Assembly (NCBI GenBank): GCA_903862935.1
Contig: CAIOZY010000046.1
Location: 1-64,000 of the forward strand
Source: an uncultured Opitutaceae bacterium
Lineage (GTDB): Bacteria > Verrucomicrobiota > Verrucomicrobiia > Opitutales > Opitutaceae
Length of the DNA: 64,000 nt
Reading direction: 5' to 3'
The first letter of the stretch is position 1; each line of letters starts with the position of its first letter. The notes beneath the pieces were generated by a model that ran no database searches, was not told the origin of the DNA, and was given only the letters and a program-made list of their open reading frames with translations. The translations under genes and the position numbers were made by a program. Shown here piece by piece: positions 1-64,000 of this stretch.

Positions 1-175
1 AGCCCACCACTTGTGCAAACACAGTCGGAGTGGCCATGCCCGCAGAATGGGGCTTGATCGCGCTGGCCAAACGCAAAATGCGTCACACCCGCAGCGGCGG
101 GCAACGCCCTGAAAGAGTTTATGTTACGAAACATCGGCACTTAACATCCCGGACAGCCCTGATTGCAGATATATA

Positions 176-1876
176 GTGAGTTTTTCATTTCCAGGCCCGG
201 GGCGGGCACCAAAGCAGATCCCGCAACGCATTGGGCTTGATAGCCCAGGCGAGCCGCGCATTTCCACCCAACGGGAAGGCCCGGTGCGAGCGCGGGATGG
301 AGGCGTTACGCACGGCACGGTGCCCCCAGGCGCACAGCCCCCGCGGGGCAACGCGGGCCAGCGCTCTGTCCCGTATCGTCTGGCGCTCTGGCTCCAAGAG
401 GCGCCGCGCTTCTGGCAAGCGCTTTTTGCGCTCAATATTCGCAAGACGGCCTTCAGAATTGGCTCCGGGAGGCACCGCAGCCCATGTCAGCATCCGAGCG
501 ACTCGGGGCGAGCCGCTGAAACCGGGTGCGACGCCATCGTTCAGTACGGGATCCGCCCGGAGCGTTTCTGCAAGATCTGTCCGCTGCTGAAGCGCTACGA
601 CGACCGAGGCTGGCGCTGCTCGGTGGACGCGTCGGGAGTGCGTCCGTTTTGGGGGCGGGTGGCGGCGCGCATGGCGGCCGGTGCGGGGATGGTCTACTTG
701 ACCGGAGTCTTCGCGGTGTTCGGGTTCCTCTGCGCCGTAGGCTACCCTGTCCAGCTCAGGTCCGTCGCGTGGCCCCCTTCCTGGCACGACCTGAGACAGG
801 CCCGTGCGAAGTACTTCTTCGAGAAGGGACAGCAGGCGCTCCTGAAGGGGAATCCCGCGGCCGCCCTCATGTCCTTTGCGCAGAGCTACGAACTCGATTC
901 GTCGGATTATTCGAGCGGATGGCTGACGGCTCAGCTCAGTGTGTCATCCGGAATGGCCTATTCGAACCAGGTTTACTCGCGGCTCATCAATGATCATCCG
1001 AAGCGCGCGGAAGCGACGTCCCAAGCCTGGCTTAGCCTTGCCCTGGCCCAGGGCGATGTTGCGACGGTCGGGGAGTTGGCCCTTAAGCGGATCGCCGACC
1101 ACTCGCCGAACACTGGCTTTTGGCTCCGAGCGCTGATTTTCGCCTGCCAGCGTACCAAGGCCCTGGCCCCACTCGCCGGGCTGGCCTCCAACGCCGAGCT
1201 CCCGGAGCCCCTGAGGGAAATCTGCAGGCTAGAGCTCGCTGTCGGGACTTCCGATCGGGCGACCGCACAGCGCCTGCTCAACGAGAAGCTCTCCAGGCCG
1301 GATCTGATTCGGGAGCCGCTCCTGTCATTCAGGATCGAGCGCTTGCTTAAGCTGGACGATCCGGACGATGCGCTCGTGCAGCTTGAGGCCTTTGGACGCT
1401 TCATCTCGCCGGCGGACAAGGCGATGTTGGCTCTTGAGACAAGCCGGCAGCTTGGCTGGAAAGGCTATGTCCGAGGAGGCGTCGAGCAGATCCTCTCGCA
1501 CCGTGCCTCGGTCGCCGATGTGGAGCTGCTGTGTGTCTTCTTAATCCGGCATCCCGATCGCGAACTGGTGTCCCGGGTTGCAGCTGCACTCGAGAAGGAA
1601 CCCCTGAAATCAAAGGACGAGAATTGGGCGGCCCACGAGGCGCTCCTGCTGGCGACGGGCGCGGCTGGGGACTGTGCTCAGATGCGCCGGATCGGCGCGA
1701 AGCTCGAGACGATTGCCGGTACACCGCTTCCGAGGCTCGGCTTGGTGGAAACCTACTTCCAGCGTGATTTCCGGCGCAGCCCACTCCAGCAGTGCCTGCC
1801 GGTCCTGATCTCCGTGCCGACCGAAGTGGTGTATGCGACCTATGGATTCTTCGATGCGAGGAGGGGAATGAACTAG
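176..1876 (+). CDS. Membrane-anchored helical-repeat (TPR-like) protein with Cys motif; start uncertain
   Basis: The open frame begins at a GTG (566 codons), but roughly its first 100 residues are Pro/Arg/Gly-rich and look non-coding, so the true N-terminus may lie nearer residue 118. From there the protein looks real. It has a small zinc-finger-like cysteine set (C118, C132, C135, C148, including CKICPLLKRYDDRGWRC), a membrane segment around residues 167-190, and then a long soluble region of helical pairs containing a TPR-like unit (FFEKGQQALLKGNPAAALMS) near residues 214-235. No enzyme motif is visible. The next gene on the same strand encodes a PEP-CTERM protein, so a role in envelope or exopolysaccharide biology is possible, but this is inference. 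No in-frame ATG lies between the dubious N-terminus and the Cys motif, so the 5' end may be broken or use a rare start. Confidence 0.6.
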   Translation: MSFSFPGPGRAPKQIPQRIGLDSPGEPRISTQREGPVRARDGGVTHGTVPPGAQPPRGNAGQRSVPYRLALWLQEAPRFWQALFALNIRKTAFRIGSGRHRSPCQHPSDSGRAAETGCDAIVQYGIRPERFCKICPLLKRYDDRGWRCSVDASGVRPFWGRVAARMAAGAGMVYLTGVFAVFGFLCAVGYPVQLRSVAWPPSWHDLRQARAKYFFEKGQQALLKGNPAAALMSFAQSYELDSSDYSSGWLTAQLSVSSGMAYSNQVYSRLINDHPKRAEATSQAWLSLALAQGDVATVGELALKRIADHSPNTGFWLRALIFACQRTKALAPLAGLASNAELPEPLREICRLELAVGTSDRATAQRLLNEKLSRPDLIREPLLSFRIERLLKLDDPDDALVQLEAFGRFISPADKAMLALETSRQLGWKGYVRGGVEQILSHRASVADVELLCVFLIRHPDRELVSRVAAALEKEPLKSKDENWAAHEALLLATGAAGDCAQMRRIGAKLETIAGTPLPRLGLVETYFQRDFRRSPLQQCLPVLISVPTEVVYATYGFFDARRGMN

Positions 1877-1929
1877 GGGATTCGCCCCTCATCTCGGTTT
1901 AGCGGGTATTACGTAAGTAAATAATCCCG
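1875..1929 (+). terminator. Candidate terminator/operator hairpins
   Basis: Two inverted repeats follow the stop codon of the preceding gene. The first is AGGGG (1875-1879) with CCCCT (1885-1889). The second is CGGGTATTA (1903-1911) pairing with TAATCCCG (1922-1929) with one bulged T. Neither is followed by a strong T-tract on the plus strand, so this could be a weak terminator or a regulatory site for the PEP-CTERM gene. Confidence 0.25.
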
Positions 1930-2032
1930 TATCCAATCCATTGTAACACGACCCGAGCATGCCATCATCTTTTTAGATCCAATGCACCTCCCGATCACAA
2001 CCTCCACCACCATGGACGTCTCGACACCCGAT

Positions 2033-3010
2033 ATGAAGAAGTTCGTCAGGCTCGTGCTCCGGCGGGTGGGCACGGCCGCGATTGCCCTGGCGTGGTCCGT
2101 CGCCGGGACTGCCCTCGTGGCGGTCGATGCCCGGGCGCAGCTTACGGCTCCGAGCCTGAGCACCTTTACACCGGACACGGTCACCGTTGCCGGTTCGATC
2201 GGCAACTGGATTGCCGTGAGAAACACGGCCTCGATGGCTCCGTATTACCTGTCCGACTATTACGACAACGGCAACCTGGGCACGGATCCGACCAAGCAAA
2301 ACGGGCTGAACGGCTCGTCCTCGGGTCTGGACATTGTTGGGTTTAATCCCAACACGGTCGCCACCACCGGAATCTACGTTCCCTCGATCGTTTACTCCCT
2401 AGGCACTTTCAACGGTGCGGCGGCCCTCGCCGTTGCGATCGACTTGGCCGGTTCCAGCAACGGAAAAATACCCAGCAACGCCGGAGCAATCGTCTTGTTC
2501 AACCCGAACAACGTCAGTGGATCGGTTCCAACCGGCGGCGGCGGCATGTGGGGTGTGGCCTGGTCGAATCCGTCTAGCGGTGGCCCGTCGATCCTTCTGG
2601 TGACCCCGAAAGCTGGCACGACATTGAACTCAGCGTTCCAGTTCTCTGACACGGCCCTTGCCACCGCGGAAAATGGCGCTTCGTGGTACTCCTATGCGCC
2701 GTCCGGTTCGACCATCAGCAACACGGACTACTGGCTCACGTTTGTCGTGCTGAAGTCGAGCCTCGACGCAGCGGGCATCGCGATGCCAACCCTCACGACC
2801 GGGATCACGGCGTTCACCGACAACAGCGCCCTGGCTTCCAGCGGGAACATCAATGCCGACTGGATCGGTGGATCCACCGCGACCAGTGACCTGAATTTCG
2901 GCACGGGGCAGGGCGTTCCGGAGGCTCCGACAGGGATCCTCGCGGCGACCCTCCTGGTTCCCTTTGCCGCGCTGCACTTCTGGCGGCGAAACCGTACCGC
3001 GGCGGCGTGA
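2033..3010 (+). CDS. PEP-CTERM-type exported surface protein
   Basis: Secreted protein of about 325 residues. The chosen ATG gives a classical signal peptide, MKKFVRLVLRR followed by a hydrophobic stretch and an ARAQ cleavage region. An upstream ATG at 1982 would add 17 residues. The mature part is rich in Ser, Thr, Asn and Gly, as in surface or matrix proteins. The C-terminus has the tripartite PEP-CTERM sorting signal: VPEAPT, a hydrophobic helix of about 20 residues, and a basic end (WRRNR). The usual VPEP is here VPEA. In this family the tail is recognised by an exosortase, which cleaves near PEP and links export to exopolysaccharide. No exosortase gene is in the window. The substrate or ligand of the mature domain cannot be told. 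Confidence 0.75.
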   Translation: MKKFVRLVLRRVGTAAIALAWSVAGTALVAVDARAQLTAPSLSTFTPDTVTVAGSIGNWIAVRNTASMAPYYLSDYYDNGNLGTDPTKQNGLNGSSSGLDIVGFNPNTVATTGIYVPSIVYSLGTFNGAAALAVAIDLAGSSNGKIPSNAGAIVLFNPNNVSGSVPTGGGGMWGVAWSNPSSGGPSILLVTPKAGTTLNSAFQFSDTALATAENGASWYSYAPSGSTISNTDYWLTFVVLKSSLDAAGIAMPTLTTGITAFTDNSALASSGNINADWIGGSTATSDLNFGTGQGVPEAPTGILAATLLVPFAALHFWRRNRTAAA

Positions 3011-3060
3011 CCGGCGTTGGTCGGACCCCCCAGAGAGGGGCTTCGCCGTTGCGGCGGAAA

Positions 3061-3145
3061 TGGTGCTCAGGAAGGGACTCGAACCCTTACGCCTTACGGC
3101 ACACGCCCCTCAAACGTGTGTGTCTACCAATTCCACCACCTGAGC
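3061..3145 (-). tRNA. tRNA-Leu(GAG)
   Basis: The minus strand folds as an 85-nt class II tRNA. The acceptor stem is GCTCAGG/CCTGAGC with CCA encoded. The D-arm contains TGGTAGACA, a long variable arm contains TGCCGTAAGGCG, and the T-arm contains GGTTCGAGTCC. The anticodon loop TTGAGGG gives anticodon GAG, which reads CUC/CUU leucine codons. It stands alone between the PEP-CTERM and GNAT genes. Confidence 0.95.
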
Positions 3146-3362
3146 AGGAATAAGAAACCGGGAGGGGAACTAAGAAGGTCCCCGCGCCCGTTGTCCAGTC
3201 TTGAAATTAGCTCCGGACTGAGCGCATATCCCCTGCGCTGAGCCTATTGTTCGAACCTCCCAGGGTAGCCCGACGTCGGGCAGGGCCTTTCCCGGTCCGC
3301 CGCGGCCGCATGCCGGCGGACGGAGCTGGGAGTAGGAGCCTGGGGCCGGCCCTGGTTCGCCC

Positions 3363-3833
3363 ATGAGCGCCCCGCCCGAGTTTCGCTTCATCGATCCGGG
3401 GGTGCTTTCCGACGGGGAGCTGAATCTAGTCCTGGTGGCCTTGAAGGCCCCGGACCCGGCCAAGGAATGGGTGCCCGCCTACGAATTCGAGATCCGCCTT
3501 GCGGCGGCCCGCAAGACGGTGGGCACAGTGAACCTCAGGGCCGTGAGCACGCCCTTCTTGGAGCAGTTTGGGGGGCACGTGGGCTACAACGTGGCGCCGG
3601 CCTTCCGGGGTCGCCATTTTGCGGAGCGCGGCGTGCGCCTGATCCTGCCGCTTGCACTCAGACACGGGATCAACCCGGTCTGGATAACCTGCAACCCGGA
3701 CAACTGGCCGAGCCGCAGGACGTGCGAGAGGCTGGGGGGCCGACTAGTCGAAATCGTTGAGGTGCCTGCCGACAGCGACCTTTACCTGCGGGGGGACCGG
3801 CAGAAGTGCCGGTACCGCCTCGATCTGGCCTAG
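3363..3833 (+). CDS. GNAT family N-acetyltransferase
   Basis: A 156-residue single-domain protein of the GNAT (acetyl-CoA dependent) superfamily. Visible family features are the central beta strand GGHVGYNV followed by the acetyl-CoA loop APAFRGRHFAERG (residues about 79-91), and the later NPDNWPSRRTCERLGG motif (about 116-131), typical of RimJ-like acetyltransferases in which the Asn and the ERLG turn sit at the active site. The acceptor substrate is unknown. The gene is monocistronic. Its TAG stop lies in a CTAG palindrome shared with the stop of the convergent downstream flavoprotein gene, so the two genes end on the same four bases. Confidence 0.85.
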   Translation: MSAPPEFRFIDPGVLSDGELNLVLVALKAPDPAKEWVPAYEFEIRLAAARKTVGTVNLRAVSTPFLEQFGGHVGYNVAPAFRGRHFAERGVRLILPLALRHGINPVWITCNPDNWPSRRTCERLGGRLVEIVEVPADSDLYLRGDRQKCRYRLDLA

Positions 3834-6154
3834 ACGGTTCCCTGCAGGGCGGCCGGGGCGCCGGTGCCCTTCGGCTTGGCGAGGTAGGTGTTCATGGCCT
3901 GCGCGGCGCGTTTTCCGTCGCCCATGGCGAGGATCACGGTCGCAGCACCCCTCACGATGTCGCCCCCGGCGAAGACGCCGGGCAGGCTCGTCATGCCGGT
4001 TGCATCCACCTCAATGTTGCCCCAGCGGTTGAGCTTCAGGTCGGGGCAGGTCGCCGTCAGCAGCGGATTGGCCCGGGTCCCGACGGCTACAACGACGGTG
4101 TCGCACGGAATCACAAATTCCGATCCCGGTATGGGCTTCGGGCTGCGGCGCCCGGACTTGTCCGGCTCCCCCAGTTCCATACGGACGCACTTGAGCCCGG
4201 TCACCCAGCGCTCGGCGTTGCCCAGCACCTCGATCGGTGCAACCAGGTACTCGAAGCGAATCCCCTCCTGCTCGGCGTGGTGGACCTCCTCGGAGCGGGC
4301 CGGCATCTCCTTGCGGGTCCGCCGGTAGATGATCATCGACTCCTCGGCCCCCATGCGCTTTCCCGTGCGGGCCGAATCCATGGCGACGTTGCCGCCGCCG
4401 ATAACGGCGATGCGCTTGCCCAGGAGGACCGGGGTGTCGGCGTTCGGGAACTGGTAGGCCGCCATGAGGTTCACGCGGGTCAGGTACTCGTTGGCGGAGT
4501 AGACCCCCTTGAAGTTCTCCCCGGGGACGTTCATGAACACGGGCAGGCCGGCCCCGTTGGCGATGAAGACCGCGTCGAAGCGGTTCCGGAGGTCGTCGAG
4601 CGTGTACGTGCGCCCGATGATCACGTTGCACTCGATCTTGACCCCGCGGGCCTTGAGGCGGTCGACCTCCTCATCCACGATCTTCTTTGGCAGTCTAAAT
4701 TCCGGGATCCCGTAGACCAGGACGCCACCGGCCTGGTGCAAGGCCTCGTAGATCGTGACGTCGTGGCCGGCCTTGACGAGTTCGCCTGCGGCCGTGAGCC
4801 CGCCAGGCCCGGCTCCGACGATCGCAACCTTGAGCCCTGTGGGCGCAGGAACCTCGTTTTGCAGGGACTTTCCGTTGTTCCTTGCCCAGTCGGCGACGAA
4901 CCGCTCGAGGTAGCCGATCGCCACCGGCGAACTCTTCACTCCGCGGATGCACACGATCTCGCACTGGGTCTCCTGGGGGCAGACCCGGCCTGTGACGGCG
5001 GGAAGCGCGTTGTCGCTCAGGATGCTTCTCGCGGCGCCGGCGAAGTCCCCCTTGGCGACAAAGCCGATGAAGCGCGGGATGTTCAGCATGACCGGACAGC
5101 CCTCGACGCATTTGGGCTCCTTGCACTGGATGCAGCGCTGGGCCTCGAGGAGGGCCAGCTTCTCGGTGAACCCGAGGTTCACCTCTCCAAAATTGCTGTT
5201 CCTCGCGTCGGCGTTCTGCTCGGGCATCGCCTGGCGCGGGATCGCCATGCGCTCCTTGCCCGACATCTTGGCCGGAACAACGGGGGAGGGGGCGGCCTCG
5301 GACGAGGGCGCCGCGGCGATCGCCTGGTCCATCCGGCAGGGCCCGTCGTGGGGGGCGAGGCTCTGTTTTTCGTAGCTGCGGTAGGTGCTCAGCCGGTCGG
5401 CCAGGAGGTCAAAGTCGACCTTGTGACCGTCGAACTCGGGGCCGTCGACGCACGCAAACTTAGTCTCTCCGCCGACGCTCACTCGGCAGCCCCCGCACAT
5501 TCCGGTGCCATCGACCATGATCGGGTTCAACGAAACGATCGTTCGGACGTTGAGGGGCTTGGTCAGATTGACGACGGCCCTCATCATCGGCACGGGCCCC
5601 ACGGCGTAGACCACGTCGATCCCGCCTGCGGCGAGGACGTCGCGCGCGGCGTCGGTCACGAAGCCCTTGCGGCCATAGGAGCCATCGTCGGTGCAAACGA
5701 CGACCGTGCCGAGTTTTCCGAGCTCCTGCTCCAGGATGACCCACTGCTTCGAGCGGCCGCCGATCACGCTGGTAACGGCAACCCCGCGGCGCTGCAGGCC
5801 CTGGACGATCGGGAGCAAGACGGCCGTCCCCACGCCGCCGCCGATGCACAGCGCCTTGCCGGACTTAGCCAGCTCGGTCGGCTCGCCCAGCGGGCCGGAT
5901 ATATCCTGGATGGCGTCCCCGGTCTTCAGGGAGACGAGCTCGTTCGTGCTCTTGCCCACGGCCTGGATCACCAGGGTTATCGTGCCGGCGTCGACGTCGG
6001 CGTCGGCGATCGTGAGCGGAATGCGCTCCGAGCCCGGTCCGAGCCTTACGATCACGAACTGGCCAGGCCGGCGGACCTCGGCGATCCTCGGGGCGACCAC
6101 CTCGAGAAGGGTGACGTTAGGGCTCAGTTGTTGGCGATCGACAATCGGGTGCAT
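3830..6154 (-). CDS. Fused NfnAB-like ferredoxin:NADP+ oxidoreductase / GltD-type flavoprotein
   Basis: A 774-residue fusion. Residues 1 to about 280 are an FNR/PyrK-like module (also called SudB or NfnA) with an NAD(P)-binding region (GGGVGTAVLLP) and the 2Fe-2S cysteines in GMCGGCRVSVGGETKFAC. The rest is a GltD/NfnB/SudA-type subunit. It has 4Fe-4S cysteines in CIQCKEPKCVEGCPV and GRVCPQETQCEIVC, an FAD dinucleotide fold (VAIVGAGPGGLTAAGEL) and an NADPH fold (AVIGGGNVAMDSARTGKRMG). In characterised NfnAB the two subunits bifurcate electrons between NADH, NADPH and ferredoxin; databases usually name the fusion 'dihydroorotate dehydrogenase NAD-binding subunit/glutamate synthase'. No gltB or pyrD is nearby, which favours Nfn/Sud-like redox balancing over glutamate synthesis. 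The start is the ATG giving MHPIVDRQQLS; 33 upstream codons lack family character. Confidence 0.88.
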   Translation of the reverse strand: MHPIVDRQQLSPNVTLLEVVAPRIAEVRRPGQFVIVRLGPGSERIPLTIADADVDAGTITLVIQAVGKSTNELVSLKTGDAIQDISGPLGEPTELAKSGKALCIGGGVGTAVLLPIVQGLQRRGVAVTSVIGGRSKQWVILEQELGKLGTVVVCTDDGSYGRKGFVTDAARDVLAAGGIDVVYAVGPVPMMRAVVNLTKPLNVRTIVSLNPIMVDGTGMCGGCRVSVGGETKFACVDGPEFDGHKVDFDLLADRLSTYRSYEKQSLAPHDGPCRMDQAIAAAPSSEAAPSPVVPAKMSGKERMAIPRQAMPEQNADARNSNFGEVNLGFTEKLALLEAQRCIQCKEPKCVEGCPVMLNIPRFIGFVAKGDFAGAARSILSDNALPAVTGRVCPQETQCEIVCIRGVKSSPVAIGYLERFVADWARNNGKSLQNEVPAPTGLKVAIVGAGPGGLTAAGELVKAGHDVTIYEALHQAGGVLVYGIPEFRLPKKIVDEEVDRLKARGVKIECNVIIGRTYTLDDLRNRFDAVFIANGAGLPVFMNVPGENFKGVYSANEYLTRVNLMAAYQFPNADTPVLLGKRIAVIGGGNVAMDSARTGKRMGAEESMIIYRRTRKEMPARSEEVHHAEQEGIRFEYLVAPIEVLGNAERWVTGLKCVRMELGEPDKSGRRSPKPIPGSEFVIPCDTVVVAVGTRANPLLTATCPDLKLNRWGNIEVDATGMTSLPGVFAGGDIVRGAATVILAMGDGKRAAQAMNTYLAKPKGTGAPAALQGTV

Positions 6155-6404
6155 GGGGGATGGCGGGGACGATTGGAATGGATTGGCGGCGACTTGTCGA
6201 TTTTGACAAGGCAGGCCCTTGTGACAAAGCAGCGGGGCTTCTCGCTGATGCAAGAATCCTTAAATTATTCTTTAACGGGTTGCTTGGTAATGAGGTGTAA
6301 ACCCAAAATTTAGGGGTATTCCACAGCCACCCCCCTTAATCTGAGGGCGGGGTAACCGTCAGGGGTGCGGAGCGTCCCATGAGATGAGACATTCCCATCC
6401 ACCC

Positions 6405-6797
6405 ATGAAACTCCGATCCCTCCCCGCGGCTTCCGCCCTCCTTTTGGCCGTCGCCGCCCTAGCGCCTGTGCCCCTGCGTGCCGACCAACCTGCCGCTCCC
6501 CAGACGCCCGCGCCAGCGCCAGCGGCTGCACCCGCAGCCAGCAGGTTCGACCAGCGGGTTGACGCTCTTGCCGCCCAGTTGGGGCTTACCGACGTCCAGA
6601 AGGGGCAGGTCAAGCAGCTCCTCATCCAGCGCCGCGAGGCCATGCACAAGGCCATGATGAAGAGCGGCGCCCGCTTCCGGGCCCAGGTCAGGGCCGTCCT
6701 GACGCCGGAGCAGCGGGTGAAGCTGGGCGAGATCCTCGCCGCCAAGAAGAAGGCGGCCGAAGGGGTTGCCCCGGCTGCGGCCCATCCGGCGCCGTAG
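6405..6797 (+). CDS. Spy/CpxP-like LTxxQ periplasmic protein
   Basis: Small exported protein of 130 residues. The signal peptide is MKLRSLPAASALLLAV with cleavage near PLRADQ. A Pro/Ala linker follows, then two helical LTxxQ-type motifs, LGLTDVQKGQVKQLL and VLTPEQRVKLGEI, which mark the Spy/CpxP/ZraP family of periplasmic chaperones and metal or envelope-stress sensors. The tail is Ala/Lys/Pro-rich. The start chosen is the second ATG, which directly precedes the basic n-region. The DNA after the stop holds a possible 7-bp inverted repeat (6796-6802 with 6835-6841), which could attenuate read-through. No two-component partner is adjacent, so the signal it responds to is unknown. Confidence 0.7.
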   Translation: MKLRSLPAASALLLAVAALAPVPLRADQPAAPQTPAPAPAAAPAASRFDQRVDALAAQLGLTDVQKGQVKQLLIQRREAMHKAMMKSGARFRAQVRAVLTPEQRVKLGEILAAKKKAAEGVAPAAAHPAP

Positions 6798-6894
6798 AGC
6801 CCTTGCGAGCACTTTTGGTTGCGGCAGGGTGTCCGGGCTCTGATACTGGCGTACAGGGCCCGGGCAATCTGTTTTTGGCCCCCTTTTCGAATCT

Positions 6895-8076
6895 ATGAAA
6901 AAGACCTCGCCTTACATCGCGGTGGTGCTCTGCCTTGCAGCGTCCCTGATGCCCCTCGGGCTCTCGGCCCAGAACAAGCTCTCGGAGGACGCCAAGATCG
7001 CCCTCCACGCCCAGTCCGACCATTTTGCGTCGATCGCCAAGCGGGGCCGCGAGGTCCACTACACGACGAAGTTCGACCTGAGCGGTCTTCCCCACTACCA
7101 GCCGCAGCAGATCCTGGAGGGATGGATCCGCTTCCACGGGACCAACTATCTCGTCGACGGCAAGCTCGCCCGGTACTGGCAGGAGGGCTTTGCCAAGTTC
7201 CAGCCCGGCTTGCACATCTCGTTCTTCCTGCCCACGCCCGCGGCCGCGTTCGCGGCCCTCTACTACAACCAGGCGGACATCGTCATGGGCCACGAGGCCG
7301 GCTTTTACGACATGCTGGCCTACGAGCGCATCATGGGCTTCGATCCGCTGACGATCACCGCGGTGACGGGATCCTACGACGTGAGCGGCTGGTCGAACTC
7401 GTTTGCCGTCATCGTCAACGCCGACAATCCCCTGAGCGAGATCACCGTTGAGCAGCTCGACGGGGTGTTTGGGGCTGCCCGGGACGGGGGTTGGGCCGGG
7501 ACCAACTGGCACACGGAGTGGGCCCGGGGCCCGGAGAAGAATATCCGCACCTGGGGCCAGCTCGGGCTGACGGGCGAATGGGCGGGCAAGCGGATCACCC
7601 CTTACGGGTTCACGCTGCGGTACAACACCTCCACGAACTTCTCGGACAAGGTGCTTCGAGGCAGCGACAAGTGGAACGAGGACATCCACACCTACGCCAA
7701 CTACGTCAAACCCGACGGCAACCGCTACATCGAGGCCGAGCAGGTCACCGACAGCCTGCGCAAGGACCGCTACGGGATTGCCTACGTTCTGTTCCGGGGC
7801 GACCGCCCGGGGATCAAGCGCCTGGCCGTCACCCCGCGGGGCGGCAAGGTTGCCGTCGCGCACACCCTTGAGACCGTCCAGAGCAGGGCGTATCCGCTCT
7901 ACAACGAGCTTTTCTTCTACATGAACGTGCGTCCGGGAACCCCGCTCGATCCGAGGGTGAAGGAACTCCTGCGCTATCTCCTGAGCCAGGAAGGCCAGGA
8001 GGAGGTTGAGCGCGATGGCAAGTTCCTCCCGCTCACGGCCGAGGTTGTGCGCGAGCAGCTCGCCAAGCTGGAGTGA
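6895..8076 (+). CDS. PstS-like periplasmic substrate-binding protein
   Basis: A 393-residue exported protein with a signal peptide (MKKTSPYIAVVLCLAASL, cleavage near LSAQ). The body has the PstS-type periplasmic binding-protein-like pattern: ADIVMGHEAG early, then FAVIVNADNPLSEITVEQLDGVFG, a hallmark of the phosphate-binding family, and a C-terminal ELLRYLLSQEGQ helix. In that family the protein delivers phosphate to PstCAB. No pstC, pstA or pstB gene is adjacent, and the phosphate-binding Ser/Thr/Arg residues cannot be confirmed by eye, so ligand assignment is uncertain. It may act with a transporter elsewhere or as a sensor. It converges on the MscS gene. Confidence 0.75.
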   Translation: MKKTSPYIAVVLCLAASLMPLGLSAQNKLSEDAKIALHAQSDHFASIAKRGREVHYTTKFDLSGLPHYQPQQILEGWIRFHGTNYLVDGKLARYWQEGFAKFQPGLHISFFLPTPAAAFAALYYNQADIVMGHEAGFYDMLAYERIMGFDPLTITAVTGSYDVSGWSNSFAVIVNADNPLSEITVEQLDGVFGAARDGGWAGTNWHTEWARGPEKNIRTWGQLGLTGEWAGKRITPYGFTLRYNTSTNFSDKVLRGSDKWNEDIHTYANYVKPDGNRYIEAEQVTDSLRKDRYGIAYVLFRGDRPGIKRLAVTPRGGKVAVAHTLETVQSRAYPLYNELFFYMNVRPGTPLDPRVKELLRYLLSQEGQEEVERDGKFLPLTAEVVREQLAKLE

Positions 8077-8089
8077 ACCTAAGAGCGGC

Positions 8090-9982
8090 TCAGGCCTGCC
8101 CCAGAGGGCCGAGCCGGGGCTGGCCCCCGACTGCCGCCTTTAGGTCCGGGTCGGCCGAGATCCGATCGGAAAGGTGGCGGAGGACGATCTGGTCGACCTC
8201 GGCATATCGGCTCAGGTTCGCAGGGAAACCGACGACGACCGCAAGCTCGCGGCCCCTGGCTCTAAGCTGCACATAGGGCTTGGGGGTCTCAAGCCGCACC
8301 CCGTGCACCGGGTGGGACTTGTTGCGCTGCGGCTCAAGGAGTGGCCGGTACTCGGCGAGGGCCGCCTCGACCGCGGTGAACAGCCGGTCCCTGGCGAGGG
8401 CCGCATCAGCCCCGCTGACGAGCGGGACCGCGGCCTCCCTCCAGGCAAAATCCGCGCCGGGCATCTGCCGGTAGATCGGGTTTGCCAGGAAGATGACCGA
8501 ATTGGGAAAGACGATGGAGCGGCCGGTGGGCTGAGCCTCGGGGCCGGGGCCGTTCAGCTCCATCAGGTGGAAGCGCACGATCCCCAGCTCGGTCACCTCG
8601 CCGGTGACGGCCGCGGCGGAGACCCCCGAGACGGTGATCCGGTCGCCGACCCGCACGCCGTAGCGCCCGATCAGGAAGAAGTAGGCCGCGACCGACACGA
8701 TGATCGTCTGCAGAGCCACGGCTATCCCGGCGGTGGCGAAGCCCGCGAAGGTCGCGATCGAGCTGAAGTCGCTGATGAAGCCGATCGCGAGAACACCGAC
8801 CATGAGTCCTCCGGTCACAAACCGCCGGATCGTCAGAAACTGCTTCCTGCGGCGGTCATCCTGCACGTAACGGAAGGTCATGTGACGCCACAGCCAGGAG
8901 AGCCCGAAAACCGCGGCGAGCATCGCCAGAATCGCGACTGCCCGCGCGAGCAAGCTCCGGACGATCTGGCTGTAGCAGGCGGCCACCGACTCGCGCCACT
9001 GCCTCAGGTTGTGCAGACTTTGGTCCAAGAGCAGCGCCTCCTCGCGCAGGGGCATCGAGGCGGCGGCGAGTTGCTTGAACCTTTCCGTCAGGGTATCGAT
9101 CCGGCGCTTGCCCGAGGCAAACTGGGCGGGGTCGTCGGCAAGGTGCTCGCCTGCTTGGTCGCCCTGGGTGATCACGTCTCGGACGACCGACCGCAAGGGG
9201 GCTTGCATCTGGTCCACCTGGCCCTGCAGCCGGACCGTCTCGGTGATGAACTGGTCCAGGGCCCTGAGGTCCTTCATCAGGGCGAAGAGCCCAACCGTGC
9301 GGGCGATCAGACCGCCGCTCTCCGCCGCCTTGACGGCTGGGGCGACGCTCGCGGCCTGAGCGGGGGCCCCGGCCAGGCCCTCGGGAACGGACTGGGCCAG
9401 GGCCTCGACCTGGCCGGCCAGGGTTGCTGCGGCGTCCTGGTCCCCGGGGGAGGCGAGCATCCCGCCTATGGTCTGAAGGGAGCGCTGCAGGGCGTCATAA
9501 AAATTGAACTCGGACTGGAGGGCGTCCCTGCGGGCCGCGAGCAAGGCGCGGTCCTGGGCTGTCCCGGCGGCCTGCACGCGCGCATCGAGCGAGTCGATCT
9601 CGTCGCGCAGTTTCTGCACGCGGCCCGTCCTGTCCGCCGTGGCACGGGCAATCCGCTGCTGGGCCGCGTTCGGGGCGGCCTGCACCTTCTGAACCGGGGC
9701 TGCGACAAGCGGCAGCTCCCCGCGCGCAGAGACGAAGGCCTTCTGGAGCACCTGGTTTGCCAAGCCCCGCTCGGTCGTGAAGAAAAACTCGTCGCTGGGC
9801 TGGCTCAGCCACTGACCGCCGGCTTCGGAAAGATGATACCAGCGTATGACTTGGTTGAGATGGACGAGGAGGGCCTCGCCCTTGATGGCGGCCGACGGCT
9901 GGTCGGCCGGCGCCGGTCCGGCGGCGTTGGAAAGCGGGGAAAAAGACAGGAACGCAAGCGCAGCAAGAGCCCGGGTTACCAT
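8090..9982 (-). CDS. MscS-family mechanosensitive ion channel
   Basis: A 630-residue membrane protein. The chosen ATG gives a signal sequence (MVTRALAALAFLSFSPLSNA). A long periplasmic helical/coiled-coil region to about residue 360 follows, then several membrane helices (LLARAVAILAMLAAVFGLSW; GGLMVGVLAIGFISDF; FATAGIAVALQTIIVSVAAY). The last is the Gly/Ala-rich pore helix TM3. The beta domain contains YGVRVGDRITVSGVSAAAVTGEV and FPNSVIF, both diagnostic of MscS. Such channels open under membrane tension and release osmolytes on hypo-osmotic shock. The large periplasmic extension resembles MscK/YbdG-like variants rather than minimal MscS. The gene diverges from the SDR gene across about 105 bp. 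Confidence 0.88.
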   Translation of the reverse strand: MVTRALAALAFLSFSPLSNAAGPAPADQPSAAIKGEALLVHLNQVIRWYHLSEAGGQWLSQPSDEFFFTTERGLANQVLQKAFVSARGELPLVAAPVQKVQAAPNAAQQRIARATADRTGRVQKLRDEIDSLDARVQAAGTAQDRALLAARRDALQSEFNFYDALQRSLQTIGGMLASPGDQDAAATLAGQVEALAQSVPEGLAGAPAQAASVAPAVKAAESGGLIARTVGLFALMKDLRALDQFITETVRLQGQVDQMQAPLRSVVRDVITQGDQAGEHLADDPAQFASGKRRIDTLTERFKQLAAASMPLREEALLLDQSLHNLRQWRESVAACYSQIVRSLLARAVAILAMLAAVFGLSWLWRHMTFRYVQDDRRRKQFLTIRRFVTGGLMVGVLAIGFISDFSSIATFAGFATAGIAVALQTIIVSVAAYFFLIGRYGVRVGDRITVSGVSAAAVTGEVTELGIVRFHLMELNGPGPEAQPTGRSIVFPNSVIFLANPIYRQMPGADFAWREAAVPLVSGADAALARDRLFTAVEAALAEYRPLLEPQRNKSHPVHGVRLETPKPYVQLRARGRELAVVVGFPANLSRYAEVDQIVLRHLSDRISADPDLKAAVGGQPRLGPLGQA

Positions 9983-10087
9983 GCGCGGATCTTGGCCGGG
10001 CCGATCGCCACCGGCGAACTCTTTCTGGGGCGCGCCGCCAACGACGGCTCGACCCTGGGGTCGGGATTGGCCAGCCTGTGAAGCACC

Positions 10088-11110
10088 ATGCGCGTACTCA
10101 TGATCGGCGGTAGCGGGGTGATTTCCAGCGCCTGTGCCTCCCTGGCGGTCCGGCGCGGCTTTGAGGTCTCGGTGCTCAACCGGGCCGTCAGGACAGCCTG
10201 CCCCGGGACCCGGCAGCTGACGGCGGACGTTCACGACGAGGCGTCGGTGGCGGGGGCCCTGGAGGGCACGTCGTGGGACGTCGTGGTGGACTTCCTGGCC
10301 TATGGCCCGGCTGACGTGGAGCGCGCACTGCGCCTATTTCGGGGAAGGGCCGGGCAGTACTTCCTGATCAGTTCGGCCAGCGCCTACCAGCGCCCGGTGC
10401 GGCACTACCGGGTCACCGAGGAGACCCCGCTGGAAAACGCCTTCTGGGAGTATTCCCGGGCCAAGATCGCGGCGGAGCAGGTGCTCACGAACGCCTGCAA
10501 GGCCTCCAAGTTTCCCGGGGTGATCATCCGGCCCTCACTCACGTATGGGCAGACCCAGTTCACACTCCCCGTCAACAGCTGGGCCCGCAGCTACACGGCT
10601 GTGGACCGGATGCGCAGCGGCCGTCCGGTGATCATCCCGGGGGACGGCTCCTCCCTGTGGACCATCACCCACAACACCGACTTTGCCAAGGGTCTGGTGG
10701 GCCTTTTCGGCCAGGAACGGGCCATCGGGGAGGCCTTTCACATCACCTCAGACGAGGTGCTGACGTGGAACCAGTACTATGAGGCCGTCGCCCGTGCCGC
10801 AGGCGTCGGTGCGCCGAACTTTGTCCATATCGCCTCAGATTTTCTCATTGCCTGTGCGCCGGAGATGATAGGCACGTTGCTGGGCGACAAGGCCGTCTCG
10901 GTTGTCATGGACAATTCCAAGATCAAGCGCTTCGTGCCGGAATTTGCCTGCACCACCCCCTACGCCGTGGGCATCGCCCAAACGATGGCGTGGTTTGACG
11001 CCGATCCCGCCCGCCGCCTGATCGATCCGGCGGCCAACGACCTGTATGATCGCATCCTTGGAGCGTATCAGGCTGGCCTCGATGCGGCGAAGAGTCTTCT
11101 GCGGCCGTGA
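10088..11110 (+). CDS. NAD-dependent epimerase/dehydratase (extended SDR)
   Basis: A 340-residue protein with an N-terminal Rossmann fold. The nucleotide loop is MIGGSGVISS (GGSGxIS rather than strict GxxGxxG), an acidic/Asn-Arg specificity turn follows (VLNRA), and the catalytic Ser region (LISSASAYQ) and YSRAK (YxxxK) are visible near residues 95-125. Mid-protein GDGSSLWTITHNTDFAKGL and ITSDEVLTWNQYY match extended SDRs acting on nucleotide sugars and the related CSP41-like group. All catalytic residues seem present, so it is probably active. No sugar operon surrounds it, so the substrate cannot be named. The start codon lies about 105 bp from the divergent MscS gene, leaving room for promoters in both directions. 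Confidence 0.85.
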   Translation: MRVLMIGGSGVISSACASLAVRRGFEVSVLNRAVRTACPGTRQLTADVHDEASVAGALEGTSWDVVVDFLAYGPADVERALRLFRGRAGQYFLISSASAYQRPVRHYRVTEETPLENAFWEYSRAKIAAEQVLTNACKASKFPGVIIRPSLTYGQTQFTLPVNSWARSYTAVDRMRSGRPVIIPGDGSSLWTITHNTDFAKGLVGLFGQERAIGEAFHITSDEVLTWNQYYEAVARAAGVGAPNFVHIASDFLIACAPEMIGTLLGDKAVSVVMDNSKIKRFVPEFACTTPYAVGIAQTMAWFDADPARRLIDPAANDLYDRILGAYQAGLDAAKSLLRP

Positions 11111-11275
11111 GAGCCCCGCGCCGCCGCCGAGCCGACATCGGCGTTTAGGAAACGGCGACCCAGGCACACCCGGGCCTGAACTGCCTGGAGCCCGGTGGCC
11201 CGGGCGGATTCAGCCCCTCGGCTTGCGGGCATCAGACCCAACTTAGCCGGGGGTTGGGACTCGGGTTAACGCTGC

Positions 11276-11313
11276 GTTACAATTATGTAACATAATTATA
11301 AACAATGGTTTAT
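11276..11313. promoter_or_regulatory. AT-rich cluster of overlapping palindromes
   Basis: In a GC-rich setting this 38-bp AT-rich patch carries three perfect inverted repeats in a row: GTTAC-AATTAT-GTAAC (11276-11291), ATTATG-TAA-CATAAT (11282-11296) and ATAAAC-AATG-GTTTAT (11298-11313). The first two overlap, so they are alternative folds or a composite protein-binding site. It lies just upstream of a possible orphan gene. It may be an operator/promoter region; the binding factor is unknown. Confidence 0.4.
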
Positions 11314-11327
11314 GAAATTAACGGGAG

Positions 11328-11732
11328 TTGCCATTCCCATCCCATCGCGACGTGGTGTTGGGTGTCTTGCGAACGAAACCACCGGGAACGACAGATGGCG
11401 GAGCCAAGATCTCCGAAATCTTGGTGGCTGCGGGAGTGCCGGAGGACGCCGTCCTGAACGAAGTCCGCCGTCGAATCCTACCGTGGTACGGGCGTTTGCT
11501 TTGGAAGGTGCTTCCCTCCTTTGTCGTCGATCCCTACTCGAATGCGCACCTGCTCATCAGCGACGTCTCCTATGCGGCGTCTACTGCCGATATTGACGAG
11601 GCTTTCTCCCATTACCGCAGTTTCTCAAGGAAGGGGCGGCGCCTGGCTTCGCGGAGCCTTGGGATCGTCCCATCCCGGGTCCGCACTTTGGCGTTTTTTA
11701 GGGAGCTGCAGCTGCCTGCACGACGCGGCTGA
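11328..11732 (+). CDS. Hypothetical protein (orphan, possible)
   Basis: A 134-codon frame starting at TTG; an in-frame stop at 11319-11321 rules out an earlier start. The segment AKISEILVAAGVPEDAVLNE followed by RRRILPWYGRLLWKVLPS alternates helix-like hydrophobic and charged residues, which is more protein-like than a chance frame. The ends are less convincing. I recognise no family, signal peptide or membrane helix, and it is not NuoA although it sits shortly upstream of nuoB. It follows the AT-rich palindromic patch and precedes tRNA-Ser on the opposite strand. It could be a decayed or horizontally acquired gene. Confidence 0.35.
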   Translation: MPFPSHRDVVLGVLRTKPPGTTDGGAKISEILVAAGVPEDAVLNEVRRRILPWYGRLLWKVLPSFVVDPYSNAHLLISDVSYAASTADIDEAFSHYRSFSRKGRRLASRSLGIVPSRVRTLAFFRELQLPARRG

Positions 11733-11797
11733 CTAGGGGTGGCGGGGGGCCGGGGCCGGGCGGTCCTGAGCCCGACCGACCGGCTGTCCGAGAGAAG

Positions 11798-11888
<91 letters not shown>

Positions 11889-12111
11889 GGGTGCCTCCCG
11901 GCCGCTCCTGGCGCGGCCGTTCGGTTGGGCGAAGGGACAAGCAAAGCGAGAAGGAACCGGAGCGGTCAACCGTAAAGGCGAGAGTATCGACTCGGCCTTT
12001 CCGCCGGGTTTGTGCCCCTGGAGCGCGAATTTGGGAAAAGCTACTTGCATGGGTATTTGCCGATGGTACCGTGCAAACGACTGGGTGGCCGCCCGCGCAG
12101 TCGTCTCTTCC

Positions 12112-12621
12112 ATGGTAACCGCCAACACCGAGCTGGCCTATAATGGCAAAATTGAAGGAGACGTCATCGTCTCGAGGTCCGACGCGGTCATCAACTGGAT
12201 CCGCTCGAACTCGATGTGGCCCATGCCCATGGGGCTTGCCTGCTGCGCGATCGAGCTGATGGCTGTGGCGGCGAGCCGCTTCGACATCGCCCGGTTCGGG
12301 GCCGAGGTCATGCGCTTTTCGCCGAGGCAGTCCGATGTGATGATCGTGTCGGGGACGGTGACCTACAAGATGGCGAGTTCGGTCCGCAGGATCTACGACC
12401 AGATGCCGGCCCCCAAGTGGGTGATCGCAATGGGGGCCTGCGCAAGCTCGGGCGGCATGTACCGCAGCTACGCCGTCCTCCAGGGGGTCGACCGCATCCT
12501 TCCCGTCGATGTCTACGTGAGCGGGTGCCCGCCCCGCCCGGAGGCCCTGCTCGACGCCCTGATGAAACTCCAGGCGAAGGTCAGGCGCGAACCGTCAACC
12601 CGAAATCTCCTGAAGGCCTGA
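12112..12621 (+). CDS. nuoB: NADH-quinone oxidoreductase subunit B
   Basis: A 169-residue NuoB. It carries the terminal 4Fe-4S cluster N2, which passes electrons to quinone at the interface with NuoD. The cluster cysteines are visible in [10 protein letters not shown] (two adjacent Cys), MGACASSGG and [12 protein letters not shown]. The start chosen is the ATG giving [16 protein letters not shown]; 34 further upstream codons are open but have no family character. This is the first gene of a twelve-gene plus-strand operon. nuoA, which normally lies directly before nuoB, is not present upstream: that DNA holds tRNA-Ser and a non-membrane orphan frame. Confidence 0.96.
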
Positions 12622-12654
12622 GGCCCGAGGAACCACGAGGCGAAGCCACCCCCG

Positions 12655-14511
12655 ATGTCCGTCCAAGAAGCCCTGAAGAGCCGGTTTCCCCAGGCTGCCG
12701 AGCGCGCCAGCCTGGACCACCCGGCGGTCGGGGTTCCCGCGGCGGAGCTGGTTGCGGTGTTGGCGTGGCTGAGGGCCGAGCAGGGTTTCGACGCTCTCGC
12801 GGACCTGACGGCGGTCGACTGGGCCGAAGGGGTCTCACCCCGGTTCACGGTCGTCTACCACCTCTATTCCACGGCCCGCCACGACTACATCCGCGTGGCC
12901 GCCGACTGCCCGAACGACGCGGCGCCCGAGGCGCCGAGCGTGTCGGCCCTGTGGGCCGGGGCCAACTGGCACGAGCGGGAAGTCTTCGACATGTTCGGGA
13001 TCCGTTTCTCGGGCCACCCGGACCTCCGGCGGATCCTGATGTGGGACGGCTACCCGCACCACCCCCTGCGCAAGGAGTTCCCCCTGGCTGGGATCGAGGC
13101 GGAGCTGTCCGACCCCGAGATCGCCGCGGAGACCCAGGTTAAGGTGAAGCCGGCGCCCATGGCGGGCGGCCCCTTTGTAGCCGTCGAGGGTGGCATAAAT
13201 CTGTCTGAAACGGAGCCGACGGCCAAGGATGAGAGCTGGGCCGAGAAAAACGAGAAGCCCGTCGCGGCGGATCCGGAAGCGCCGGCGTCGGTCCAGGTGG
13301 CCTTCGGGGACTCAGCGGCGCGGGCCGCCGCGGCCGAGCCCGATGCCGACAGGATGTCCCTATCGATGGGGCCTTCCCACCCGTCTACCCACGGGGTCCT
13401 TAGGGTCCAGATGGAGCTCGACGGCGAGGTCGTGATCAAGGCCGACCCGGTGGTCGGGTACCTGCACCGGGGCGACGAGAAGATCGCCGAGAACATGACC
13501 TACAACCAGTTCGTCCCGTACACCGACCGGCTGGACTACCTGGCGCCGCTTGCCAACAACATGGCCTATGCGATCGCGGTCGAGAAGCTGGCCAAGCTCG
13601 AGGTGCCTCCCCGCTGCCAGGCGATCCGCGTCGTCACCGCGGAGATGGCCCGGATCTCCTCCCACCTGATGGGCCTTGGGGCCTTCGGGATCGATGTGGG
13701 CGCCTGGACGGTCTTCCTGTACACGTTCACCGAGCGCGAGAAACTCTATAAGCTGTTCGAGGAGCTGACCGGGGCCCGGTTCACGACGAGCTACACGCGC
13801 ATCGGCGGGGTATCCCGGGACGTCCCGCCGGGTTGGCTCGAGCGGGTTGACCTGTTTTGCAAGGAGTTCCTGCCGAGCCTCGAGGAGACGATGGCGCTGC
13901 TGACCCGCAACAAGATCTTCATGGACCGCACGGTCGGCATCGGCGTCATATCCAAGGAGGACGCGCTGGCCTACGGTCTCACCGGCCCGAACCTGCGGGG
14001 CTCTGGCGTGGCGCTGGACCTGCGCAAGGACAGGCCCTACAGCGGCTACGAGCAGTATGACTTCGATGTCCCGGTCGGCACCCAGGGCGACTGCTACGAC
14101 CGGTACCTCGTCCGCGGGGAGGAGATGCGCCAGTCCGTCCGCATCATCCAGCAGGCGATCGCGAAGTTTCCCGGGGGTCCGTGGCACGCCGTGGACGCCC
14201 CCAGGATCTTCCTGCCGCCCAAGGAGAAAATCCTCACCTCCATGGAGGAATTGATCCAGAACTTCATGCTCGTGACCGAGGGCCCGCAGATGCCGGCCGG
14301 GGAGGTCTACTTCGAGGCCGAAAACCCCAAGGGGGTCCTCGGGTTCTACATCGTTAGCAAGGGCGGCGGGGTGCCCTGGAGGCTGAAGATCCGATCGCCG
14401 TCCTTTTGCAACCTTTCGATCCTTCCGAAAACCTGCGTCGGGGCCATGGTGGCTGACATCGTCTCCATCCTGGGCTCGTTCGACTTCGTCATGGGGGAGT
14501 GCGACCGCTGA
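12655..14511 (+). CDS. nuoCD: Fused NADH-quinone oxidoreductase subunits C/D
   Basis: A 618-residue natural fusion. Residues 1 to about 155 are NuoC (30-kDa subunit): ALWAGANWHEREVFDMFGI and FSGHPDLRRILM are its signature. Residues of about 160-235 form a Glu/Ala/Pro-rich linker. From about residue 239 on is NuoD (49-kDa subunit), beginning MSLSMGPSHPSTHGVLR, followed by GYLHRGDEKIAE, YTDRLDYLAP and the C-terminal SILGSFDFVMGECDR. NuoD lines the quinone pocket with NuoB. NuoC and NuoD are fused in E. coli and several other lineages and separate in others. The stop codon overlaps the start of nuoE (ATGA at 14509-14513), so translation is likely coupled. Confidence 0.96.
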   Translation: MSVQEALKSRFPQAAERASLDHPAVGVPAAELVAVLAWLRAEQGFDALADLTAVDWAEGVSPRFTVVYHLYSTARHDYIRVAADCPNDAAPEAPSVSALWAGANWHEREVFDMFGIRFSGHPDLRRILMWDGYPHHPLRKEFPLAGIEAELSDPEIAAETQVKVKPAPMAGGPFVAVEGGINLSETEPTAKDESWAEKNEKPVAADPEAPASVQVAFGDSAARAAAAEPDADRMSLSMGPSHPSTHGVLRVQMELDGEVVIKADPVVGYLHRGDEKIAENMTYNQFVPYTDRLDYLAPLANNMAYAIAVEKLAKLEVPPRCQAIRVVTAEMARISSHLMGLGAFGIDVGAWTVFLYTFTEREKLYKLFEELTGARFTTSYTRIGGVSRDVPPGWLERVDLFCKEFLPSLEETMALLTRNKIFMDRTVGIGVISKEDALAYGLTGPNLRGSGVALDLRKDRPYSGYEQYDFDVPVGTQGDCYDRYLVRGEEMRQSVRIIQQAIAKFPGGPWHAVDAPRIFLPPKEKILTSMEELIQNFMLVTEGPQMPAGEVYFEAENPKGVLGFYIVSKGGGVPWRLKIRSPSFCNLSILPKTCVGAMVADIVSILGSFDFVMGECDR

Positions 14512-14999
14512 TGAACCTCAAGCCGGAGACCCTCCAGAGGATCGACGTGGCGGTAGCCCACTACCCGGTCAAACGCAGCGCGGCCCTGCCGCTCCTGCAC
14601 CTGGTTCAGGAGGACATCGGGCACCTTCCCGGCGAGGCGGTCGAGTGGATTGCCTCCCGGCTCGGGCTCGAGCCGATCCATGTCTACGAGCTGGTGACCT
14701 TCTACCCCATGTTCCGGCAGGAACCGGGCGGCCGGCGCCGGATCAAGGTTTGCCGGACGCTTTCATGCGCCCTTGCGGGGGCCTACCAGACGCTCGCCGA
14801 GTTTGAGAAGCAGTTCAACGCCCGCCAGGGCGGAACCTCCCCCGACGGGGAGGTCACGATCGAGTTTGTCGAGTGCCTGGCCAGCTGCGGCACGGCCCCG
14901 GTCGTGATGGTCGACGACGAGCTCCACGAGAAGGTCGACTGCGAGAAGGCCCGCCAGATCGCGGCAAAGATTAAGGCGCAAGCACGCCGGGAGAGCTGA
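14511..14999 (+). CDS. nuoE: NADH-quinone oxidoreductase subunit E
   Basis: A 162-residue NuoE (24-kDa subunit) of the peripheral arm, with a thioredoxin-like fold carrying 2Fe-2S cluster N1a. The four cysteines are in KVCRTLSCALAG and VECLASCGTAPVV. The N-terminal part (LPLLHLVQEDIGHLP, VYELVTFYPMFR) matches the family. The start overlaps the nuoCD stop; a few in-frame codons upstream lie inside nuoCD and are not needed. nuoF follows after four bases. Confidence 0.96.
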   Translation: MNLKPETLQRIDVAVAHYPVKRSAALPLLHLVQEDIGHLPGEAVEWIASRLGLEPIHVYELVTFYPMFRQEPGGRRRIKVCRTLSCALAGAYQTLAEFEKQFNARQGGTSPDGEVTIEFVECLASCGTAPVVMVDDELHEKVDCEKARQIAAKIKAQARRES

Positions 15000-15003
15000 C
15001 CCC

Positions 15004-16356
15004 ATGCCCGCCGAGCGACGCATCATCTTCGAGCACATCGACCAGCCCGGTTACACGCCGGACCTGGACTGCTACGTCAGGCACGGCGGCTACGCGGCTC
15101 TGCGCAAGGCCGTGGCGTGCAAGCCCGAGGATCTGGTCAGCGAGGTCAAGCGCTCAGGGCTGCGGGGGCGCGGCGGGGCCGGGTTCCCGTGCGGGGTCAA
15201 GTGGACGCTTCTCGACCGCCGCAGCGGCAAACCGATCTACCTGATCGTCAACGCCGACGAGAGCGAACCGGGCACCTTCAAGGACCGCTACATCATCCAC
15301 CAGGACCCGCACCAGCTGATTGAGGGGATCATGATCACGTGCTTCGCCAACACGGTGAAGCAGGCCTACATCTACATCCGGGGTGAGTTTCCGGAAGGGG
15401 CGAAGATCCTCGAACGGGCCATTGCCGAGGCCCGGGCGGCCGGCCTTGCCGGCCCGAACATCCTGGGGACCGGCTACTCGTGCGAAATTTACGTGCACCG
15501 CGGCGCCGGGGCCTACATCTGCGGCGAGGAGACCGGCCTGATCGAGTCGCTCGAGGGCAAGAGGCCGTACCCGCGGATAAAGCCGCCGTACTTCCCGGCG
15601 GTCCTGGGCCTGTACCAGTGCCCCACCATCGTCAACAACGTCGAGACCCTCTGCCACGTTAAGCACATCGTCTCGATGGGCGGGGACGCCTTCGCCCGGA
15701 TCGGCACCCCCAACAACACGGGAACGCGCATCTTCTGCGTATCCGGGCAGGTGCAGAGGCCGGGGACCTACGAGTTTGAGGTCGGCAAGATCACGATGGG
15801 ACAGCTCCTGTACGAGGTCTGCGGCGGGCCGCTTCCGGGCCGCAAGTTCAAGGCGGTCATTCCGGGTGGCTCCTCGGCCAAGGTCCTCAGGTTCGGCGAG
15901 CACTACAAGGGCAAGCGGCGGGCGGGCGCCGAGATGGTCGACTATGACTGGGCGCTGGAGGACGTGCCGCTGGATTTCGACTCGCTCGCGCTCGTGGGCT
16001 CCATGGGCGGTTCCGGCGGGGTCATCGTGATGGACGACTCGGCGAGCATGGTCGAGGCCCTGGGCAACCTGAACGCCTTCTACGCCCACGAGAGCTGCGG
16101 CCAGTGCACGCCCTGCCGCGAGGGGTCCCTGTGGATGAAGCGAATCACGGCCCGCATGGTGAGCGGGGAGGGCAGGGCAGAGGACGGCGAGCTGTTGAAG
16201 AGCGTCGCCGACCAGATCGCCGGCCGCACGATCTGCGCCTTCGGCGAGGCCTGCGCGTGGCCGACCCAAAGTTTTGTCCAGAAGTTTGCAGCCGAGTTCA
16301 GGGGCTATCCCGAGGCCCGCAAATCCGCCGGCCCCTCGGCCGCCCCCCTGGTATGA
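15004..16356 (+). CDS. nuoF: NADH-quinone oxidoreductase subunit F
   Basis: A 450-residue NuoF (51-kDa subunit), the entry point for NADH. It binds FMN and a 4Fe-4S cluster (N3). Visible motifs are the Gly-rich NADH/FMN site GLRGRGGAGFPCGVKW, FMN-region NADESEPGTFKDR, GAGAYICGEETGLIESLEG, and the cluster motif ESCGQCTPCREG with a later Cys near ICAFGEAC. The length is normal. The stop overlaps the nuoG start (ATGA at 16353-16356). Active-site residues appear intact. Confidence 0.97.
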   Translation: MPAERRIIFEHIDQPGYTPDLDCYVRHGGYAALRKAVACKPEDLVSEVKRSGLRGRGGAGFPCGVKWTLLDRRSGKPIYLIVNADESEPGTFKDRYIIHQDPHQLIEGIMITCFANTVKQAYIYIRGEFPEGAKILERAIAEARAAGLAGPNILGTGYSCEIYVHRGAGAYICGEETGLIESLEGKRPYPRIKPPYFPAVLGLYQCPTIVNNVETLCHVKHIVSMGGDAFARIGTPNNTGTRIFCVSGQVQRPGTYEFEVGKITMGQLLYEVCGGPLPGRKFKAVIPGGSSAKVLRFGEHYKGKRRAGAEMVDYDWALEDVPLDFDSLALVGSMGGSGGVIVMDDSASMVEALGNLNAFYAHESCGQCTPCREGSLWMKRITARMVSGEGRAEDGELLKSVADQIAGRTICAFGEACAWPTQSFVQKFAAEFRGYPEARKSAGPSAAPLV

Positions 16357-18035
16357 TCGCCCCGATTAAGCCCGACCTGGTCACCGTCAATGTCGACGGC
16401 CGCGAGATCGCGGTGCCGAAGGGCACCAACATGATCGAGGCGGCCCGGCTGGCCGGCGTCGACGTGCCGCACTTCTGCTACCATCCGAAGCTGACGGTGT
16501 CGGGCAACTGCCGGATGTGCCTGGTCGAAACGGGCGTCCCTGCGGTGGACCCGGCGACCAAGGCCCCGGTCATCGATCCGGGGACCGGCCGGCAGAAGAT
16601 CAACTGGTCGCCGCGGCCCGCGATCGCCTGCGCCACGAACGCCTCCCCGGGCCTGCACATCCGCACGACGACCCCGCTTGTGAAGGACTGCCGCGAGGGC
16701 GTGATGGAGTTTCTGCTGGTGAACCACCCCCTGGACTGCCCGATTTGCGACCAGGCCGGGGAGTGCAAGCTGCAGGAACAGGCGACTGGGTACGGCCGGG
16801 GCACCTCCCGCTACATCGAGGAGAAGAACGTGAAGCCGAAGCGCACGCAGCTCGGCTCCCGGGTCACGCTCGACGACGAGCGGTGCATCCTGTGTTCGCG
16901 GTGCATCCGGTTCTGCCGCGAGATCGCGCATGACGACGTGCTCGGGTTTGTCGATCGGGGAAGCCACTCGACCCTGACGTGCTACCCGGGCCGGAGCCTC
17001 GAGAACAACTACTCGCTGAACACGGTCGACATCTGCCCGGTCGGCGCCCTGACGAGCACCGACTTCCGCTTCAAGATGCGGGTCTGGTTCCTGAAGCAGA
17101 CCGACAGCATCGACACCGAGTCGAGCGCCGGCGTGAACACCGTGGTGTGGTCCCGCGAGGGCGTGATCCACCGGATCACCCCGCGGCGCAACGACGAGGT
17201 GAACGACACCTGGATGGCCGACAGCGGCCGGATCGCTTACAAGGCCGTCCGTTCCGAGGGACGGCTCACCGCGGCGCGGGTCGCGGGGCGGGACGGCAGC
17301 ACGGGCGAGGCCCTGGCGGCGGCGGCGGAGCTTTTCCGTGAGGGCGGGGTGGCGGTTGTCGGGTCGGGACGAAGCTCGGTCGAGGAGCAGTTCCTCACCC
17401 GCCGGCTCGCCGAGTCGCTGAAGGCCCGGGCGTGGCTCGTCAGCCGGGTGGGGCAGTCCGACAAGCTCCTGGTCTCGGCCGACAGGAACCCGAACGTCCG
17501 CGGGGCGCTGGTGACGGGCCTGGTGGGCGAATTGCCGCAGAAGACCCTGGGCGAGCTTTCGGCGGCGATCGACTCGGGCGCGGTTCGCACCGTGGTCTCG
17601 GTCGGCGAGGACCTGCTCTGCGCGGGGATTTCCCTTGTGCAGCTGGGCCGGGTGAAAGTCGTCTACCTGGGCACCCACCGCGACGCGACGAGCGAGGCCG
17701 CCCGGATCGTCCTTCCGGCCCTCACGGTGTTCGAGAAGGCCGGATCGTTCGTCAACCAGCAGTTCCGAATCCAGAAGTTTGCCGCCGCCGTTCCCGGTCC
17801 GGCCGGGGTGCAGGACGACTTGGAGACCCTGTCTGCGCTCATCCGAGCTGCTGGGGGACCGGATCTTCCGAGCGCGGTCGGCCCGCTTTGGGCGGTCATG
17901 GCCCCCCAGGTCCCCGCCCTGGGCGCCGTCCAGCACGGGACGATCCCGGCGACGGGCCTCCTGCTCGATTCGAGCCCCTGGGCGGGGCTGCCCTTTGTCG
18001 AGGGTGAGAGCCTCCACCACAAACCCGCGCGATGA
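16353..18035 (+). CDS. nuoG: NADH-quinone oxidoreductase subunit G (short form)
   Basis: A 560-residue NuoG (75-kDa subunit). The N-terminal ferredoxin domain holds 2Fe-2S N1b (FCYHP, then GNCRMC). Next come the His/Cys cluster region (HPLDCPICDQAGECKLQ) and a pair of 4Fe-4S motifs (CILCSRCIRFCRE; DICPVGAL). The remaining roughly 330 residues form a shortened molybdopterin-oxidoreductase-like domain, shorter than the 680-900 residue forms in many bacteria, and lacking any molybdopterin site I can see, as is usual in complex I. The gene is embedded in the operon with ATGA overlaps at both ends. The start overlaps the nuoF stop; codons further upstream lie inside nuoF. Confidence 0.95.
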   Translation: MIAPIKPDLVTVNVDGREIAVPKGTNMIEAARLAGVDVPHFCYHPKLTVSGNCRMCLVETGVPAVDPATKAPVIDPGTGRQKINWSPRPAIACATNASPGLHIRTTTPLVKDCREGVMEFLLVNHPLDCPICDQAGECKLQEQATGYGRGTSRYIEEKNVKPKRTQLGSRVTLDDERCILCSRCIRFCREIAHDDVLGFVDRGSHSTLTCYPGRSLENNYSLNTVDICPVGALTSTDFRFKMRVWFLKQTDSIDTESSAGVNTVVWSREGVIHRITPRRNDEVNDTWMADSGRIAYKAVRSEGRLTAARVAGRDGSTGEALAAAAELFREGGVAVVGSGRSSVEEQFLTRRLAESLKARAWLVSRVGQSDKLLVSADRNPNVRGALVTGLVGELPQKTLGELSAAIDSGAVRTVVSVGEDLLCAGISLVQLGRVKVVYLGTHRDATSEAARIVLPALTVFEKAGSFVNQQFRIQKFAAAVPGPAGVQDDLETLSALIRAAGGPDLPSAVGPLWAVMAPQVPALGAVQHGTIPATGLLLDSSPWAGLPFVEGESLHHKPAR

Positions 18036-19177
18036 GCCTTTTTTTCCAGCTGCCCGTCGTCATCCAGATGGCCCTCAAGGGTCTGGCGGTCATTTGCGTC
18101 ATCTTTCCGATCGCCGGGGCCTGCTCGATGGCCGAGCGCAAGGTATGCGCCTGGATCCAGGACCGGCCCGGGCCGAACCGGGCGATTCCACCGTGGTTTG
18201 CCTGGATGCCCATCGTCGGGCCGGCCCTCCAGAAGCTGGGCGCCTTCCAGCTGATCGCCGACGGCCTGAAGTTCCTGTTCAAGGAGAACCAGGTTCCCGG
18301 CCACGTTAACCGCTTCTACTTTGTGGCCGCGCCCTTCCTGGCGATGATTCCGGCCCTTTCGACCGTGACGGTGGTCCCCTTCGGGGCGTACATTGACCCG
18401 TCCGGGCACACCGTGCCGCTCATCCTCGCGAACCTTGATGTCGGCATCCTCGCCGTCTTCGCGGTCGCCTCCCTCGGGATCTACTCGATGATCCTGGCCG
18501 GCTGGTCCTCGAATTCGAAGTACTCGTTTTTGGGAGGCGTCCGGGCCTCGGCCCAGCTGATCTCCTACGAGCTGTCGCTCACCCTGGCGGTCATTCCGGT
18601 CTTCCTTTGGATCAACGCCCCCGGCAGGGAGGGCACCCTCGGCCTGGGCCGGGCGGTTGAGTTCCAGAGCCAGCCCGGCTTCTGGGGCGGCTCCTGGTTC
18701 ATCTTCATCATGCCGGTGTCGGCCCTGGTGTTCCTGATCGCCCTGTTCGCCGAGACCAACCGCCTGCCCTTCGACACGATCGAGTCGGAGGCGGATCTGG
18801 TCGGCGGCTTTCACACCGAGTACGGGGCGTTCAAGTGGGGGCTGTTCTTCGTGGCCGAGTACCTGAACATGATCATCGGCTCGGCGGTCTTTGTCCTGCT
18901 GTTCTTCGGCGGCTGGAACCCGCTGCCCTGGGTGCCGCTCTCCGCCGTGGCCGGCTGGTTCGGACTGGCCGGGCACCCCGTGGTCCTGGGATTTGTCTCG
19001 GTGTGCATCTTCCTCGCGAAGGTGCTCTTCATGATCTTCTTCTTCATGTGGGTGCGCTGGACCGTCCCGCGCTTCCGCTACGACCAGGTGATGCGGATCG
19101 GCTGGCGGATCCTGTTGCCGCTCGCCATCGCAAACCTGCTCGTGTACGCGATCGGTATCGCCCTCATCCAGCACTAG
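18032..19177 (+). CDS. nuoH: NADH-quinone oxidoreductase subunit H
   Basis: A 381-residue membrane subunit (ND1) with about eight transmembrane helices. It joins the peripheral and membrane arms and forms part of the quinone channel. Signatures are AERKVCAWIQDRPGPNR near the N-terminus and FAETNRLPFDTIESEADLVG followed by GFHTEYGAFKWGLFFVAEY, the acidic loop important for coupling. The length is slightly above the usual 325-350 residues, partly because of an insert before the third matrix loop (APGREGTLGLGRAVEFQSQ). The start overlaps the nuoG stop. Confidence 0.96.
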   Translation: MSLFFQLPVVIQMALKGLAVICVIFPIAGACSMAERKVCAWIQDRPGPNRAIPPWFAWMPIVGPALQKLGAFQLIADGLKFLFKENQVPGHVNRFYFVAAPFLAMIPALSTVTVVPFGAYIDPSGHTVPLILANLDVGILAVFAVASLGIYSMILAGWSSNSKYSFLGGVRASAQLISYELSLTLAVIPVFLWINAPGREGTLGLGRAVEFQSQPGFWGGSWFIFIMPVSALVFLIALFAETNRLPFDTIESEADLVGGFHTEYGAFKWGLFFVAEYLNMIIGSAVFVLLFFGGWNPLPWVPLSAVAGWFGLAGHPVVLGFVSVCIFLAKVLFMIFFFMWVRWTVPRFRYDQVMRIGWRILLPLAIANLLVYAIGIALIQH

Positions 19178-19198
19178 CCCGAACTCGTTCAAAGCGCC

Positions 19199-19741
19199 AT
19201 GGCCGTCAAGATCCTCAGACAAAAGCCGCTCTCCCTTGCGGAGAAGGTCTACCTGCCGCAGGTCGTGGCGGGGATGAGGATCACGCTCAAGCACATGTTC
19301 GCCCGGGCCCAGACCCTCCAGTACCCGGAGCAGCGGCCCGAAATCCCGCCCGGGTACCGGGGCGTTCCGACCCTTGTCAAGGACCCCAACGGGAGGGAGA
19401 AGTGCGTCTCCTGCCAGCTGTGCGAGTTTGTCTGCCCGCCGAAAGCGATCCGGATCACCCCGGGAAGCGTTCCGGAGGGCAGCGGCCGAGATCACGTCGA
19501 GAAGGCCCCCAAGGCCTTCGACATCGACATGCTTCGGTGCATCTACTGCGGCCTTTGCCAGGAGGTCTGCCCGGAGGAGGCGATCTTCCTGCAAAACCAG
19601 TTCTCGATGTCCGGCTACTCGCGGTCCGAGATGGTGAACGACAAGGGGCGTCTGTACGAGGCCGGGGGCACGCTCCCCGACCGCCACTTCAAGTGGGACA
19701 AGAAAAGGGCCGCCGAGGAGGCCCACAGCCCCCACGCCTAG
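19199..19741 (+). CDS. nuoI: NADH-quinone oxidoreductase subunit I
   Basis: A 180-residue NuoI (23-kDa subunit) with two 4Fe-4S ferredoxin motifs, CVSCQLCEFVCPPKA and CIYCGLCQEVCPEEA (clusters N6a and N6b). These relay electrons from NuoG towards N2 in NuoB. The N-terminal amphipathic helix region (LKHMFARAQTLQYPEQRPE) is typical and anchors it to the membrane arm. It lies 21 bp after nuoH and 13 bp before nuoJ. Confidence 0.97.
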   Translation: MAVKILRQKPLSLAEKVYLPQVVAGMRITLKHMFARAQTLQYPEQRPEIPPGYRGVPTLVKDPNGREKCVSCQLCEFVCPPKAIRITPGSVPEGSGRDHVEKAPKAFDIDMLRCIYCGLCQEVCPEEAIFLQNQFSMSGYSRSEMVNDKGRLYEAGGTLPDRHFKWDKKRAAEEAHSPHA

Positions 19742-19754
19742 ACCCCGCCCCTCC

Positions 19755-20267
19755 ATGTTCCCGGCCATCTTCACCTTCCTGGTCCTTTTCACCGCCGTGT
19801 GCGCCGCGGGAGTGATCGTCTGCCGCAACACGGTGAACGCAGCCATGTGCCTGCTCCTGTGCCTGGTGGGCGTGGCGGGCCTATTCGTATGCCTGGAGGC
19901 GTACCTTCTGGCGTTCCTGCTTCTGCTCGTGTACGCGGGCGCGGTGGTGACCCTGTTCCTTTTCATCGTCATGCTCATCGACGTCCGGGGCGGGGCCCCC
20001 CGGGCCCGTAATCCCCTGGCAACGGTGGCCGGCATCATCGCCGCGGCCCTGGTCGTGGGCGGGTTGGCGAGCTTCTGGGTGCGCGGGCACCTGGCGGCGC
20101 CGGCCGCCTCGGCGACCCCGGCTTTGGGGGCCTCGCTCAAGGCCTACGCCTACCCCCTGTTCACGGCCTATCTGCTCCCGGTCCAGGTGCTCGGCTTCCT
20201 GCTGCTGGTGGCGATGATCGGGGTCGTCGTCCTGAGCCGAAAACCCGATCCCGGACCCAAGCCATGA
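19755..20267 (+). CDS. nuoJ: NADH-quinone oxidoreductase subunit J
   Basis: A 170-residue hydrophobic subunit (ND6) with about five membrane helices. The conserved helix [20 protein letters not shown] carries the pi-bulge/Tyr-Ala-Gly motif (VYAGAV) of the family, and [14 protein letters not shown] follows. It lies next to NuoH and NuoK at the start of the membrane arm. The stop overlaps the nuoK start by four bases. Confidence 0.94.
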
Positions 20268-20572
20268 TTCCCGCCACCCTGAACGTGTACGTGGGCTTGA
20301 GCGCGCTGCTCTTTGCGGTGGGGCTGCTCGGCGTCCTGCTGCGGCGCAACACGCTGGTGATCTACATGTGCCTGGAGCTGATGCTGGTCGCCTCCACGTT
20401 GGCCTTCGTCGCCTTCTCGCGCTTCAACGGCTCGATGGACGGCAACGTGTTCGTGTTCTTCATCCTGACGGTGGCCGCCGCGGAGGTCGCGGCGGGCCTG
20501 GCGATCATCGTGGCGCTGTTTAGGAAACGCCTCACGGTCCAGGTGGACCAGCTGGACGGGCTCAAGCACTGA
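20264..20572 (+). CDS. nuoK: NADH-quinone oxidoreductase subunit K
   Basis: A 102-residue membrane protein (ND4L) with three helices. Family motifs are [22 protein letters not shown], containing the conserved buried glutamate of helix 2, and [17 protein letters not shown] with the second conserved Glu in helix 3. These acidic residues belong to the proton path. ATGA overlap with nuoJ implies coupled translation; nuoL follows after three bases. Confidence 0.96.
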
Positions 20573-20575
20573 CCG

Positions 20576-22450
20576 ATGATGACTCCGGCCCATATTGCCT
20601 TCGCGGTCCTCACGCTCCCGCTCGCCTCGGCGGCCTTCACCGCCTTCTTCCTGCGGCGCCGGGGCCGAACGGCCGCCGCCGTGTCGGTCGGCGTCGCGGG
20701 CCTGGTCACGGCGGGGGCGCTCTACCTGGCATTCCGCGGCGGCCGGTTTGAGATCACCAAGGAGTGGTTCTCCCTCGGGTCGCTCACGGTCTGCTTCGGC
20801 TTCCAGTTCGACGATCTGGCGGCCCTGATGCTCGTTATCGTCGGGATCGTTGGCTTCTGCGTCCATGTCTTCTCCCTGGGGTACATGAGCGACGACGCGG
20901 CCAAAGGGCGGTACTTCGGAGGGCTGTCGATCTTCCTGTTCTCCATGATCGGGATCGTCCTGGCGGACAACCTGTTCATGATTTTTGTCTTCTGGGAGCT
21001 GGTGGGCTTCAGCTCGTGGCTGCTGATCAACCACTGGCACGAGCGGCCGTCGGCTTCCGCAGCGGCCAAGAAAGCCTTCATCGTGAACCGGGTGGGGGAT
21101 CTAGGATTCCTCCTCGGAATCGCCATGTGCTTCTGGACCCGAGGAACGATCAACCTGAGCGACCTTGCGGTCCAGACCTCCTCGGGTCACGCCGCCTACA
21201 GCAGGGCTATTCCGCTGCTGCTGTTCTGCGGGGCGGTGGGCAAGTCAGCGCAGCTTCCGCTGCAGGTGTGGCTGCCCGACGCGATGGAGGGCCCGACGCC
21301 GGTCTCGGCCCTGATCCATGCCGCCACGATGGTCGCGGCGGGCATCTACATGCTCTGCCGGATCCAGGTCCTGATGGTGCCGGAGGCCCTCACGGTGATC
21401 ATGTGGGTCGGGGTCGCCACCGCCCTGTACGCGGCCCTGTGCGCGGTCGTGCAGCGCGACATCAAGAAGGTGCTCGCCTACTCGACCCTCTCGCAGCTCG
21501 GGTACATGGTTGCGGCCTTCGGGCTGGGCTCCACGGAGGCGATCGATGAGACCGGGCGGATCGTCCTGGTCGCGGCTGGGGTTGGGGCGGCGATGTTCCA
21601 CCTGACGACCCACGCCTTCTTCAAGGCGCTCCTGTTCCTTGGGTCTGGGTCTGTCATCCACGCCTGCCACCACGAGCAGGACATCTTCCGGATGGGGGGC
21701 TTGGCGGGGCGGATGAGGCTGACCTTCGTCACCTTCACAATCGGCGTTGCGGCGATTGCTGGGATGCCGTTTCTGGCGGGGTTTTTCTCCAAGGACGCGA
21801 TCCTCGCCCTGGCCTATGAGAACAACCGCGCGGCATTCAGCGTGCTGGTCCTGACCGCGGTCCTCACGGCCTTCTACATGGTCCGGGTGTGGAAGCTGGT
21901 ATTCTTGGGGGAACCCCGCAGCGACGCGGTGATCCGCGCCCACGAGGGCCCGTTCAGCATCCGTTTCTCCCTGGTGGTTCTCGCGGCCCTGGCCGTGGTC
22001 GGCGGCTATTACCGGTCCTACCCTCGGGCCTTCTCCGGCGTGATCACCCTCATCCCCGAGGCCCCGGAGCCCGTCCACCGGATCGTTCTGGCCGCAAGCC
22101 TGGCGGTCCTGGTCCTGGGGGCCGGCGCGGCGCTCGCCTTCTACCGCTGCGACGAGGAGGACACCCTCCGGGTAAGGGCCCCTGGGCTCTTCAAGGCGCT
22201 CCTAGCGCTGAACTTGGCCTTCGACCGCTCGTACGACTACTACATCGAGAAGATCCAGCAGCGCTTCGCGATGCTCCTGAACTTCGTGGACCGGCTCGGC
22301 ATCGCAGGCCTGGTGCGGGCCGTCGGGGAGGCCGTCGGGGTCGTCGGCCTCGGCGCCCAGGCCCTCCAGACGGGCCGCCTGAGTGCCTACGTGTACTGGT
22401 TTCTTGCCGGGCTGGTGATCCTCTGGGCGTTTGCAACCGGACTCCTCTGA
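20576..22450 (+). CDS. nuoL: NADH-quinone oxidoreductase subunit L
   Basis: A 624-residue antiporter-like subunit (ND5) with about sixteen membrane helices, the distal proton pump with the long lateral helix at its C-terminus. Conserved features include FWELVGFSSWLLINHW (key Glu), FIVNRVGDLGFLLG, GKSAQLPLQVWLPDAMEGPTP and ALIHAATMVAAGIYML with pumping Lys/His residues, and KKVLAYSTLSQLGYMVAAFG. Two adjacent ATGs could start it; the first is used. The C-terminal part (FKALLALNLAFDRSYDYY) corresponds to the amphipathic arm. Confidence 0.96.
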   Translation: MMTPAHIAFAVLTLPLASAAFTAFFLRRRGRTAAAVSVGVAGLVTAGALYLAFRGGRFEITKEWFSLGSLTVCFGFQFDDLAALMLVIVGIVGFCVHVFSLGYMSDDAAKGRYFGGLSIFLFSMIGIVLADNLFMIFVFWELVGFSSWLLINHWHERPSASAAAKKAFIVNRVGDLGFLLGIAMCFWTRGTINLSDLAVQTSSGHAAYSRAIPLLLFCGAVGKSAQLPLQVWLPDAMEGPTPVSALIHAATMVAAGIYMLCRIQVLMVPEALTVIMWVGVATALYAALCAVVQRDIKKVLAYSTLSQLGYMVAAFGLGSTEAIDETGRIVLVAAGVGAAMFHLTTHAFFKALLFLGSGSVIHACHHEQDIFRMGGLAGRMRLTFVTFTIGVAAIAGMPFLAGFFSKDAILALAYENNRAAFSVLVLTAVLTAFYMVRVWKLVFLGEPRSDAVIRAHEGPFSIRFSLVVLAALAVVGGYYRSYPRAFSGVITLIPEAPEPVHRIVLAASLAVLVLGAGAALAFYRCDEEDTLRVRAPGLFKALLALNLAFDRSYDYYIEKIQQRFAMLLNFVDRLGIAGLVRAVGEAVGVVGLGAQALQTGRLSAYVYWFLAGLVILWAFATGLL

Positions 22451-22457
22451 ACCCGCG

Positions 22458-23972
22458 ATGAGCCTTCCCCTAGACCCCCTGCTCTTCTCGATCGCCGCGC
22501 CGTTGGCGGTCGCCCTGGCGATCGCCCTGGGCCTGCCGAAGCGCTGGTCGGTCCGCCTGGCCTATGTCGGGTTCGGGGTGCCGCTATTGCTGGCGCTGCA
22601 CGTGGGTTGGCACTTTGGCGCCGAGCCCAAGGTGGCCGGCTATGCCTTCCTGCACACCTACTCGACGGGCCTCCAGGGCCTTGGAATCGCGCTCAAGCTG
22701 GGGGTGAACGGCATTGCGATGCCGCTGTTCGTCCTGGCCGGGGTCGTGGGCTTCGCGGCCGGCCTATACGCGATCCAGTCGGGCGCCGAGCGGCTGAAGG
22801 TGTACCTGATGCTCCTGCTGGTCATGCAGGCCGGGCTCATGGGGATCTTCGCCTCGGTCGATGTTTTCTTCTTCTACTTCTTCCACGAGCTGGCGCTGAT
22901 CCCGACCTTTATCATGGTCGGCGTGTGGGGCGGGCGGGACCGGACGTACGCGGCGATGAAGCTGACGGTCTACCTGACGGCCGGCGCCATGTTTTCGCTG
23001 CTCGGTCTGATCGCAATTTATGTGAAGAGCGGTGCGCACAGTTTCGACCTGATCGCGTTGCGCTCGGCCCTCGCGGCCCAGCCGCTGCCGCTGCTGGTGC
23101 AGAAGCACCTGTTCGGGCTCCTGCTCCTGGGGTTCGGAATCCTGGTGTCCCTGTGGCCGTTCCACACCTGGGCCCCGCTGGGCTACGGCGCCGCGCCGAG
23201 CTCCACGGCGATGCTCCACGCCGGCGTCCTGAAGAAGTTCGGGCTGTACGGGCTGATCCAGCTCGCACTGCCTCTGCTGCCGTCCGGGGCGGCGCCCTGG
23301 AGCCACGGGCTCGCGCTCCTGGCGGTCTTCGGCAACGTTCTGGTGATTGGCCTAGTGACCATGGCCCAGCGGGACCTAAAGCAGATGGTCGGATACAGCT
23401 CGGTCATGCACATGGGTTTTGCCTTCCTGGGCCTTGCCACCGCAACGACGCTCGGCATCGGCGGGGTCGTCTTCCTCATGGTGGCCCACGGCCTGTCGGT
23501 CTCACTCTTGTTCATGCTCTCGACCTGCGTCCACCACCGCACGCGGACCTTCTCCCTGGACGAGATGGGGGGACTCGCCCGGAAGGCGCCGGTCCTGGCC
23601 GGGTTCTTCACGGCCGCTATCTTCGCCAGCGTCGGGCTCCCGGGCTTCGGGAACTTCTGGGGTGAGCTTACGATCTTCGTGGCCCTCTGGCACTACTCCC
23701 CGGCGATCGCTGCGCTCGCGGCCTGCGGGATCGTGATCTCGGCAATCTACGGCCTGCGGGCGGCCGCCCGGGTGTGCTTCGGGGAGCCGACCGAGGCCTT
23801 CGCGCGGGTGGCCGAGCAGACGCCGCCTGCGGACCTGAGCTGGACGGAGCGCCTGCCGGCGATCGTGCTCCTGGCTGCCCTGCTGGTGATCGGCCTTTGG
23901 CCGAAGTCCATAGCGCGCCCGATCAACGCCGCGTTCGCGGAATACCCGGCAGCGGAGGAGAGGAGCTCCTGA
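22458..23972 (+). CDS. nuoM: NADH-quinone oxidoreductase subunit M
   Basis: A 504-residue antiporter-like subunit (ND4) with about fourteen membrane helices. Visible motifs are FFYFFHELALIPTFIMVG with the essential glutamate, the LWPFHTWAPLGYGAAPSSTA loop with the proton-path Lys region (VLKKFGLYGL), and QRDLKQMVGYSSVMHMGF. The chosen start is MSLPLDPLLFS, seven bases after the nuoL stop; an in-frame upstream start would overlap nuoL by 20 bases without adding family sequence. Confidence 0.95.
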   Translation: MSLPLDPLLFSIAAPLAVALAIALGLPKRWSVRLAYVGFGVPLLLALHVGWHFGAEPKVAGYAFLHTYSTGLQGLGIALKLGVNGIAMPLFVLAGVVGFAAGLYAIQSGAERLKVYLMLLLVMQAGLMGIFASVDVFFFYFFHELALIPTFIMVGVWGGRDRTYAAMKLTVYLTAGAMFSLLGLIAIYVKSGAHSFDLIALRSALAAQPLPLLVQKHLFGLLLLGFGILVSLWPFHTWAPLGYGAAPSSTAMLHAGVLKKFGLYGLIQLALPLLPSGAAPWSHGLALLAVFGNVLVIGLVTMAQRDLKQMVGYSSVMHMGFAFLGLATATTLGIGGVVFLMVAHGLSVSLLFMLSTCVHHRTRTFSLDEMGGLARKAPVLAGFFTAAIFASVGLPGFGNFWGELTIFVALWHYSPAIAALAACGIVISAIYGLRAAARVCFGEPTEAFARVAEQTPPADLSWTERLPAIVLLAALLVIGLWPKSIARPINAAFAEYPAAEERSS

Positions 23973-23976
23973 CCCG

Positions 23977-25476
23977 ATGGACATCGCGGCACTCCAACAC
24001 ATCGCGGCGACCAACGTCTGGGGCGCAATCTGGCCCGAGCTTTCTCTCGGCTGCCTTGCCCTGGCCCTCCTCGCTCTCGAGATCGTCCTTCCCCGCGCGG
24101 CGCACCGGCACATCCCGGCCGTTGCGGTCCTGGGCCAGCTCGTTGTCCTGGCTGGGGTCCTGCTCGACTGGCACAGCCCGTGGCTGGGGCGGGAGACCTT
24201 CTCCGGGCTGCTGAGGCACTCCTCAGAGGGGCAGGCGATGCGGGTCTTGTTCCTGCTATCGTCCATCGCGGTTTGCCTGCTCGGCCGGCTGAACCTCCAG
24301 AAGAGCGCTATGCCCCGGGTGGAGTTTAGCCACATCGTGCTCGTCGTGGCGGCGGCCATGATGCTGCTGGCTCAGAGCTGCCACTTCGTGATGTTCTTTG
24401 TCGCCCTGGAGACCGTGACGGTCGGGTTCTACATCCTTGTGAGCTATTGCCGCACGAACCCCCTGACGCTGGAGGCGGGCCTCAAATACCTGATCCTCGG
24501 GTCCCTGAGTTCGGCGCTGCTCCTCTTCGGGATCGCCCTGCTTTACGGGGTCTCAGGGAACCCGCTCCTTTCGGGGCACACCCCGGCGGGAATGCATTAC
24601 TCCGATCTTGCGGCCTTCCTCGCCGCGAACCCCCACCAGTGGCTCGCGGGGCTGGGGATCGTCCTCGTTCTTTCCGGGGTCGCGTTCAAGATAGGCGCCT
24701 TTCCGTTCCAGATCTGGATTCCGGATGTCTACCAGGGGGCTCCGACGCCGGTCACCGCATTTCTCGCCGTGGGGTCGAAAGCGGCCGGGTTCGCGGCCCT
24801 TCTCGGCCTGGTGAGGTACGCCTTCGCGCCGTACACCTGGCTCGTAATCCCGGTTCTGTCCTTCATGGCTGCGGCGACGATCCTCTTCGGAAACCTAGCG
24901 GCTCTGAACCAGCACAACGTCAAGCGCCTGATCGGCCTGTCCGGGGTCTCCCACGCCGGCTTCCTGCTCCTGGCGGTCGTCTCAGTCGGGGCGACCTCGC
25001 TCGCGGTGGGCGCGATCTACTTCTATCTGCTGGCCTACCTCATCGCCTCCTTTGCGGTCTTCGGCGTCATGGCCCATCTGGCGGGCTCCGACGACACCAA
25101 CCAGCAGCTCGACCACTACGCGGGCCTGGCCCGGCGGCAGCCGCTGCTGGCCGGCGTCCTCGCGGTGGGGCTGGGTTCCCTCGCCGGAATCCCGCCCCTG
25201 GCCGGGTTCATGGGAAAGTTCTTCGTGTTTGTCGCCGCCTTCCAGGCCGACCATTACGGGCTGCTCGCGGTCGCGATCGCCGGGGTTGTGATATCGATCT
25301 ACTACTACTTCGGCTGGATCAAGGCGGCGTTCTTCGAGGCGCCGGCCGGGCCTTCGGAGGGAGCTTCTGCGGTCACGGTGGGGTGGTTCTCCGGGGTGAT
25401 CCTCGTGGCTCTGGCCCTGGCGACGGTGGTGCTCGGTTTCTATCAGGGTCCGCTCGGCCGCTGGCTCACGTGGTGA
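23977..25476 (+). CDS. nuoN: NADH-quinone oxidoreductase subunit N
   Basis: A 499-residue antiporter-like subunit (ND2), the last gene of the operon. Typical motifs are FVALETVTVGFYILVSYCR with the conserved Glu, EAGLKYLILGSLSSALLLFG, FKIGAFPFQIWIPDVYQGAP and HNVKRLIGLSGVSHAGFLLL. The length matches bacterial NuoN. It follows nuoM after four bases. The roughly 200 bp after its stop, before the convergent lipoprotein gene, show no clear hairpin-plus-T terminator. Confidence 0.95.
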   Translation: MDIAALQHIAATNVWGAIWPELSLGCLALALLALEIVLPRAAHRHIPAVAVLGQLVVLAGVLLDWHSPWLGRETFSGLLRHSSEGQAMRVLFLLSSIAVCLLGRLNLQKSAMPRVEFSHIVLVVAAAMMLLAQSCHFVMFFVALETVTVGFYILVSYCRTNPLTLEAGLKYLILGSLSSALLLFGIALLYGVSGNPLLSGHTPAGMHYSDLAAFLAANPHQWLAGLGIVLVLSGVAFKIGAFPFQIWIPDVYQGAPTPVTAFLAVGSKAAGFAALLGLVRYAFAPYTWLVIPVLSFMAAATILFGNLAALNQHNVKRLIGLSGVSHAGFLLLAVVSVGATSLAVGAIYFYLLAYLIASFAVFGVMAHLAGSDDTNQQLDHYAGLARRQPLLAGVLAVGLGSLAGIPPLAGFMGKFFVFVAAFQADHYGLLAVAIAGVVISIYYYFGWIKAAFFEAPAGPSEGASAVTVGWFSGVILVALALATVVLGFYQGPLGRWLTW

Positions 25477-25675
25477 GGAGCCAGGCCAGACTTCCGCCAC
25501 TTCCTTAGACGATTGAGCGGGTGTGGGGCCGGCTTCGCACTGGGCCTGCGTTGGTGCAATTAGGCCAAGGCGCACTGTAATGCGGGTGGGGAACGATTGG
25601 GATACAGGGCCCGACGCAATCCTCTGTGCGTGGGCACCCCAGACGGAGGCAACGGAGGCAGCGATAGATCGCGAG

Positions 25676-26725
25676 TCAGCGGCTGCGATTGGCGATCTCG
25701 TCTTTCAAGGCAATCAGGATGGGCTTTAGCAGTTCGATGCGTTCCCGGTAGCAGATGGCCAACCCGCGCAATTCGTCGAGGCTTCCGGAGTCGGCGCCTG
25801 AATTGGCGACAGCCTGCTGGGCTTTGTCCTTGGCGACCTCGCACTCGTGATCGAGGTCGAGAATGATCTGTTCGACCTTCACGACCAGGGCGGAAAGTTC
25901 GTCCGATTTGCTGGTGCGGAGAATCCCGGGCAACTGAAGGTTCTTTGCCGCAATCAGCGCGTGGTTGCGCTCGCGCGCTACGTCGACGGAGGGGTCTCCG
26001 GCGACGAGTAAATCGGGCAGGCTGGCGCCTTGCAGCTTGAGAGCATCTGCCTGCTCCCGGGTCTTCGACAGGTAATTAGCGATTCCTGATTTAAGAACGG
26101 GCATGATCTGCTGGAGGGATGTTTGCATGCTGCCGGTCAACAGGTGCAAACTAGACCGACCTTTGCTTCCCATATCCGCGGGGAAGTTCGGAGGGCGTGT
26201 CGGAGTCAGGCTACCGTTCGCCGCTCCGGAGAGGCCGAGCGACGTGTTGGCGGCCCGTGAGAAGATTTCCTTCCCCGTGGCTGGATCGATTAGCCGAATG
26301 GTGACTTTCAGATGAAAATCGCTGGGGTTTGATTCTTCAACCTGAACCTTGACGATGTAGTCCGGCCGCTCCTCGCCGGGGAGGCGGATGCTGGAGAAAA
26401 GCCCGGAGTCAGCGATGTCGCTGGTGCAAGCCCGGGCAATTGCCGTCAGGAGGGCGTCGAGCTTCTGATCGCTGCCGACCCATCTCCTCCAGATGGCCCT
26501 AATTTCCGGAGATAAGGTCGCGCTGGTGGCAACCGTTGCGCTGGATTCGATCCTCACCGACGACGGCATCGTTTGGTAGGAAAACTCAACCGGGCGGCTG
26601 TGAGCCGAAGCGGCTCTTGGCGCTGCCGTCGCGCATCCCCCGCAGAGACCAAGCAGGAGACTCGCGCCGAGGGTGGAGACAACCAGGGGAAAGCGAATGC
26701 GGTTGGGATGACTTGGAGGTTGCAT
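25676..26725 (-). CDS. Paralogous lipoprotein 1 of 3 (unknown family)
   Basis: A 349-residue predicted lipoprotein. The signal peptide ends in a lipobox-like LCGGC. The N-terminal domain contains SSVRIESSATVATS, CTSDIADSGLFSSI and DYIVKVQVEESN, then HLKVTIRLIDPATGKEIFSR. This pattern resembles small outer-membrane lipoprotein domains of the CsgG/GNA1162/DUF799 type by eye only. The C-terminal 119 residues form a helical module shared almost unchanged with the next two genes upstream (for example LRGLAICYRERIELLKPIL and EIANRSR at the very end). Last gene of a five-gene minus-strand cluster. A GTG at 26770 overlapping the upstream stop is an alternative start. Function unknown. Confidence 0.75.
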   Translation of the reverse strand: MQPPSHPNRIRFPLVVSTLGASLLLGLCGGCATAAPRAASAHSRPVEFSYQTMPSSVRIESSATVATSATLSPEIRAIWRRWVGSDQKLDALLTAIARACTSDIADSGLFSSIRLPGEERPDYIVKVQVEESNPSDFHLKVTIRLIDPATGKEIFSRAANTSLGLSGAANGSLTPTRPPNFPADMGSKGRSSLHLLTGSMQTSLQQIMPVLKSGIANYLSKTREQADALKLQGASLPDLLVAGDPSVDVARERNHALIAAKNLQLPGILRTSKSDELSALVVKVEQIILDLDHECEVAKDKAQQAVANSGADSGSLDELRGLAICYRERIELLKPILIALKDEIANRSR

Positions 26726-26766
26726 AGGAGTTAGGGGTGTGTGACAGCCCGGGGCCTGGCTCGACC

Positions 26767-27708
26767 TCACCGGCCGCGGTTGGCGATCTCCTCCCTCAAT
26801 GCGCCCAGGATCGGCTTGAGGAGCTCAATCCGCTCGCGATAGCAGATGGCAAGGCCTCGCAGCTGCTCAAGACCGGTCGCAGAGACAGCTGAGCCAGCGA
26901 CCGCCTGCTGGGCTCTGTCCTTGGCAACCTCACCTTCGTGGTCGAGATCGAGGATCGTCTGCTCGATTTTTACGGCCAGGCCAGAAAGTTGGTCGCTCTT
27001 CCAGTCGCGAAGGACGGCCGGCAGCTGTGAGGTCTTAGCGGCAATGATGGCCCGATTGCGCACGCGGGCCAAGGTGACATTCTTGTCAGAGCTTGCGAGG
27101 AGATCGGACAAGGACGCCCCGAGCAGGGCGGATTCGTCGCGCGCGGCCTGCTCGTTCCGCGCACGGACCTTCGGCCCGAGGTCTGCTGCCAGATCGGCCT
27201 TCAGGGCGGCCATAAGACCAGGAAGGGCGTCGATCCACCGTGTGGATCGTCCCGTTCCCGGGTCCTCCAGCGAGACTTCGCGGGTGTCGGAGAATACCTG
27301 GGCGCCGGTTGCGGTCTCGATGACGAAAAGGCTGACCGTGATGTGGCGGTCACTCTCGCGGGGATCCTTGAAGTCCAGGTTCACAAGATAATCTGCGCTA
27401 GTGACATCGGCAATGCGGGCAAACAGTCCCGATGCTGCGATATCGCTGCTGAGTACATCTTTAACCGTCCTGAGATAGATGGCGCCGTCGGTGTCAGGGA
27501 GTCCTGTTGAACCACTAAATCCGACGCATGCACTCGCCTCGATTCTGATCGGCGATGGGGCCGGCTGATAGGCCGATTGTATCTGCCTTGTCTCATCAGG
27601 TGCCGGCACGGATGGCGGTGGGGTGTTCACACATCCGGTTGCGACGAGGAGGGCAAGGATCAGAGCAGCTGCGAGCGGGAGGGCCGATAGACGGATTTGA
27701 GTGCGCAT
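26767..27708 (-). CDS. Paralogous lipoprotein 2 of 3 (unknown family)
   Basis: A 313-residue predicted lipoprotein. The signal peptide runs MRTQIRLSALPLAAALILAL to lipobox VATGC. The N-domain repeats the family pattern: SPIRIEASACVGFSG, DVLSSDIAASGLFARI, ADYLVNLDFKDPRESDRHIT and ETATGAQVFSDTREVSLED. The C-terminal 119-residue module begins near residue 195 (GASLSDLLASSDKN), includes KIEQTILDLDHEGEVAKDRA, and ends in REEIANRGR. It aligns with lipoprotein 1 without gaps over the module. Middle copy of a tandem trio; the stop overlaps the possible GTG start of the next gene. No enzyme motif is seen. Confidence 0.78.
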   Translation of the reverse strand: MRTQIRLSALPLAAALILALLVATGCVNTPPPSVPAPDETRQIQSAYQPAPSPIRIEASACVGFSGSTGLPDTDGAIYLRTVKDVLSSDIAASGLFARIADVTSADYLVNLDFKDPRESDRHITVSLFVIETATGAQVFSDTREVSLEDPGTGRSTRWIDALPGLMAALKADLAADLGPKVRARNEQAARDESALLGASLSDLLASSDKNVTLARVRNRAIIAAKTSQLPAVLRDWKSDQLSGLAVKIEQTILDLDHEGEVAKDRAQQAVAGSAVSATGLEQLRGLAICYRERIELLKPILGALREEIANRGR

Positions 27709-27769
27709 AGTGAAAGAGACTGAAATGGAAGATGAGGTGAAAACAGATCGATCGAAGACGCGGGCGGAT

Positions 27770-28726
27770 TCACCGGCTGCGGTTGGCGATCTCCTCCTTG
27801 AGCGCGACTAGGAGCGGCTTGAGTAGCTCGATCCGCTCGCGATAGCTGATAGCCAGGCCGCGTAACTCCTCGAGACTGGCCGTCTTCTTCGCTTCGCCCC
27901 TGTTGGCAATCGACTCCTGAGCTTGGTCCTTTGCGACCTCGCATTCGTGGTTTAAGTCCAGGATTGTCTGTTCGATCCTGACGGCGAGGGCAGAGAGCTT
28001 GTCTGTCTTCCAGCCGCTAAGAATCGCCGGAAATTGCGCAGTCTTGGCAGCAATGATCGCACGGTTGCGGGCCCGAGCCGTGACAACGGTCTTGTCTGCG
28101 CTCGCAAGCAGTTCGGGGAGCGCGGCCTGCTCAAACGCTGAGGCTTGTGCCAGCGCCGCCGCCTGGTCGCGCTTCTCGAAATAGGCCCGCATGCCGGCCA
28201 GCATGTCGGACTTCAGTGCGGACATAACCTGCGGCAGGACGAACTTGAGCTGCAGCCCCGGGGGGGCTTCTAGATGCATTCCCCCCTCCCGGGTCTGTGA
28301 TGAGATGACCTGTCCGGATGAATCCCTGACTTCGAGATGAACCACCAGCTTCTCCACAGGCTTCAGGTATTCCTCGCTCCGGATCTCGACCACGTAGTCG
28401 GGTTTGGCCAGGATGGACTCCACTTGAGAGAAGAGGCCCGACTGGACGAAGTCGTTGGTGATGAGGTTTACGATGGCCTCTTGATAATTGGCAATACATT
28501 GCCCGTATCGCCACGCTTCCCATTGTGCGCGGACGTCCGGGGCCAGGGTATGGCTGACGTGCAGCACGGCGGTCCCGTCGATTCGCGTCTTTGACGGCTC
28601 GGGGGCATAGGCTAGGTAATTGATATATGCGCTCTCTTTCACGGCGCAGCCGGAGGGGAGAAGCAGGGCCAAGCCAGCCAGCCCCATCCCGAGGCAGCGG
28701 TTCAATTTTTGCGGGGAATGAGCCAT
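27770..28726 (-). CDS. Paralogous lipoprotein 3 of 3 (unknown family)
   Basis: A 318-residue predicted lipoprotein with signal MAHSPQKLNRCLGMGLAGLA and lipobox LPSGC. An ATG at 28780, overlapping the upstream stop (TAATG), would add 18 residues before the signal and is the alternative start. The N-domain again has TNDFVQSGLFSQVESI and PDYVVEIRSEEYLKPVEKL, then VHLEVRDSSGQVISSQTREG. The C-terminal module (about 121 residues, starting EQAALPELLASADK) carries the shared NRAIIAAKTAQFPAIL and LRGLAISYRERIELLKPLL and ends EEIANRSR. It is the most divergent N-domain of the three. Function unknown. Confidence 0.76.
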   Translation of the reverse strand: MAHSPQKLNRCLGMGLAGLALLLPSGCAVKESAYINYLAYAPEPSKTRIDGTAVLHVSHTLAPDVRAQWEAWRYGQCIANYQEAIVNLITNDFVQSGLFSQVESILAKPDYVVEIRSEEYLKPVEKLVVHLEVRDSSGQVISSQTREGGMHLEAPPGLQLKFVLPQVMSALKSDMLAGMRAYFEKRDQAAALAQASAFEQAALPELLASADKTVVTARARNRAIIAAKTAQFPAILSGWKTDKLSALAVRIEQTILDLNHECEVAKDQAQESIANRGEAKKTASLEELRGLAISYRERIELLKPLLVALKEEIANRSR

Positions 28727-28779
28727 GAGGAGATTACGCCGGGGCTTCCAGGTGCAGAGAATAGGGATGAAACCAGTCA

Positions 28780-30144
28780 TTATCGGCCGGCCTTGAGCAA
28801 GCTTGCCCTCAGGTGAAGAGACTGCGCGCTCGCCACGTTGCTGAGTACAGGCACGCCCCCTTCGATGCCCACGGGTTCCAGTTCGCCGAGGTCGGGGGCG
28901 TCAACATGACCTGCGTGCTCGCCAAAGATCGTCTCATAGATCTTCACCTTCGCTGTGCCAAAGGAGTGCCCGATAGAGTCATTATAAGACTCAGCAAACT
29001 CTCCGCCTCCGGTGTCTCCCCGGCCCAGCACACGGGCTCCGCTTGTGATCCCGCTGAAGGTCGGCTCCAAGATATCGTTCACGACCTCGTTCATCGCCTC
29101 GCCAAGCGAGACCCGCTTCTCATGAGCGTCGTAGAGCGCCTTGTAATATTTCTGCCCTGGAACGTTCTTCACAATCCCCCAAGCCGTTGCCGTCGCAGTT
29201 CCCTGGGCGAGCGTCTCCCAATACCATCGGCCAAGCCACGGGCCGAAATACGCCACGAGACCCTGCAACGAACTGGGCGTGTGTCCGGGTGAGGAAGACT
29301 CGTCGGGGCCCGATAGATCATAGACCCAGGCCGGGCCCGAAGGAGACGGTGGACGCACCGGATGCGATGCCTTCGTCGGCCCAACCCCTGCCGTCGTCAC
29401 TTGGGAGCGGGGCTGAACGATCATCGAGCTTCCCCTAAGGTCCACCACGGAGGAATCGGGGTCGGATGCTGCAGACCGGTCGCTGGGGCCCGGAGGGCCG
29501 CCGCCAACATCCTGTCCCAAGATCGCGGCAACTGTATCGGCGTCGGGATTGGCGGGCCGGCCGAAAAAGGCTGTGCCCCCAGAGACATCGAAGGCGCCGC
29601 CGAGCCGGCTCCCGACCTCGGCGTCGCGATCATCCCACTCCGCCCTGTAATGCTGGGCCATCCGAATGCGCGCCTTCTTGGCCAGTTCCTGCTGCACCCG
29701 GAACGCTTCGGCCTCAGCAGCGGCCTGGGCGGCCGCCTGGGCCGCTGCCGCTTCAGCTTCCGCCTGCTCCGCGGCGGAATTGTCGGCGAAAAGGGAACCG
29801 ATCAGGGCCTCGGCCAGCATCCCGGCAATCTCCTGGTTGAAGTCGTTGCGCATCTGCACGGACCTTGAGATCTTGTGAGCGGCAGGCTGGACCGGTGCGG
29901 GAGCTGGAGACGAGCGGTCGACCTTGCTCCCCGTCAGCTCCTCCAGCTGGCCCAGGGCAGACTTGCTGTTGAAGCCGCTGTCGAACTGGGAGTTGGTTGT
30001 CTTCCACCCCAATTCCTCCGCCTGGCCACCGAGGGCGTTACCCGAAAGGCCCGCCTGGGCAACGGCTTGGGTGGGCAAGAAGGCGCTTGCGAAGGCCAGA
30101 CGCGCGACCCACCAGAGGATTCCCGGATAAACGCGTGGGCTCAT
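28780..30144 (-). CDS. Ala-rich exported protein (unknown)
   Basis: A 454-residue protein with a signal peptide (MSPRVYPGILWWVARLAFAS, cleavage near AVAQA). Near residues 100-165 is an Ala/Glu/Gln-rich helical or coiled-coil stretch (EQAEAEAAAAQAAAQAAAEA) followed by basic KKARIRMAQHYRAEWDDR. The middle is Pro/Ser/Gly-rich and probably disordered. The last 150 residues look folded (GRWYWETLAQGTATATAWG, KYYKALYDAHEKRVSLGEA). No known domain is recognised. It lies between the TPR gene (15 bp upstream) and the lipoprotein trio, all on one strand, so a shared role in the envelope is likely but inferred. Confidence 0.7.
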   Translation of the reverse strand: MSPRVYPGILWWVARLAFASAFLPTQAVAQAGLSGNALGGQAEELGWKTTNSQFDSGFNSKSALGQLEELTGSKVDRSSPAPAPVQPAAHKISRSVQMRNDFNQEIAGMLAEALIGSLFADNSAAEQAEAEAAAAQAAAQAAAEAEAFRVQQELAKKARIRMAQHYRAEWDDRDAEVGSRLGGAFDVSGGTAFFGRPANPDADTVAAILGQDVGGGPPGPSDRSAASDPDSSVVDLRGSSMIVQPRSQVTTAGVGPTKASHPVRPPSPSGPAWVYDLSGPDESSSPGHTPSSLQGLVAYFGPWLGRWYWETLAQGTATATAWGIVKNVPGQKYYKALYDAHEKRVSLGEAMNEVVNDILEPTFSGITSGARVLGRGDTGGGEFAESYNDSIGHSFGTAKVKIYETIFGEHAGHVDAPDLGELEPVGIEGGVPVLSNVASAQSLHLRASLLKAGR

Positions 30145-30159
30145 GTGGATCTAAATCGG

Positions 30160-31860
30160 TCAGCGGCGGTTTTTCAGCTCCTCTAGTTCCGCCGTGAGGG
30201 TGCCTTTTAGGGCCGGATCGAGCTCGATGGCATGATCGATGTTTTGAGCCGCGGACTTGTAGCGGCGCAGGGCCACGAGGGCACGCCCTCGTGTCGCGTA
30301 GGATTCGGCATCGGCAGGCGCGATCTGCAGGGCCTTCGTGGCGGCCGCCACAGCCTCTTCCTGTCGGTTCTGCTGGAGCAGCGCGAGCGCGAGGGTGGCA
30401 TACCCCCAGGCCGATTGGGGCATCAGCTTGAGCGCGGCCGAGCAGTCGGCCACGGCCTTTGCCGGATCGCTCCGATCGAGCATCACCCGGGCGCGTACGA
30501 GAAGGGGCAACGGCTGCTGCGGATCGAGGGCTATGGCCTTTTCGCAGTCCCGCAGCGCCTCGTCGATCTTCTTGCTCTGCAGGTTGCAATGGGCGCGCAG
30601 AGAGTAGGCGTACATGGCCTCCGGATTGAGTATGAGGGCTGCATCGCAATCAGCTACCGCTTCGGGGTAGCGCTGCTGCTGATGGAACACAGCGGCCCTC
30701 TCGACGCGAATGTGCCATTCCTTGGGGCTTGCGGCGATCGCCTGCCCAAACGCCTTGAGCCCTTCCTGCGTTTCTCCGCGGGCCACGTGGGCCCGCGCGA
30801 CCAGACGGAGCGCTTCGGGGTTGTCCGGGCTGAGTTCGAGCGCAAGCCCGCCATAGTGAAGGACGGCATCCCAGGCCGCTTGCTTCTCATTGGCCCTGGC
30901 TAGGATAAGGGGTGCCTTGGGATCTTTCGAGCCTAGCGCGATCGCCTTGCCGGCGTCCGCGAGTGCGTGCTCGAAGTCGCCCAGCTTTTCCCCGACGGCC
31001 GCCCGAGATAGGTACAGATCCGCCTGTTCGGGCTGAGCACGGATTGCCCGAGAGAAATCCTCCAGCGCGCCTTCGGGATCGTTTGCCTCCAGACGCGCAC
31101 GGCCGCGGCCGGCAAGGGCCCCGGAGAGTTGGGGGGCCAGCTCGATCACGCTGGAGTACTTCGCAATTGCTGCAGCACAGTCTCCCGCGGCGAGATCGGA
31201 TTCGGCTAGGTTGAAGAGCGCCACCACCTGCTTCGGGTTGATTTTCAGGACATGCTCGAAACAGGCCCGGGCCTCCGCAGTTTCCTTTCTTTCACGATGG
31301 GCGACACCCTGCACGGTGAGAAGATCCAGGTCGTCTGGATTGTGCTTCAGGGCCTCGGCGGCGTCCGCCGCGGCTTTGGCCCAGTCCTGCCGGAGCAGGT
31401 AGACCCAAGCTCTGACGGTGCGGGCCGCGGTGTTGCCCGCGTCGAGGCCGAGAGCCTTGTCCGCGTCGGTGAGTGCCTCGTCGAGCTGACCGAGGTTCCA
31501 GCGCGCTCGGGCCCGAAGCGCCAGGAGATCAACCTGGGTGGGAATCACCGCAAGGCCGCTTGTGGCGTCGGCGACAACCCCCGGCCAGTCGGATTGCTCC
31601 GCCAACAGGCGAGCTCGGCTCAGGCGGAAGTCGACCTTGAACGGATCGAGGCGGATGGCCTCGGTGAAATCTCCGGCCGCGCCGGCCGGATCATGCAGCT
31701 GGCTTCGGAGCTGGCCGCGCGCCTGCCAGAGGACGGGGTTCTGCGGGTGCGCCCGCAAAGCAACGGTCTGTGCACTCAGCTGTTCATCGAGCGATTGCGC
31801 TGCGCCGCTTGTTTCTCCGATCGAGAGTATCAGGACCAGGGCAAGCGTTCGTGCCACCAT
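30160..31860 (-). CDS. Exported tetratricopeptide-repeat protein
   Basis: A 566-residue protein with a short signal sequence (MVARTLALVLILSIGETSGA), followed from about residue 25 to the end by some fifteen 34-residue TPR units. Examples are NPVLWQARGQLRSQLHDPAGA, ALIGN-type helices such as GAAGDFTEAIRLDP, YYSRA-like LYLSRAAVGEKLGDFEHALA, and AAVFHQQQRYPEAVADCDAA. TPR arrays are protein-interaction scaffolds. As the first gene of the minus-strand cluster it could scaffold the secreted and lipoprotein products that follow. An alternative ATG at 31923 adds 21 residues. No catalytic domain is seen. Confidence 0.8.
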   Translation of the reverse strand: MVARTLALVLILSIGETSGAAQSLDEQLSAQTVALRAHPQNPVLWQARGQLRSQLHDPAGAAGDFTEAIRLDPFKVDFRLSRARLLAEQSDWPGVVADATSGLAVIPTQVDLLALRARARWNLGQLDEALTDADKALGLDAGNTAARTVRAWVYLLRQDWAKAAADAAEALKHNPDDLDLLTVQGVAHRERKETAEARACFEHVLKINPKQVVALFNLAESDLAAGDCAAAIAKYSSVIELAPQLSGALAGRGRARLEANDPEGALEDFSRAIRAQPEQADLYLSRAAVGEKLGDFEHALADAGKAIALGSKDPKAPLILARANEKQAAWDAVLHYGGLALELSPDNPEALRLVARAHVARGETQEGLKAFGQAIAASPKEWHIRVERAAVFHQQQRYPEAVADCDAALILNPEAMYAYSLRAHCNLQSKKIDEALRDCEKAIALDPQQPLPLLVRARVMLDRSDPAKAVADCSAALKLMPQSAWGYATLALALLQQNRQEEAVAAATKALQIAPADAESYATRGRALVALRRYKSAAQNIDHAIELDPALKGTLTAELEELKNRR

Positions 31861-32344
31861 CCGGAGAACGACGGGAGCTGAATGCACTGCGGACCATGAA
31901 CGGGACCATGAGGGGGTGTTCATACTGGAGAGAACCCGGGGAGAAACCATCAGCAGCTGCGGGTGCCCGCATTATGTCCTCGCAGCATCACAATATGCAA
32001 GCCCTAGTCCCTCAAAAGATTCCGGAGAATACGGCTCGCGACTATGAGCCTGGGAAAAATCGACATGGGAGGTGGACGGGAGCCGCTTTCGTGATCCGGT
32101 CGGCGGCCGAAGAGGTCGGGGACGGGCGTGAGGTGGAGGGCAATTTTCCGAGCCTAGTCTGCCGGTTCGGACTTGGGGAAGTGGATTGCCCGCGAACGCT
32201 GACTCTGGCGCGGCATGCCCGTGATTGTCAGCGGGAGAGGCAGAATGAATTTGATTAGCTTGGGTTCTAACCTAAACAAACCCATGCACCCGCCGAAGAC
32301 CGGCGGCGAGAACGAGCCCATCCCTCTTTTTCCGAGACTCTTCT
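31861..32344. other. Divergent intergenic region
   Basis: About 480 bp between the minus-strand TPR-led cluster and the plus-strand ThyX-like gene. I see no convincing gene in it; open frames here lack protein character. It should contain promoters for both directions. A GC hairpin (CCGCCG and CGGCGG around AAGAC) sits in the last 60 bases before the ThyX-like start and could be a 5' leader structure. An AT-rich stretch (TTTGATTAGCTTGGG) near 32255 may be promoter DNA. Confidence 0.4.
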
Positions 32345-33691
32345 ATGAAAGTGACCGGCCTAGCCTTGGTTCCGTCCCCGACAGCAGCCGACCTGCCGAA
32401 GGTCACCCCCGAGCTGCTGGCGTCGGTCCTTGCGCGCTACTCCCGAAGCAACGACGGGCTTGCGGCGATCCTCGAAAAGGTGGACCTCGCCAACCCCGAC
32501 GCCTCGATCGACCGGATCCTCAAGTTTGTGGACTACGGGCACGCCTCGATCGGGGGACTGACTGGGGGGCTGGCGATAGCCCTCGACGGGGTGTCGATGT
32601 GGCTTGCCTACAAAATCTTCGAGATTTCCCAGATGGCCGATGGCCAGGAGTCGAGCACCCGCTACATTGCGATGGACCCGGCGAACCTCCCGACGCCGGA
32701 GGAGGTGGGGATTCCCGCCGAGCTTGCGCCGGCCTGGCGGCGGGTCCTCGCCCGGGCCTTCGCAGCCTACCATGCCGAGTACTCCCGGCTCGACGCCCTT
32801 GCCTCCGCCGAGCCTTCGCGGGTGAGGTGCCCGCAGGGCGCCCCGGCGGCCGTGCAGGCGCGCCTGCGTAAGAACTACGCTTTGGACCGCGCGCGGTACT
32901 TCATCCCGCTGGCGACGCGAACCAACCTGGGGCTTGTCCAAAGTTCCCGCATGTGGGCACAGACGGTGAAGCACCTCGACTCGCTCGCTCTGCCCGAGGC
33001 CAAGGCCGCGGCGGGATTGATCCGCCAGGAACTCCTCAAGCAGTCGCCGCGACTGATGGGGCACAGCCACGCGGACCCCTCGTTTGCGGAGCAGGCCCGC
33101 CAGGAGCTGGCGGAGAGCCTGGAGATGGGCCGCTTGCGCCTGTCCAGCGAGCCTCTGCCGGACCAGGTGTGGGTGCATGTCGACCGGGCGGCGGCGCCGT
33201 GGCTTCCGACCTCGCAGCCGGTTGCCGAGGCGCTGCGCCACAGGGCCAGCCGGTACAGCCAGCAGGGCTCGGCCACCCGCCGCATGCGGGTTGCGTTCGG
33301 CTGGAACAACCTCGCCCTGGCCGAGCTGAGGGACCTGAACCGGCACCGCACGGGAAACCGCCACACGCCGCTCATCCAGGCGGGCTTCTACCTGCCACCG
33401 GAGATTGCCCGCGCCGGCCACGAGGGGCTCCTGGCCGAGCAGAGGGACCTGACCCGGGCCCTCCTCGAGCGGGGGAGTCCGGCCTACGTGTACTCGCTTC
33501 TGCTCGGGGCCCAGACCCCCTTCGAGCACAGCACCCACGCCGACAAGTTCATCTACGAGGCCGAGCTGCGTACCGGCATGGGGGCGCACTTTCGCTACGC
33601 CGAGCACCTCGGGGCGGCCCTGCGGGAGTTCCTCGCCCAGGTCCCGGAGGCCCGGGACTGGGTCGTCGAGGGAACGGCGGAGCCGGAATGA
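32345..33691 (+). CDS. Two-domain ThyX-like (FAD-dependent thymidylate synthase-like) protein
   Basis: A 448-residue protein, about twice the length of normal ThyX. The N-terminal half has the ThyX pattern GHASIGG (65-71), then VSMWLAYKIFEISQMADG running into QESSTRY (101-107), the end of the ThyX motif RHRxxSxNExSxR, but without the RHR part. ARYFIPLATRTNLGLVQSSR (183-202) matches the later ThyX helix. The C-terminal half has LNRHRTGNRHTPL (331-343), the RHR part without the Ser-Arg end. So motif elements of one active site are split between two fused halves. ThyX makes dTMP from dUMP with FAD and methylene-THF. Whether this variant is active, or is the cell's thymidylate synthase, cannot be told. 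Confidence 0.75.
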   Translation: MKVTGLALVPSPTAADLPKVTPELLASVLARYSRSNDGLAAILEKVDLANPDASIDRILKFVDYGHASIGGLTGGLAIALDGVSMWLAYKIFEISQMADGQESSTRYIAMDPANLPTPEEVGIPAELAPAWRRVLARAFAAYHAEYSRLDALASAEPSRVRCPQGAPAAVQARLRKNYALDRARYFIPLATRTNLGLVQSSRMWAQTVKHLDSLALPEAKAAAGLIRQELLKQSPRLMGHSHADPSFAEQARQELAESLEMGRLRLSSEPLPDQVWVHVDRAAAPWLPTSQPVAEALRHRASRYSQQGSATRRMRVAFGWNNLALAELRDLNRHRTGNRHTPLIQAGFYLPPEIARAGHEGLLAEQRDLTRALLERGSPAYVYSLLLGAQTPFEHSTHADKFIYEAELRTGMGAHFRYAEHLGAALREFLAQVPEARDWVVEGTAEPE

Positions 33692-33708
33692 TCCGGCCCG
33701 GCCCGCCC

Positions 33709-33993
33709 TCAGGTCGCCCGGCGGGCGCGCTCCTTTTCCTCCTCGCGCTCCTCCTCCAGGCGGGCCCTCTCGCTTGAGAGCTGGGTCTTGATCTTCCCGA
33801 ACTCCTCGGCGTTCTGGGCGGCCATGGCCTTCTCGAGCTGCTGCTTGAGGAAGATCTCGCGCTCGGCGATCTTGCCCTGGTAGCGGCGGTCGATTTCGGC
33901 GAGCTTGGCCTTCTTCTCCGGGGTTAGGGCGCGGCCCGCCTCGGGGTCGGACTTGGCCAGTCGCTCCATGGCGAGTTCGTAGGCGCTTTTCAT
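33709..33993 (-). CDS. Small charged coiled-coil protein
   Basis: A 94-residue cytosolic protein, almost all helix: MKSAYELAMERLAKSDPEAG, then LTPEKKAKLAEIDRRYQGKI, and a Glu/Arg-rich coiled-coil tail (ARLEEEREEEKERARR). No signal or membrane segment. The start overlaps the stop of the comEC-type gene (ATGA), so the two are co-translated. Similar small proteins are found as conserved hypotheticals; the function is unknown. Confidence 0.7.
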   Translation of the reverse strand: MKSAYELAMERLAKSDPEAGRALTPEKKAKLAEIDRRYQGKIAEREIFLKQQLEKAMAAQNAEEFGKIKTQLSSERARLEEEREEEKERARRAT

Positions 33994-35639
33994 TGCCCGG
34001 CATTTAGGCTGAATTTGACGCCGAAAACAAGAGCGAGGGCCGCGGCAGCGAAGGGCGGCCAGAATCCGCCCCGCTCCCGCCTCCACCGGGCTGCGTAGCC
34101 GGCGAGGCAGGTAACTAGAATGAAGGCGAGGCAGGCCGGGCCGATCCAGGGCGCCCGATAGTGGGCCCCGAACCAGACATGGGGGATCCGCAAACCCAGG
34201 GCGATCAGGCCCTGGATTGTCCGGAGGAGGACCGAGGAACCGGCGTTGAGCAGGTGGCTTGCCGCGGACGCTCCGGCAAGGCCCAGGCAGATCGACAGGA
34301 CCCCGGCAACGATCACCAGTGCGGCAAGCGGGGCCAACGCGAGGTTCGCCACCAAGCCCGCCGGTGCGAACAGGCCGAAGTACTCGATCCCGGTCACCGA
34401 TCCCACCAGGGTCGCCGCTGTCCCCACGCCCAAGGCCCCGAAGAAATGCCGGTGCGCCGCCGCCCGCAAGCGCTGGACCCGGGACAGGCGGGCTGGGGAA
34501 AGGTCGGGGTAGGCGGCAAAGCGCCCTCCCAGACGCTCTCCCAGGGGGAGCCCCAGGGTGAGGATTGCCGCGACGACCCCGTAGGACATTTGGAAACTCG
34601 CGCCAAAGACGGCCCTGGGGTCGAGGAGGGCCACGAGGACTGCCGCGGCGGAGAGCGCGGAGAGCGGGCTTGAGGGAAGGCGCAGGAGGACCGGGGCCTC
34701 GAGAAGCGCCACCATGAGGAAGGCCCTGACCGCGGACGGGCTCGCGCCGGTCGTGTCCACGTCGAGCCACAGAACGACGAGGACGGCCGCCGCTGCGAGA
34801 CCCCTTGGGACGCGCAGGAGCGCGAGCAGGGCGTGCATCGAGACGGCGACAATGCCGATGTGCAACCCGTTGATCGCAAACAGATGCATCGTGCCGCTGC
34901 GCAGGAAGAGCTGGCGTTGTCCCCCGGACAGGTCCTGCTTCTGCCCGAGCATCATCGCGCGGTAGACGGCGGCCACGTCCGGCCTGCGCTCAAGGCCGAG
35001 CCCCAGGACCGATCTCATCCTTGCCGCAAGCCGCTCGCAGAAGCCGCCGTAGGCGCCTGCCGGCCGGACCACCCGGACGAGCCTGCCCCGGGTGAGTGTG
35101 AATTCGATTCCCTGGAGGGCGAGGCGCTCCTCAAATGAGCCGCGGGCGGGGCGCCTGGGGAGGGGCGAGAGGACGCCCTCCGCCTCGACGAGCGATGAGC
35201 GGGCGAGGGGAGGCTGGCCCCGGGACACCCCGAGGGAAAAATGAACCGTCCTCCCGACCAACCCGGAGAGAGGGGCCCCGCCGCCGGCGATCGTCGCAAG
35301 GCCGGTCGCGCGCCGGGGATTCGGTGAGGCGGTGAGCCGGTCGAGCGTCAATTCGAGCCTGGCCTCCCGCGGCGGCCTGCCATCTTCGGCGCCCGCCGCA
35401 GGCCGGTGCAGGAGGTAACTTGCGCTCCCGCTCAGGAAAACCGACAGGATTAGGGCGGGGCCCCACCCGGATGACCGGCGGGCGGCAGCGGCAGCGGAAA
35501 CGCATGCCGCGGCGAGAGCGGCTGGAAGGGCCGCCGCCGCCGGAGGCGCAAGCCCGCAACGTCCCGTGGCAAGCCCGGCCAGGAGGGGGAGCGCGATCCA
35601 CAGCAGGGGAGCTCGGTGTCCGGGGATTCGGGCGTGCAC
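33990..35639 (-). CDS. ComEC/Rec2-family competence membrane protein (no beta-lactamase domain)
   Basis: A 549-residue polytopic membrane protein. After an N-terminal pair of helices and a soluble OB-like DUF4131 region it has the ComEC competence core: MMLGQKQDLSGGQRQLFLRS, GTMHLFAINGLHIGIVAVSM (the conserved SGxHxxI-like motif, here NGLHIGI), and GASPSAVRAFLMVALLE. ComEC forms the inner-membrane channel for single-stranded DNA uptake in transformation. The usual C-terminal metallo-beta-lactamase-like nuclease domain is absent, as in a subset of family members. With the pilus genes in this window, natural competence is conceivable (inference). It diverges from rarA and overlaps the downstream coiled-coil gene. 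Confidence 0.85.
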   Translation of the reverse strand: MHARIPGHRAPLLWIALPLLAGLATGRCGLAPPAAAALPAALAAACVSAAAAARRSSGWGPALILSVFLSGSASYLLHRPAAGAEDGRPPREARLELTLDRLTASPNPRRATGLATIAGGGAPLSGLVGRTVHFSLGVSRGQPPLARSSLVEAEGVLSPLPRRPARGSFEERLALQGIEFTLTRGRLVRVVRPAGAYGGFCERLAARMRSVLGLGLERRPDVAAVYRAMMLGQKQDLSGGQRQLFLRSGTMHLFAINGLHIGIVAVSMHALLALLRVPRGLAAAAVLVVLWLDVDTTGASPSAVRAFLMVALLEAPVLLRLPSSPLSALSAAAVLVALLDPRAVFGASFQMSYGVVAAILTLGLPLGERLGGRFAAYPDLSPARLSRVQRLRAAAHRHFFGALGVGTAATLVGSVTGIEYFGLFAPAGLVANLALAPLAALVIVAGVLSICLGLAGASAASHLLNAGSSVLLRTIQGLIALGLRIPHVWFGAHYRAPWIGPACLAFILVTCLAGYAARWRRERGGFWPPFAAAALALVFGVKFSLNAGQ

Positions 35640-35755
35640 GGCGTCCCATTATAGGTCCGGTCTCAGCCGGCCCCCGGGCCGGCGACACCTTTTGGTTGCG
35701 GGATCCCTCCGGCGGGGCTTTCATGGCGGGTCGCCGGATCCGACCCGGCACCCTA

Positions 35756-37120
35756 ATGCCTCCCACCGCAGACCAAGGCGACCTGTTTGGCGAAGCCAGC
35801 CCTTCGGATCCCGGAGAATCCCCGAGCGGGGCAGGCCCGGGGCGCGCCGCGTCCCGGCCGCTTGCCGCCCGGATGCGCCCGCGCCGGCTTGCCGAGGTCG
35901 CCGGACAGGAGCACCTGCTCAAGCCCGGGAGCCTGCTCCCGCGGCTCGTGGCGCAGAACCGGTTCGGCTCCCTGATTTTCTACGGGCCGCCGGGGTGCGG
36001 GAAGACGAGCCTCGCCGAGGCGATCGCCCGGGAGACCAGCAGCCGATTCGTGCGAATCAACGCCGTCATGTCGAACGTGGCGGAGCTGAGGGAGGTCCTG
36101 GCCTCGGCGCGCCGGCGCCCCGAGGCCGCCACGATCCTCTTTATCGACGAGTTGCACCGGTTCAATAAGTCCCAGCAGGACCTGCTCCTGCCGGACGTGG
36201 AGGAGGGCACCGTTCGGCTGATCGGGGCCACCACCCACAACCCCGGCTTCTACGTCATCCCGACCCTGCTGTCCCGGAGCCACCTGTTCCGCCTGGAACC
36301 CCTGTCGCCCGAGGTGATCGCCGACGTCCTGGCCCGGGCGCTCGCAGAGCCGGAGCGCGGCCTGGGCTCCCAGGGGGTGACGGCCGGGCGGGAGACCCTT
36401 GTCGACATGGCGGTCCTTTGCGACGGGGACCTGCGCCGGGCCCTGAATGCCTTGGAGGTGATCGTCCTCGGGCTTCCGGCCGGCTCTGCCCTCTCCGCCT
36501 CAGAGATCGAGGTCTTCGCCCGGGAGCGGCACATCCGCTACGACGCCGACGAGGACGAGCACTACGACACGATCTCGGCCTTCATCAAGAGCTGCCGGGG
36601 GAGCGACCCCGACGCGGCGATGTACTGGCTGGCGAAGATGCTGGCCGGCGACGAGGATCCTCGCTTCATCGCCCGAAGGCTCGTGATCCTCGCAAGCGAG
36701 GACGTGGGGCTTGCCGACCCGGCGGCCCTTCCGCTCGCGGTCGCGGCCCATCACGCGGTCGAGTTCGTGGGGCTGCCGGAGGCGGAGCTCACGCTCGCCC
36801 ACGCGACCCTCTACATCGCGACCGCGCCGAAGAGCAACTCGGCGACGATCGCCCTCGGCGAGGCCCGCCGGCTTTTGAAGGAGGAGCCCGTCCAGTCGGT
36901 CCCGGCCCACCTGCGGGACAAGGGAGGGCAGGCGAGCAAGAGGCTCGGCCACGGCAAGGGCTACGCCTACTCCCACGAGTTTCCCGAGGGGATCTCGGGG
37001 CAGGAGTACCTGGAGAAACCTGTCCGCCTGTACGAGCCTAAGAAGGTCGGAGCGGAGGCGGCGATCGCCGAGAGGCTCGCACGCTGGCGAACGCTCAAAG
37101 CCCGGGCTGCCAAGCCATGA
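35756..37120 (+). CDS. rarA: Replication-associated recombination protein A (AAA ATPase)
   Basis: A 454-residue RarA/MgsA (Mgs1/WRNIP1 family) ATPase related to clamp-loader subunits, acting at stalled replication forks. Motifs are PRRLAEVAGQEHLL, Walker A YGPPGCGKTSLAEAIA, Walker B LFIDELHRFNKSQQD, sensor-1 IGATTHNP, and the C-terminal MgsA domain (SAFIKSCRGSDPDAAMYWLA, IASEDVGLADP-like ILASEDVGLADP, HLRDKGGQASKRLGHGKGY). The ATG before PPTADQGDLF is chosen; another at 35723 would add 11 residues. The stop overlaps the start of the Na/Pi transporter gene. Confidence 0.94.
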   Translation: MPPTADQGDLFGEASPSDPGESPSGAGPGRAASRPLAARMRPRRLAEVAGQEHLLKPGSLLPRLVAQNRFGSLIFYGPPGCGKTSLAEAIARETSSRFVRINAVMSNVAELREVLASARRRPEAATILFIDELHRFNKSQQDLLLPDVEEGTVRLIGATTHNPGFYVIPTLLSRSHLFRLEPLSPEVIADVLARALAEPERGLGSQGVTAGRETLVDMAVLCDGDLRRALNALEVIVLGLPAGSALSASEIEVFARERHIRYDADEDEHYDTISAFIKSCRGSDPDAAMYWLAKMLAGDEDPRFIARRLVILASEDVGLADPAALPLAVAAHHAVEFVGLPEAELTLAHATLYIATAPKSNSATIALGEARRLLKEEPVQSVPAHLRDKGGQASKRLGHGKGYAYSHEFPEGISGQEYLEKPVRLYEPKKVGAEAAIAERLARWRTLKARAAKP

Positions 37121-38751
37121 TCTTCATCGACATTGCCGGGGGCGTGGCGCTGATCCTCTTCGGGGTCCGATTCCTGCGAAAGGGCTTCGAGCGGATCCCG
37201 GGGCAGGGGCTTCACGGCTGGATCGAGCGCATGGCCCGCAGGCCGGGCCGGGCGACCCTGGGGGGGGCTGCGGTCGGGGCGGTCGCGCCCTCGTCGACGG
37301 CCCAGACGCTGCTTTCAATCCAGCTGGTCAAGTCCTCGCGGCTGCCCGTGGAATGGGTGCTGCCGTTCCTTCTCGGGGCCGACATCGGCATCACGACCTC
37401 GGTCCAGCTGATCGCCCTTCATCTGTATGACCTGTATCCCCTGTTCCTGGTCGCCGGCCTGATCGGCTTCCAGTTCTGCCGGCGAGAGCTCCTGCGGGGG
37501 ATAGGCCAGATCATCCTTGGCCTTGGATTTATCTATCTGGCGATGAGCGTGATGGGAGAGGCCGCACACGCCCTCTCCGCGGACAAGGAGTTTGCGGTCG
37601 GCTTCGCCGTCCTACCCCGCCACCGGCTGCTCCTAGTCCTGTTTGCGGCCCTCCTGACGTTTGTGATGCAAAGCTCGACCGCGACAATCGGCCTTGCCCT
37701 TGCCTTCGCGGAGGCCGGCGGCTCGGCCCTGCCGCTCATGCTTCCGGTCGTCCTCGGGGCGAACCTGGGAATAGCCCTGATCTCCGGCGCGGTGGGCTGG
37801 CCGACCGCCGAGGGCCGGCAGCTGGCGGCGGGAAACATCGCCCTCAAGAGCCTGGGGATTGTTCTGGCCCTGTGGTTTTTCGGGCCGTTGGCGGAGTTGT
37901 GGGCGCGGATGCCCTGGGGCGTCGCCCGGCAGTCGGCGGACTTCCACACCGCCTTCAACCTGGCCGTGGCCCTCGTGGGAATCGCCGTGACTTCGCCCCT
38001 GAACCGCCTGCTCGGGCGCTTCTTTTCCCCAAAGCCGCAGCCGCGGGCGGCGGGGGCCCCGTCGGCGACCCACCTGGATCCATCCGCCCTGTCGAGCCCG
38101 GTCTTCGCCCTTGCAAACGCCGGCCGGGAGATGTTGAGGATGGCCGACGAGGTGAGGGGGATGTACGCCGGGGCCTGGAAGGCATTCGTGGAGCGCGACG
38201 AGCAGCTCGCCCGCGAGGTCCGATCGCGGGACGATCGGGTCGACGAACTCCACGGTGCGATCAAGCGCTACCTCAGCCAGCTTTCCGGGGAGGCCATGAC
38301 CCCGCGCGACGCCCGATTCCAGCTGAGCCTGCTCAACTTCGCGAGCGAACTGGAGTCGCTCGGCGACACGGTCGACAAAAGCCTTTGCGGCGCGGCGATC
38401 CGCTGCGCCCGGGACAAGCCCTTCCTTGCGCCCGAGGACTTGGCCGATCTGCAGGCCCTCTACGAGCGGGTCCGGCGCCGGATGGAGCAGATGGTGTCGG
38501 CCCTGACCACCCGGGACCGCGCGCTGGCCCGCGGCTTCCTTCAGGAGGGGGAGGAGCTCGAGAAATGGTGCGTGGAGGCTGAGAAGAGGCACTTCCAGCG
38601 CCTGGACGGCAAGGACCGCGCGATGACGGCCTCGACCGAGGGCTTCCTCCAGATGCTCAACGTTCTCCGCAGGATCAGCGGACAATTGAGCGCCCTGGGG
38701 CACACATTCCTAGCGGTCTGGCCCCAGGCGGTGAGGCCTGCGGCGCATTGA
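37117..38751 (+). CDS. Na+/phosphate cotransporter (NptA/PNaS family) with PhoU-like tail
   Basis: A 544-residue protein. The first about 310 residues are membrane helices with the two inverted Na/Pi motifs: APSSTAQT (a QSST variant, near residue 57) and FVMQSSTATIGLALA near 187. These Gln-Ser-Ser-Thr signatures bind phosphate and sodium. From about residue 340 on is a cytoplasmic PhoU-like helical bundle (RDDRVDELHGAIKRYLSQLS; LNFASELESLGDTVDKSL). Family members import or export phosphate. The first motif lacks the Gln, which may alter affinity. It overlaps rarA by four bases. Confidence 0.88.
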   Translation: MIFIDIAGGVALILFGVRFLRKGFERIPGQGLHGWIERMARRPGRATLGGAAVGAVAPSSTAQTLLSIQLVKSSRLPVEWVLPFLLGADIGITTSVQLIALHLYDLYPLFLVAGLIGFQFCRRELLRGIGQIILGLGFIYLAMSVMGEAAHALSADKEFAVGFAVLPRHRLLLVLFAALLTFVMQSSTATIGLALAFAEAGGSALPLMLPVVLGANLGIALISGAVGWPTAEGRQLAAGNIALKSLGIVLALWFFGPLAELWARMPWGVARQSADFHTAFNLAVALVGIAVTSPLNRLLGRFFSPKPQPRAAGAPSATHLDPSALSSPVFALANAGREMLRMADEVRGMYAGAWKAFVERDEQLAREVRSRDDRVDELHGAIKRYLSQLSGEAMTPRDARFQLSLLNFASELESLGDTVDKSLCGAAIRCARDKPFLAPEDLADLQALYERVRRRMEQMVSALTTRDRALARGFLQEGEELEKWCVEAEKRHFQRLDGKDRAMTASTEGFLQMLNVLRRISGQLSALGHTFLAVWPQAVRPAAH

Positions 38752-38793
38752 CAGCGGGCTTTCGGGTCGAGAGTTTTGTGGGCTCTCACCACC

Positions 38794-39900
38794 ATGCCCG
38801 ACTCCCCCCAGGTTGTTTTTGATTCCGTGGACGCCGCCGCAGCCGACATTGCGGCGGGGCGCCTGGTCATCGTCACCGATGACGAGAACCGGGAGAACGA
38901 GGGAGACCTGATCATGGCGGCCTCGAAGGCGACGCCCGAGACGGTGAACATGATGATCCGCTACGGGAGCGGGATTGTGTGCGTGCCCACCGTTGAGGCG
39001 CAGCTGCGCCGGCTCGGCCTGGGGCCCATGGTTGCGAGCAACCGGGAGAGTCACCGCACGGACTTCACGGTGAGCGTCGACGCCGCTGCGGGGATCACCA
39101 CCGGGATCAGCGCCCGCGACCGCACCCGCACGATCCACATCCTGGGCGACCCGGACGCGCGGGCCGAGCAGCTCGTGCAGCCCGGCCACGTTTTCCCGTT
39201 GCGGGCCCGCCCCGGCGGCGTCCTCGAGCGGGCCGGGCACACCGAGGCCGCCGTAGACCTCGCGATCATCGCCGGGCAGCACCCGAGCGGGGTCCTGTGC
39301 GAGCTGGTGAACGACGACGGCACGGTGCAGCGCCTGCCCCAGCTGGAGCAGTTTCGCAAGCGCTTCGACCTGAAGATGATCTCGATAGCCCAGTTGATCG
39401 AGTACCGGGCACGCCGCGACCACCTGGTCGAGCTGGTGTGCACCCGTCCCTTCTCCTCGCAATTCGGGGCCTTCACGCTGCACGTCTTCCGCGGCAAGCT
39501 CGACGGTCGCCACCACATTGCGCTGACCGTGGGGTCGCTGGGCCCGGAGCCGACTCTGGTGCGCGTTCACAGCGGAAACCTCCTCGGGGACGTGTTCCGG
39601 ATGAAGAGTCTGGACACCCAAAAGACCCTTGCGGGCTCCCTCGAGGCGATCGGCCGGGCCGGGCGGGGAGCCGTCCTGTACATGGCGCATGCGACGAGCG
39701 ACGCCGATTTTGTCCGGCTACTCGACGCGCGGCCGGGCGAGGCCCCTCCGCTCATGAGCTTGCGCGACTACGGCACCGGCGCGCAGATCCTGGTCTCCCT
39801 CGGGCTGAAGAAAATCCGACTTTTGTCCAACAGCACCCGCCGGGCGGTCGGGCTCGACGGATACGGCCTGGAGATCATCGAGCAGCTCCCCGTCGGCTGA
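38794..39900 (+). CDS. ribB: 3,4-dihydroxy-2-butanone-4-phosphate synthase with degenerate GTP cyclohydrolase II domain
   Basis: A 368-residue RibBA-like protein. The N-terminal RibB domain looks complete: DDENRENEGDLIMAA, TDFTVSVDAAAGITTGISA and QPGHVFPLRARPGG, then GHTEAAVDLAIIAG with acid and His residues for Mg2+. It converts ribulose 5-phosphate to DHBP for riboflavin. The C-terminal domain is RibA-like only in outline (LRDYGTGAQIL, IRLLSNSTRRAVGLDGYG). The zinc cysteines (HSEC and RCDCG in RibA) are replaced by RVHSGNLLGD and RMKSLDTQ, and the GTP loop RQEGRGIGL reads MAHATSDADF. GTP cyclohydrolase activity is therefore very unlikely. This resembles RibBX-type proteins. An ATG at 38776 would add six residues. 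Confidence 0.9.
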   Translation: MPDSPQVVFDSVDAAAADIAAGRLVIVTDDENRENEGDLIMAASKATPETVNMMIRYGSGIVCVPTVEAQLRRLGLGPMVASNRESHRTDFTVSVDAAAGITTGISARDRTRTIHILGDPDARAEQLVQPGHVFPLRARPGGVLERAGHTEAAVDLAIIAGQHPSGVLCELVNDDGTVQRLPQLEQFRKRFDLKMISIAQLIEYRARRDHLVELVCTRPFSSQFGAFTLHVFRGKLDGRHHIALTVGSLGPEPTLVRVHSGNLLGDVFRMKSLDTQKTLAGSLEAIGRAGRGAVLYMAHATSDADFVRLLDARPGEAPPLMSLRDYGTGAQILVSLGLKKIRLLSNSTRRAVGLDGYGLEIIEQLPVG

Positions 39901-40000
39901 GCCGCCGGCCCCCCGGTAGGGGCAGAATTTTCACGTTGCGGATTGGCAGGGGGGCGTTGCACTGGTCCCCTCCGAGATCTTTCTGTCTGCGAAACCTCCC

Positions 40001-40474
40001 ATGAGTCTGTCTGCTCCCACATTCCCCGCGGTGTCCGGCGCCCCCTTCCGGGTGGCGGTCGCCGCGGCCTGCTACAACGAGAGCCTCGTGGGGGCTCTTC
40101 TGGACCGGACGGTCGCCGCGCTGCGAAAGGCGGGGGTCGGTGCGAAGAAGCTGACGATCATCCGTGTGCCGGGCTCGAACGAGCTGCCCTCGGCGGCCCA
40201 GATGCTCGCCGGGAGCCTCCGGCCCGACGTCATCGTCGCCCTCGGGGTCATCATCCGGGGAGACACGATCCACTATGAGCTGATCTCCGAGGCGGTGACC
40301 CATGCGTTGCAGCGGGTCGCCCTGGACTCCCGGGTGCCGGTCATCAACGGTGTGGTCGTCGCCGAGAACCGCGCCCAAGCCGCCGCCCGCTGTACCGGAA
40401 GGATCGACCGCGGAGCTGAGTTTGCCCGCGCCGCGCTCGCCATGGCCGCCCTGCGGAGAAAGTTGCGCCGATGA
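40001..40474 (+). CDS. ribH: 6,7-dimethyl-8-ribityllumazine synthase
   Basis: A 157-residue lumazine synthase, the penultimate step of riboflavin synthesis, condensing DHBP with the ribityl-pyrimidine. Motifs are VAVAAACYNESLVGALLDR (aromatic/Asn pocket), VPGSNELPSAAQMLA (usually PGxxE), IVALGVIIRGDTIHYELIS with catalytic His, and PVINGVVVAENRAQAAARC. It lies 100 bp after ribB, consistent with both serving riboflavin synthesis. No FMN riboswitch is recognisable before either gene. The stop overlaps nusB. Confidence 0.96.
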   Translation: MSLSAPTFPAVSGAPFRVAVAAACYNESLVGALLDRTVAALRKAGVGAKKLTIIRVPGSNELPSAAQMLAGSLRPDVIVALGVIIRGDTIHYELISEAVTHALQRVALDSRVPVINGVVVAENRAQAAARCTGRIDRGAEFARAALAMAALRRKLRR

Positions 40475-40920
40475 GCCGCGCCCAATTTGCCCAGAGGAGG
40501 GAGGGCCGCGCCGCGGCCGTGCAGTACCTTTACGCCTGGAGCATCAACTCCCCGGCCAGCCTCGAGGACGACCTGAAGGTCTTCTTCGAGGGAATGGACA
40601 AGCCCCGGGAGTACTACGCCTTCGGCGAGGAGCTGATCCGCGGGGCGATCGAGAAGTCCTCCGAAATCGACGGTCACATCCGGTCGCTCGCCCACAACTG
40701 GGAGTTTGACCGCATCGCCAAGATCGACCTGGCGATCCTGCGGGTGGCGATATTCGAGATGATGCACCGGCCGGACATCCCGCCGGTCGTGTCGATCAAC
40801 GAGGCGATCGACCTGTCGAAGGAGTTCTCGAACGCCGACGCGAAGCGCTTCATCAACGGGATCCTCGACCGGCTCAAGGACCAGATCGGCCGCGACGCCC
40901 GCAAGGCGTCGACGCCGTAG
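40471..40920 (+). CDS. nusB: Transcription antitermination factor NusB
   Basis: A 149-residue all-helical NusB. Typical features are the N-terminal RREGRAAAVQYLYAW, where arginines contact boxA RNA, the FDRIAKIDLAILRVAIFEM core, VSINEAIDLSKEFSNADAKR and FINGILDRL. It binds NusE (S10) and rRNA boxA to support antitermination. The ribH-nusB pair with ATGA overlap is a very common bacterial arrangement, which supports both calls. ftsY follows after 25 bp. Confidence 0.97.
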   Translation: MSRAQFAQRREGRAAAVQYLYAWSINSPASLEDDLKVFFEGMDKPREYYAFGEELIRGAIEKSSEIDGHIRSLAHNWEFDRIAKIDLAILRVAIFEMMHRPDIPPVVSINEAIDLSKEFSNADAKRFINGILDRLKDQIGRDARKASTP

Positions 40921-40945
40921 GCTCCGGGCGCGGCGGCCCCCCTGC

Positions 40946-41869
40946 ATGCTCCCGCTCTTCAAGAAATTCAAGGACGGGCTCGCCAAGACGGTCTCGGCGA
41001 TCGCCGGCCGCACCCGGGGGCTGTTCGGCGGCAGGAAGATCGACGCCGCCTCGCTCGGGGAGTTGGAGGAGGCTCTCTACACGGCGGACTTTGGCGTCGA
41101 GACCACCGCCGAGATCGTCGCCGAGATCGGCGCCGCGTTCCGGCACGACCCGCAGCTTCAGGGGCGGCGCGCGGCGGAGATCGGCGCGGCGGTCCTGAGG
41201 AAGGCCTTGGCCGGCAGCGAGGGGCGGCTCGAAACAGGGGCAAGGACCGGGGCGCCGGTCGTGATCGCCATCATCGGCGTCAACGGCTCGGGGAAGACGA
41301 CCACCTGCGCAAAGCTTGCCTGGAGGCTCAAGCAGGACGGCCGCTCGGTTATCGTTGCGGCTGCGGACACCTTTCGGGCGGCGGCGATCGAGCAGCTCCA
41401 GGTGTGGGCGCGGCGGCTTGACCTGGAGTTGATATCGACCCAGACGGGGGCGGACTCCGCGGCCGTGGCCTTCGACGCTTGGCAGGCCGCCAAGGCCCGC
41501 GGGAGGGACTTTCTGGTCATCGACACGGCCGGCCGGCTGCACACCAAGTCAAACCTCATGGAGGAGCTCGCGAAGATCCGCCGGGTCCTCCAGAAGAACG
41601 ACCCCTTGGCGCCCCACCACCGGTGGCTCGTCGTGGACGGCTCTCTGGGCGCCAACTCGATCGAGCAGGCGAAGGTCTTTCACAAAAGTTTCGGCCTCAC
41701 GGGGCTGGTCGTCACGAAGCTTGACGGGACGAGCCGCGGGGGGGCTCTGGTGGGGATCTACCGCCAGCTCGGGATCCCGATCTATTTCATCGGCCTGGGG
41801 GAACAGGCGGAGGACCTGCAGCCCTTCAGCGTGGCTGACTACGCCGACGCCGTCTTCGGGCTGAAGTGA
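40946..41869 (+). CDS. ftsY: Signal recognition particle receptor FtsY
   Basis: A 307-residue SRP receptor GTPase. The N-domain (LGELEEALYTADFGVETT) precedes the G-domain with G1 IIGVNGSGKTTTCAKLAW, DTFRAAAIEQLQVWA, G3 DTAGRLHTKSNLMEEL, G4 TKLDGTSRGG and the closing ADYADAVFGLK. It docks ribosome-SRP complexes at the membrane. The acidic A-domain is short; a basic amphipathic N-terminus (MLPLFKKFKDGLAKT) probably serves as membrane anchor. It converges on the BNR/CusF-like gene 16 bp away. Confidence 0.97.
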   Translation: MLPLFKKFKDGLAKTVSAIAGRTRGLFGGRKIDAASLGELEEALYTADFGVETTAEIVAEIGAAFRHDPQLQGRRAAEIGAAVLRKALAGSEGRLETGARTGAPVVIAIIGVNGSGKTTTCAKLAWRLKQDGRSVIVAAADTFRAAAIEQLQVWARRLDLELISTQTGADSAAVAFDAWQAAKARGRDFLVIDTAGRLHTKSNLMEELAKIRRVLQKNDPLAPHHRWLVVDGSLGANSIEQAKVFHKSFGLTGLVVTKLDGTSRGGALVGIYRQLGIPIYFIGLGEQAEDLQPFSVADYADAVFGLK

Positions 41870-41885
41870 CGGCCGAAGGGCCGGC

Positions 41886-43421
41886 TCAGAGGGCCTCGGC
41901 GAGCAGCTTCACGTCGTAAAGCCACCAGGATCCGTCGCGGCGCTCGACCCGCGCTAGGCACTGGCTGCCCTCCTTGAGGGGCCGCATCTGGTCGCGAGAG
42001 GCGAAGAAGACGTGCTGGCCCGGTTCCAGCAGTCCGGGAATCAGGCCGGTCTCGATCACCAGGGTACCAAAGTCGGGGGACAGGGAGACGATGCTGCCGC
42101 TGATAGGGTAACCGAGGAGCTGCTCGGGGGTCGCCCCGCAGTTGCAGTTTGTGTTGGCTGCCTCGAGCAACTGGCGCTCCGGCACCGTCACGGCGACCGT
42201 GCGCACGACCGGCCCGGGGGCCGTGTAGGCCACGATGGCGCGGGGCTTGGCGTGGCCCCCTGTAAAGTCGGAGACAAGTGCAAGCCGCGGCGATGCCGCA
42301 GGGCATCCGGAGGCCGGCACACCGAGGGTTATCGGGGCCCCGGCCTCAAGTTCCGGGGAAACCCGGCAGAGCCGAACTTCACCCGTCGCGGATCCCGCGG
42401 CAGGGGCCACCCAGCTGACCAGAGCGGCTCCGTCGTGGATCAGCGCCACCGAAGGCCGCCCGGAGCCGATACCGTCGGCCAGCCGGATCGGCATCAGGAA
42501 GCGGGTGCCCGCGTCCGAGGAGGACGAGTAGAGCAGGCGGGGGTCCTCGTCGGCTCCGGTGAACCAGGCAGCCGCAAGGCGGCTCCCGTCGGCCGCGATC
42601 GCCGGCCCGGCAACCTGCGCCGGAGAGGGGGCCCCGTGCGGGATCCAGTTGTCCGGCGAGAGCACATGGCGATCCTCCCAGCGCCGGCCGTGCAGGCGCG
42701 CAATGGCGATGTCGCGCGCGCCTTCGTCGGCGATTGCCCGGTACAGAAGGACTGCGCCGCCGTCGAGAAGCTCAGCCATCTGCGGCTGGCAGCCCTCGCT
42801 CACCGAAGGGTCAAACGCGTAGTCCGGGGCGATGGTCATGGGCCCGGACAGAAACCTCAGGAAAAGAGCCGTCTTTCCGGCCGAGCGGGCGTCGAGCCAG
42901 GCGGCGAGGACCCGGCCATCCTGGAGTGTGGCGAGGCTCACCTGCCCGGCGGAGCGGCTTTCCTTGGAGAGGGGAAGGGGCGGGCTCCACGTTGCGCCTT
43001 CGTCGTCAGACTGGCTCACCAGGACCGTCGGGCCGGGTTGCCGGACAGTCCAGGCTGCCGCGAGGTGGCCTTTCGCGCTCGCGGTGATCGCCGGAGAGTC
43101 GTCGCCATCGGTCCAGCCGGTGGCGCTGGCAATCACGCGGGGCGAACCCCACCGTCCTGAGGCGGGATCGAAGTGGGCGCAGCGCACGACAGGGGCAGCG
43201 GCGGCTGCGGGGGGGGGCAGGGGCTGCGGGACCTCGATCCAGGCGAGCCAAACCCCTCCATCGCGGTCGGCGGAGAAAACCGCCGCGCGGGACCCCGGAC
43301 CCGCAGGCGAGGGGATCCCCGTCTGCTCGATCGGAAACAGGGCGGCCGAGCCGGCGCCCCGGGCTGCCTCGGGTGCCAAGGCGAGCACGGCTGCGGCGGT
43401 CAGTGTCGCGGCGAGGCGCAT
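41886..43421 (-). CDS. Exported BNR/sialidase-fold protein with CusF-like C-terminal domain
   Basis: A 511-residue exported protein with a signal peptide (MRLAATLTAAAVLALAPEAA). The body repeats Asp-box-like turns of a beta-propeller (VLVSQSDDEGATWSPPLPLS; RLLYSSSSDAGTRFLMPIRL), as in exo-sialidases and other BNR proteins, but I cannot see a complete sialidase active site. A Cys motif NTNCNCGAT follows, then about 70 residues shaped like the CusF/CopB copper-binding domain (ISGSIVSLSPDFGTLVIETG, IPGLLEPGQHVFF, RVERRDGSWWLYDV) but without the Met-Pro-Ala-Met-Thr metal motif. The gene overlaps modB by ATGA. Enzymatic function unproven. Confidence 0.65.
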   Translation of the reverse strand: MRLAATLTAAAVLALAPEAARGAGSAALFPIEQTGIPSPAGPGSRAAVFSADRDGGVWLAWIEVPQPLPPPAAAAAPVVRCAHFDPASGRWGSPRVIASATGWTDGDDSPAITASAKGHLAAAWTVRQPGPTVLVSQSDDEGATWSPPLPLSKESRSAGQVSLATLQDGRVLAAWLDARSAGKTALFLRFLSGPMTIAPDYAFDPSVSEGCQPQMAELLDGGAVLLYRAIADEGARDIAIARLHGRRWEDRHVLSPDNWIPHGAPSPAQVAGPAIAADGSRLAAAWFTGADEDPRLLYSSSSDAGTRFLMPIRLADGIGSGRPSVALIHDGAALVSWVAPAAGSATGEVRLCRVSPELEAGAPITLGVPASGCPAASPRLALVSDFTGGHAKPRAIVAYTAPGPVVRTVAVTVPERQLLEAANTNCNCGATPEQLLGYPISGSIVSLSPDFGTLVIETGLIPGLLEPGQHVFFASRDQMRPLKEGSQCLARVERRDGSWWLYDVKLLAEAL

Positions 43422-44122
43422 CAGGTCTTCAATAGCCGATTGTGCCGGCGTTGCAAGAGAGTGACGGCCATCAACAGCGCAAAGGACATCACCAGCAGCA
43501 GGGCGGCGAAGGCGTGGGCCTGGTCGTAGTCGAGCGCCTGAACGGTGTCGTACAGTTCGATGCTCGCCACCTTGGTCACCCCGGGGATCGAGCCGCCGAT
43601 CATCAGGACGACCCCGAACTCGCCCAGCGTGTGGGCGAAGCCGAGGGTCAGCCCTGCGGCGATCCCGCGCCAGGCCAGCGGCAGGTGAAGGCGCTGCCAG
43701 ACCCTCCGGGGGGATGCCCCGAGTGCCGCCCCGGCGTCGAGCAGGTCCTTCGGAACGGCCCGCAGCGCCGCCTGGAACGGCTGCACGGCGAAAGGCAGCG
43801 AATAGAACACCGAGGCGATCACAAGCCCGGTGAACGAGAAGGCGAGCGAGGTTCCCGTGAGGGCCCTCCACCAGCTGCCCGGGGCGTGGCGCGGGGAGAA
43901 GACCATCAGCATGTAGAAGCCGATCACCGTCGGGGGGAGGACCACCGGCAGGGTGACCAGCGCCTCGACGGCGGGCGCGAGCCTGCAGCGGGTCGTGTTC
44001 AGCCAGTGGGCGATCGGCAGGCCCACGGCGGCCAGGACCGCTGTCGTGGTGGCCGCAAGCCTCAGGGTCAGGGCCAGGGACTGCCACGCCGGGGCGGGAA
44101 GGCCGAGGAACCCGGAATTCAT
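43421..44122 (-). CDS. modB: Molybdate ABC transporter permease (orphan)
   Basis: A 233-residue inner-membrane permease with about five helices. Family motifs are VTLPVVLPPTVIGFYMLM near residues 55-75, the EAA loop DAGAALGASPRRVWQRLHLP that contacts the ATPase, and TLGFAHTLGEFGVVLMIGGS, all characteristic of ModB. The molybdate-binding ModA and the ATPase ModC are not in the window. Instead modB lies between glmS and the BNR/CusF-like gene with four-base overlaps at both ends, so the three are one translational unit. Tungstate or another oxyanion is an alternative substrate. Confidence 0.88.
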   Translation of the reverse strand: MNSGFLGLPAPAWQSLALTLRLAATTTAVLAAVGLPIAHWLNTTRCRLAPAVEALVTLPVVLPPTVIGFYMLMVFSPRHAPGSWWRALTGTSLAFSFTGLVIASVFYSLPFAVQPFQAALRAVPKDLLDAGAALGASPRRVWQRLHLPLAWRGIAAGLTLGFAHTLGEFGVVLMIGGSIPGVTKVASIELYDTVQALDYDQAHAFAALLLVMSFALLMAVTLLQRRHNRLLKT

Positions 44123-45972
44123 TCGACTGTGACGGACTTGGCGAGGTTGCGAGGCTTGTCCACGTCGCAGCCCCGCTCGACGGCGATGTAATAGCTGAGC
44201 AGCTGCACCGGGATCGCGGCGACGATCGGCAGGACTGCCTCGTGGCAGTCCGGAATCGAGATCACGGCGTCGGCCAGGCCGGCCGGGATCTCAGAACCCT
44301 CGGTCGTCACGGCGATGATCGGGCCCTTGCGGGCCTTGAGCTCCTGGATGCTGGAGACGATCTTGTTGAAGAGCTCCCCCTTCGGGGCGAGGACGACGCT
44401 GGGGCACTTCTCGCTGATGAGGGCGATCGGCCCGTGCTTCATCTCGGCGGCGGGATACCCCTCGGCGTGGATGTAGGAGATCTCCTTCAGCTTGAGGGCG
44501 CCCTCGAGGGCGATCGGAAACAGCGACAGCCGGCCCAGGAAGAGGAAGTCGCTCGAGGCGGCGTAGCGCCGGGCGATGTCCCGGATATGCGGCGCCTGGG
44601 CGAGGACCCGCCGGACGAGGTCGGGGGCCCCCTTCAGGGCGTTCACGTACTGGACCCCGTCTGCGAAACTCATGTCGCGCATCCGGGCGACGTAGAGGGC
44701 CACCATCGCCCCGATCATCAGCTGCGAGGTGAACGCCTTGGTCGAGGCGACCCCGATCTCGGGGCCGACGTGCTGGAAGATGCCCCCGTCGGACTCCCGG
44801 GCGATCGTCGAGCCGACCGAGTTGTTGATCGCCAGGACCCGGTAACCCTTGCGCTTGGCCTCCCGCAGGGCCGCCAGGGTGTCGATCGTCTCGCCGGACT
44901 GGCTCATGACGAAAAACAGGGTCGAGCGGCCCAAGGGGGAGTTGCGGTAGCGGAACTCCGAGGCGTAGTCGACCTCGACCGGGAGCCGGGCGAAGCGCTC
45001 AATCAGGTGCTCGGCGACCAGGCACGCGTGCCAGGCCGAGCCGCAGGCACAGAACATGAAGCGGTCGACCTGGGCGAAGTCGCCCGCGGTCAGGTTGAGC
45101 CCCCCGAACTGCGCCGTGCTCCCGTCCTCGGAGAAGCGCCCCCGCATGCTGTTTTCCAGCGCTAGCGGCTGCTCGAAGATCTCCTTCTCCATGAAGTGCT
45201 CGTAGGTTCCGAGCTCGGCGTCGGCGACTGACCAGGTGATCCGGTCCATGACGGGCGAGACGTCGGCCTGGTCGAGGGTCGTGATGGTGAAGGCCTTCGG
45301 CGTCAGGTGGACGATCTCCCCGTCCTTGAGGTAGACTACGTTCTGGGTGCGGCCCACCAGGGCGCTCGCGTCGCTTGCGATCAGGTATTCGGCCTCCCCC
45401 ACGCCCAGGATCAGCGGCGAGGCCTTGCGGGCGGCGACGATCTCGTTGGGCGCCTCCACACACAGGGCGGCGATTCCGTAGGTCCCCTCGACGTGGCGAA
45501 GGGTCTTGCGGACGCTCTCCAGGAAGCGGACGGAAGGACCGGCGGCCGCGTCCTCCTTCGCGTAGTGATAGGCGATCAGGTTGCAGAGGACCTCGGTGTC
45601 GGTCTCGGACTTGAAGGTGAAGCCCTTGCCCAGAAGGAAGGTCTTCATCTGGGCGTAGTTCTCGATGACCCCGTTGTGGATCAGGGCGAACTTGCCGTCG
45701 CTGCTCAGGTGCGGGTGGGCGTTGGCGTCGGTCACCGCCCCGTGGGTCGCCCAGCGGGTGTGGCCGATCCCGCTCGTTGCGGACAGGGGGTGCTCTGCCT
45801 CCTCCTGGGCCAGCCGGTCGACGCGGCCCGCCTTCTTGATCACGACGAGGCGGCCGTTCTGCTGGGCGGCGAGGCCTGCAGAGTCGTAGCCGCGATACTC
45901 CAAGCGCTTGAGCCCCTCAACGATGATGGGGGCGGCTCGGTGCTTGCCGATGTAGGCTATGATTCCGCACAT
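44119..45972 (-). CDS. glmS: Glutamine-fructose-6-phosphate aminotransferase
   Basis: A 617-residue GlmS, the first committed step of hexosamine and peptidoglycan precursor synthesis (fructose 6-phosphate plus glutamine to glucosamine 6-phosphate). The start puts the nucleophilic cysteine at position 2 (MCGIIAYIG), as the Ntn glutaminase requires; upstream in-frame codons are spurious. YRGYDSAGLA and GIGHTRWATHG bind glutamine. Two SIS domains follow (SQSGETIDTLAALREAKRKG; ASTKAFTSQL), and the C-terminus KSVTVE is conserved. It diverges from glgC across 70 bp. No glmS ribozyme is recognisable in that short leader. The stop overlaps modB. Confidence 0.96.
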   Translation of the reverse strand: MCGIIAYIGKHRAAPIIVEGLKRLEYRGYDSAGLAAQQNGRLVVIKKAGRVDRLAQEEAEHPLSATSGIGHTRWATHGAVTDANAHPHLSSDGKFALIHNGVIENYAQMKTFLLGKGFTFKSETDTEVLCNLIAYHYAKEDAAAGPSVRFLESVRKTLRHVEGTYGIAALCVEAPNEIVAARKASPLILGVGEAEYLIASDASALVGRTQNVVYLKDGEIVHLTPKAFTITTLDQADVSPVMDRITWSVADAELGTYEHFMEKEIFEQPLALENSMRGRFSEDGSTAQFGGLNLTAGDFAQVDRFMFCACGSAWHACLVAEHLIERFARLPVEVDYASEFRYRNSPLGRSTLFFVMSQSGETIDTLAALREAKRKGYRVLAINNSVGSTIARESDGGIFQHVGPEIGVASTKAFTSQLMIGAMVALYVARMRDMSFADGVQYVNALKGAPDLVRRVLAQAPHIRDIARRYAASSDFLFLGRLSLFPIALEGALKLKEISYIHAEGYPAAEMKHGPIALISEKCPSVVLAPKGELFNKIVSSIQELKARKGPIIAVTTEGSEIPAGLADAVISIPDCHEAVLPIVAAIPVQLLSYYIAVERGCDVDKPRNLAKSVTVE

Positions 45973-46042
45973 AAATTTCAGGAATTGGTTGGCCAAACTA
46001 AATGCCGACGGCAATTCTTGGGCAAGGTTAGAAGCTCTCCCC

Positions 46043-47335
46043 ATGCCTTCCGAAAAAAAAGTCCTTGCTGTGATTATGGGCGGCGGCCGCGGCACGCGGC
46101 TCTCGCCGCTCACCCTGGAGCGTTGCAAGCCGGCCGTGCCTCTGGCCGGCAAGTACCGCCTGGTCGACATCCCGATCAGCAACTGCATCAACTCCTCAAT
46201 CAACCGGATCTTCCTGCTGTCGCAGTTCAACACGGCTTCCCTCCACCGCCACATTCGGAGCACCTACCGGTTTGATCCGTTCGACGGGGGTTTTGTTGAC
46301 ATCCTGTCGGCGGAGCAGACGGAGAAGAGCATGGACTGGTACCAGGGCACGGCCGACGCCGTGCGCCGCAACCTGGTGCACTTCCGGACCTCCCCGCACG
46401 ACCTAATCCTGATCCTCTCGGGCGACCAGCTGTACCGGATGGACTTCCGCGAGATCATCGAGCACCACCGCGCCGCAAAGTCCGACGTCACCATCGCCGC
46501 GATCCCCGTTCCCGCCTCTAAGGTCGAGGGCTACGGATTGATGCGGGTCGACGAGGACCTGCAGATCCGGCAGTTCGTGGAGAAGCCGAAGGACCCCGCG
46601 GTGATCGCAAGCCTGGCCGTCGGACCCTCGGTCGAGGCCCAGCTGAAGGAGCGCTCGGCCGAGAAGCGCTGCCTGGCCTCAATGGGCATCTACGTCTTCA
46701 ACAAGTCGGTCCTCGCGGAAGCCCTCGACAACTCCATGACGGACTTCGGCCGCGAGGTGATCCCCAATCTCCTCGGGCGCAAGAAACTGTGCGCGCACCT
46801 CTTCGAGGGCTATTGGGAGGACATCGGAACCGTGCGGTCCTTCTTCGAGGCGAACCTGGCGCTCGCCCAGCCGCTGCCCCCGTTCAACTTCTTCGAGCCC
46901 GAGGCGCCGATCTACACCCAGGAAAATTACCTGCCCGCCTCGAAGTTTAACCGCTGCGCTATCGACAGCGTGGTGATCGGGGACGGCTCGATCATCACCG
47001 ACTCGTCCATCCACCACTGCGTTCTGGGAATCCGCAGCTACGTGGGGGAGGGGAGCTCCCTCGAGGACGTGATCGTGATGGGCGCCGACTATTACGAGAC
47101 CACCGAGCAGCTCCGGCACAACGCCGAGAAGAAGCGGCCGAACATCGGAATCGGCAAGGGGTGCCGCATCCGGCGCGCGATCATCGACAAGAACGCGCGG
47201 ATAGGCGACGGGGTCAGGCTTTCGCCGGTGGGCAAGGCCGACGGGAGCTACGCCGACGGAGCGGTCATCATCCGCGAGGGGATCCTGATCGTGGTCAAGG
47301 GAGCAATCCTGCCGGCGGGCATGGTGATCGAGTAA
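46043..47335 (+). CDS. glgC: Glucose-1-phosphate adenylyltransferase
   Basis: A 430-residue ADP-glucose pyrophosphorylase for glycogen synthesis. Motifs are the nucleotide loop VIMGGGRGTRLSPLTLERCK, KYRLVDIPISNCINS, YQGTADAVRRN, LSGDQLYRMDF, the sugar-phosphate EGYWEDIGTVRSFFEANLAL, and a C-terminal left-handed beta helix (hexapeptide repeats from about residue 300) ending VVKGAILPAGMVIE. The chosen ATG gives MPSEKKVLAVIM; an open stretch upstream overlaps glmS. Length and motifs fit cyanobacterial/plant-like GlgC. The CHAD gene follows after 14 bp. Confidence 0.95.
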   Translation: MPSEKKVLAVIMGGGRGTRLSPLTLERCKPAVPLAGKYRLVDIPISNCINSSINRIFLLSQFNTASLHRHIRSTYRFDPFDGGFVDILSAEQTEKSMDWYQGTADAVRRNLVHFRTSPHDLILILSGDQLYRMDFREIIEHHRAAKSDVTIAAIPVPASKVEGYGLMRVDEDLQIRQFVEKPKDPAVIASLAVGPSVEAQLKERSAEKRCLASMGIYVFNKSVLAEALDNSMTDFGREVIPNLLGRKKLCAHLFEGYWEDIGTVRSFFEANLALAQPLPPFNFFEPEAPIYTQENYLPASKFNRCAIDSVVIGDGSIITDSSIHHCVLGIRSYVGEGSSLEDVIVMGADYYETTEQLRHNAEKKRPNIGIGKGCRIRRAIIDKNARIGDGVRLSPVGKADGSYADGAVIIREGILIVVKGAILPAGMVIE

Positions 47336-47349
47336 GCAGTCTGAGGGAA

Positions 47350-48264
47350 ATGGGGGAGCGTCTGTCATCCGACGGAGAAAGCGCCGCCCAGCCCGGAGCG
47401 GGTTGGCGAGGGATCGGCTTGGGCGAGGCGGTCCGCAGGCTCGCGGCGTGCCGCCTGGAGGCGTTTCTCCGGAACGCTCCTGGGGCGGCCTGCGGCGAGG
47501 ATCCTGAGGCCCTGCATTGCGCGCGGATCGCGATCCGCAGGCTGAGGTACGTTCTGAGGACTTTTCGCGGCCCACTCAAGGGGACCGGAGCCCGCCAGGC
47601 CGAGCGGGACCTGCAGCGCGTGAACCGGGCGCTCGGCTCGGTGCGGGACTCCGATGTGGGGCTCGAGCTTATGGGCGAGGAGTCGGTCGTCCGGGCGGTC
47701 GGGGAGAACCGGCGGTGGCCTCGCTTTCTCGAGCACCACAGGCAGGCCCGGCGGCTGCGGCTGCCGGTATTGCGGCGGCACCTGCGGGGAAGCTCCTATG
47801 CGGCGCTCAAGCGCCGGCTTGAGCGCCTTGTCACCTCCGAGATCCCGGCAGTCAGCTCGGTCCGCTCTCCCGAGGGGCTGGCCCGGCGGGCCTTGGAAAA
47901 GGCGCTCGCCCGGGCGCTCAAGATCGGCCGGTGGCGCCGGAGCGGCTCCCTCAAGAAGGTCCACCGGCTCAGGATCGAACTGCGCCGGATCCGCTACCTT
48001 ACAGAGGATTTTCAGGACATCCTCGGTCCCGAAGGCGAGCGGCTGCGCAGACGCGCCCACCGGATCGAGCGTTCGCTCGGACGGATCCGCGACCTCGGCT
48101 CGGCCCAGGCCCATCTCGCGGAATACGGACCGCCGGCGCCCCGGGCGCTCCTCCGGGAGCTCGACAGGCTCGCCTGCGCCGAGCGGAAGACCGTGGAGAG
48201 CAGATGGACACGCCTGGCCGAACCCCGGTTTCTCAGGGCCGTCGGGCTCGAGCTCAAAGGCTAG
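47350..48264 (+). CDS. CHAD domain protein
   Basis: A 304-residue, Arg/Leu-rich helical protein with two halves of the CHAD fold. HCARIAIRRLRYVLRTFRGP and VHRLRIELRRIRYLTEDFQ are the conserved His/Arg-rich helices of each half. CHAD domains bind polyphosphate, and family members associate with polyphosphate granules or metal. No CYTH domain is fused. It follows glgC closely, so it may be co-transcribed, linking carbon storage and polyphosphate (inference). Its TAG stop shares a CTAG palindrome with the convergent gene, as at 3830-3833. Confidence 0.85.
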   Translation: MGERLSSDGESAAQPGAGWRGIGLGEAVRRLAACRLEAFLRNAPGAACGEDPEALHCARIAIRRLRYVLRTFRGPLKGTGARQAERDLQRVNRALGSVRDSDVGLELMGEESVVRAVGENRRWPRFLEHHRQARRLRLPVLRRHLRGSSYAALKRRLERLVTSEIPAVSSVRSPEGLARRALEKALARALKIGRWRRSGSLKKVHRLRIELRRIRYLTEDFQDILGPEGERLRRRAHRIERSLGRIRDLGSAQAHLAEYGPPAPRALLRELDRLACAERKTVESRWTRLAEPRFLRAVGLELKG

Positions 48265-49019
48265 GCGTCGGTTAATTCCGAGAGGTCGATCTTGCCGCCC
48301 TGGGCGGTCTTGAAGGCCGCCCTGAGCTTGGCCAGGCCCCGCCTCTCGATGTCGGCGACCGTAGTCTCCCGCAGCATGAAGATGTTGGCGATCTGCTTGT
48401 GGCTGATCTGGCTTCGGACGGTGCGGTCTGTGGAGTAGTGGCGGCTCACGTGGGCCATCTTCTGCGGGTTTTTCTGGCCCTTGCCGGCCTTCTCGAAGGC
48501 GTAGGGGTAGTGCACGACCCAGTCCCGGATTCCGCCGACGGCCCAGTCGATGACAACCTCGGTCTTGACGGGCTTGCGGGTGACCGACTTCTGCGATGGG
48601 TAGCGCAGAAGGGCCTCAAGGCAGATGTCCAGGGTGCGCAGGAAATTGTGCCCGAGAAGGAGCACGCGGGCGATGGCCTTGGCCTGGAGGGGGTTCTTCA
48701 GAGCGGCGAACACCAGCTCCTGGCCCTCCTTGGCGCAGCGCTCCTTCACCGCCAGCGCCTCCCGGATAAACCGGTCCCGGTTGCCGTCGGGGATCTGGGA
48801 CCACAGGGAAAAACACGTCTCGGTGACGCTCCGCAGGGCCTCCCACAGCTGCACCTGGCGGCGCAGGTAGGCGACGCGGGTCTGGTCCTCGATCTCCCGG
48901 CTCTGGAGCATGAGGTCCGTGACATGGCAGCGCACCTGCAGTTCGGCCCTGGGGGTTCCCGGGATCGAGAAGTCGGCGAGCGGTTCGCCCAGCGGGGGGT
49001 CGAGCGGATCGGGGTTCAT
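48261..49019 (-). CDS. Hypothetical protein with C-terminal HTH-like segment
   Basis: A 252-residue cytosolic protein beginning MNPDPLDPPLGEPLADFSIP. Mainly helical, with no membrane segment. The last 60 residues, SHKQIANIFMLRETTVADIE followed by RRGLAKLRAAF, read like the helix-turn-helix of sigma-region-4/LuxR proteins, and RHYSTDRTVRSQ precedes it. The middle (LKNPLQAKAIARVLLLGHNF; TRKPVKTEVVIDWAVGGIRD) is not recognised. A DNA-binding or regulatory role is plausible but unproven. The start is the ATG after a non-family upstream extension. It is followed by a converging CHAD gene. Confidence 0.65.
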   Translation of the reverse strand: MNPDPLDPPLGEPLADFSIPGTPRAELQVRCHVTDLMLQSREIEDQTRVAYLRRQVQLWEALRSVTETCFSLWSQIPDGNRDRFIREALAVKERCAKEGQELVFAALKNPLQAKAIARVLLLGHNFLRTLDICLEALLRYPSQKSVTRKPVKTEVVIDWAVGGIRDWVVHYPYAFEKAGKGQKNPQKMAHVSRHYSTDRTVRSQISHKQIANIFMLRETTVADIERRGLAKLRAAFKTAQGGKIDLSELTDA

Positions 49020-49033
49020 CGGTTGGGTCGCAC

Positions 49034-49381
49034 TCAGGCTGGGGAGTAGCGGGCCGCTCGTCGATCCGCTTCTCCGGATAGGCCCAGGGCGAGCATTTCG
49101 GCGCGGATCTCGCGCTCGAGGGGGCTGGCCGCCTCGACCTCCCGGAAATAGGTCCAGGCGTGGACCCTGCACTGGAGCACATGCCCCCGGCCCTGGCTCT
49201 CGTGGAAGATGCGCACCGGGGCGCTATGGGGGATCCAGCGGCCGGCCTTTGCCCCGCGGGACAGGTCCAGGGACAGGCGCTCCGCGATGGCGTGGATCAT
49301 CCCGCCCTCTTCCATCACCTGGCGCATCTCGACCGTGCTCAGCTGGAAATGGACGACATCCTTGACGTGCCGCACCGTCAT
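49034..49381 (-). CDS. Hypothetical protein
   Basis: A 115-residue cytosolic protein (start MTVRHVKDVVHFQLSTVEMR). It contains GGMIHAIAERLSLDLSRGAK and WIPHSAPVRIFHESQGRGHV, then CRVHAWTYFREVEAASPLER. No signal peptide, membrane helix or known motif. It sits between the STN-like gene (10 bp upstream) and the HTH-like gene (14 bp downstream) on one strand, suggesting a three-gene operon. Function unknown. Confidence 0.6.
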   Translation of the reverse strand: MTVRHVKDVVHFQLSTVEMRQVMEEGGMIHAIAERLSLDLSRGAKAGRWIPHSAPVRIFHESQGRGHVLQCRVHAWTYFREVEAASPLEREIRAEMLALGLSGEADRRAARYSPA

Positions 49382-49391
49382 GGAAAGAGCC

Positions 49392-49778
49392 TTAGCCGGC
49401 CGGCACGCCGGCTGCAAGCGGTCCGTCCGACTCAAGGAGCCGTGCGCGAAGGCGCAAGAGTTCGGAGCGCCGGTGCGCGGCCTCGGCGGGGCTCACCGCC
49501 TTGGGCCGCTCGAGGCAGTAGCCCCCGGCCGGGCCCTGCGGGACGACGACGAGGCCTGCCTGCCGCGCGGCCTCGGTGAGCGCCTGCTTCAGGTCCAGGC
49601 CAGAGAAGTCCCCGCTGATCGGCTCTTGGGCTCCGGCGCGGATGGTCACCGGGCAGTGGAACCGGGCCGACAGGATCCTCGCCGCGTTGCCGAGCGGTAT
49701 CGCCTCAAAGCGCAGGGGACCGGGTTCAGCGAGCAGGGCTAACGGGAGGAAGAACAGGGCCGAGGTGAAAAGTTTCAT
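49392..49778 (-). CDS. Exported STN (secretin/TonB short N-terminal)-like protein
   Basis: A 128-residue exported protein with a signal peptide (MKLFTSALFFLPLALLAEPG). The next about 70 residues (LRFEAIPLGNAARILSARFH, CPVTIRAGAQEPISGDFSGL, DLKQALTEAARQAGLVVVPQ) match the STN fold found at the N-terminus of secretins (PilQ, GspD) and TonB receptors. No secretin barrel follows, only a short charged tail. It may be an accessory periplasmic partner for the pilus/secretion system 5 kb away; that link is inference. First gene of a three-gene minus-strand group. Confidence 0.72.
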   Translation of the reverse strand: MKLFTSALFFLPLALLAEPGPLRFEAIPLGNAARILSARFHCPVTIRAGAQEPISGDFSGLDLKQALTEAARQAGLVVVPQGPAGGYCLERPKAVSPAEAAHRRSELLRLRARLLESDGPLAAGVPAG

Positions 49779-49860
49779 GAAGGGGGCTAAACTGCTGCTA
49801 TGATTGTTCCAGACACACTAAGTATAACATGCGAGTTCGCGCCATCAGTCGTGACAAGCC

Positions 49861-50349
49861 ATGTCCTTTCCCTCCCTCCCATCGCCCTTTGGCGTCACCC
49901 ATCCCCTCGGCCTTCCGCGCCCCATCGAACGGGATAACTTCTTTGGCGCGCAGGCCCGGTTTTTCGCCGCCAACCTGATGCCGGTTCCCACCGGCTGCCT
50001 GGCTCATTTCGACGAGGCGGTCTACCGGCCGCACACGGCGGTGATCGCCGGCCTGCTGGCCGGGCTCGAGCCAGGATGGGGCCGCCTTGAGGTCGTCGGC
50101 GACCCGCCGCGGTACTGCCTGCTGCGGGACGGTTTCCCGTGCGAGGTGCCTTCCAAGTTCCAGCCTCTTTTGCCCGAACCCCCTCGGGTGAGGCTCGAGG
50201 CCGTCCTGGAGCACTTCAGCCGCTGCCGGAAGGTGGCGCCGCCGCTGCAGCTGTTAGACATCCTGACCCTCGTCGCCGAGGACCTGGGCCCGGCCCGGTT
50301 CGCCTCGGCAACCGCTGGGCATCCCTGGGTCGCCGAGTACCTGCGCTGA
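49861..50349 (+). CDS. Hypothetical protein
   Basis: A 162-residue cytosolic protein beginning MSFPSLPSPFGVTHPLGLPR. It contains YRPHTAVIAGLLAGLEPGWG, RLEVVGDPPRYCLLRDGFPC and VAPPLQLLDILTLVAEDLGP. No signal, membrane segment or recognised domain. The gene stands alone, divergent from the STN-like gene across about 80 bp, and its TGA stop lies inside a hairpin (50347-50368). Composition and codon use look like a real gene. Confidence 0.6.
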   Translation: MSFPSLPSPFGVTHPLGLPRPIERDNFFGAQARFFAANLMPVPTGCLAHFDEAVYRPHTAVIAGLLAGLEPGWGRLEVVGDPPRYCLLRDGFPCEVPSKFQPLLPEPPRVRLEAVLEHFSRCRKVAPPLQLLDILTLVAEDLGPARFASATAGHPWVAEYLR

Positions 50350-50368
50350 CAGGGCCATAGCCCTGTCA
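50347..50368. terminator. Perfect hairpin, probable bidirectional terminator
   Basis: Nine-base perfect arms TGACAGGGC (50347-50355) and GCCCTGTCA (50360-50368) around a CATA loop. It contains the TGA stop of the plus-strand hypothetical gene and lies just past the end of the convergent giant repeat gene. No T-tract follows, so it would act as a weak or Rho-helped bidirectional terminator. Confidence 0.5.
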
Positions 50369-50395
50369 TGCGGCATTTCGAGCTGGGAACCCAAC

Positions 50396-53300
50396 TTAGG
50401 GATTCTTGTGCAGCACCTGGTAGGTGCGCTGGACGACCGGGGAGGGGCTGTACCAGGTCTGGCCGTTGGCCGGCGGCACGGTCATTGTCTGGAATGTGAA
50501 GCTCTCTATCCCGTTGGAGACGGATACCTGAACGGATGGGCTGTAGACCCACGTCTGCCCGCCGTCCACGCTTGCGCCCGACCGGAGCGTCCACAGGCCC
50601 GTGCCGGTGAAGCTGATCCCAACCGACCGGCTGCTGGATGTCCCGGAGGCGCTGGCGGTGTCGACCGTCCAGTCCCCCGCGGGAGACTGCCATTCGACTG
50701 AATGGAGCGTGAGGTTGCCGTCGGACGCCGAGGCGGTTGCTGAGACCGTGAAGGGGGAGCCGGTGTAGGCAGTCGTGGCGCTCGTGAGCGTGGCGGCTGG
50801 CGCGTGGGGCTGGGCGGTGAAGTTGGCCGTAACCGTGGTGCTTGTGGCGACGACCAGCGTGGTTGCCGCGGCCGCAGGGTCCGAGGGGGGCCCCCCGGTC
50901 CAACCGGAGAAGGTGTAGCCGGAGGCCGGCGCTGCCGAAAGGGCCACGGTTGTGCCCGCGTCATAGGTGCCGCTTCCGGACGCGCTGCCGCCCGGGCCCG
51001 AGAGGACGGTGAGGGTTGCCTGCGCAACGAACTGGGCGGACAGGCTGCGGTCGGTGTCCATCACGATCGTGGTCGTTGCAGCGGTCGCGTCCGCCGCGTT
51101 CGTGGCGTCGGGACCGCCCCATCCCGCCGTCCGGTACCCGCCCGCGGCCGTTTCCGTGATCGTCACGACCGCCCCGGCGTCGTAGCGTCCGGTCCCTGAG
51201 TATGTGCCCCCTGAATCCGGCGAACCGGACAGGGTGAGCAGGTAGGTCGGCGCCACCGTCAGGCTGAGGCTTGCCGAGCCGCTCGCCCCGGAGTTGGCGG
51301 CCGACACGGTCACCGAAAATGTGCCGGTTTGGGTGGGGGTGCCTGAGATGGACCCGGTTGCCGTATCGAGGGCCAGGCCAGCGGGCAGGCCCGTGGCGCT
51401 GAAGCTCGTCGGAGAGCCCGAGGCGGTGATCGTGTAGCCGAAGCCCTGCTGAAGCTTTGCCAGGGCTGCTAGCGGGCTGGTGATCTGTGGCTGGTCGTAG
51501 ACGGCGAAGGAGAGGTTGGCAGACGACGCCCCGGCGGCGTTCGTCGCCGTGACCGAGGCCGACCAGGTGCCCGAGGTGATGGGGGTTCCGGCGATCAGGC
51601 CGCTCGCTGCGTCGATCGCTAGCCCGGGGGGCAGGTTCACCGCTGCAAAGGACGGCAGGTTCGAGGCGCTGACCTGCAGCGAGAACGGCAGGCCGACGAC
51701 CAAGGTCTGGCTGGGATTTGCCACCGTTATGGCCGGCGGCTGCGTGAAGCTGGCCGTGACGATTTCGTCGCCCATCACGGTGACGGTCGTCGAGGCGGAG
51801 GAGGGGGCGGCCACACCGGAGCCGGACCACCCCGTAAAGACGTAGTTGCCACTTGGCGCAGCGGAGATTGCGACCACCGAGCCGACGTCATAGACACCCT
51901 CGCCCGTTGCGGTGCCGCCCGCCCCGGCGGTGACCGTCAGGATCGCCTGCATTGAGAACTGCGCAACGAGCGTTCGATCGGCGCTCATGACGATCGTGGT
52001 CGACGGGCTCGACGGGGCGGCCGTCGCCTGGCCACCGGCGCCACCCCATCCGGCGGCACGGTAGCCCGACTTGGCCGACTCGGTGATGGTCACCACGGTT
52101 CCGGGGTCGTACCGGCCCGCACCCGTGAAGGTTCCTCCGGCCGCAGGTGAGCCGGTGATCGCGAGCACATAGGTTGGCGCCACGGTCAGCGCTAGGGTGG
52201 CCGATCCGGTCGCCCCGGAGCTCGAGGCGGAGATCACCACCGAGAACGACCCGGACTGGGTTGGTGTCCCGGAGATCAGCCCGGTCGCGGGGTCGGCGGA
52301 CAAGCCCGGGGGAAGGCCCGTGGCGCCGTAGCTGGTCGGGCCTCCCGACGCGGTGATTGCGTAGGTGAAGGGCTGGGCGAGCTTGGCAGATGCCGTGAGG
52401 GCGCTCGTGATCGCCGGCGGCTGGGAGACGCTGAAGGCCAGGGTCTCCCTGGTAGAGCCGCCGGCGTTAGTCGCCGTGATCGTGCTCGACCAGGTGCCCG
52501 ATCCCGAAGGCGAACCGCTGATCAAGCCGGCTGCCGACATCGCCAGTCCGGGGGGCAGGCCGACTGCGGTGAAGGTTGGGTTGTTCGTCGCCGACACCTG
52601 CAGCGTGAAGGGCCGGCCCACGACCAGAGTCTGGGCCGAGTTGCCTCCGGTGAAGGCTGGAGGCTGCGCAAAGTTCGCGGTGACGATGGCGTCGCTTGTG
52701 AGCAGGACGGTCGTGGAGGCCTGGCCAGGGTTGGAGATTCCCGTGCCCGACCAGCTGGTGAACAGATAGTTTCCGGTGGGGTTAGCGGTGATCGCAACCG
52801 AAGTGCCGACATCGTAGACTCCCGTCCCGCTTGCCGTCCCTCCCGCGCCGGCGGTGACCGTGAGGATCGCCTGGCGCACGAACTGGGCGGTCACGCTGCG
52901 GTTGGAGCTCATCGGGATCGTCGTTGAGGCGCTTGATGGGGATGCCGTGCGAGAGGCGTCAATTCCTCCCCATCCCGCGGTGCGGTAGCCGGAGTTGGCG
53001 ACCTCGGTGATCGTGACGGTCGTGCCCGCGTCGTAGACTCCGGTCCCGGAATAAGTCCCGCCGCCAACGGGGGATCCGGAGATTGTGAGGGTGTAGGTCT
53101 GCGCGATCTGGAAAATGAGGGCTGCGCTTCCGGAAGCCCCCGGGTTGCCCGCGGTCACCGTGGCATGGTAGGTTCCGGCGCCCGTCGGGGTGCCGGAGAT
53201 GAGCCCCGTGGACGGGTCAATCGCCAGTCCCGGGGGCAGGCCGGAGGCCGAGTAGCTGGTGGGGTTCCCGGAGGCGACCGTTGAATAGACAAAGGGGATG

Positions 53301-54121
53301 TTCAGGCGCCCCGAGGCCGAGGTCGTGCTGGTGACGGCGGGCCGGGAATAGACCTGGAAACTGACGCTTACGGGTGAGGCCGGCAGATAGCCCGTGTTGC
53401 CGCCCTGGTTTGCGGTCAGCGTCACGACGCCCGTCCCGCTTGTCTGGAGGCTCCCTCCCGAGAGCGTCGCCGGGCCGCTGGACACGGCATAGGAGACCGG
53501 CAGCCCTGAGGATGCCGTTGCGCCCAAGGTGGTGCTCACCCCGGAACACTGGGGACCCGGGTTGGGGAACGTGATCGTCTGCGCCTGCTGGCGCTGGTAG
53601 GCGGTGATGACGACGCACCCGGACCATCCGTCGGGATGCGCCGCGTTTCCGCCATGGCCGCAGCTGTTGCCCGGGTAGGTCGGGTTTTCCGATCCGGGCA
53701 CGCTTGGGGCGCCGTCGCCCCTCAGGAAGACCGAGTTGAAGGCCGAGCCGCTTGCCGTGGCTGTGCCGACTCCGTTGCCGCCGCCGGCTACATGGACTGT
53801 CCCCAGGGAGGTCTGGACCTGCCGGGATCCGTTGCTGCAGTGTACGGTGCAGCTTTGACCTGCCGTGATCGAGTAAGAGGCCGATACGTACCCGCCGTTA
53901 TCACCCGGGGTGCCGTTTGAGTAACCGGCCCCGTCGCCCCAGACCTGGATCGTGATGTAGGAGGTGCCGGAGGGCGCCGTGTAGGTCTGCGGCTGACCCT
54001 GAAAGCTGTACACGGCGCTCGACAGTTGGGTGTCGGCCCGGGCGAGACTCGCCAGGCTGGCGGCTGTCAGGGCCGCGAGAACCCAAGCCAGGCGGACATG
54101 GCTGCAGACATTTCGGTTCAT
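50396..54121 (-). CDS. Giant exported Ig-like/InlB-like repeat protein (putative adhesin)
   Basis: A 1241-residue secreted protein. A signal peptide (residues 1-29, cleavage near ARAD) leads into a Gly/Ser/Thr-rich domain (31-180) with a few cysteines (TAGQSCTVHCSNGS; GNSCGHGGNA). A spacer (180-260) follows, then 2.7 copies of a roughly 308-residue super-repeat from residue 261 to about 1100. Each unit has two putative-Ig (PIG-like) domains (GLPPGLAIDPSTGLISGTPT) and two InlB-B-repeat-like domains (GGTYSGTGVYDAGTTVTITE; GYRTAGWGG). The C-terminal about 140 residues carry another Ig-like domain and end VVQRTYQVLHKNP. No membrane anchor or sorting signal. Last gene of the pilus operon, 52 bp after pilC, so a pilus-exported adhesin is plausible (inference). 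Confidence 0.82.
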   Translation of the reverse strand: MNRNVCSHVRLAWVLAALTAASLASLARADTQLSSAVYSFQGQPQTYTAPSGTSYITIQVWGDGAGYSNGTPGDNGGYVSASYSITAGQSCTVHCSNGSRQVQTSLGTVHVAGGGNGVGTATASGSAFNSVFLRGDGAPSVPGSENPTYPGNSCGHGGNAAHPDGWSGCVVITAYQRQQAQTITFPNPGPQCSGVSTTLGATASSGLPVSYAVSSGPATLSGGSLQTSGTGVVTLTANQGGNTGYLPASPVSVSFQVYSRPAVTSTTSASGRLNIPFVYSTVASGNPTSYSASGLPPGLAIDPSTGLISGTPTGAGTYHATVTAGNPGASGSAALIFQIAQTYTLTISGSPVGGGTYSGTGVYDAGTTVTITEVANSGYRTAGWGGIDASRTASPSSASTTIPMSSNRSVTAQFVRQAILTVTAGAGGTASGTGVYDVGTSVAITANPTGNYLFTSWSGTGISNPGQASTTVLLTSDAIVTANFAQPPAFTGGNSAQTLVVGRPFTLQVSATNNPTFTAVGLPPGLAMSAAGLISGSPSGSGTWSSTITATNAGGSTRETLAFSVSQPPAITSALTASAKLAQPFTYAITASGGPTSYGATGLPPGLSADPATGLISGTPTQSGSFSVVISASSSGATGSATLALTVAPTYVLAITGSPAAGGTFTGAGRYDPGTVVTITESAKSGYRAAGWGGAGGQATAAPSSPSTTIVMSADRTLVAQFSMQAILTVTAGAGGTATGEGVYDVGSVVAISAAPSGNYVFTGWSGSGVAAPSSASTTVTVMGDEIVTASFTQPPAITVANPSQTLVVGLPFSLQVSASNLPSFAAVNLPPGLAIDAASGLIAGTPITSGTWSASVTATNAAGASSANLSFAVYDQPQITSPLAALAKLQQGFGYTITASGSPTSFSATGLPAGLALDTATGSISGTPTQTGTFSVTVSAANSGASGSASLSLTVAPTYLLTLSGSPDSGGTYSGTGRYDAGAVVTITETAAGGYRTAGWGGPDATNAADATAATTTIVMDTDRSLSAQFVAQATLTVLSGPGGSASGSGTYDAGTTVALSAAPASGYTFSGWTGGPPSDPAAAATTLVVATSTTVTANFTAQPHAPAATLTSATTAYTGSPFTVSATASASDGNLTLHSVEWQSPAGDWTVDTASASGTSSSRSVGISFTGTGLWTLRSGASVDGGQTWVYSPSVQVSVSNGIESFTFQTMTVPPANGQTWYSPSPVVQRTYQVLHKNP
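50815..53341 (-). repeat. Long-period (~925 bp) coding tandem repeat
   Basis: Inside the giant gene, units begin near 53341, 52420 and 51496 with a period of about 925 bp; the third is incomplete (it lacks the second PIG-like domain). The DNA has diverged more than the protein pattern, suggesting old duplication followed by drift rather than recent slippage. Confidence 0.6.
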
Positions 54122-54173
54122 GGTATCAATTCTAGCACGGGCCGGGACTTTCCTCGGCCGGCCATGAGCCCCG

Positions 54174-55457
54174 CTAGGGCGTGGGAGCCCCGGGCGTGTT
54201 CATCAGATTGGGGTGCTGCGCCACGTGGGACATCAGGTAGATATTCGGCAGGTAGATCGCAGCCGCCAGGAACCCTACAAAGACCAGAATCACGAGGATC
54301 AGGAGCGGCTCGATCAGCTTCGGGAGGTTCTTAGCGTCTCGCATGGCCTGCTCCTCGAAGATCGTCGCGATCCGGCTCAGGATGGTCGACGGGTCCGCGG
54401 CCGCCGAGGCGACCTTCATCTGGTCGGCCACCGCCTTGCCGATCTTGCCGATCCGGTGGCGCTCCCGAAGAAATGCCTGGTAGAGGCTCGCCGACTTCGA
54501 CAGATGATCGCTGATCGCCCGGAAGTAGGCCGAGTACTCAACATGGTCGGCGACAGCGGCCGTGATGGCGAAGGCATCCCTTTGGTAAACACCAGTTTGA
54601 TAAAGCATTGCCAATGTTCTCAAGCTCCGCGACAGGATCTCGCGCTGGAACAGTCCCCCAATCTTGGGTAGACGCACAATCAGTTTCTGGGTGAGGGGAT
54701 GGCGGGCGATTGCGTTGCGTCTGAGGAACAGGATGACCAGCAGAATCGGGGGAAGGAAGGCGAGCTGGGGATGGGCGGAGACGAAGCCCAGGGCGTCGAA
54801 GAGGGCCTGGGTGACCGGCGGCAGCTCCGTGTGGAACAGCTTGAAGTTCTTCGTGATCATCGGGAGCACGTAGAAGTTGACCACGATCATCGCGATCAGC
54901 AGCAGCACCCCGATGAACCCCGGATAGTACAGGCCGGCCTTGATCTCCCCGGTGATCATCATCCGGTTCTTCGTCATGACGGCCAATTTGTCGAAGACCT
55001 GTTCGAGTTTCCCCGAGGTCTCGCCCTGTTCGATCATGGCCGTGGCGACGTTAGTGAAGGCGCCGGGGAAGTCCCTCATCAGGGAGGCGATGCTTGCGGC
55101 GCTGGCCTTGCGTTCGTAGATCGCGGCAATGACACCCCGAAAGTAGGCCGTCTCGGCGCTCGGGGCGACCAGGTCAAGGGCCGAGCGGAAATCCGCGCCC
55201 ACGTGCAGCGCCTCGGCCATGCCGCTGTAGAATTTCTCCAACTCGCTGATGGTTGCCGTCTTTCGCGCGAAGAAGCGGCGGGTTGCCCGGTCGAACGACT
55301 CCAGGCGCTTCTCGCTCATCTCCTCGTCGTCGGCCTTGCCGGCGGCGAACCGGGCGGCGGCCGCCGAGGCCGGCCCGAAGACCTCGACCTCGCGGCTGCG
55401 GCCGCGGTGGCGGATGACGAAGACCCGGAAGGTCCAGGGTAGGGCGGCGGCGGCCAT
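54174..55457 (-). CDS. pilC: Type IV pilus/type II secretion inner-membrane platform protein
   Basis: A 427-residue GspF/PilC family protein. Two GspF domains are seen: FYSGMAEALHVGADFRSALD with helices IKAGLYYPGFIGVLLLIAMI, and LRTLAMLYQTGVYQRDAFAI with LPKLIEPLLILVILVFVGFL. The signature AMIEQGETSGKLEQVFDKLA is typical. It works with the PilB and PilT ATPases to insert and remove pilins. An N-terminal extension (residues 1-60) carries charged sequence not usual in the family. It lies 16 bp after pilB. Confidence 0.92.
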   Translation of the reverse strand: MAAAALPWTFRVFVIRHRGRSREVEVFGPASAAAARFAAGKADDEEMSEKRLESFDRATRRFFARKTATISELEKFYSGMAEALHVGADFRSALDLVAPSAETAYFRGVIAAIYERKASAASIASLMRDFPGAFTNVATAMIEQGETSGKLEQVFDKLAVMTKNRMMITGEIKAGLYYPGFIGVLLLIAMIVVNFYVLPMITKNFKLFHTELPPVTQALFDALGFVSAHPQLAFLPPILLVILFLRRNAIARHPLTQKLIVRLPKIGGLFQREILSRSLRTLAMLYQTGVYQRDAFAITAAVADHVEYSAYFRAISDHLSKSASLYQAFLRERHRIGKIGKAVADQMKVASAAADPSTILSRIATIFEEQAMRDAKNLPKLIEPLLILVILVFVGFLAAAIYLPNIYLMSHVAQHPNLMNTPGAPTP

Positions 55458-55473
55458 GGCGGGTGGGGTGCCT

Positions 55474-57620
55474 TCAGCCCACGGTGAAGATCACCTTCTT
55501 TTTGGCCTCCTCCATCGAGGTCTGGCCCTCGGCGACGCGGCGCAGCGCCTGGACGCGCAGCGGCTTGAAGCCCTTCTTTTCGGCCGCAACCGAGATGGCC
55601 CTCATCCCCGCCTCCCGGCGGATCAGGTCGAAGACCTCGTCGTCGGGCTCGAGCAGCTCCATGACCGCGGTGACCCCGTTGTAGCCCCGCCCCTGGCACC
55701 GCGAGCACCGGCGGTCCGAGCCCGGGGCGTAGGTCGCCTTCGGCGGCTCGATGCCCACCTCCTCGAACATCCGCGCCTCGGCCGGGCTCACGGCGGCCGC
55801 GATCTTGCACAAGGGGCAGAGGACCCGGATCAGGCGCTGGGACTGGGCGGCGATCAGGGTATCGGCGACCATTCCGGCGGGGATCTTCAGGTCGGCCAGG
55901 CGGGTGGGCACGGCGGCGGCGCTGCGCACGTGCAGGGTGCTGAAGACCAAGTGCCCGGTGTGGGCCGCCCCGACCGCCATCTCGGCGGTCTCAGGGTCCC
56001 GGATTTCGCCGACCAGGATGATGTTGGGGGCCGAGCGCAGGAACGAGCGCAGGAGCGCCGCAAAGGTCAGCCCCTTGATGTTGTCGACCTGCGCCTGGTG
56101 CGCACCCTCGATCAATTGCTCGATCGGGTCCTCGGCGGTCATGATCTTGATCTCGGGGCGATTCAGCTCGTTTAAGGCGGCGTAAATGGTCGTGGACTTG
56201 CCGTGGCAGGTCGGGCCCGTGAACAGGAACATCCCGTCGGGCCGGGAGATCAGGCGGCGCATCTGCTTTAAGTCGCCCTCCTCCATCTGCAGGTCCCCCA
56301 GGGTGCGGATCCGGCTGTCCATGCGCCGCAGGCGCAGGCTCATGTTCTGGGGCCGGTCAAAGTCGCGGAACGGCGTTGCCTCGACCCGGAAGTCAACCGG
56401 CGAGCCGTCGTAGAGGATGCTGAAGCGCGAACTCACCGCCTGGAAGAACGGCCCCGAGATCTTGCTCAAGTCCCTCAGGATCCCGACGACGCTGCCCCAG
56501 CGCTGCTCGCTGAAGCTGTAGAGGGTCTGGAGGACTCCGTCCTTGCTGATCCGGAAGACCCCGGAGCTGCGCTCGAACATGACGTGCAGGTCCTGGGCGT
56601 TGGCCATGATCGCCTGGCCGAGGGCCCAGTGGGCGAGCTGCTCGTCGGTCGTGCCGAGCCGGTCGGGATCTATCCTGCGGACGGCGTCGGCGGTGAGCCG
56701 GCACTCGACGGCGTGGACGAAGCTTGAGCTGCTCTCGACCACGGGGGCGCTGACCCGGACCTCGGCGTCGCGGGACTGCTGGCGCACCTGCCGGAGCTGG
56801 TCGAGCTCGGTTAGGGCGAAGTGGATCGGGCGCCGGTCCTCGTCCTCGACCTCCGCCCGGAACATGGCCGCGAACTCGTCGCAGGCCGGGTGGGGGGCAC
56901 CTCGTGGAAGGCGACAAAGAAGGCGCTCGGGGTTCGCTTGAAGCAGAAACCGTGGTAGTCGCGAGTGGTCTTCAGGGACAGGCCCAGGATCTCCTTGGGA
57001 ACCTCGAGGAAGCGCACGTCGACGACGGCGCTGCGCTGCCGCAGGAACATGACGGTCTCGCGCAGGCCGAGCGGCAGCTCGGCGGCGGGGGTCCCGCGCT
57101 CGAAGGCGGCCCGCCCCACGGCGCGGGTGGCCGGTTCCAGGACGAACTGCTCGAGGACAAACTGCAGGGCCGCCCGGTCGTCGGGGAACCCCGGGGGCGT
57201 CTCCGGAAGCACGGCGCGGGGCGCCTCGGGGCGCACGGCGGTTGCGGCCCGGCTGTCGGCCAGGTCCGCGGCGATCCGCCGGTAGGTCTCCTCGGGCACG
57301 AGCGAGCGGCCCGACATCCACGGGGGCAGGAGGGAGGGCTGCTTCTTCGGGGGCTGGTAGTGCCCGAGGATCATCAGCGGGCCCACGGAGCCGACCGGCA
57401 GCCACGGCTCGGACCCGGGGTCGAGCCAGATCCCCAGCTTCTCGCACCAGTTCTCGTAGGCCCGGAGGATGTCCAGGGGGATCCTGCGGGAGGCGAGCGG
57501 CATCGGGGTTATGCCGTACGTGTCGAAGAGCCTCTCGATGTCGACCCGATCGGTCCCTGGCGCGCCCTCCGATGGGGCGTCCCGGTGCGGGGTTGCGGGC
57601 GCTAGGGCCGAGGAAACCAT
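55474..57620 (-). CDS. pilB: PilB/GspE-type assembly ATPase, apparent frameshift
   Basis: Two overlapping frames join into one about 715-residue ATPase. The N-terminal part (56900-57620) reads MVSSALAPATPHRDAPSEGA onward through LRAYENWCEKLGIWL to FVAFHEVP. The downstream frame (55474-56890) starts at CDEFAAMFRAEVEDEDRRPI and holds Walker A FTGPTCHGKSTTIYAALNEL, Walker B NIILVGEIRDPETAEMAVGA, HTGHLVFSTLH, and the zinc four-Cys motif CPLCK/CSRCQGRGY. The switch lies at a run of six G (56892-56897) on the plus strand; one more base would restore a continuous frame, EVPPHPACDEF. This may be a sequencing error, a true mutation or slippage. The ATPase drives pilus extension or secretion. Confidence 0.85.
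56892..56897 (-). other. Homopolymer frameshift site in pilB
   Basis: The coding strand reads GTG followed by six C and then ACCCGG. With seven C the N-terminal frame (to HEVP) continues into the C-terminal frame (HPACDEF). Family character is continuous on both sides, so the reading frame is probably broken by one base here. Confidence 0.75.
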
Positions 57621-57637
57621 GGTCTTAAGGTCTTGCC

Positions 57638-58126
57638 CTAGGGGCGCCAGAAGCTCTTCAGGGAGAAGGACGCCTTGCGGAGCGCCTCGCCCTCCGAGAT
57701 GACCTCCAGGCTGAGGATGTCCTTGTCGATGCCCGACAAGACGACGCTCACCCCGGGTACAAGCGGGGTCGAGCCCTTGTCCCCGTCGGGGAAACTCAGC
57801 TCGTCGCCTATGCGGAAGACCTGGTCGCCAATGATGGCCTGGTTGGACGCCGGGTCTGTCCCCAGGATGATCCCGGAGACCCCGCGGTGGACGATCGCCG
57901 CGTCGACGGCGTCATTGCTTACCGGCCCGCCCTTCCTCTGCAGCGACATCTCCGAGGTCGCCTCGACCCGGAACGGGTTAAAGAACCCCTCGGTCAGTTC
58001 CTGAGGCTTCTTGTAGTCGGGCCCGATCCGGGCGAAGGGGTCTGCGGGCGCCGGACCCGTCCCGGCGGCCGCAGGGGCCGCCGCGAGCGCCGCGGCGAAG
58101 AGAATGATGGGGGCGCGCGTTCTCAT
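57638..58126 (-). CDS. PilP-like pilus assembly protein
   Basis: A 162-residue exported protein with signal MRTRAPIILFAAALAAAPAA. It has a linker and a C-terminal beta domain (SGIILGTDPASNQAIIGDQV, FRIGDELSFPDGDKGSTPLV, LSGIDKDILSLEV) of the PilP/GspC HR-like type, which in type IV pilus systems connects PilNO to the secretin PilQ. Sequence alone is weak, but its place directly after PilO (ATGA overlap) and before PilB supports it. The lipobox of classical PilP is not evident. Confidence 0.6.
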   Translation of the reverse strand: MRTRAPIILFAAALAAAPAAAGTGPAPADPFARIGPDYKKPQELTEGFFNPFRVEATSEMSLQRKGGPVSNDAVDAAIVHRGVSGIILGTDPASNQAIIGDQVFRIGDELSFPDGDKGSTPLVPGVSVVLSGIDKDILSLEVISEGEALRKASFSLKSFWRP

Positions 58127-58662
58127 GGCGTCTCGAAGGTGCGCGGGAAGACGAACTGGACGGCGAGCGACAGCGAGTTGCCGCTGGAGGTGTAATAGAC
58201 CTGCTCGACCCGGCCTAAGGGGAAGGCGCTCTCGACCGCCCCGAGCCAGTTGAGCGTGCGGTAATAGTCGCCGGCCACCGTGATGTTCACATTTTCGACC
58301 GCCATGTGGTGGCCGCCGAAGAAGTAGTTCGGGTTCAGGGTGAAGTTCTTTCCGGACGGCGAGAGCAGGTTGTTGACGGCGAGCGTGTCGAGCCGCCCAA
58401 AGATGTGCTCGATATTGGACTCGGCCTCCAACTCCTGCTTCCAGGAGGCGAGGAAGCGGTCGGCGGGGGCCCCGCTGACTTTGGTCGCGGCGGCGGCGCG
58501 CTGGGCGGCGATCAATTCCAGGCTCGCCTGGTCGGCCGCGTCGCGAGCGGCGGCGAGGTCGGCGTGGGCGCGGGACGCCCGGGCGAAACTGTGCACAATC
58601 CCGAAGAGCAGGAGCGCGCTCGCAAACAAAAGGACGAAGGCCGGCAGCGAGTAGTGCTTCAT
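58123..58662 (-). CDS. PilO-like pilus assembly protein
   Basis: A 179-residue protein with one N-terminal membrane helix (YSLPAFVLLFASALLLFGIV), a short coiled coil (RASRAHADLAAARDAADQAS), and a ferredoxin-like C-domain (HHMAVENVNITVAGDYYRTL, NWLGAVESAFPLGRVEQVYY). This is the layout of PilO/GspM, which pairs with PilN in the inner membrane. It overlaps the PilP-like gene by ATGA and follows the PilM/N-like gene by 10 bp. Confidence 0.65.
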   Translation of the reverse strand: MKHYSLPAFVLLFASALLLFGIVHSFARASRAHADLAAARDAADQASLELIAAQRAAAATKVSGAPADRFLASWKQELEAESNIEHIFGRLDTLAVNNLLSPSGKNFTLNPNYFFGGHHMAVENVNITVAGDYYRTLNWLGAVESAFPLGRVEQVYYTSSGNSLSLAVQFVFPRTFETP

Positions 58663-58672
58663 GGGCGGCGGT

Positions 58673-60124
58673 TCAGGGGCTGGGCAGGTTCAGGAGGTGC
58701 TCGTAGCGGAATCCCATGGGGACCAGGGTCTCTTTCAGGTCGACCGTGCTGTAGCCCATCCGGCCGAACAGGGCCGAGACGCGCTGGAAGATCCGGTTGG
58801 CCGCCTGCGCGTCCCCGATGACGACCAGGGTCAGGCGCATCTGGGGCTGGCCCTCCTGGCGAGCGAGCGACAGGCTGTCTAGGCGGGCGATCGACTTGCC
58901 CTCCTTGGCCCCCTGGGCGGTTGCACCCTCGATCTCGTGGGTCAGCCCGACCAGGAGGGCCTCGGTCGACGGGCTGATGAGCAGCCAGTTGCAGATCGAG
59001 TTTGCGGTCTTTGCGCGCGCCTGGGAGTCGTGGATCACCGTTTCGCTCTGCTTTTTGGATACCTCCAGCATCTGCACCTGGGAGGTGAGCCCCCGGGCGA
59101 GCCTTTCGTCCTGAGTCTGGCGGAAGGTGTTCATGCCCACGATCGCCACCGCGGCGGCGACCGACCCCCAGAACACAATGGGAACGACCCGGAGGCGAGC
59201 GGGGGCAAAGGGCCGCACGGTCCGCTCGCCGGGGAACAGGTCGTGCCCGAGGCGCGGCCGGTCGGAGCAGCAGGCGAGCAGGAACGGGTGGGCGGGGCCC
59301 TTCAGGGGCTCGACCACGGTGGTCGATGGGGCGGCCTCGCGGATCATGCCTGCGACGTCCAGCGGACTTGCGTTGATGAGGATCACCCGGCCCCCGCTCT
59401 TCAACTTACCGATGCGCTCGGCCACGGCCTGGCTGTGGGTCGCCTCCCTGAGCCCTATGTCAAAGAGCGGGCGGCCGAAGGAGCCCTCGGCGACCGGCAG
59501 GTAGAAAAGCGAGGCGCGGTCGACAAAGAGCAGTTCGGCCTCCTCGTGCACCTCGGGCCAGCTCTGGCCGATCACGTAGGAGAGCAGGCTTGAGGCCCCG
59601 CACTGGAGCCTGGCCACCCCGAGCTCCGCCCGAGCGGCCAGCGCTGCCGCGGCGTTGATCTCGGCCTCACGATGGGCGAAGACCGTGGCGAAGTTGTGGG
59701 TCGGGTGGAAGGCGAGCGAGTGGCGGCAGCCCTGGGCGGGGGACTCCCCGAGGATCCGTTCAGGGTTGTCCCGCATCAGCAAGATCGCCTCCTCGTCACT
59801 GTCGGGCCTGCGGGCCCGCGACGAGAGGACCGCGGTGTAGCCGTACGTGAGGTTGATGAGGCACTCGCGGGCCTTGTGCCGTTCGGCCGCCGCCCGGACG
59901 AAGGCGGTGTCGGCGTCCTCGCCGGCCGTCGTGCGGAACTCGGCCGGGCCGAACTTGGGCTCGTCCCCCTCAAAGGTGATCGGCACGATCTCCAGTCCAT
60001 CCTTGTATACCGACAGCGCCAGCAGCGGCCGGCGCGCGAAGCGCCGGGCGAGCGGCACGGCGGTGTCGAGCGGGTCCGGGGTGAACGCCCTCCCCAGGGC
60101 GAGGTCGATGCACTGCTGGATCAT
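58673..60124 (-). CDS. PilM/PilN-like (GspL-type) pilus assembly protein
   Basis: A 483-residue protein. Residues 1 to about 320 are cytoplasmic and GspL/PilM-like in order but divergent (LLFVDRASLFYLPVAEGSFG; KLKSGGRVILINASPLDVAG). A single membrane helix follows (RVVPIVFWGSVAAAVAIVGM, about 330-350), then a periplasmic coiled coil and a PilN-like ferredoxin domain (LTLVVIGDAQAANRIFQRVS, near the end). It thus combines PilM and PilN roles in one chain. No actin-family ATP site is obvious. It overlaps the PilT-like gene by ATGA. Confidence 0.6.
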   Translation of the reverse strand: MIQQCIDLALGRAFTPDPLDTAVPLARRFARRPLLALSVYKDGLEIVPITFEGDEPKFGPAEFRTTAGEDADTAFVRAAAERHKARECLINLTYGYTAVLSSRARRPDSDEEAILLMRDNPERILGESPAQGCRHSLAFHPTHNFATVFAHREAEINAAAALAARAELGVARLQCGASSLLSYVIGQSWPEVHEEAELLFVDRASLFYLPVAEGSFGRPLFDIGLREATHSQAVAERIGKLKSGGRVILINASPLDVAGMIREAAPSTTVVEPLKGPAHPFLLACCSDRPRLGHDLFPGERTVRPFAPARLRVVPIVFWGSVAAAVAIVGMNTFRQTQDERLARGLTSQVQMLEVSKKQSETVIHDSQARAKTANSICNWLLISPSTEALLVGLTHEIEGATAQGAKEGKSIARLDSLSLARQEGQPQMRLTLVVIGDAQAANRIFQRVSALFGRMGYSTVDLKETLVPMGFRYEHLLNLPSP

Positions 60125-61164
60125 AGCGCGTTGGGGGGCGGCCTGAACTCGGGGGGGAGGGCCCCCTCGCCGACCGCGCGGTTGATGCTGTCCTCGAAAG
60201 TCTGCATGCCGTCGCCGCGATGCCCCTGGATGTCGCGGCGAAGCCGGTCGAGGTGGCCCTCCCGGATGTTGGCTGCGATCCCGAGGTGCTTTCCCTCGTA
60301 GCTGAGGTTGAACATCGTCTCGTGGACGGCCACCAGGTTTCCGGTCTCGGGATTGCGGATCAGCCTCTGGGCGACCACCATGCGGCAGGCCGTGGCCAGG
60401 TTCGAGAGGGCCCAGGCGGCCCGCTCCTTGGGAAGCTCCGCCACGTAGGAGGCCAGGGTCGAGGGCACGTTTTCCCCGTGGATCGTGGCGACCACCAGCA
60501 GGCCGATCAGGGCGAAGCGCAGGCATTTTTCGGCCGACTCGGCCCCGCGGATCTCCCCGATGCTCACGGCGGTCGCGTTCTGCCGGCGCACCTCGAGCAG
60601 GGCCTGTTCGTAGCCCTCGCAAGAGGTGTCCAGTTCGCGCATCGTGAACAGGCTCGGACCGTGCCGGGTGGGATAGACGAATTCCACGGGGTCCTCGATA
60701 GCGACGATCCGATGCGGCTCGCGCGCTGCCAGGTGCATCCACAGGGAGGACACCGTTGTGCTCTTGCCCGAGCCCATCTGCCCGGACACCAGGACCAGCC
60801 CGCCGCGGATACGGCAGAAGGTGGACACGACCGCGGCGGGGACCCGCAGCTGCTCCGGGGCCGGGATCGAGATGGCCGGAAGCCTCAGGGTGATTTCCCG
60901 ACCGCCGAGCGTGCGGTAGTACGAGACGCGGAAGCGGCGGCCGGCCAGTTCGAAGGCCGGTTCGTGGGCCCGGAGCCCGAGTTCAGGGGGACCATTCCGC
61001 CAGATCAGGTTGACCAGGGCCTCGAAGTCCTCCGGCGTGATCTTGCCGTCGAGGTACTCGAGCTGCTTTCCGATCATCAGCGCCACTTCCCCCGATTCGC
61101 GGATGAAAAAGTCACTCAAGCCCTTGCGATCGCAGTTGGCTTGGAAGAATCGGGACCAGTCCAT
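60121..61164 (-). CDS. pilT: PilT-like retraction ATPase
   Basis: A 347-residue secretion ATPase of the PilT/GspE superfamily. The N-domain (SDFFIRESGEVALMIGKQLE) precedes Walker A LVSGQMGSGKSTTVSSLW, Asp box IVAIEDPVEFVYPTRHG, Walker B region SIGEIRGAESAEKCLRFAL, the His box GLLVVATIHGENVPSTLASY and the C-terminal FEDSINRAVGEGALP. It lacks the zinc Cys of PilB, as PilT does. It would disassemble the pilus for twitching or DNA uptake. Walker B has EIRGAES instead of EIRDxET, a mild oddity. Confidence 0.85.
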   Translation of the reverse strand: MDWSRFFQANCDRKGLSDFFIRESGEVALMIGKQLEYLDGKITPEDFEALVNLIWRNGPPELGLRAHEPAFELAGRRFRVSYYRTLGGREITLRLPAISIPAPEQLRVPAAVVSTFCRIRGGLVLVSGQMGSGKSTTVSSLWMHLAAREPHRIVAIEDPVEFVYPTRHGPSLFTMRELDTSCEGYEQALLEVRRQNATAVSIGEIRGAESAEKCLRFALIGLLVVATIHGENVPSTLASYVAELPKERAAWALSNLATACRMVVAQRLIRNPETGNLVAVHETMFNLSYEGKHLGIAANIREGHLDRLRRDIQGHRGDGMQTFEDSINRAVGEGALPPEFRPPPNAL

Positions 61165-61214
61165 GTCCCGAGTATAGCACGCAAAACCGCGCGAATTCCT
61201 CCGGCGAGGCGAGC

Positions 61215-62444
61215 CTAGTTCAGCGGAAACGAGTTCGCCTGGCTGCTCGCCTGGGTCGGGACGCCGTTGTTGATCTCGGTCCTGGAGGTTCCCGAGCCTG
61301 GCACGCTCAGAACAACGACTGTGCCGGGGTCCAGCGGCTGGCCGTTGGGCGTCACGAAGGAGGGGGCGGGCATTGCAACTTGCACGGTCGTGAGAAAATA
61401 GGTCTGGACGGGCGATGAGGCTATCCTCGGGTCGTTCGACCGGGCGTAGGCCTTCAGGGTTGCCGACGGGCTGAACTGCGACGGATCCGGGGCGAATGGC
61501 CCGGAGTAGGTGGAACTCGTGGGCGACGAGCTGGGGTCGGACCCGTCGAGGGTGAGGACGATCGCGTACCCGTCGACGCTCGGGGTCAGGACGATCCCGG
61601 TTGCGCCGGGTGAGGACAGTTCGGCGAGGGAGAACCCGTAGAGGTTCGCCGCGCGGCTGTCGGCCCGCGCGTAGCCCATGGCCAGGTTCATCGAGTACTG
61701 GGCCGTCACGGTGGCGCTTGCCGAGTATTGGGGGTCTGGGTTGAACGCCCGCAGGGTCAGCTGCGCGGGAAAGGTGGCCGGGGTCCAGCCGGGATCGTTG
61801 TCCCAGACGGGGCTGGAGCCGGTCGGATCGGACCCGTCCGTGGTGTAGCGGTAGACCGTGCCCGGCGGGTTCGTTCCCGGGAGGGTCGCGATGTCGTTCA
61901 GGGGGAAGTCCGCGTTGGTCAGGTCGCCGGACAGGTTGAAGATCGGGGGGGATAGCGGGATGGCGTTGGGGCCTGCGGCCGGAGCCGGACCGGCCGTCTC
62001 GATCGCGAACCCGATCCCGGTGCCGCGGGTCGCCTGGTTTCCGGCGGAGGGCAGGGTGTAGGTGATGGCGTCTACCCGCGCGGATCCGGCGAGGGTGCGC
62101 GCGGCGCCCTCCGGCTGCGCCACGGCCCGGGACTCGAACGAGGCCGACAGGTTCGCGCCGGCGGTGATCGCACTTTCGGCCCTGATCCCGCGGTTTATCG
62201 CCCCGGCGGCCGGGTTTGAGACGAGGGCCGGATTGATGCCCTGGAGGGCGACTTGGGACTGAAAGGTCGCGTAGGCGTTCTGCTGGTTTGCGGAGATCGC
62301 GGCCATCCTGTGGTCCCGCATGGCCTTCCCCAGGACCAGGGCGCCCGAAGCCGCGGCCGAGAAGAGGATGACGGCGACCACCAGTTCGACGGCGGTGAAG
62401 CCCGCTGCGCGGGATCGGACGGAAGGGACCGGGAGAATATTCAT
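61215..62444 (-). CDS. Large prepilin-like protein
   Basis: A 409-residue protein with a type III prepilin leader: MNILPVPSVRSRAAG then FTAVELVVAVILFSAAASGA (cleavage after Gly, conserved Glu5 present). The rest is Ser/Pro/Thr-rich and contains repeated Ca-type strands (YRYTTDGSDPTGSSPVWDND; VLTLDGSDPSSSPTSSTYSG) like chitobiase/FN3-type C-terminal domains. Long minor pilins of this type sit at pilus tips. It overlaps the PilX-like gene (ATGA). Confidence 0.75.
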   Translation of the reverse strand: MNILPVPSVRSRAAGFTAVELVVAVILFSAAASGALVLGKAMRDHRMAAISANQQNAYATFQSQVALQGINPALVSNPAAGAINRGIRAESAITAGANLSASFESRAVAQPEGAARTLAGSARVDAITYTLPSAGNQATRGTGIGFAIETAGPAPAAGPNAIPLSPPIFNLSGDLTNADFPLNDIATLPGTNPPGTVYRYTTDGSDPTGSSPVWDNDPGWTPATFPAQLTLRAFNPDPQYSASATVTAQYSMNLAMGYARADSRAANLYGFSLAELSSPGATGIVLTPSVDGYAIVLTLDGSDPSSSPTSSTYSGPFAPDPSQFSPSATLKAYARSNDPRIASSPVQTYFLTTVQVAMPAPSFVTPNGQPLDPGTVVVLSVPGSGTSRTEINNGVPTQASSQANSFPLN

Positions 62445-63787
62445 CGGGTTGCGCTTGTGGAAACGAGAAGGACGCGGGGTGCGAGGGGTGCGAGGGAGGC
62501 CTTCACCGCCGGGCTGTCGGCAACGGTTATCCCCAGGGTCCCGAGCGGGCTGGTCGGCCCGTAGAAGGAAAAGTGGCCGAACCAGGTCACGGAGCCCGAG
62601 GCGGTCGTGTTGGGGTCGAGGAAGAGGGCCCCCTGGATCTGGGGGTTTCCGGCGAAGGTCACGCCTGCGTTCTCCAGGTAGAAGATCGCGGGGCGGGCGT
62701 TGTCCCCGGTGAAGGTCACCGGGGTGCGCTGGCCCGCTGTGTTGCGCACGACTAGGACGAAGGGCGCCCCGGGCGAGGGGCTGCCGACCACGGTCACGCT
62801 TCCGGTCCCGTCCGGGTCCACGATCGCGACGACGGAGCCGACGACTGCGCTGCAGTCGACCGTTGCCGAGGTGCCGCTCACCGTGACGCCGGGCACATCC
62901 TGGTCCGGAGGGGAGGAGAAGTTGTAGACCGCCCCGCCGAGCAGGGCGGTCCCCAGTAGCGCATTCTGATACGCCGGGGACCACAGGTACTCGTAGGCGT
63001 TCCAGCAGAAGCTGACGGCGTTGCGGTACTGGTAGGGCAGCTGCTCGGTGCCCGAGGAGGCAAACAGGTCGCCGAACGCGGTGGGATCGCTGGAGGGGTT
63101 GTTTGAGGTCACCGTCAGGCACGAGACGTCCGGGGCAAAGAAGCCCTGGGGAACCGCCGGGGCTGCGCCGGGAACCGAGCCGGTAACGGGCAGGCCGTAG
63201 GCGACGACGTCGACATTGGTGAGGGGGACGGAGAACAGGTCGGCGTTGACAGTGTAGGTCCTGTTGTCGGAGGCCGAGACGCTGGTCGAACGGTCGAAGA
63301 CCACGGTGAGGCGCCCCAGGTCGGCGACGGGGCCGAGGAGGCACAGCGAACTCAGCAGGTTGCCCATGCCCGCCAGGGCACGGACGCCCCCGGCGGGGGT
63401 GAAATACGCTGGCTGCGATGCCGCTGCAGGCGCGGCCGAGGGAAAGAAGGGGTTGGCCGGGACCGGGGGAACCGGGGTTCCCGGGTCAAGTGAGATCGTG
63501 ACATCCGAGGGGAACTGGATACTCGACAGGCGGGCCTGGATCTCGGACTGGAGCGTTCCGGAACTGGTGGAGATGGCCGTCTCGCCGACCGCGAGGACGC
63601 TCTCTTTGACGAGCTGGGCGATGCCGTTTTTCTCGACCAGCTGGGAGCTGAAGCTGTCGTAGGCGTCGCTGGTCGAGCTGACGGCGAAGTTCAGCTTGAA
63701 GTTTGCGACCAGGACGAGCACCGAGACCAGCGCGAACAGGAAGATCGCGAAACTGGCCATCCCTCGGGTTTTGCGCGGAGCCTTCAT
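62441..63787 (-). CDS. PilX-like/minor pilin membrane-anchored protein
   Basis: A 448-residue protein with an N-terminal membrane segment (GMASFAIFLFALVSVLVLVANF) without a clear prepilin G/FxxxE cleavage site. The rest is a Ser/Thr/Val-rich exported domain with several cysteines (SSLCLLGPVADLG; APDVSCLTVTSNN; AVSFCWNAYEYLWSPAYQNA). PilX/GspK-like roles fit its place first in the prepilin set. Its stop overlaps the prepilin gene and its start overlaps the stop of the partial gene at the window edge. Confidence 0.6.
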   Translation of the reverse strand: MKAPRKTRGMASFAIFLFALVSVLVLVANFKLNFAVSSTSDAYDSFSSQLVEKNGIAQLVKESVLAVGETAISTSSGTLQSEIQARLSSIQFPSDVTISLDPGTPVPPVPANPFFPSAAPAAASQPAYFTPAGGVRALAGMGNLLSSLCLLGPVADLGRLTVVFDRSTSVSASDNRTYTVNADLFSVPLTNVDVVAYGLPVTGSVPGAAPAVPQGFFAPDVSCLTVTSNNPSSDPTAFGDLFASSGTEQLPYQYRNAVSFCWNAYEYLWSPAYQNALLGTALLGGAVYNFSSPPDQDVPGVTVSGTSATVDCSAVVGSVVAIVDPDGTGSVTVVGSPSPGAPFVLVVRNTAGQRTPVTFTGDNARPAIFYLENAGVTFAGNPQIQGALFLDPNTTASGSVTWFGHFSFYGPTSPLGTLGITVADSPAVKASLAPLAPRVLLVSTSATR

Positions 63788-64000
63788 CGCTGCTGGGCCA
63801 GAAAATAGATGAAGCGCGACATCGGAGAGACCGGCGACGAGCCGTCCTGGCCGGCCAGCGCGTAGGGGTCGGCGAAGACGACCCGGGATGGCCCCTCGTG
63901 GTCGCGGGTCCAGGCCGTGTCGGCCCGGTACCAGTAATGCGTGGCCCCAGGGGGCAGGGACCAGACGTCCTCTGCCGCAGCATAGTACACCCGATAGGAG
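63784..64000 (-). CDS. Partial exported protein, probably pilus-associated
   Basis: Only the C-terminal about 72 codons are in the window; the frame stays open to base 64000, so the start lies beyond it. Visible sequence is SYRVYYAAAEDVWSLPPGAT then HYWYRADTAWTRDHEGPSRV and RFIYFLAQQR. No motif, but the overlap with the PilX-like gene places it in the same operon. A further minor pilin is the likely identity (inference). Confidence 0.55.
   Translation of the reverse strand, partial: SYRVYYAAAEDVWSLPPGATHYWYRADTAWTRDHEGPSRVVFADPYALAGQDGSSPVSPMSRFIYFLAQQR

Follow-up and report, generated by a model that had tools for sequence, protein, structure and literature searches.

A five-gene envelope cluster of an Opitutaceae bacterium whose lipoproteins share a conserved C-terminal module

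Described envelope systems with related components

The closest described relatives of the lipoproteins reported here, at the level of predicted fold, belong to a few well-defined envelope systems. TolB carries a C-terminal beta-propeller and, with CpoB, acts together with a Tol/Ton-type energised partner. CsgG forms a nonameric outer-membrane pore with membrane-spanning hairpins, PqiC-type operons encode an MCE protein and a membrane partner, and PelB, with which PelC works, bears TPR. PqiC is described as an octameric toroid (PMC10897342), and PelC as a twelve-membered ring that sits on the barrel of PelB (PMC12141448). We analysed a 64,000-nucleotide stretch of contig CAIOZY010000046.1 from an uncultured Opitutaceae bacterium (the window), in which lipoproteins with an N-terminal domain predicted to be of this type lie beside a TPR protein and carry an additional C-terminal module. 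No library searched gives a name to this C-module or to the Ala-rich family encoded next to it, in agreement with the original prediction that no known named system matches. No paper on the cluster was among the matches listed for TolB_N/lipoprotein, Pel, PqiC/CsgG/LptE and Opitutales literature, which does not establish its absence from print.

Gene organization and insertion site

The original prediction of five minus-strand genes is borne out by the open reading frame list, in which all five are real and span 25676-31950. In transcriptional order they encode a TPR protein (30160..31950, 596 aa), an Ala-rich secreted protein (gene D, 28780..30144, 454 aa), lipoprotein C (27770..28726, 318 aa from the ATG at 28726), lipoprotein B (26767..27708, 313 aa), and lipoprotein A (25676..26725, 349 aa from the ATG at 26725), separated by 15, 53, 61, and 41 bp when ATG starts are taken. 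An alternative GTG start for lipoprotein A at 26770 would overlap lipoprotein B, and an internal ATG at 31860, 5' of the signal-like stretch, may be the real start of the TPR protein. Lipobox cysteines are visible in A, B, and C (LCGGC, VATGC, and LPSGC), and export signals of all five proteins were called by eye. A promoter scan returned 0 promoters, with terminators at chance level.

The left edge of the insertion site is a nuoN-like gene (23977..25476, plus strand; Pfam Proton_antipo_M, 6e-62), which we take to be NuoN, and the right edge is a thyX-like gene (32345..33691, plus strand; Pfam Thy1). The two are directly adjacent, with the cluster absent, in all 10 of the congeners examined, and the block in the window has an aberrant GC3; the cluster is apparently a horizontally acquired accessory block. 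An origin as a defence, phage, or plasmid element was rejected: PADLOC gave only a generic TPR match to PDC-M16B (25.8 bits), PHROGs matched lipoprotein A to phrog_17666, of unknown function (4.6e-4, no stretch passing alone), and lipoprotein C weakly (0.072), none of 23 pattern matches to the C-module in viral contigs was confirmed as a relative, and lipoprotein C and the Ala-rich protein were without match among plasmids.

Conserved C-modules behind diverged N-domains

Lipoproteins A, B, and C are homologous end to end in a full-length alignment, with N-parts 25-30% identical and C-modules 64-70% identical in pairwise comparison. The N-domain of C runs from the lipobox cysteine (28127..28648, from the model and fold comparison), and those of B (27118..27633) and A (26027..26635) align as members of the same family, so that the supposedly different N-domains are diverged homologues. 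The C-module is modelled as helices with a long helical hairpin at the end in lipoprotein C (27773..28126), and was placed by alignment in B (26770..27117) and A (25679..26026). A shared module had been anticipated with lengths of 119, 119, and 121 residues; the module stands, with lengths of 116, 116, and 118 aa when counted from A[SA]L. Across 12 relatives mean identity is 65% for the C-module versus 28% for the N-domain, the latter over a set in which an earlier cysteine was taken in two of the 12 (L015b and L016d) and some signal sequence is thus included.

This similarity had been attributed to local duplication, but as a recent event neither duplication nor gene conversion of the C-module is compatible with the nucleotide data. 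Fourfold-degenerate sites of conserved codons agree at only 17/39, 11/37, and 14/44 positions between the three pairs of C-modules, with NG86 dS values of 1.7, 2.4, and 1.2. Because these sites are largely randomised while protein identity is high, the C-module is under purifying selection at the protein level. Furthermore, the N-domain heads sort into orthologous groups preserved across genera, with orthologues of lipoprotein C (L016b and G089a, tree support 100/98) and of lipoprotein A (L015b, 97/95) in other genera. Judged from sequence, the paralogy of A, B, and C is ancient, with the C-module kept by selection and not by recent duplication. A poorly resolved C-module tree places the B and C modules of the window together (86/87), a hint of homogenisation within the genome.

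Predicted folds

The model of lipoprotein C (pLDDT 84.4) shows an N-domain like that of PqiC, CsgG, TolB_N, and LptE, followed by a long helix. The best Foldseek match of the N-domain was 2i9i (1.3e-4), with PqiC, LptE, and TolB below significance (TolB rows 0.0098-0.17). Fold comparison by VIA gave as best match the PqiC/ABC_trans_aux structure 2iqi (Z 11.2, rmsd 3.0 over 145, 17% identity), with matches also to 8q2c of the same group (8.5), CsgG (10.3), LptE (8.7), and PelC (8.3), the likeness to CsgG being a match of the monomer fold only. The N-domains of all three lipoproteins are predicted to belong to one known outer-membrane lipoprotein fold class (PqiC, CsgG, TolB-N, LptE, PelC). Ribosome hibernation factors also appear among the matches, with Z near 8, so an envelope role is not proven by the N-domain fold alone. 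For the C-module portion of the model, matches were confined to proteins with long helices, CorA and SMC-like heads among them (Z about 8-10), which may only reflect a common arrangement for helical proteins. Searches of solved structures by sequence returned nothing sensible for the lipoprotein profile (best a giant haemoglobin, 0.0045) or for the C-module (best a designed FimH minibinder, 0.012).

The TPR protein has Pfam TPR_2 repeats (1e-51, 13 stretches) along nearly its whole length, and is predicted, from a signal-like N-terminus recognised by eye, to be exported. It is 69% identical over 544 aa to its counterpart in G028, 56% over 573 aa to that in G089, and 30% over 441 aa, with 1 gap, to the one in the distant cluster L046. 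Conservation is lower in the Ala-rich protein (42% in G028, 44% in G089), which has relatives in G028, G137, G089, and also G516, and a conserved core RxQxE..RAxWDxRDAE...L.GAFDV....FFG; it has no family match in the libraries searched, and its AlphaFold model (pLDDT 39.5) is useless.

Distribution and domain exchange

At least 17 copies of the C-module, a helical lipoprotein C-terminus of ~115 residues, occur in 6 genomes, and 16 of these copies were aligned. By profile search it is present in at least 5 of 250 family genomes, and the Ala-rich gene in at least 4, all of them among those 5. At least one genome among 387 of the phylum, the distant G516, has both (C-module E 7e-23), with each of its two C-module copies adjoining an Ala-rich-like gene. 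The co-occurrence of these genes in related genomes, proposed as a check on the original prediction, is thus observed. All presence counts are lower bounds, with at most 16, 7, 10, 4, or 12 candidates per genome scored, depending on the search. Some recovered genomes had contributed to the seed profiles (A4: G000, G028, and G137; A2: also G195; A7: also G089 and G516); the independent recoveries are G089, which was in neither family-search seed alignment, and G516, in the phylum C-module search. A weak full-length match in G025 (E 1.5e-4, 63 residues) contains an internal TGA.

The order TPR - Ala-rich - lipoprotein(s) is repeated in G028, G089, and the distant G516 contig C134, where the lipoprotein is on the strand opposite to the other two genes. 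The other G516 copy, L047, has no adjoining TPR gene, the genome from which the window comes has a fourth, isolated C-module copy, and G195, which carries a truncated copy, has C-module genes with no Ala-rich match among the at most 7 candidates scored. The C-module may therefore function without these partners.

Outside the window, the C-module is joined to other domains, as the notion of a constant module with exchanged partners had envisaged. It lies downstream of ankyrin repeats in a lipoprotein of G137, and is preceded by an unrelated N-domain in a distant order; profile alignments are confined to columns 182-321 for the ankyrin lipoprotein (E 2.7e-45) and 218-321 for the G516 pair (E 4.5e-16). 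In L016, the two long helices of the module are separated by an inserted PDZ domain (1e-17).

Possible functions of the cluster

We favour, with a probability of about 0.45, an accessory, acquired envelope cluster in which lipoprotein heads share a helical dock, with the TPR and Ala-rich proteins as partners. The N-terminal lipid would anchor each lipoprotein, probably to the outer membrane, with an N-domain of the PqiC/CsgG/TolB_N/LptE type leading through a long helix into the C-terminal helical module. This module, which varies little between paralogues, genera, or even types of N-domain, could be the common dock that ties differently headed lipoproteins to the co-inherited periplasmic TPR protein, a partner chosen by its co-inheritance and similar conservation only. 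The Ala-rich protein would be a third constant component, and a variable job, such as binding of ligands or clients, would fall to the heads, be they TolB_N-like, ankyrin, a PDZ domain at the tip of the hairpin, or of another type. From these features we infer a single complex on a TPR scaffold; the long hairpin of the C-module could also be simply an oligomerisation element.

An unlikely alternative is a ring-forming export or transport device, in which the lipoproteins assemble at the outer membrane into a ring of one or several kinds of subunit and the TPR protein gates or guides the substrate. The nearest folds of the N-domain are those of ring formers (XCC0632/PqiC, CsgG, and PelC), and PelC pairs with TPR-bearing PelB, a TPR protein being encoded in the present cluster as well. 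However, LptE and TolB_N are equally near in fold and are not such rings, the N-domain evolves fast, which is not expected of a ring interface, and the cluster has no recognised beta-barrel, export, polymer-synthesis, or MCE-type gene. The TPR matches extend to ~residue 580 of 596, leaving no room for a PelB-style C-terminal barrel. Unlike CsgG and PelC, the lipoproteins form a paralogue array with a constant C-module. PqiC/ABC_trans_aux (DUF330) shares the lipid anchor and gives the best fold match (2iqi), at fold level only; no Pfam match to that family was returned, the C-module is extra, and between 20.5 and 37 kb, where part of the neighbours was searched, no ORF was recognised as an MCE or PqiA/PqiB-type gene.

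It is rather improbable that the proteins are surface lipoproteins of variable type, serving as adhesins or as decoys that divert phages or competitors, with diversifying heads on a C-module that serves as a presentation stalk. The fold match to HpaA (Z 9.0-10.4), the diverse exchanged heads, the patchy distribution, and the foreign GC3 would suit such a role, but the orthologous groups of heads across genera show no rapid turnover, and no toxin, immunity, or defence family was matched save for the generic PDC-M16B match. SitA-type lipoprotein toxins of myxobacteria, as far as described in PMC8546572, are likewise modular and multi-copy, but the constant part is C-terminal in the present cluster and no toxin/immunity gene was found.

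The chance appears small that these are accessory lipoprotein paralogues of an ordinary kind that share no complex and are together only through joint acquisition, as the patchy presence, aberrant GC3, orphan copy, and truncated G195 copy might suggest, because the same three gene families are kept together across orders of one phylum and purifying selection on the C-module is strong.

The N-terminal domain of TolB (PF04052) matches 4 of 10 lipoproteins at E<=1 (best 1.3e-4, one barely above the cut-off at 22.5 versus 22.4 bits), with no match in A, B, or C at E<=10. A Tol-Pal-like link, pairing TolB_N-type lipoproteins and the TPR protein with a Tol/Ton-type energised partner, is very unlikely in spite of these matches and the Foldseek rows for TolB, since the cluster proteins are lipoproteins whose model has a helical C-module in place of the beta-propeller, Pal-, TolA-, and TolQR-like genes were not recognised in the cluster, and a TolB_N search of the own genome gave nothing over E 0.001, so that this genome has no evident canonical TolB.

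Returning to the favoured reading of heads on a shared dock, its boldest form, a new modular envelope machine with exchangeable heads, one helical dock, and a TPR and Ala-rich scaffold, mobile as a kit among Verrucomicrobiota, is doubtful. Two things emerge for Verrucomicrobiota, whose envelope biology is little known: a conserved domain without a name, and an envelope cluster in which three gene families recur together. Because the same C-module stands behind quite different heads, it would offer a clean test of periplasmic binding-domain exchange on a fixed scaffold. The cluster is rare, and resembles an unnamed kit of envelope parts that can be exchanged on a common dock.

Organisation of the cluster

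The five genes (25676-31950, minus strand) are transcribed in the order TPR protein, Ala-rich secreted protein, and lipoproteins C, B and A, with intergenic gaps of 15, 53, 61 and 41 bp if the likelier ATG starts are taken. Judged by eye, all five products have a signal-like N-terminus, and lipoproteins A, B and C carry lipoboxes. TPR repeats are the only named feature of the cluster in Pfam and NCBIfam. The C-terminus is ELKNRR in the TPR protein (30163-30190) and EIANR(S/G)R in the lipoproteins, a basic ending common to both in Opitutales members and absent in G516, a genome from a distant order of the phylum.

Homology, age and fold of the lipoproteins

The original prediction described different N-domains on a shared tail, arising by local duplication. 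Protein alignment corrects this: A, B and C are homologous over their full length, with a mean identity in 12 family members of 28% in the N-domain versus 65% in the C-module. Pairs of C-modules from the window have 64-70% protein identity but match at only 17/39, 11/37 and 14/44 fourfold-degenerate sites, which is at odds with a recent event and argues that the tail is old and held by selection. Full-length trees give cross-genus orthologous pairs or trios, grouping lipoprotein C with L016b and G089a (support 100/98) and A with L015b (97/95); the C-module-only tree has almost no resolution and joins B and C (86/87).

The AlphaFold model of lipoprotein C, built from nine sequences (mean pLDDT 84.4, pTM 0.65), has a helical C-module whose final two long helices (241-274 and 280-317) are antiparallel. 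The N-domain (about 45-190) belongs to an already known kind, its predicted structure resembling outer-membrane lipoproteins and TolB. In Foldseek, 2i9i (1.3e-4) was the sole match below 0.001, with PqiC, LptE and TolB at 0.003-0.2; VIA-align Z-scores were 11.2 for 2iqi, 10.3 for CsgG, up to 10.4 for HpaA homologues, 8.7 for LptE, 8.3 for PelC and 8.1 for FlgT, with ribosome hibernation factors also matched at 8.0. A PelC/PqiC-like ring of lipoproteins is an unlikely but arguable reading of the cluster. Ring formation by PqiC (PMC10897342) and the PelBC complex (PMC12141448) illustrate the capacities of this kind of fold, without deciding the mechanism here.

Exchange of heads

Comparison of relatives indicates that the C-module is a genuine mobile module, in keeping with the idea of a constant module with exchanged partners. 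At least 17 copies come from six genomes, with 12 PqiC/TolB_N-like heads, two ankyrin, two other and one truncated. In G137, ankyrin repeats replace the N-domain in two of three lipoproteins (L017:2172-3041 and 3098-4012, plus strand), the profile match being confined to columns 182-321. In G028, an HtrA-like PDZ domain is inserted between the two long C-module helices of one lipoprotein (L016:12031-13305, plus strand), and two G516 lipoproteins have a different N-part, their alignment limited to columns 218-321. That these are variable surface proteins seems rather improbable. A Gly-zipper protein (L016:5659-6351, plus strand) lies directly upstream of the G028 TPR gene.

A fourth paralogue, an orphan, is encoded on another contig of the window's genome (L043:6824-7789, minus strand, contig C41), next to a gene cluster resembling hydrogenase-4/complex I. 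The cluster in the window likewise adjoins nuoL-nuoN, possibly by coincidence.

Apparent acquisition, insertion site and distribution

The cluster is missing between nuoN and thyX in all 10 genomes of the genus that were examined, where the two genes are neighbours; the distance between them is about 0.1-1 kb in nine genomes and 5.1 kb in G006, which has a different 5 kb stretch there. At this junction (for example L065:1630-2265 and L070:5924-10900), eight of the 10 encode a short protein with many WxPGxW-like motifs. GC3 in the cluster ranges from 0.69 to 0.74, whereas 33 other window ORFs average 0.863 (sd 0.071), two small ones among them falling lower still; cluster GC3 is unremarkable in G028, G137 and G089. 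No transfer genes were recognised in the window cluster's flanks.

Among 250 family genomes, the C-module occurs in at least five and the Ala-rich gene in at least four, all four within those five, which upholds the predicted co-occurrence. The fifth, G195, carries an intact copy and another that lacks its N-terminal part; next to the latter lies an element (L015:2987-9896) with genes for a phage-type integrase and an ORF2/G2P replication protein. Among the matches listed for 387 genomes of the phylum, the C-module and the Ala-rich family are each confined to the window's genome and G516, which was itself among the sequences of the Ala-rich profile. The class draw gave at least one of 384 genomes, and the order of G516 one of 31. 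The TPR gene adjoins the Ala-rich gene in the window's genome, G028, G089 and G516 (C134); in G137 the contig stops where it would lie, and among the ORFs listed on G516 C126 none beside the pair is a TPR gene. Between the TPR proteins of the window and of G516, identity is 30% over a 441-residue alignment with one gap. Unconnected paralogues are a quite doubtful reading of the cluster.

A candidate envelope assembly

The C-module, matched against named domains as originally proposed, the Ala-rich family and their association went unnamed in the searches of Pfam, NCBIfam, PHROGs and PADLOC; the N-domain is of a known kind. A Tol-like envelope link is improbable, even with Pfam TolB_N in four of 10 members (one barely over the cut-off). 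DUF4410 matches one member (0.0047). Under the preferred reading, variable lipid-anchored heads would all carry one constant helical dock, the C-module, which would be recognised by the TPR protein and possibly by the Ala-rich protein; such docking fits the similar conservation of TPR protein and C-module versus the looser heads and Ala-rich protein. More boldly, and tentatively at a probability of roughly 0.3, the cluster may be a modular envelope machine.
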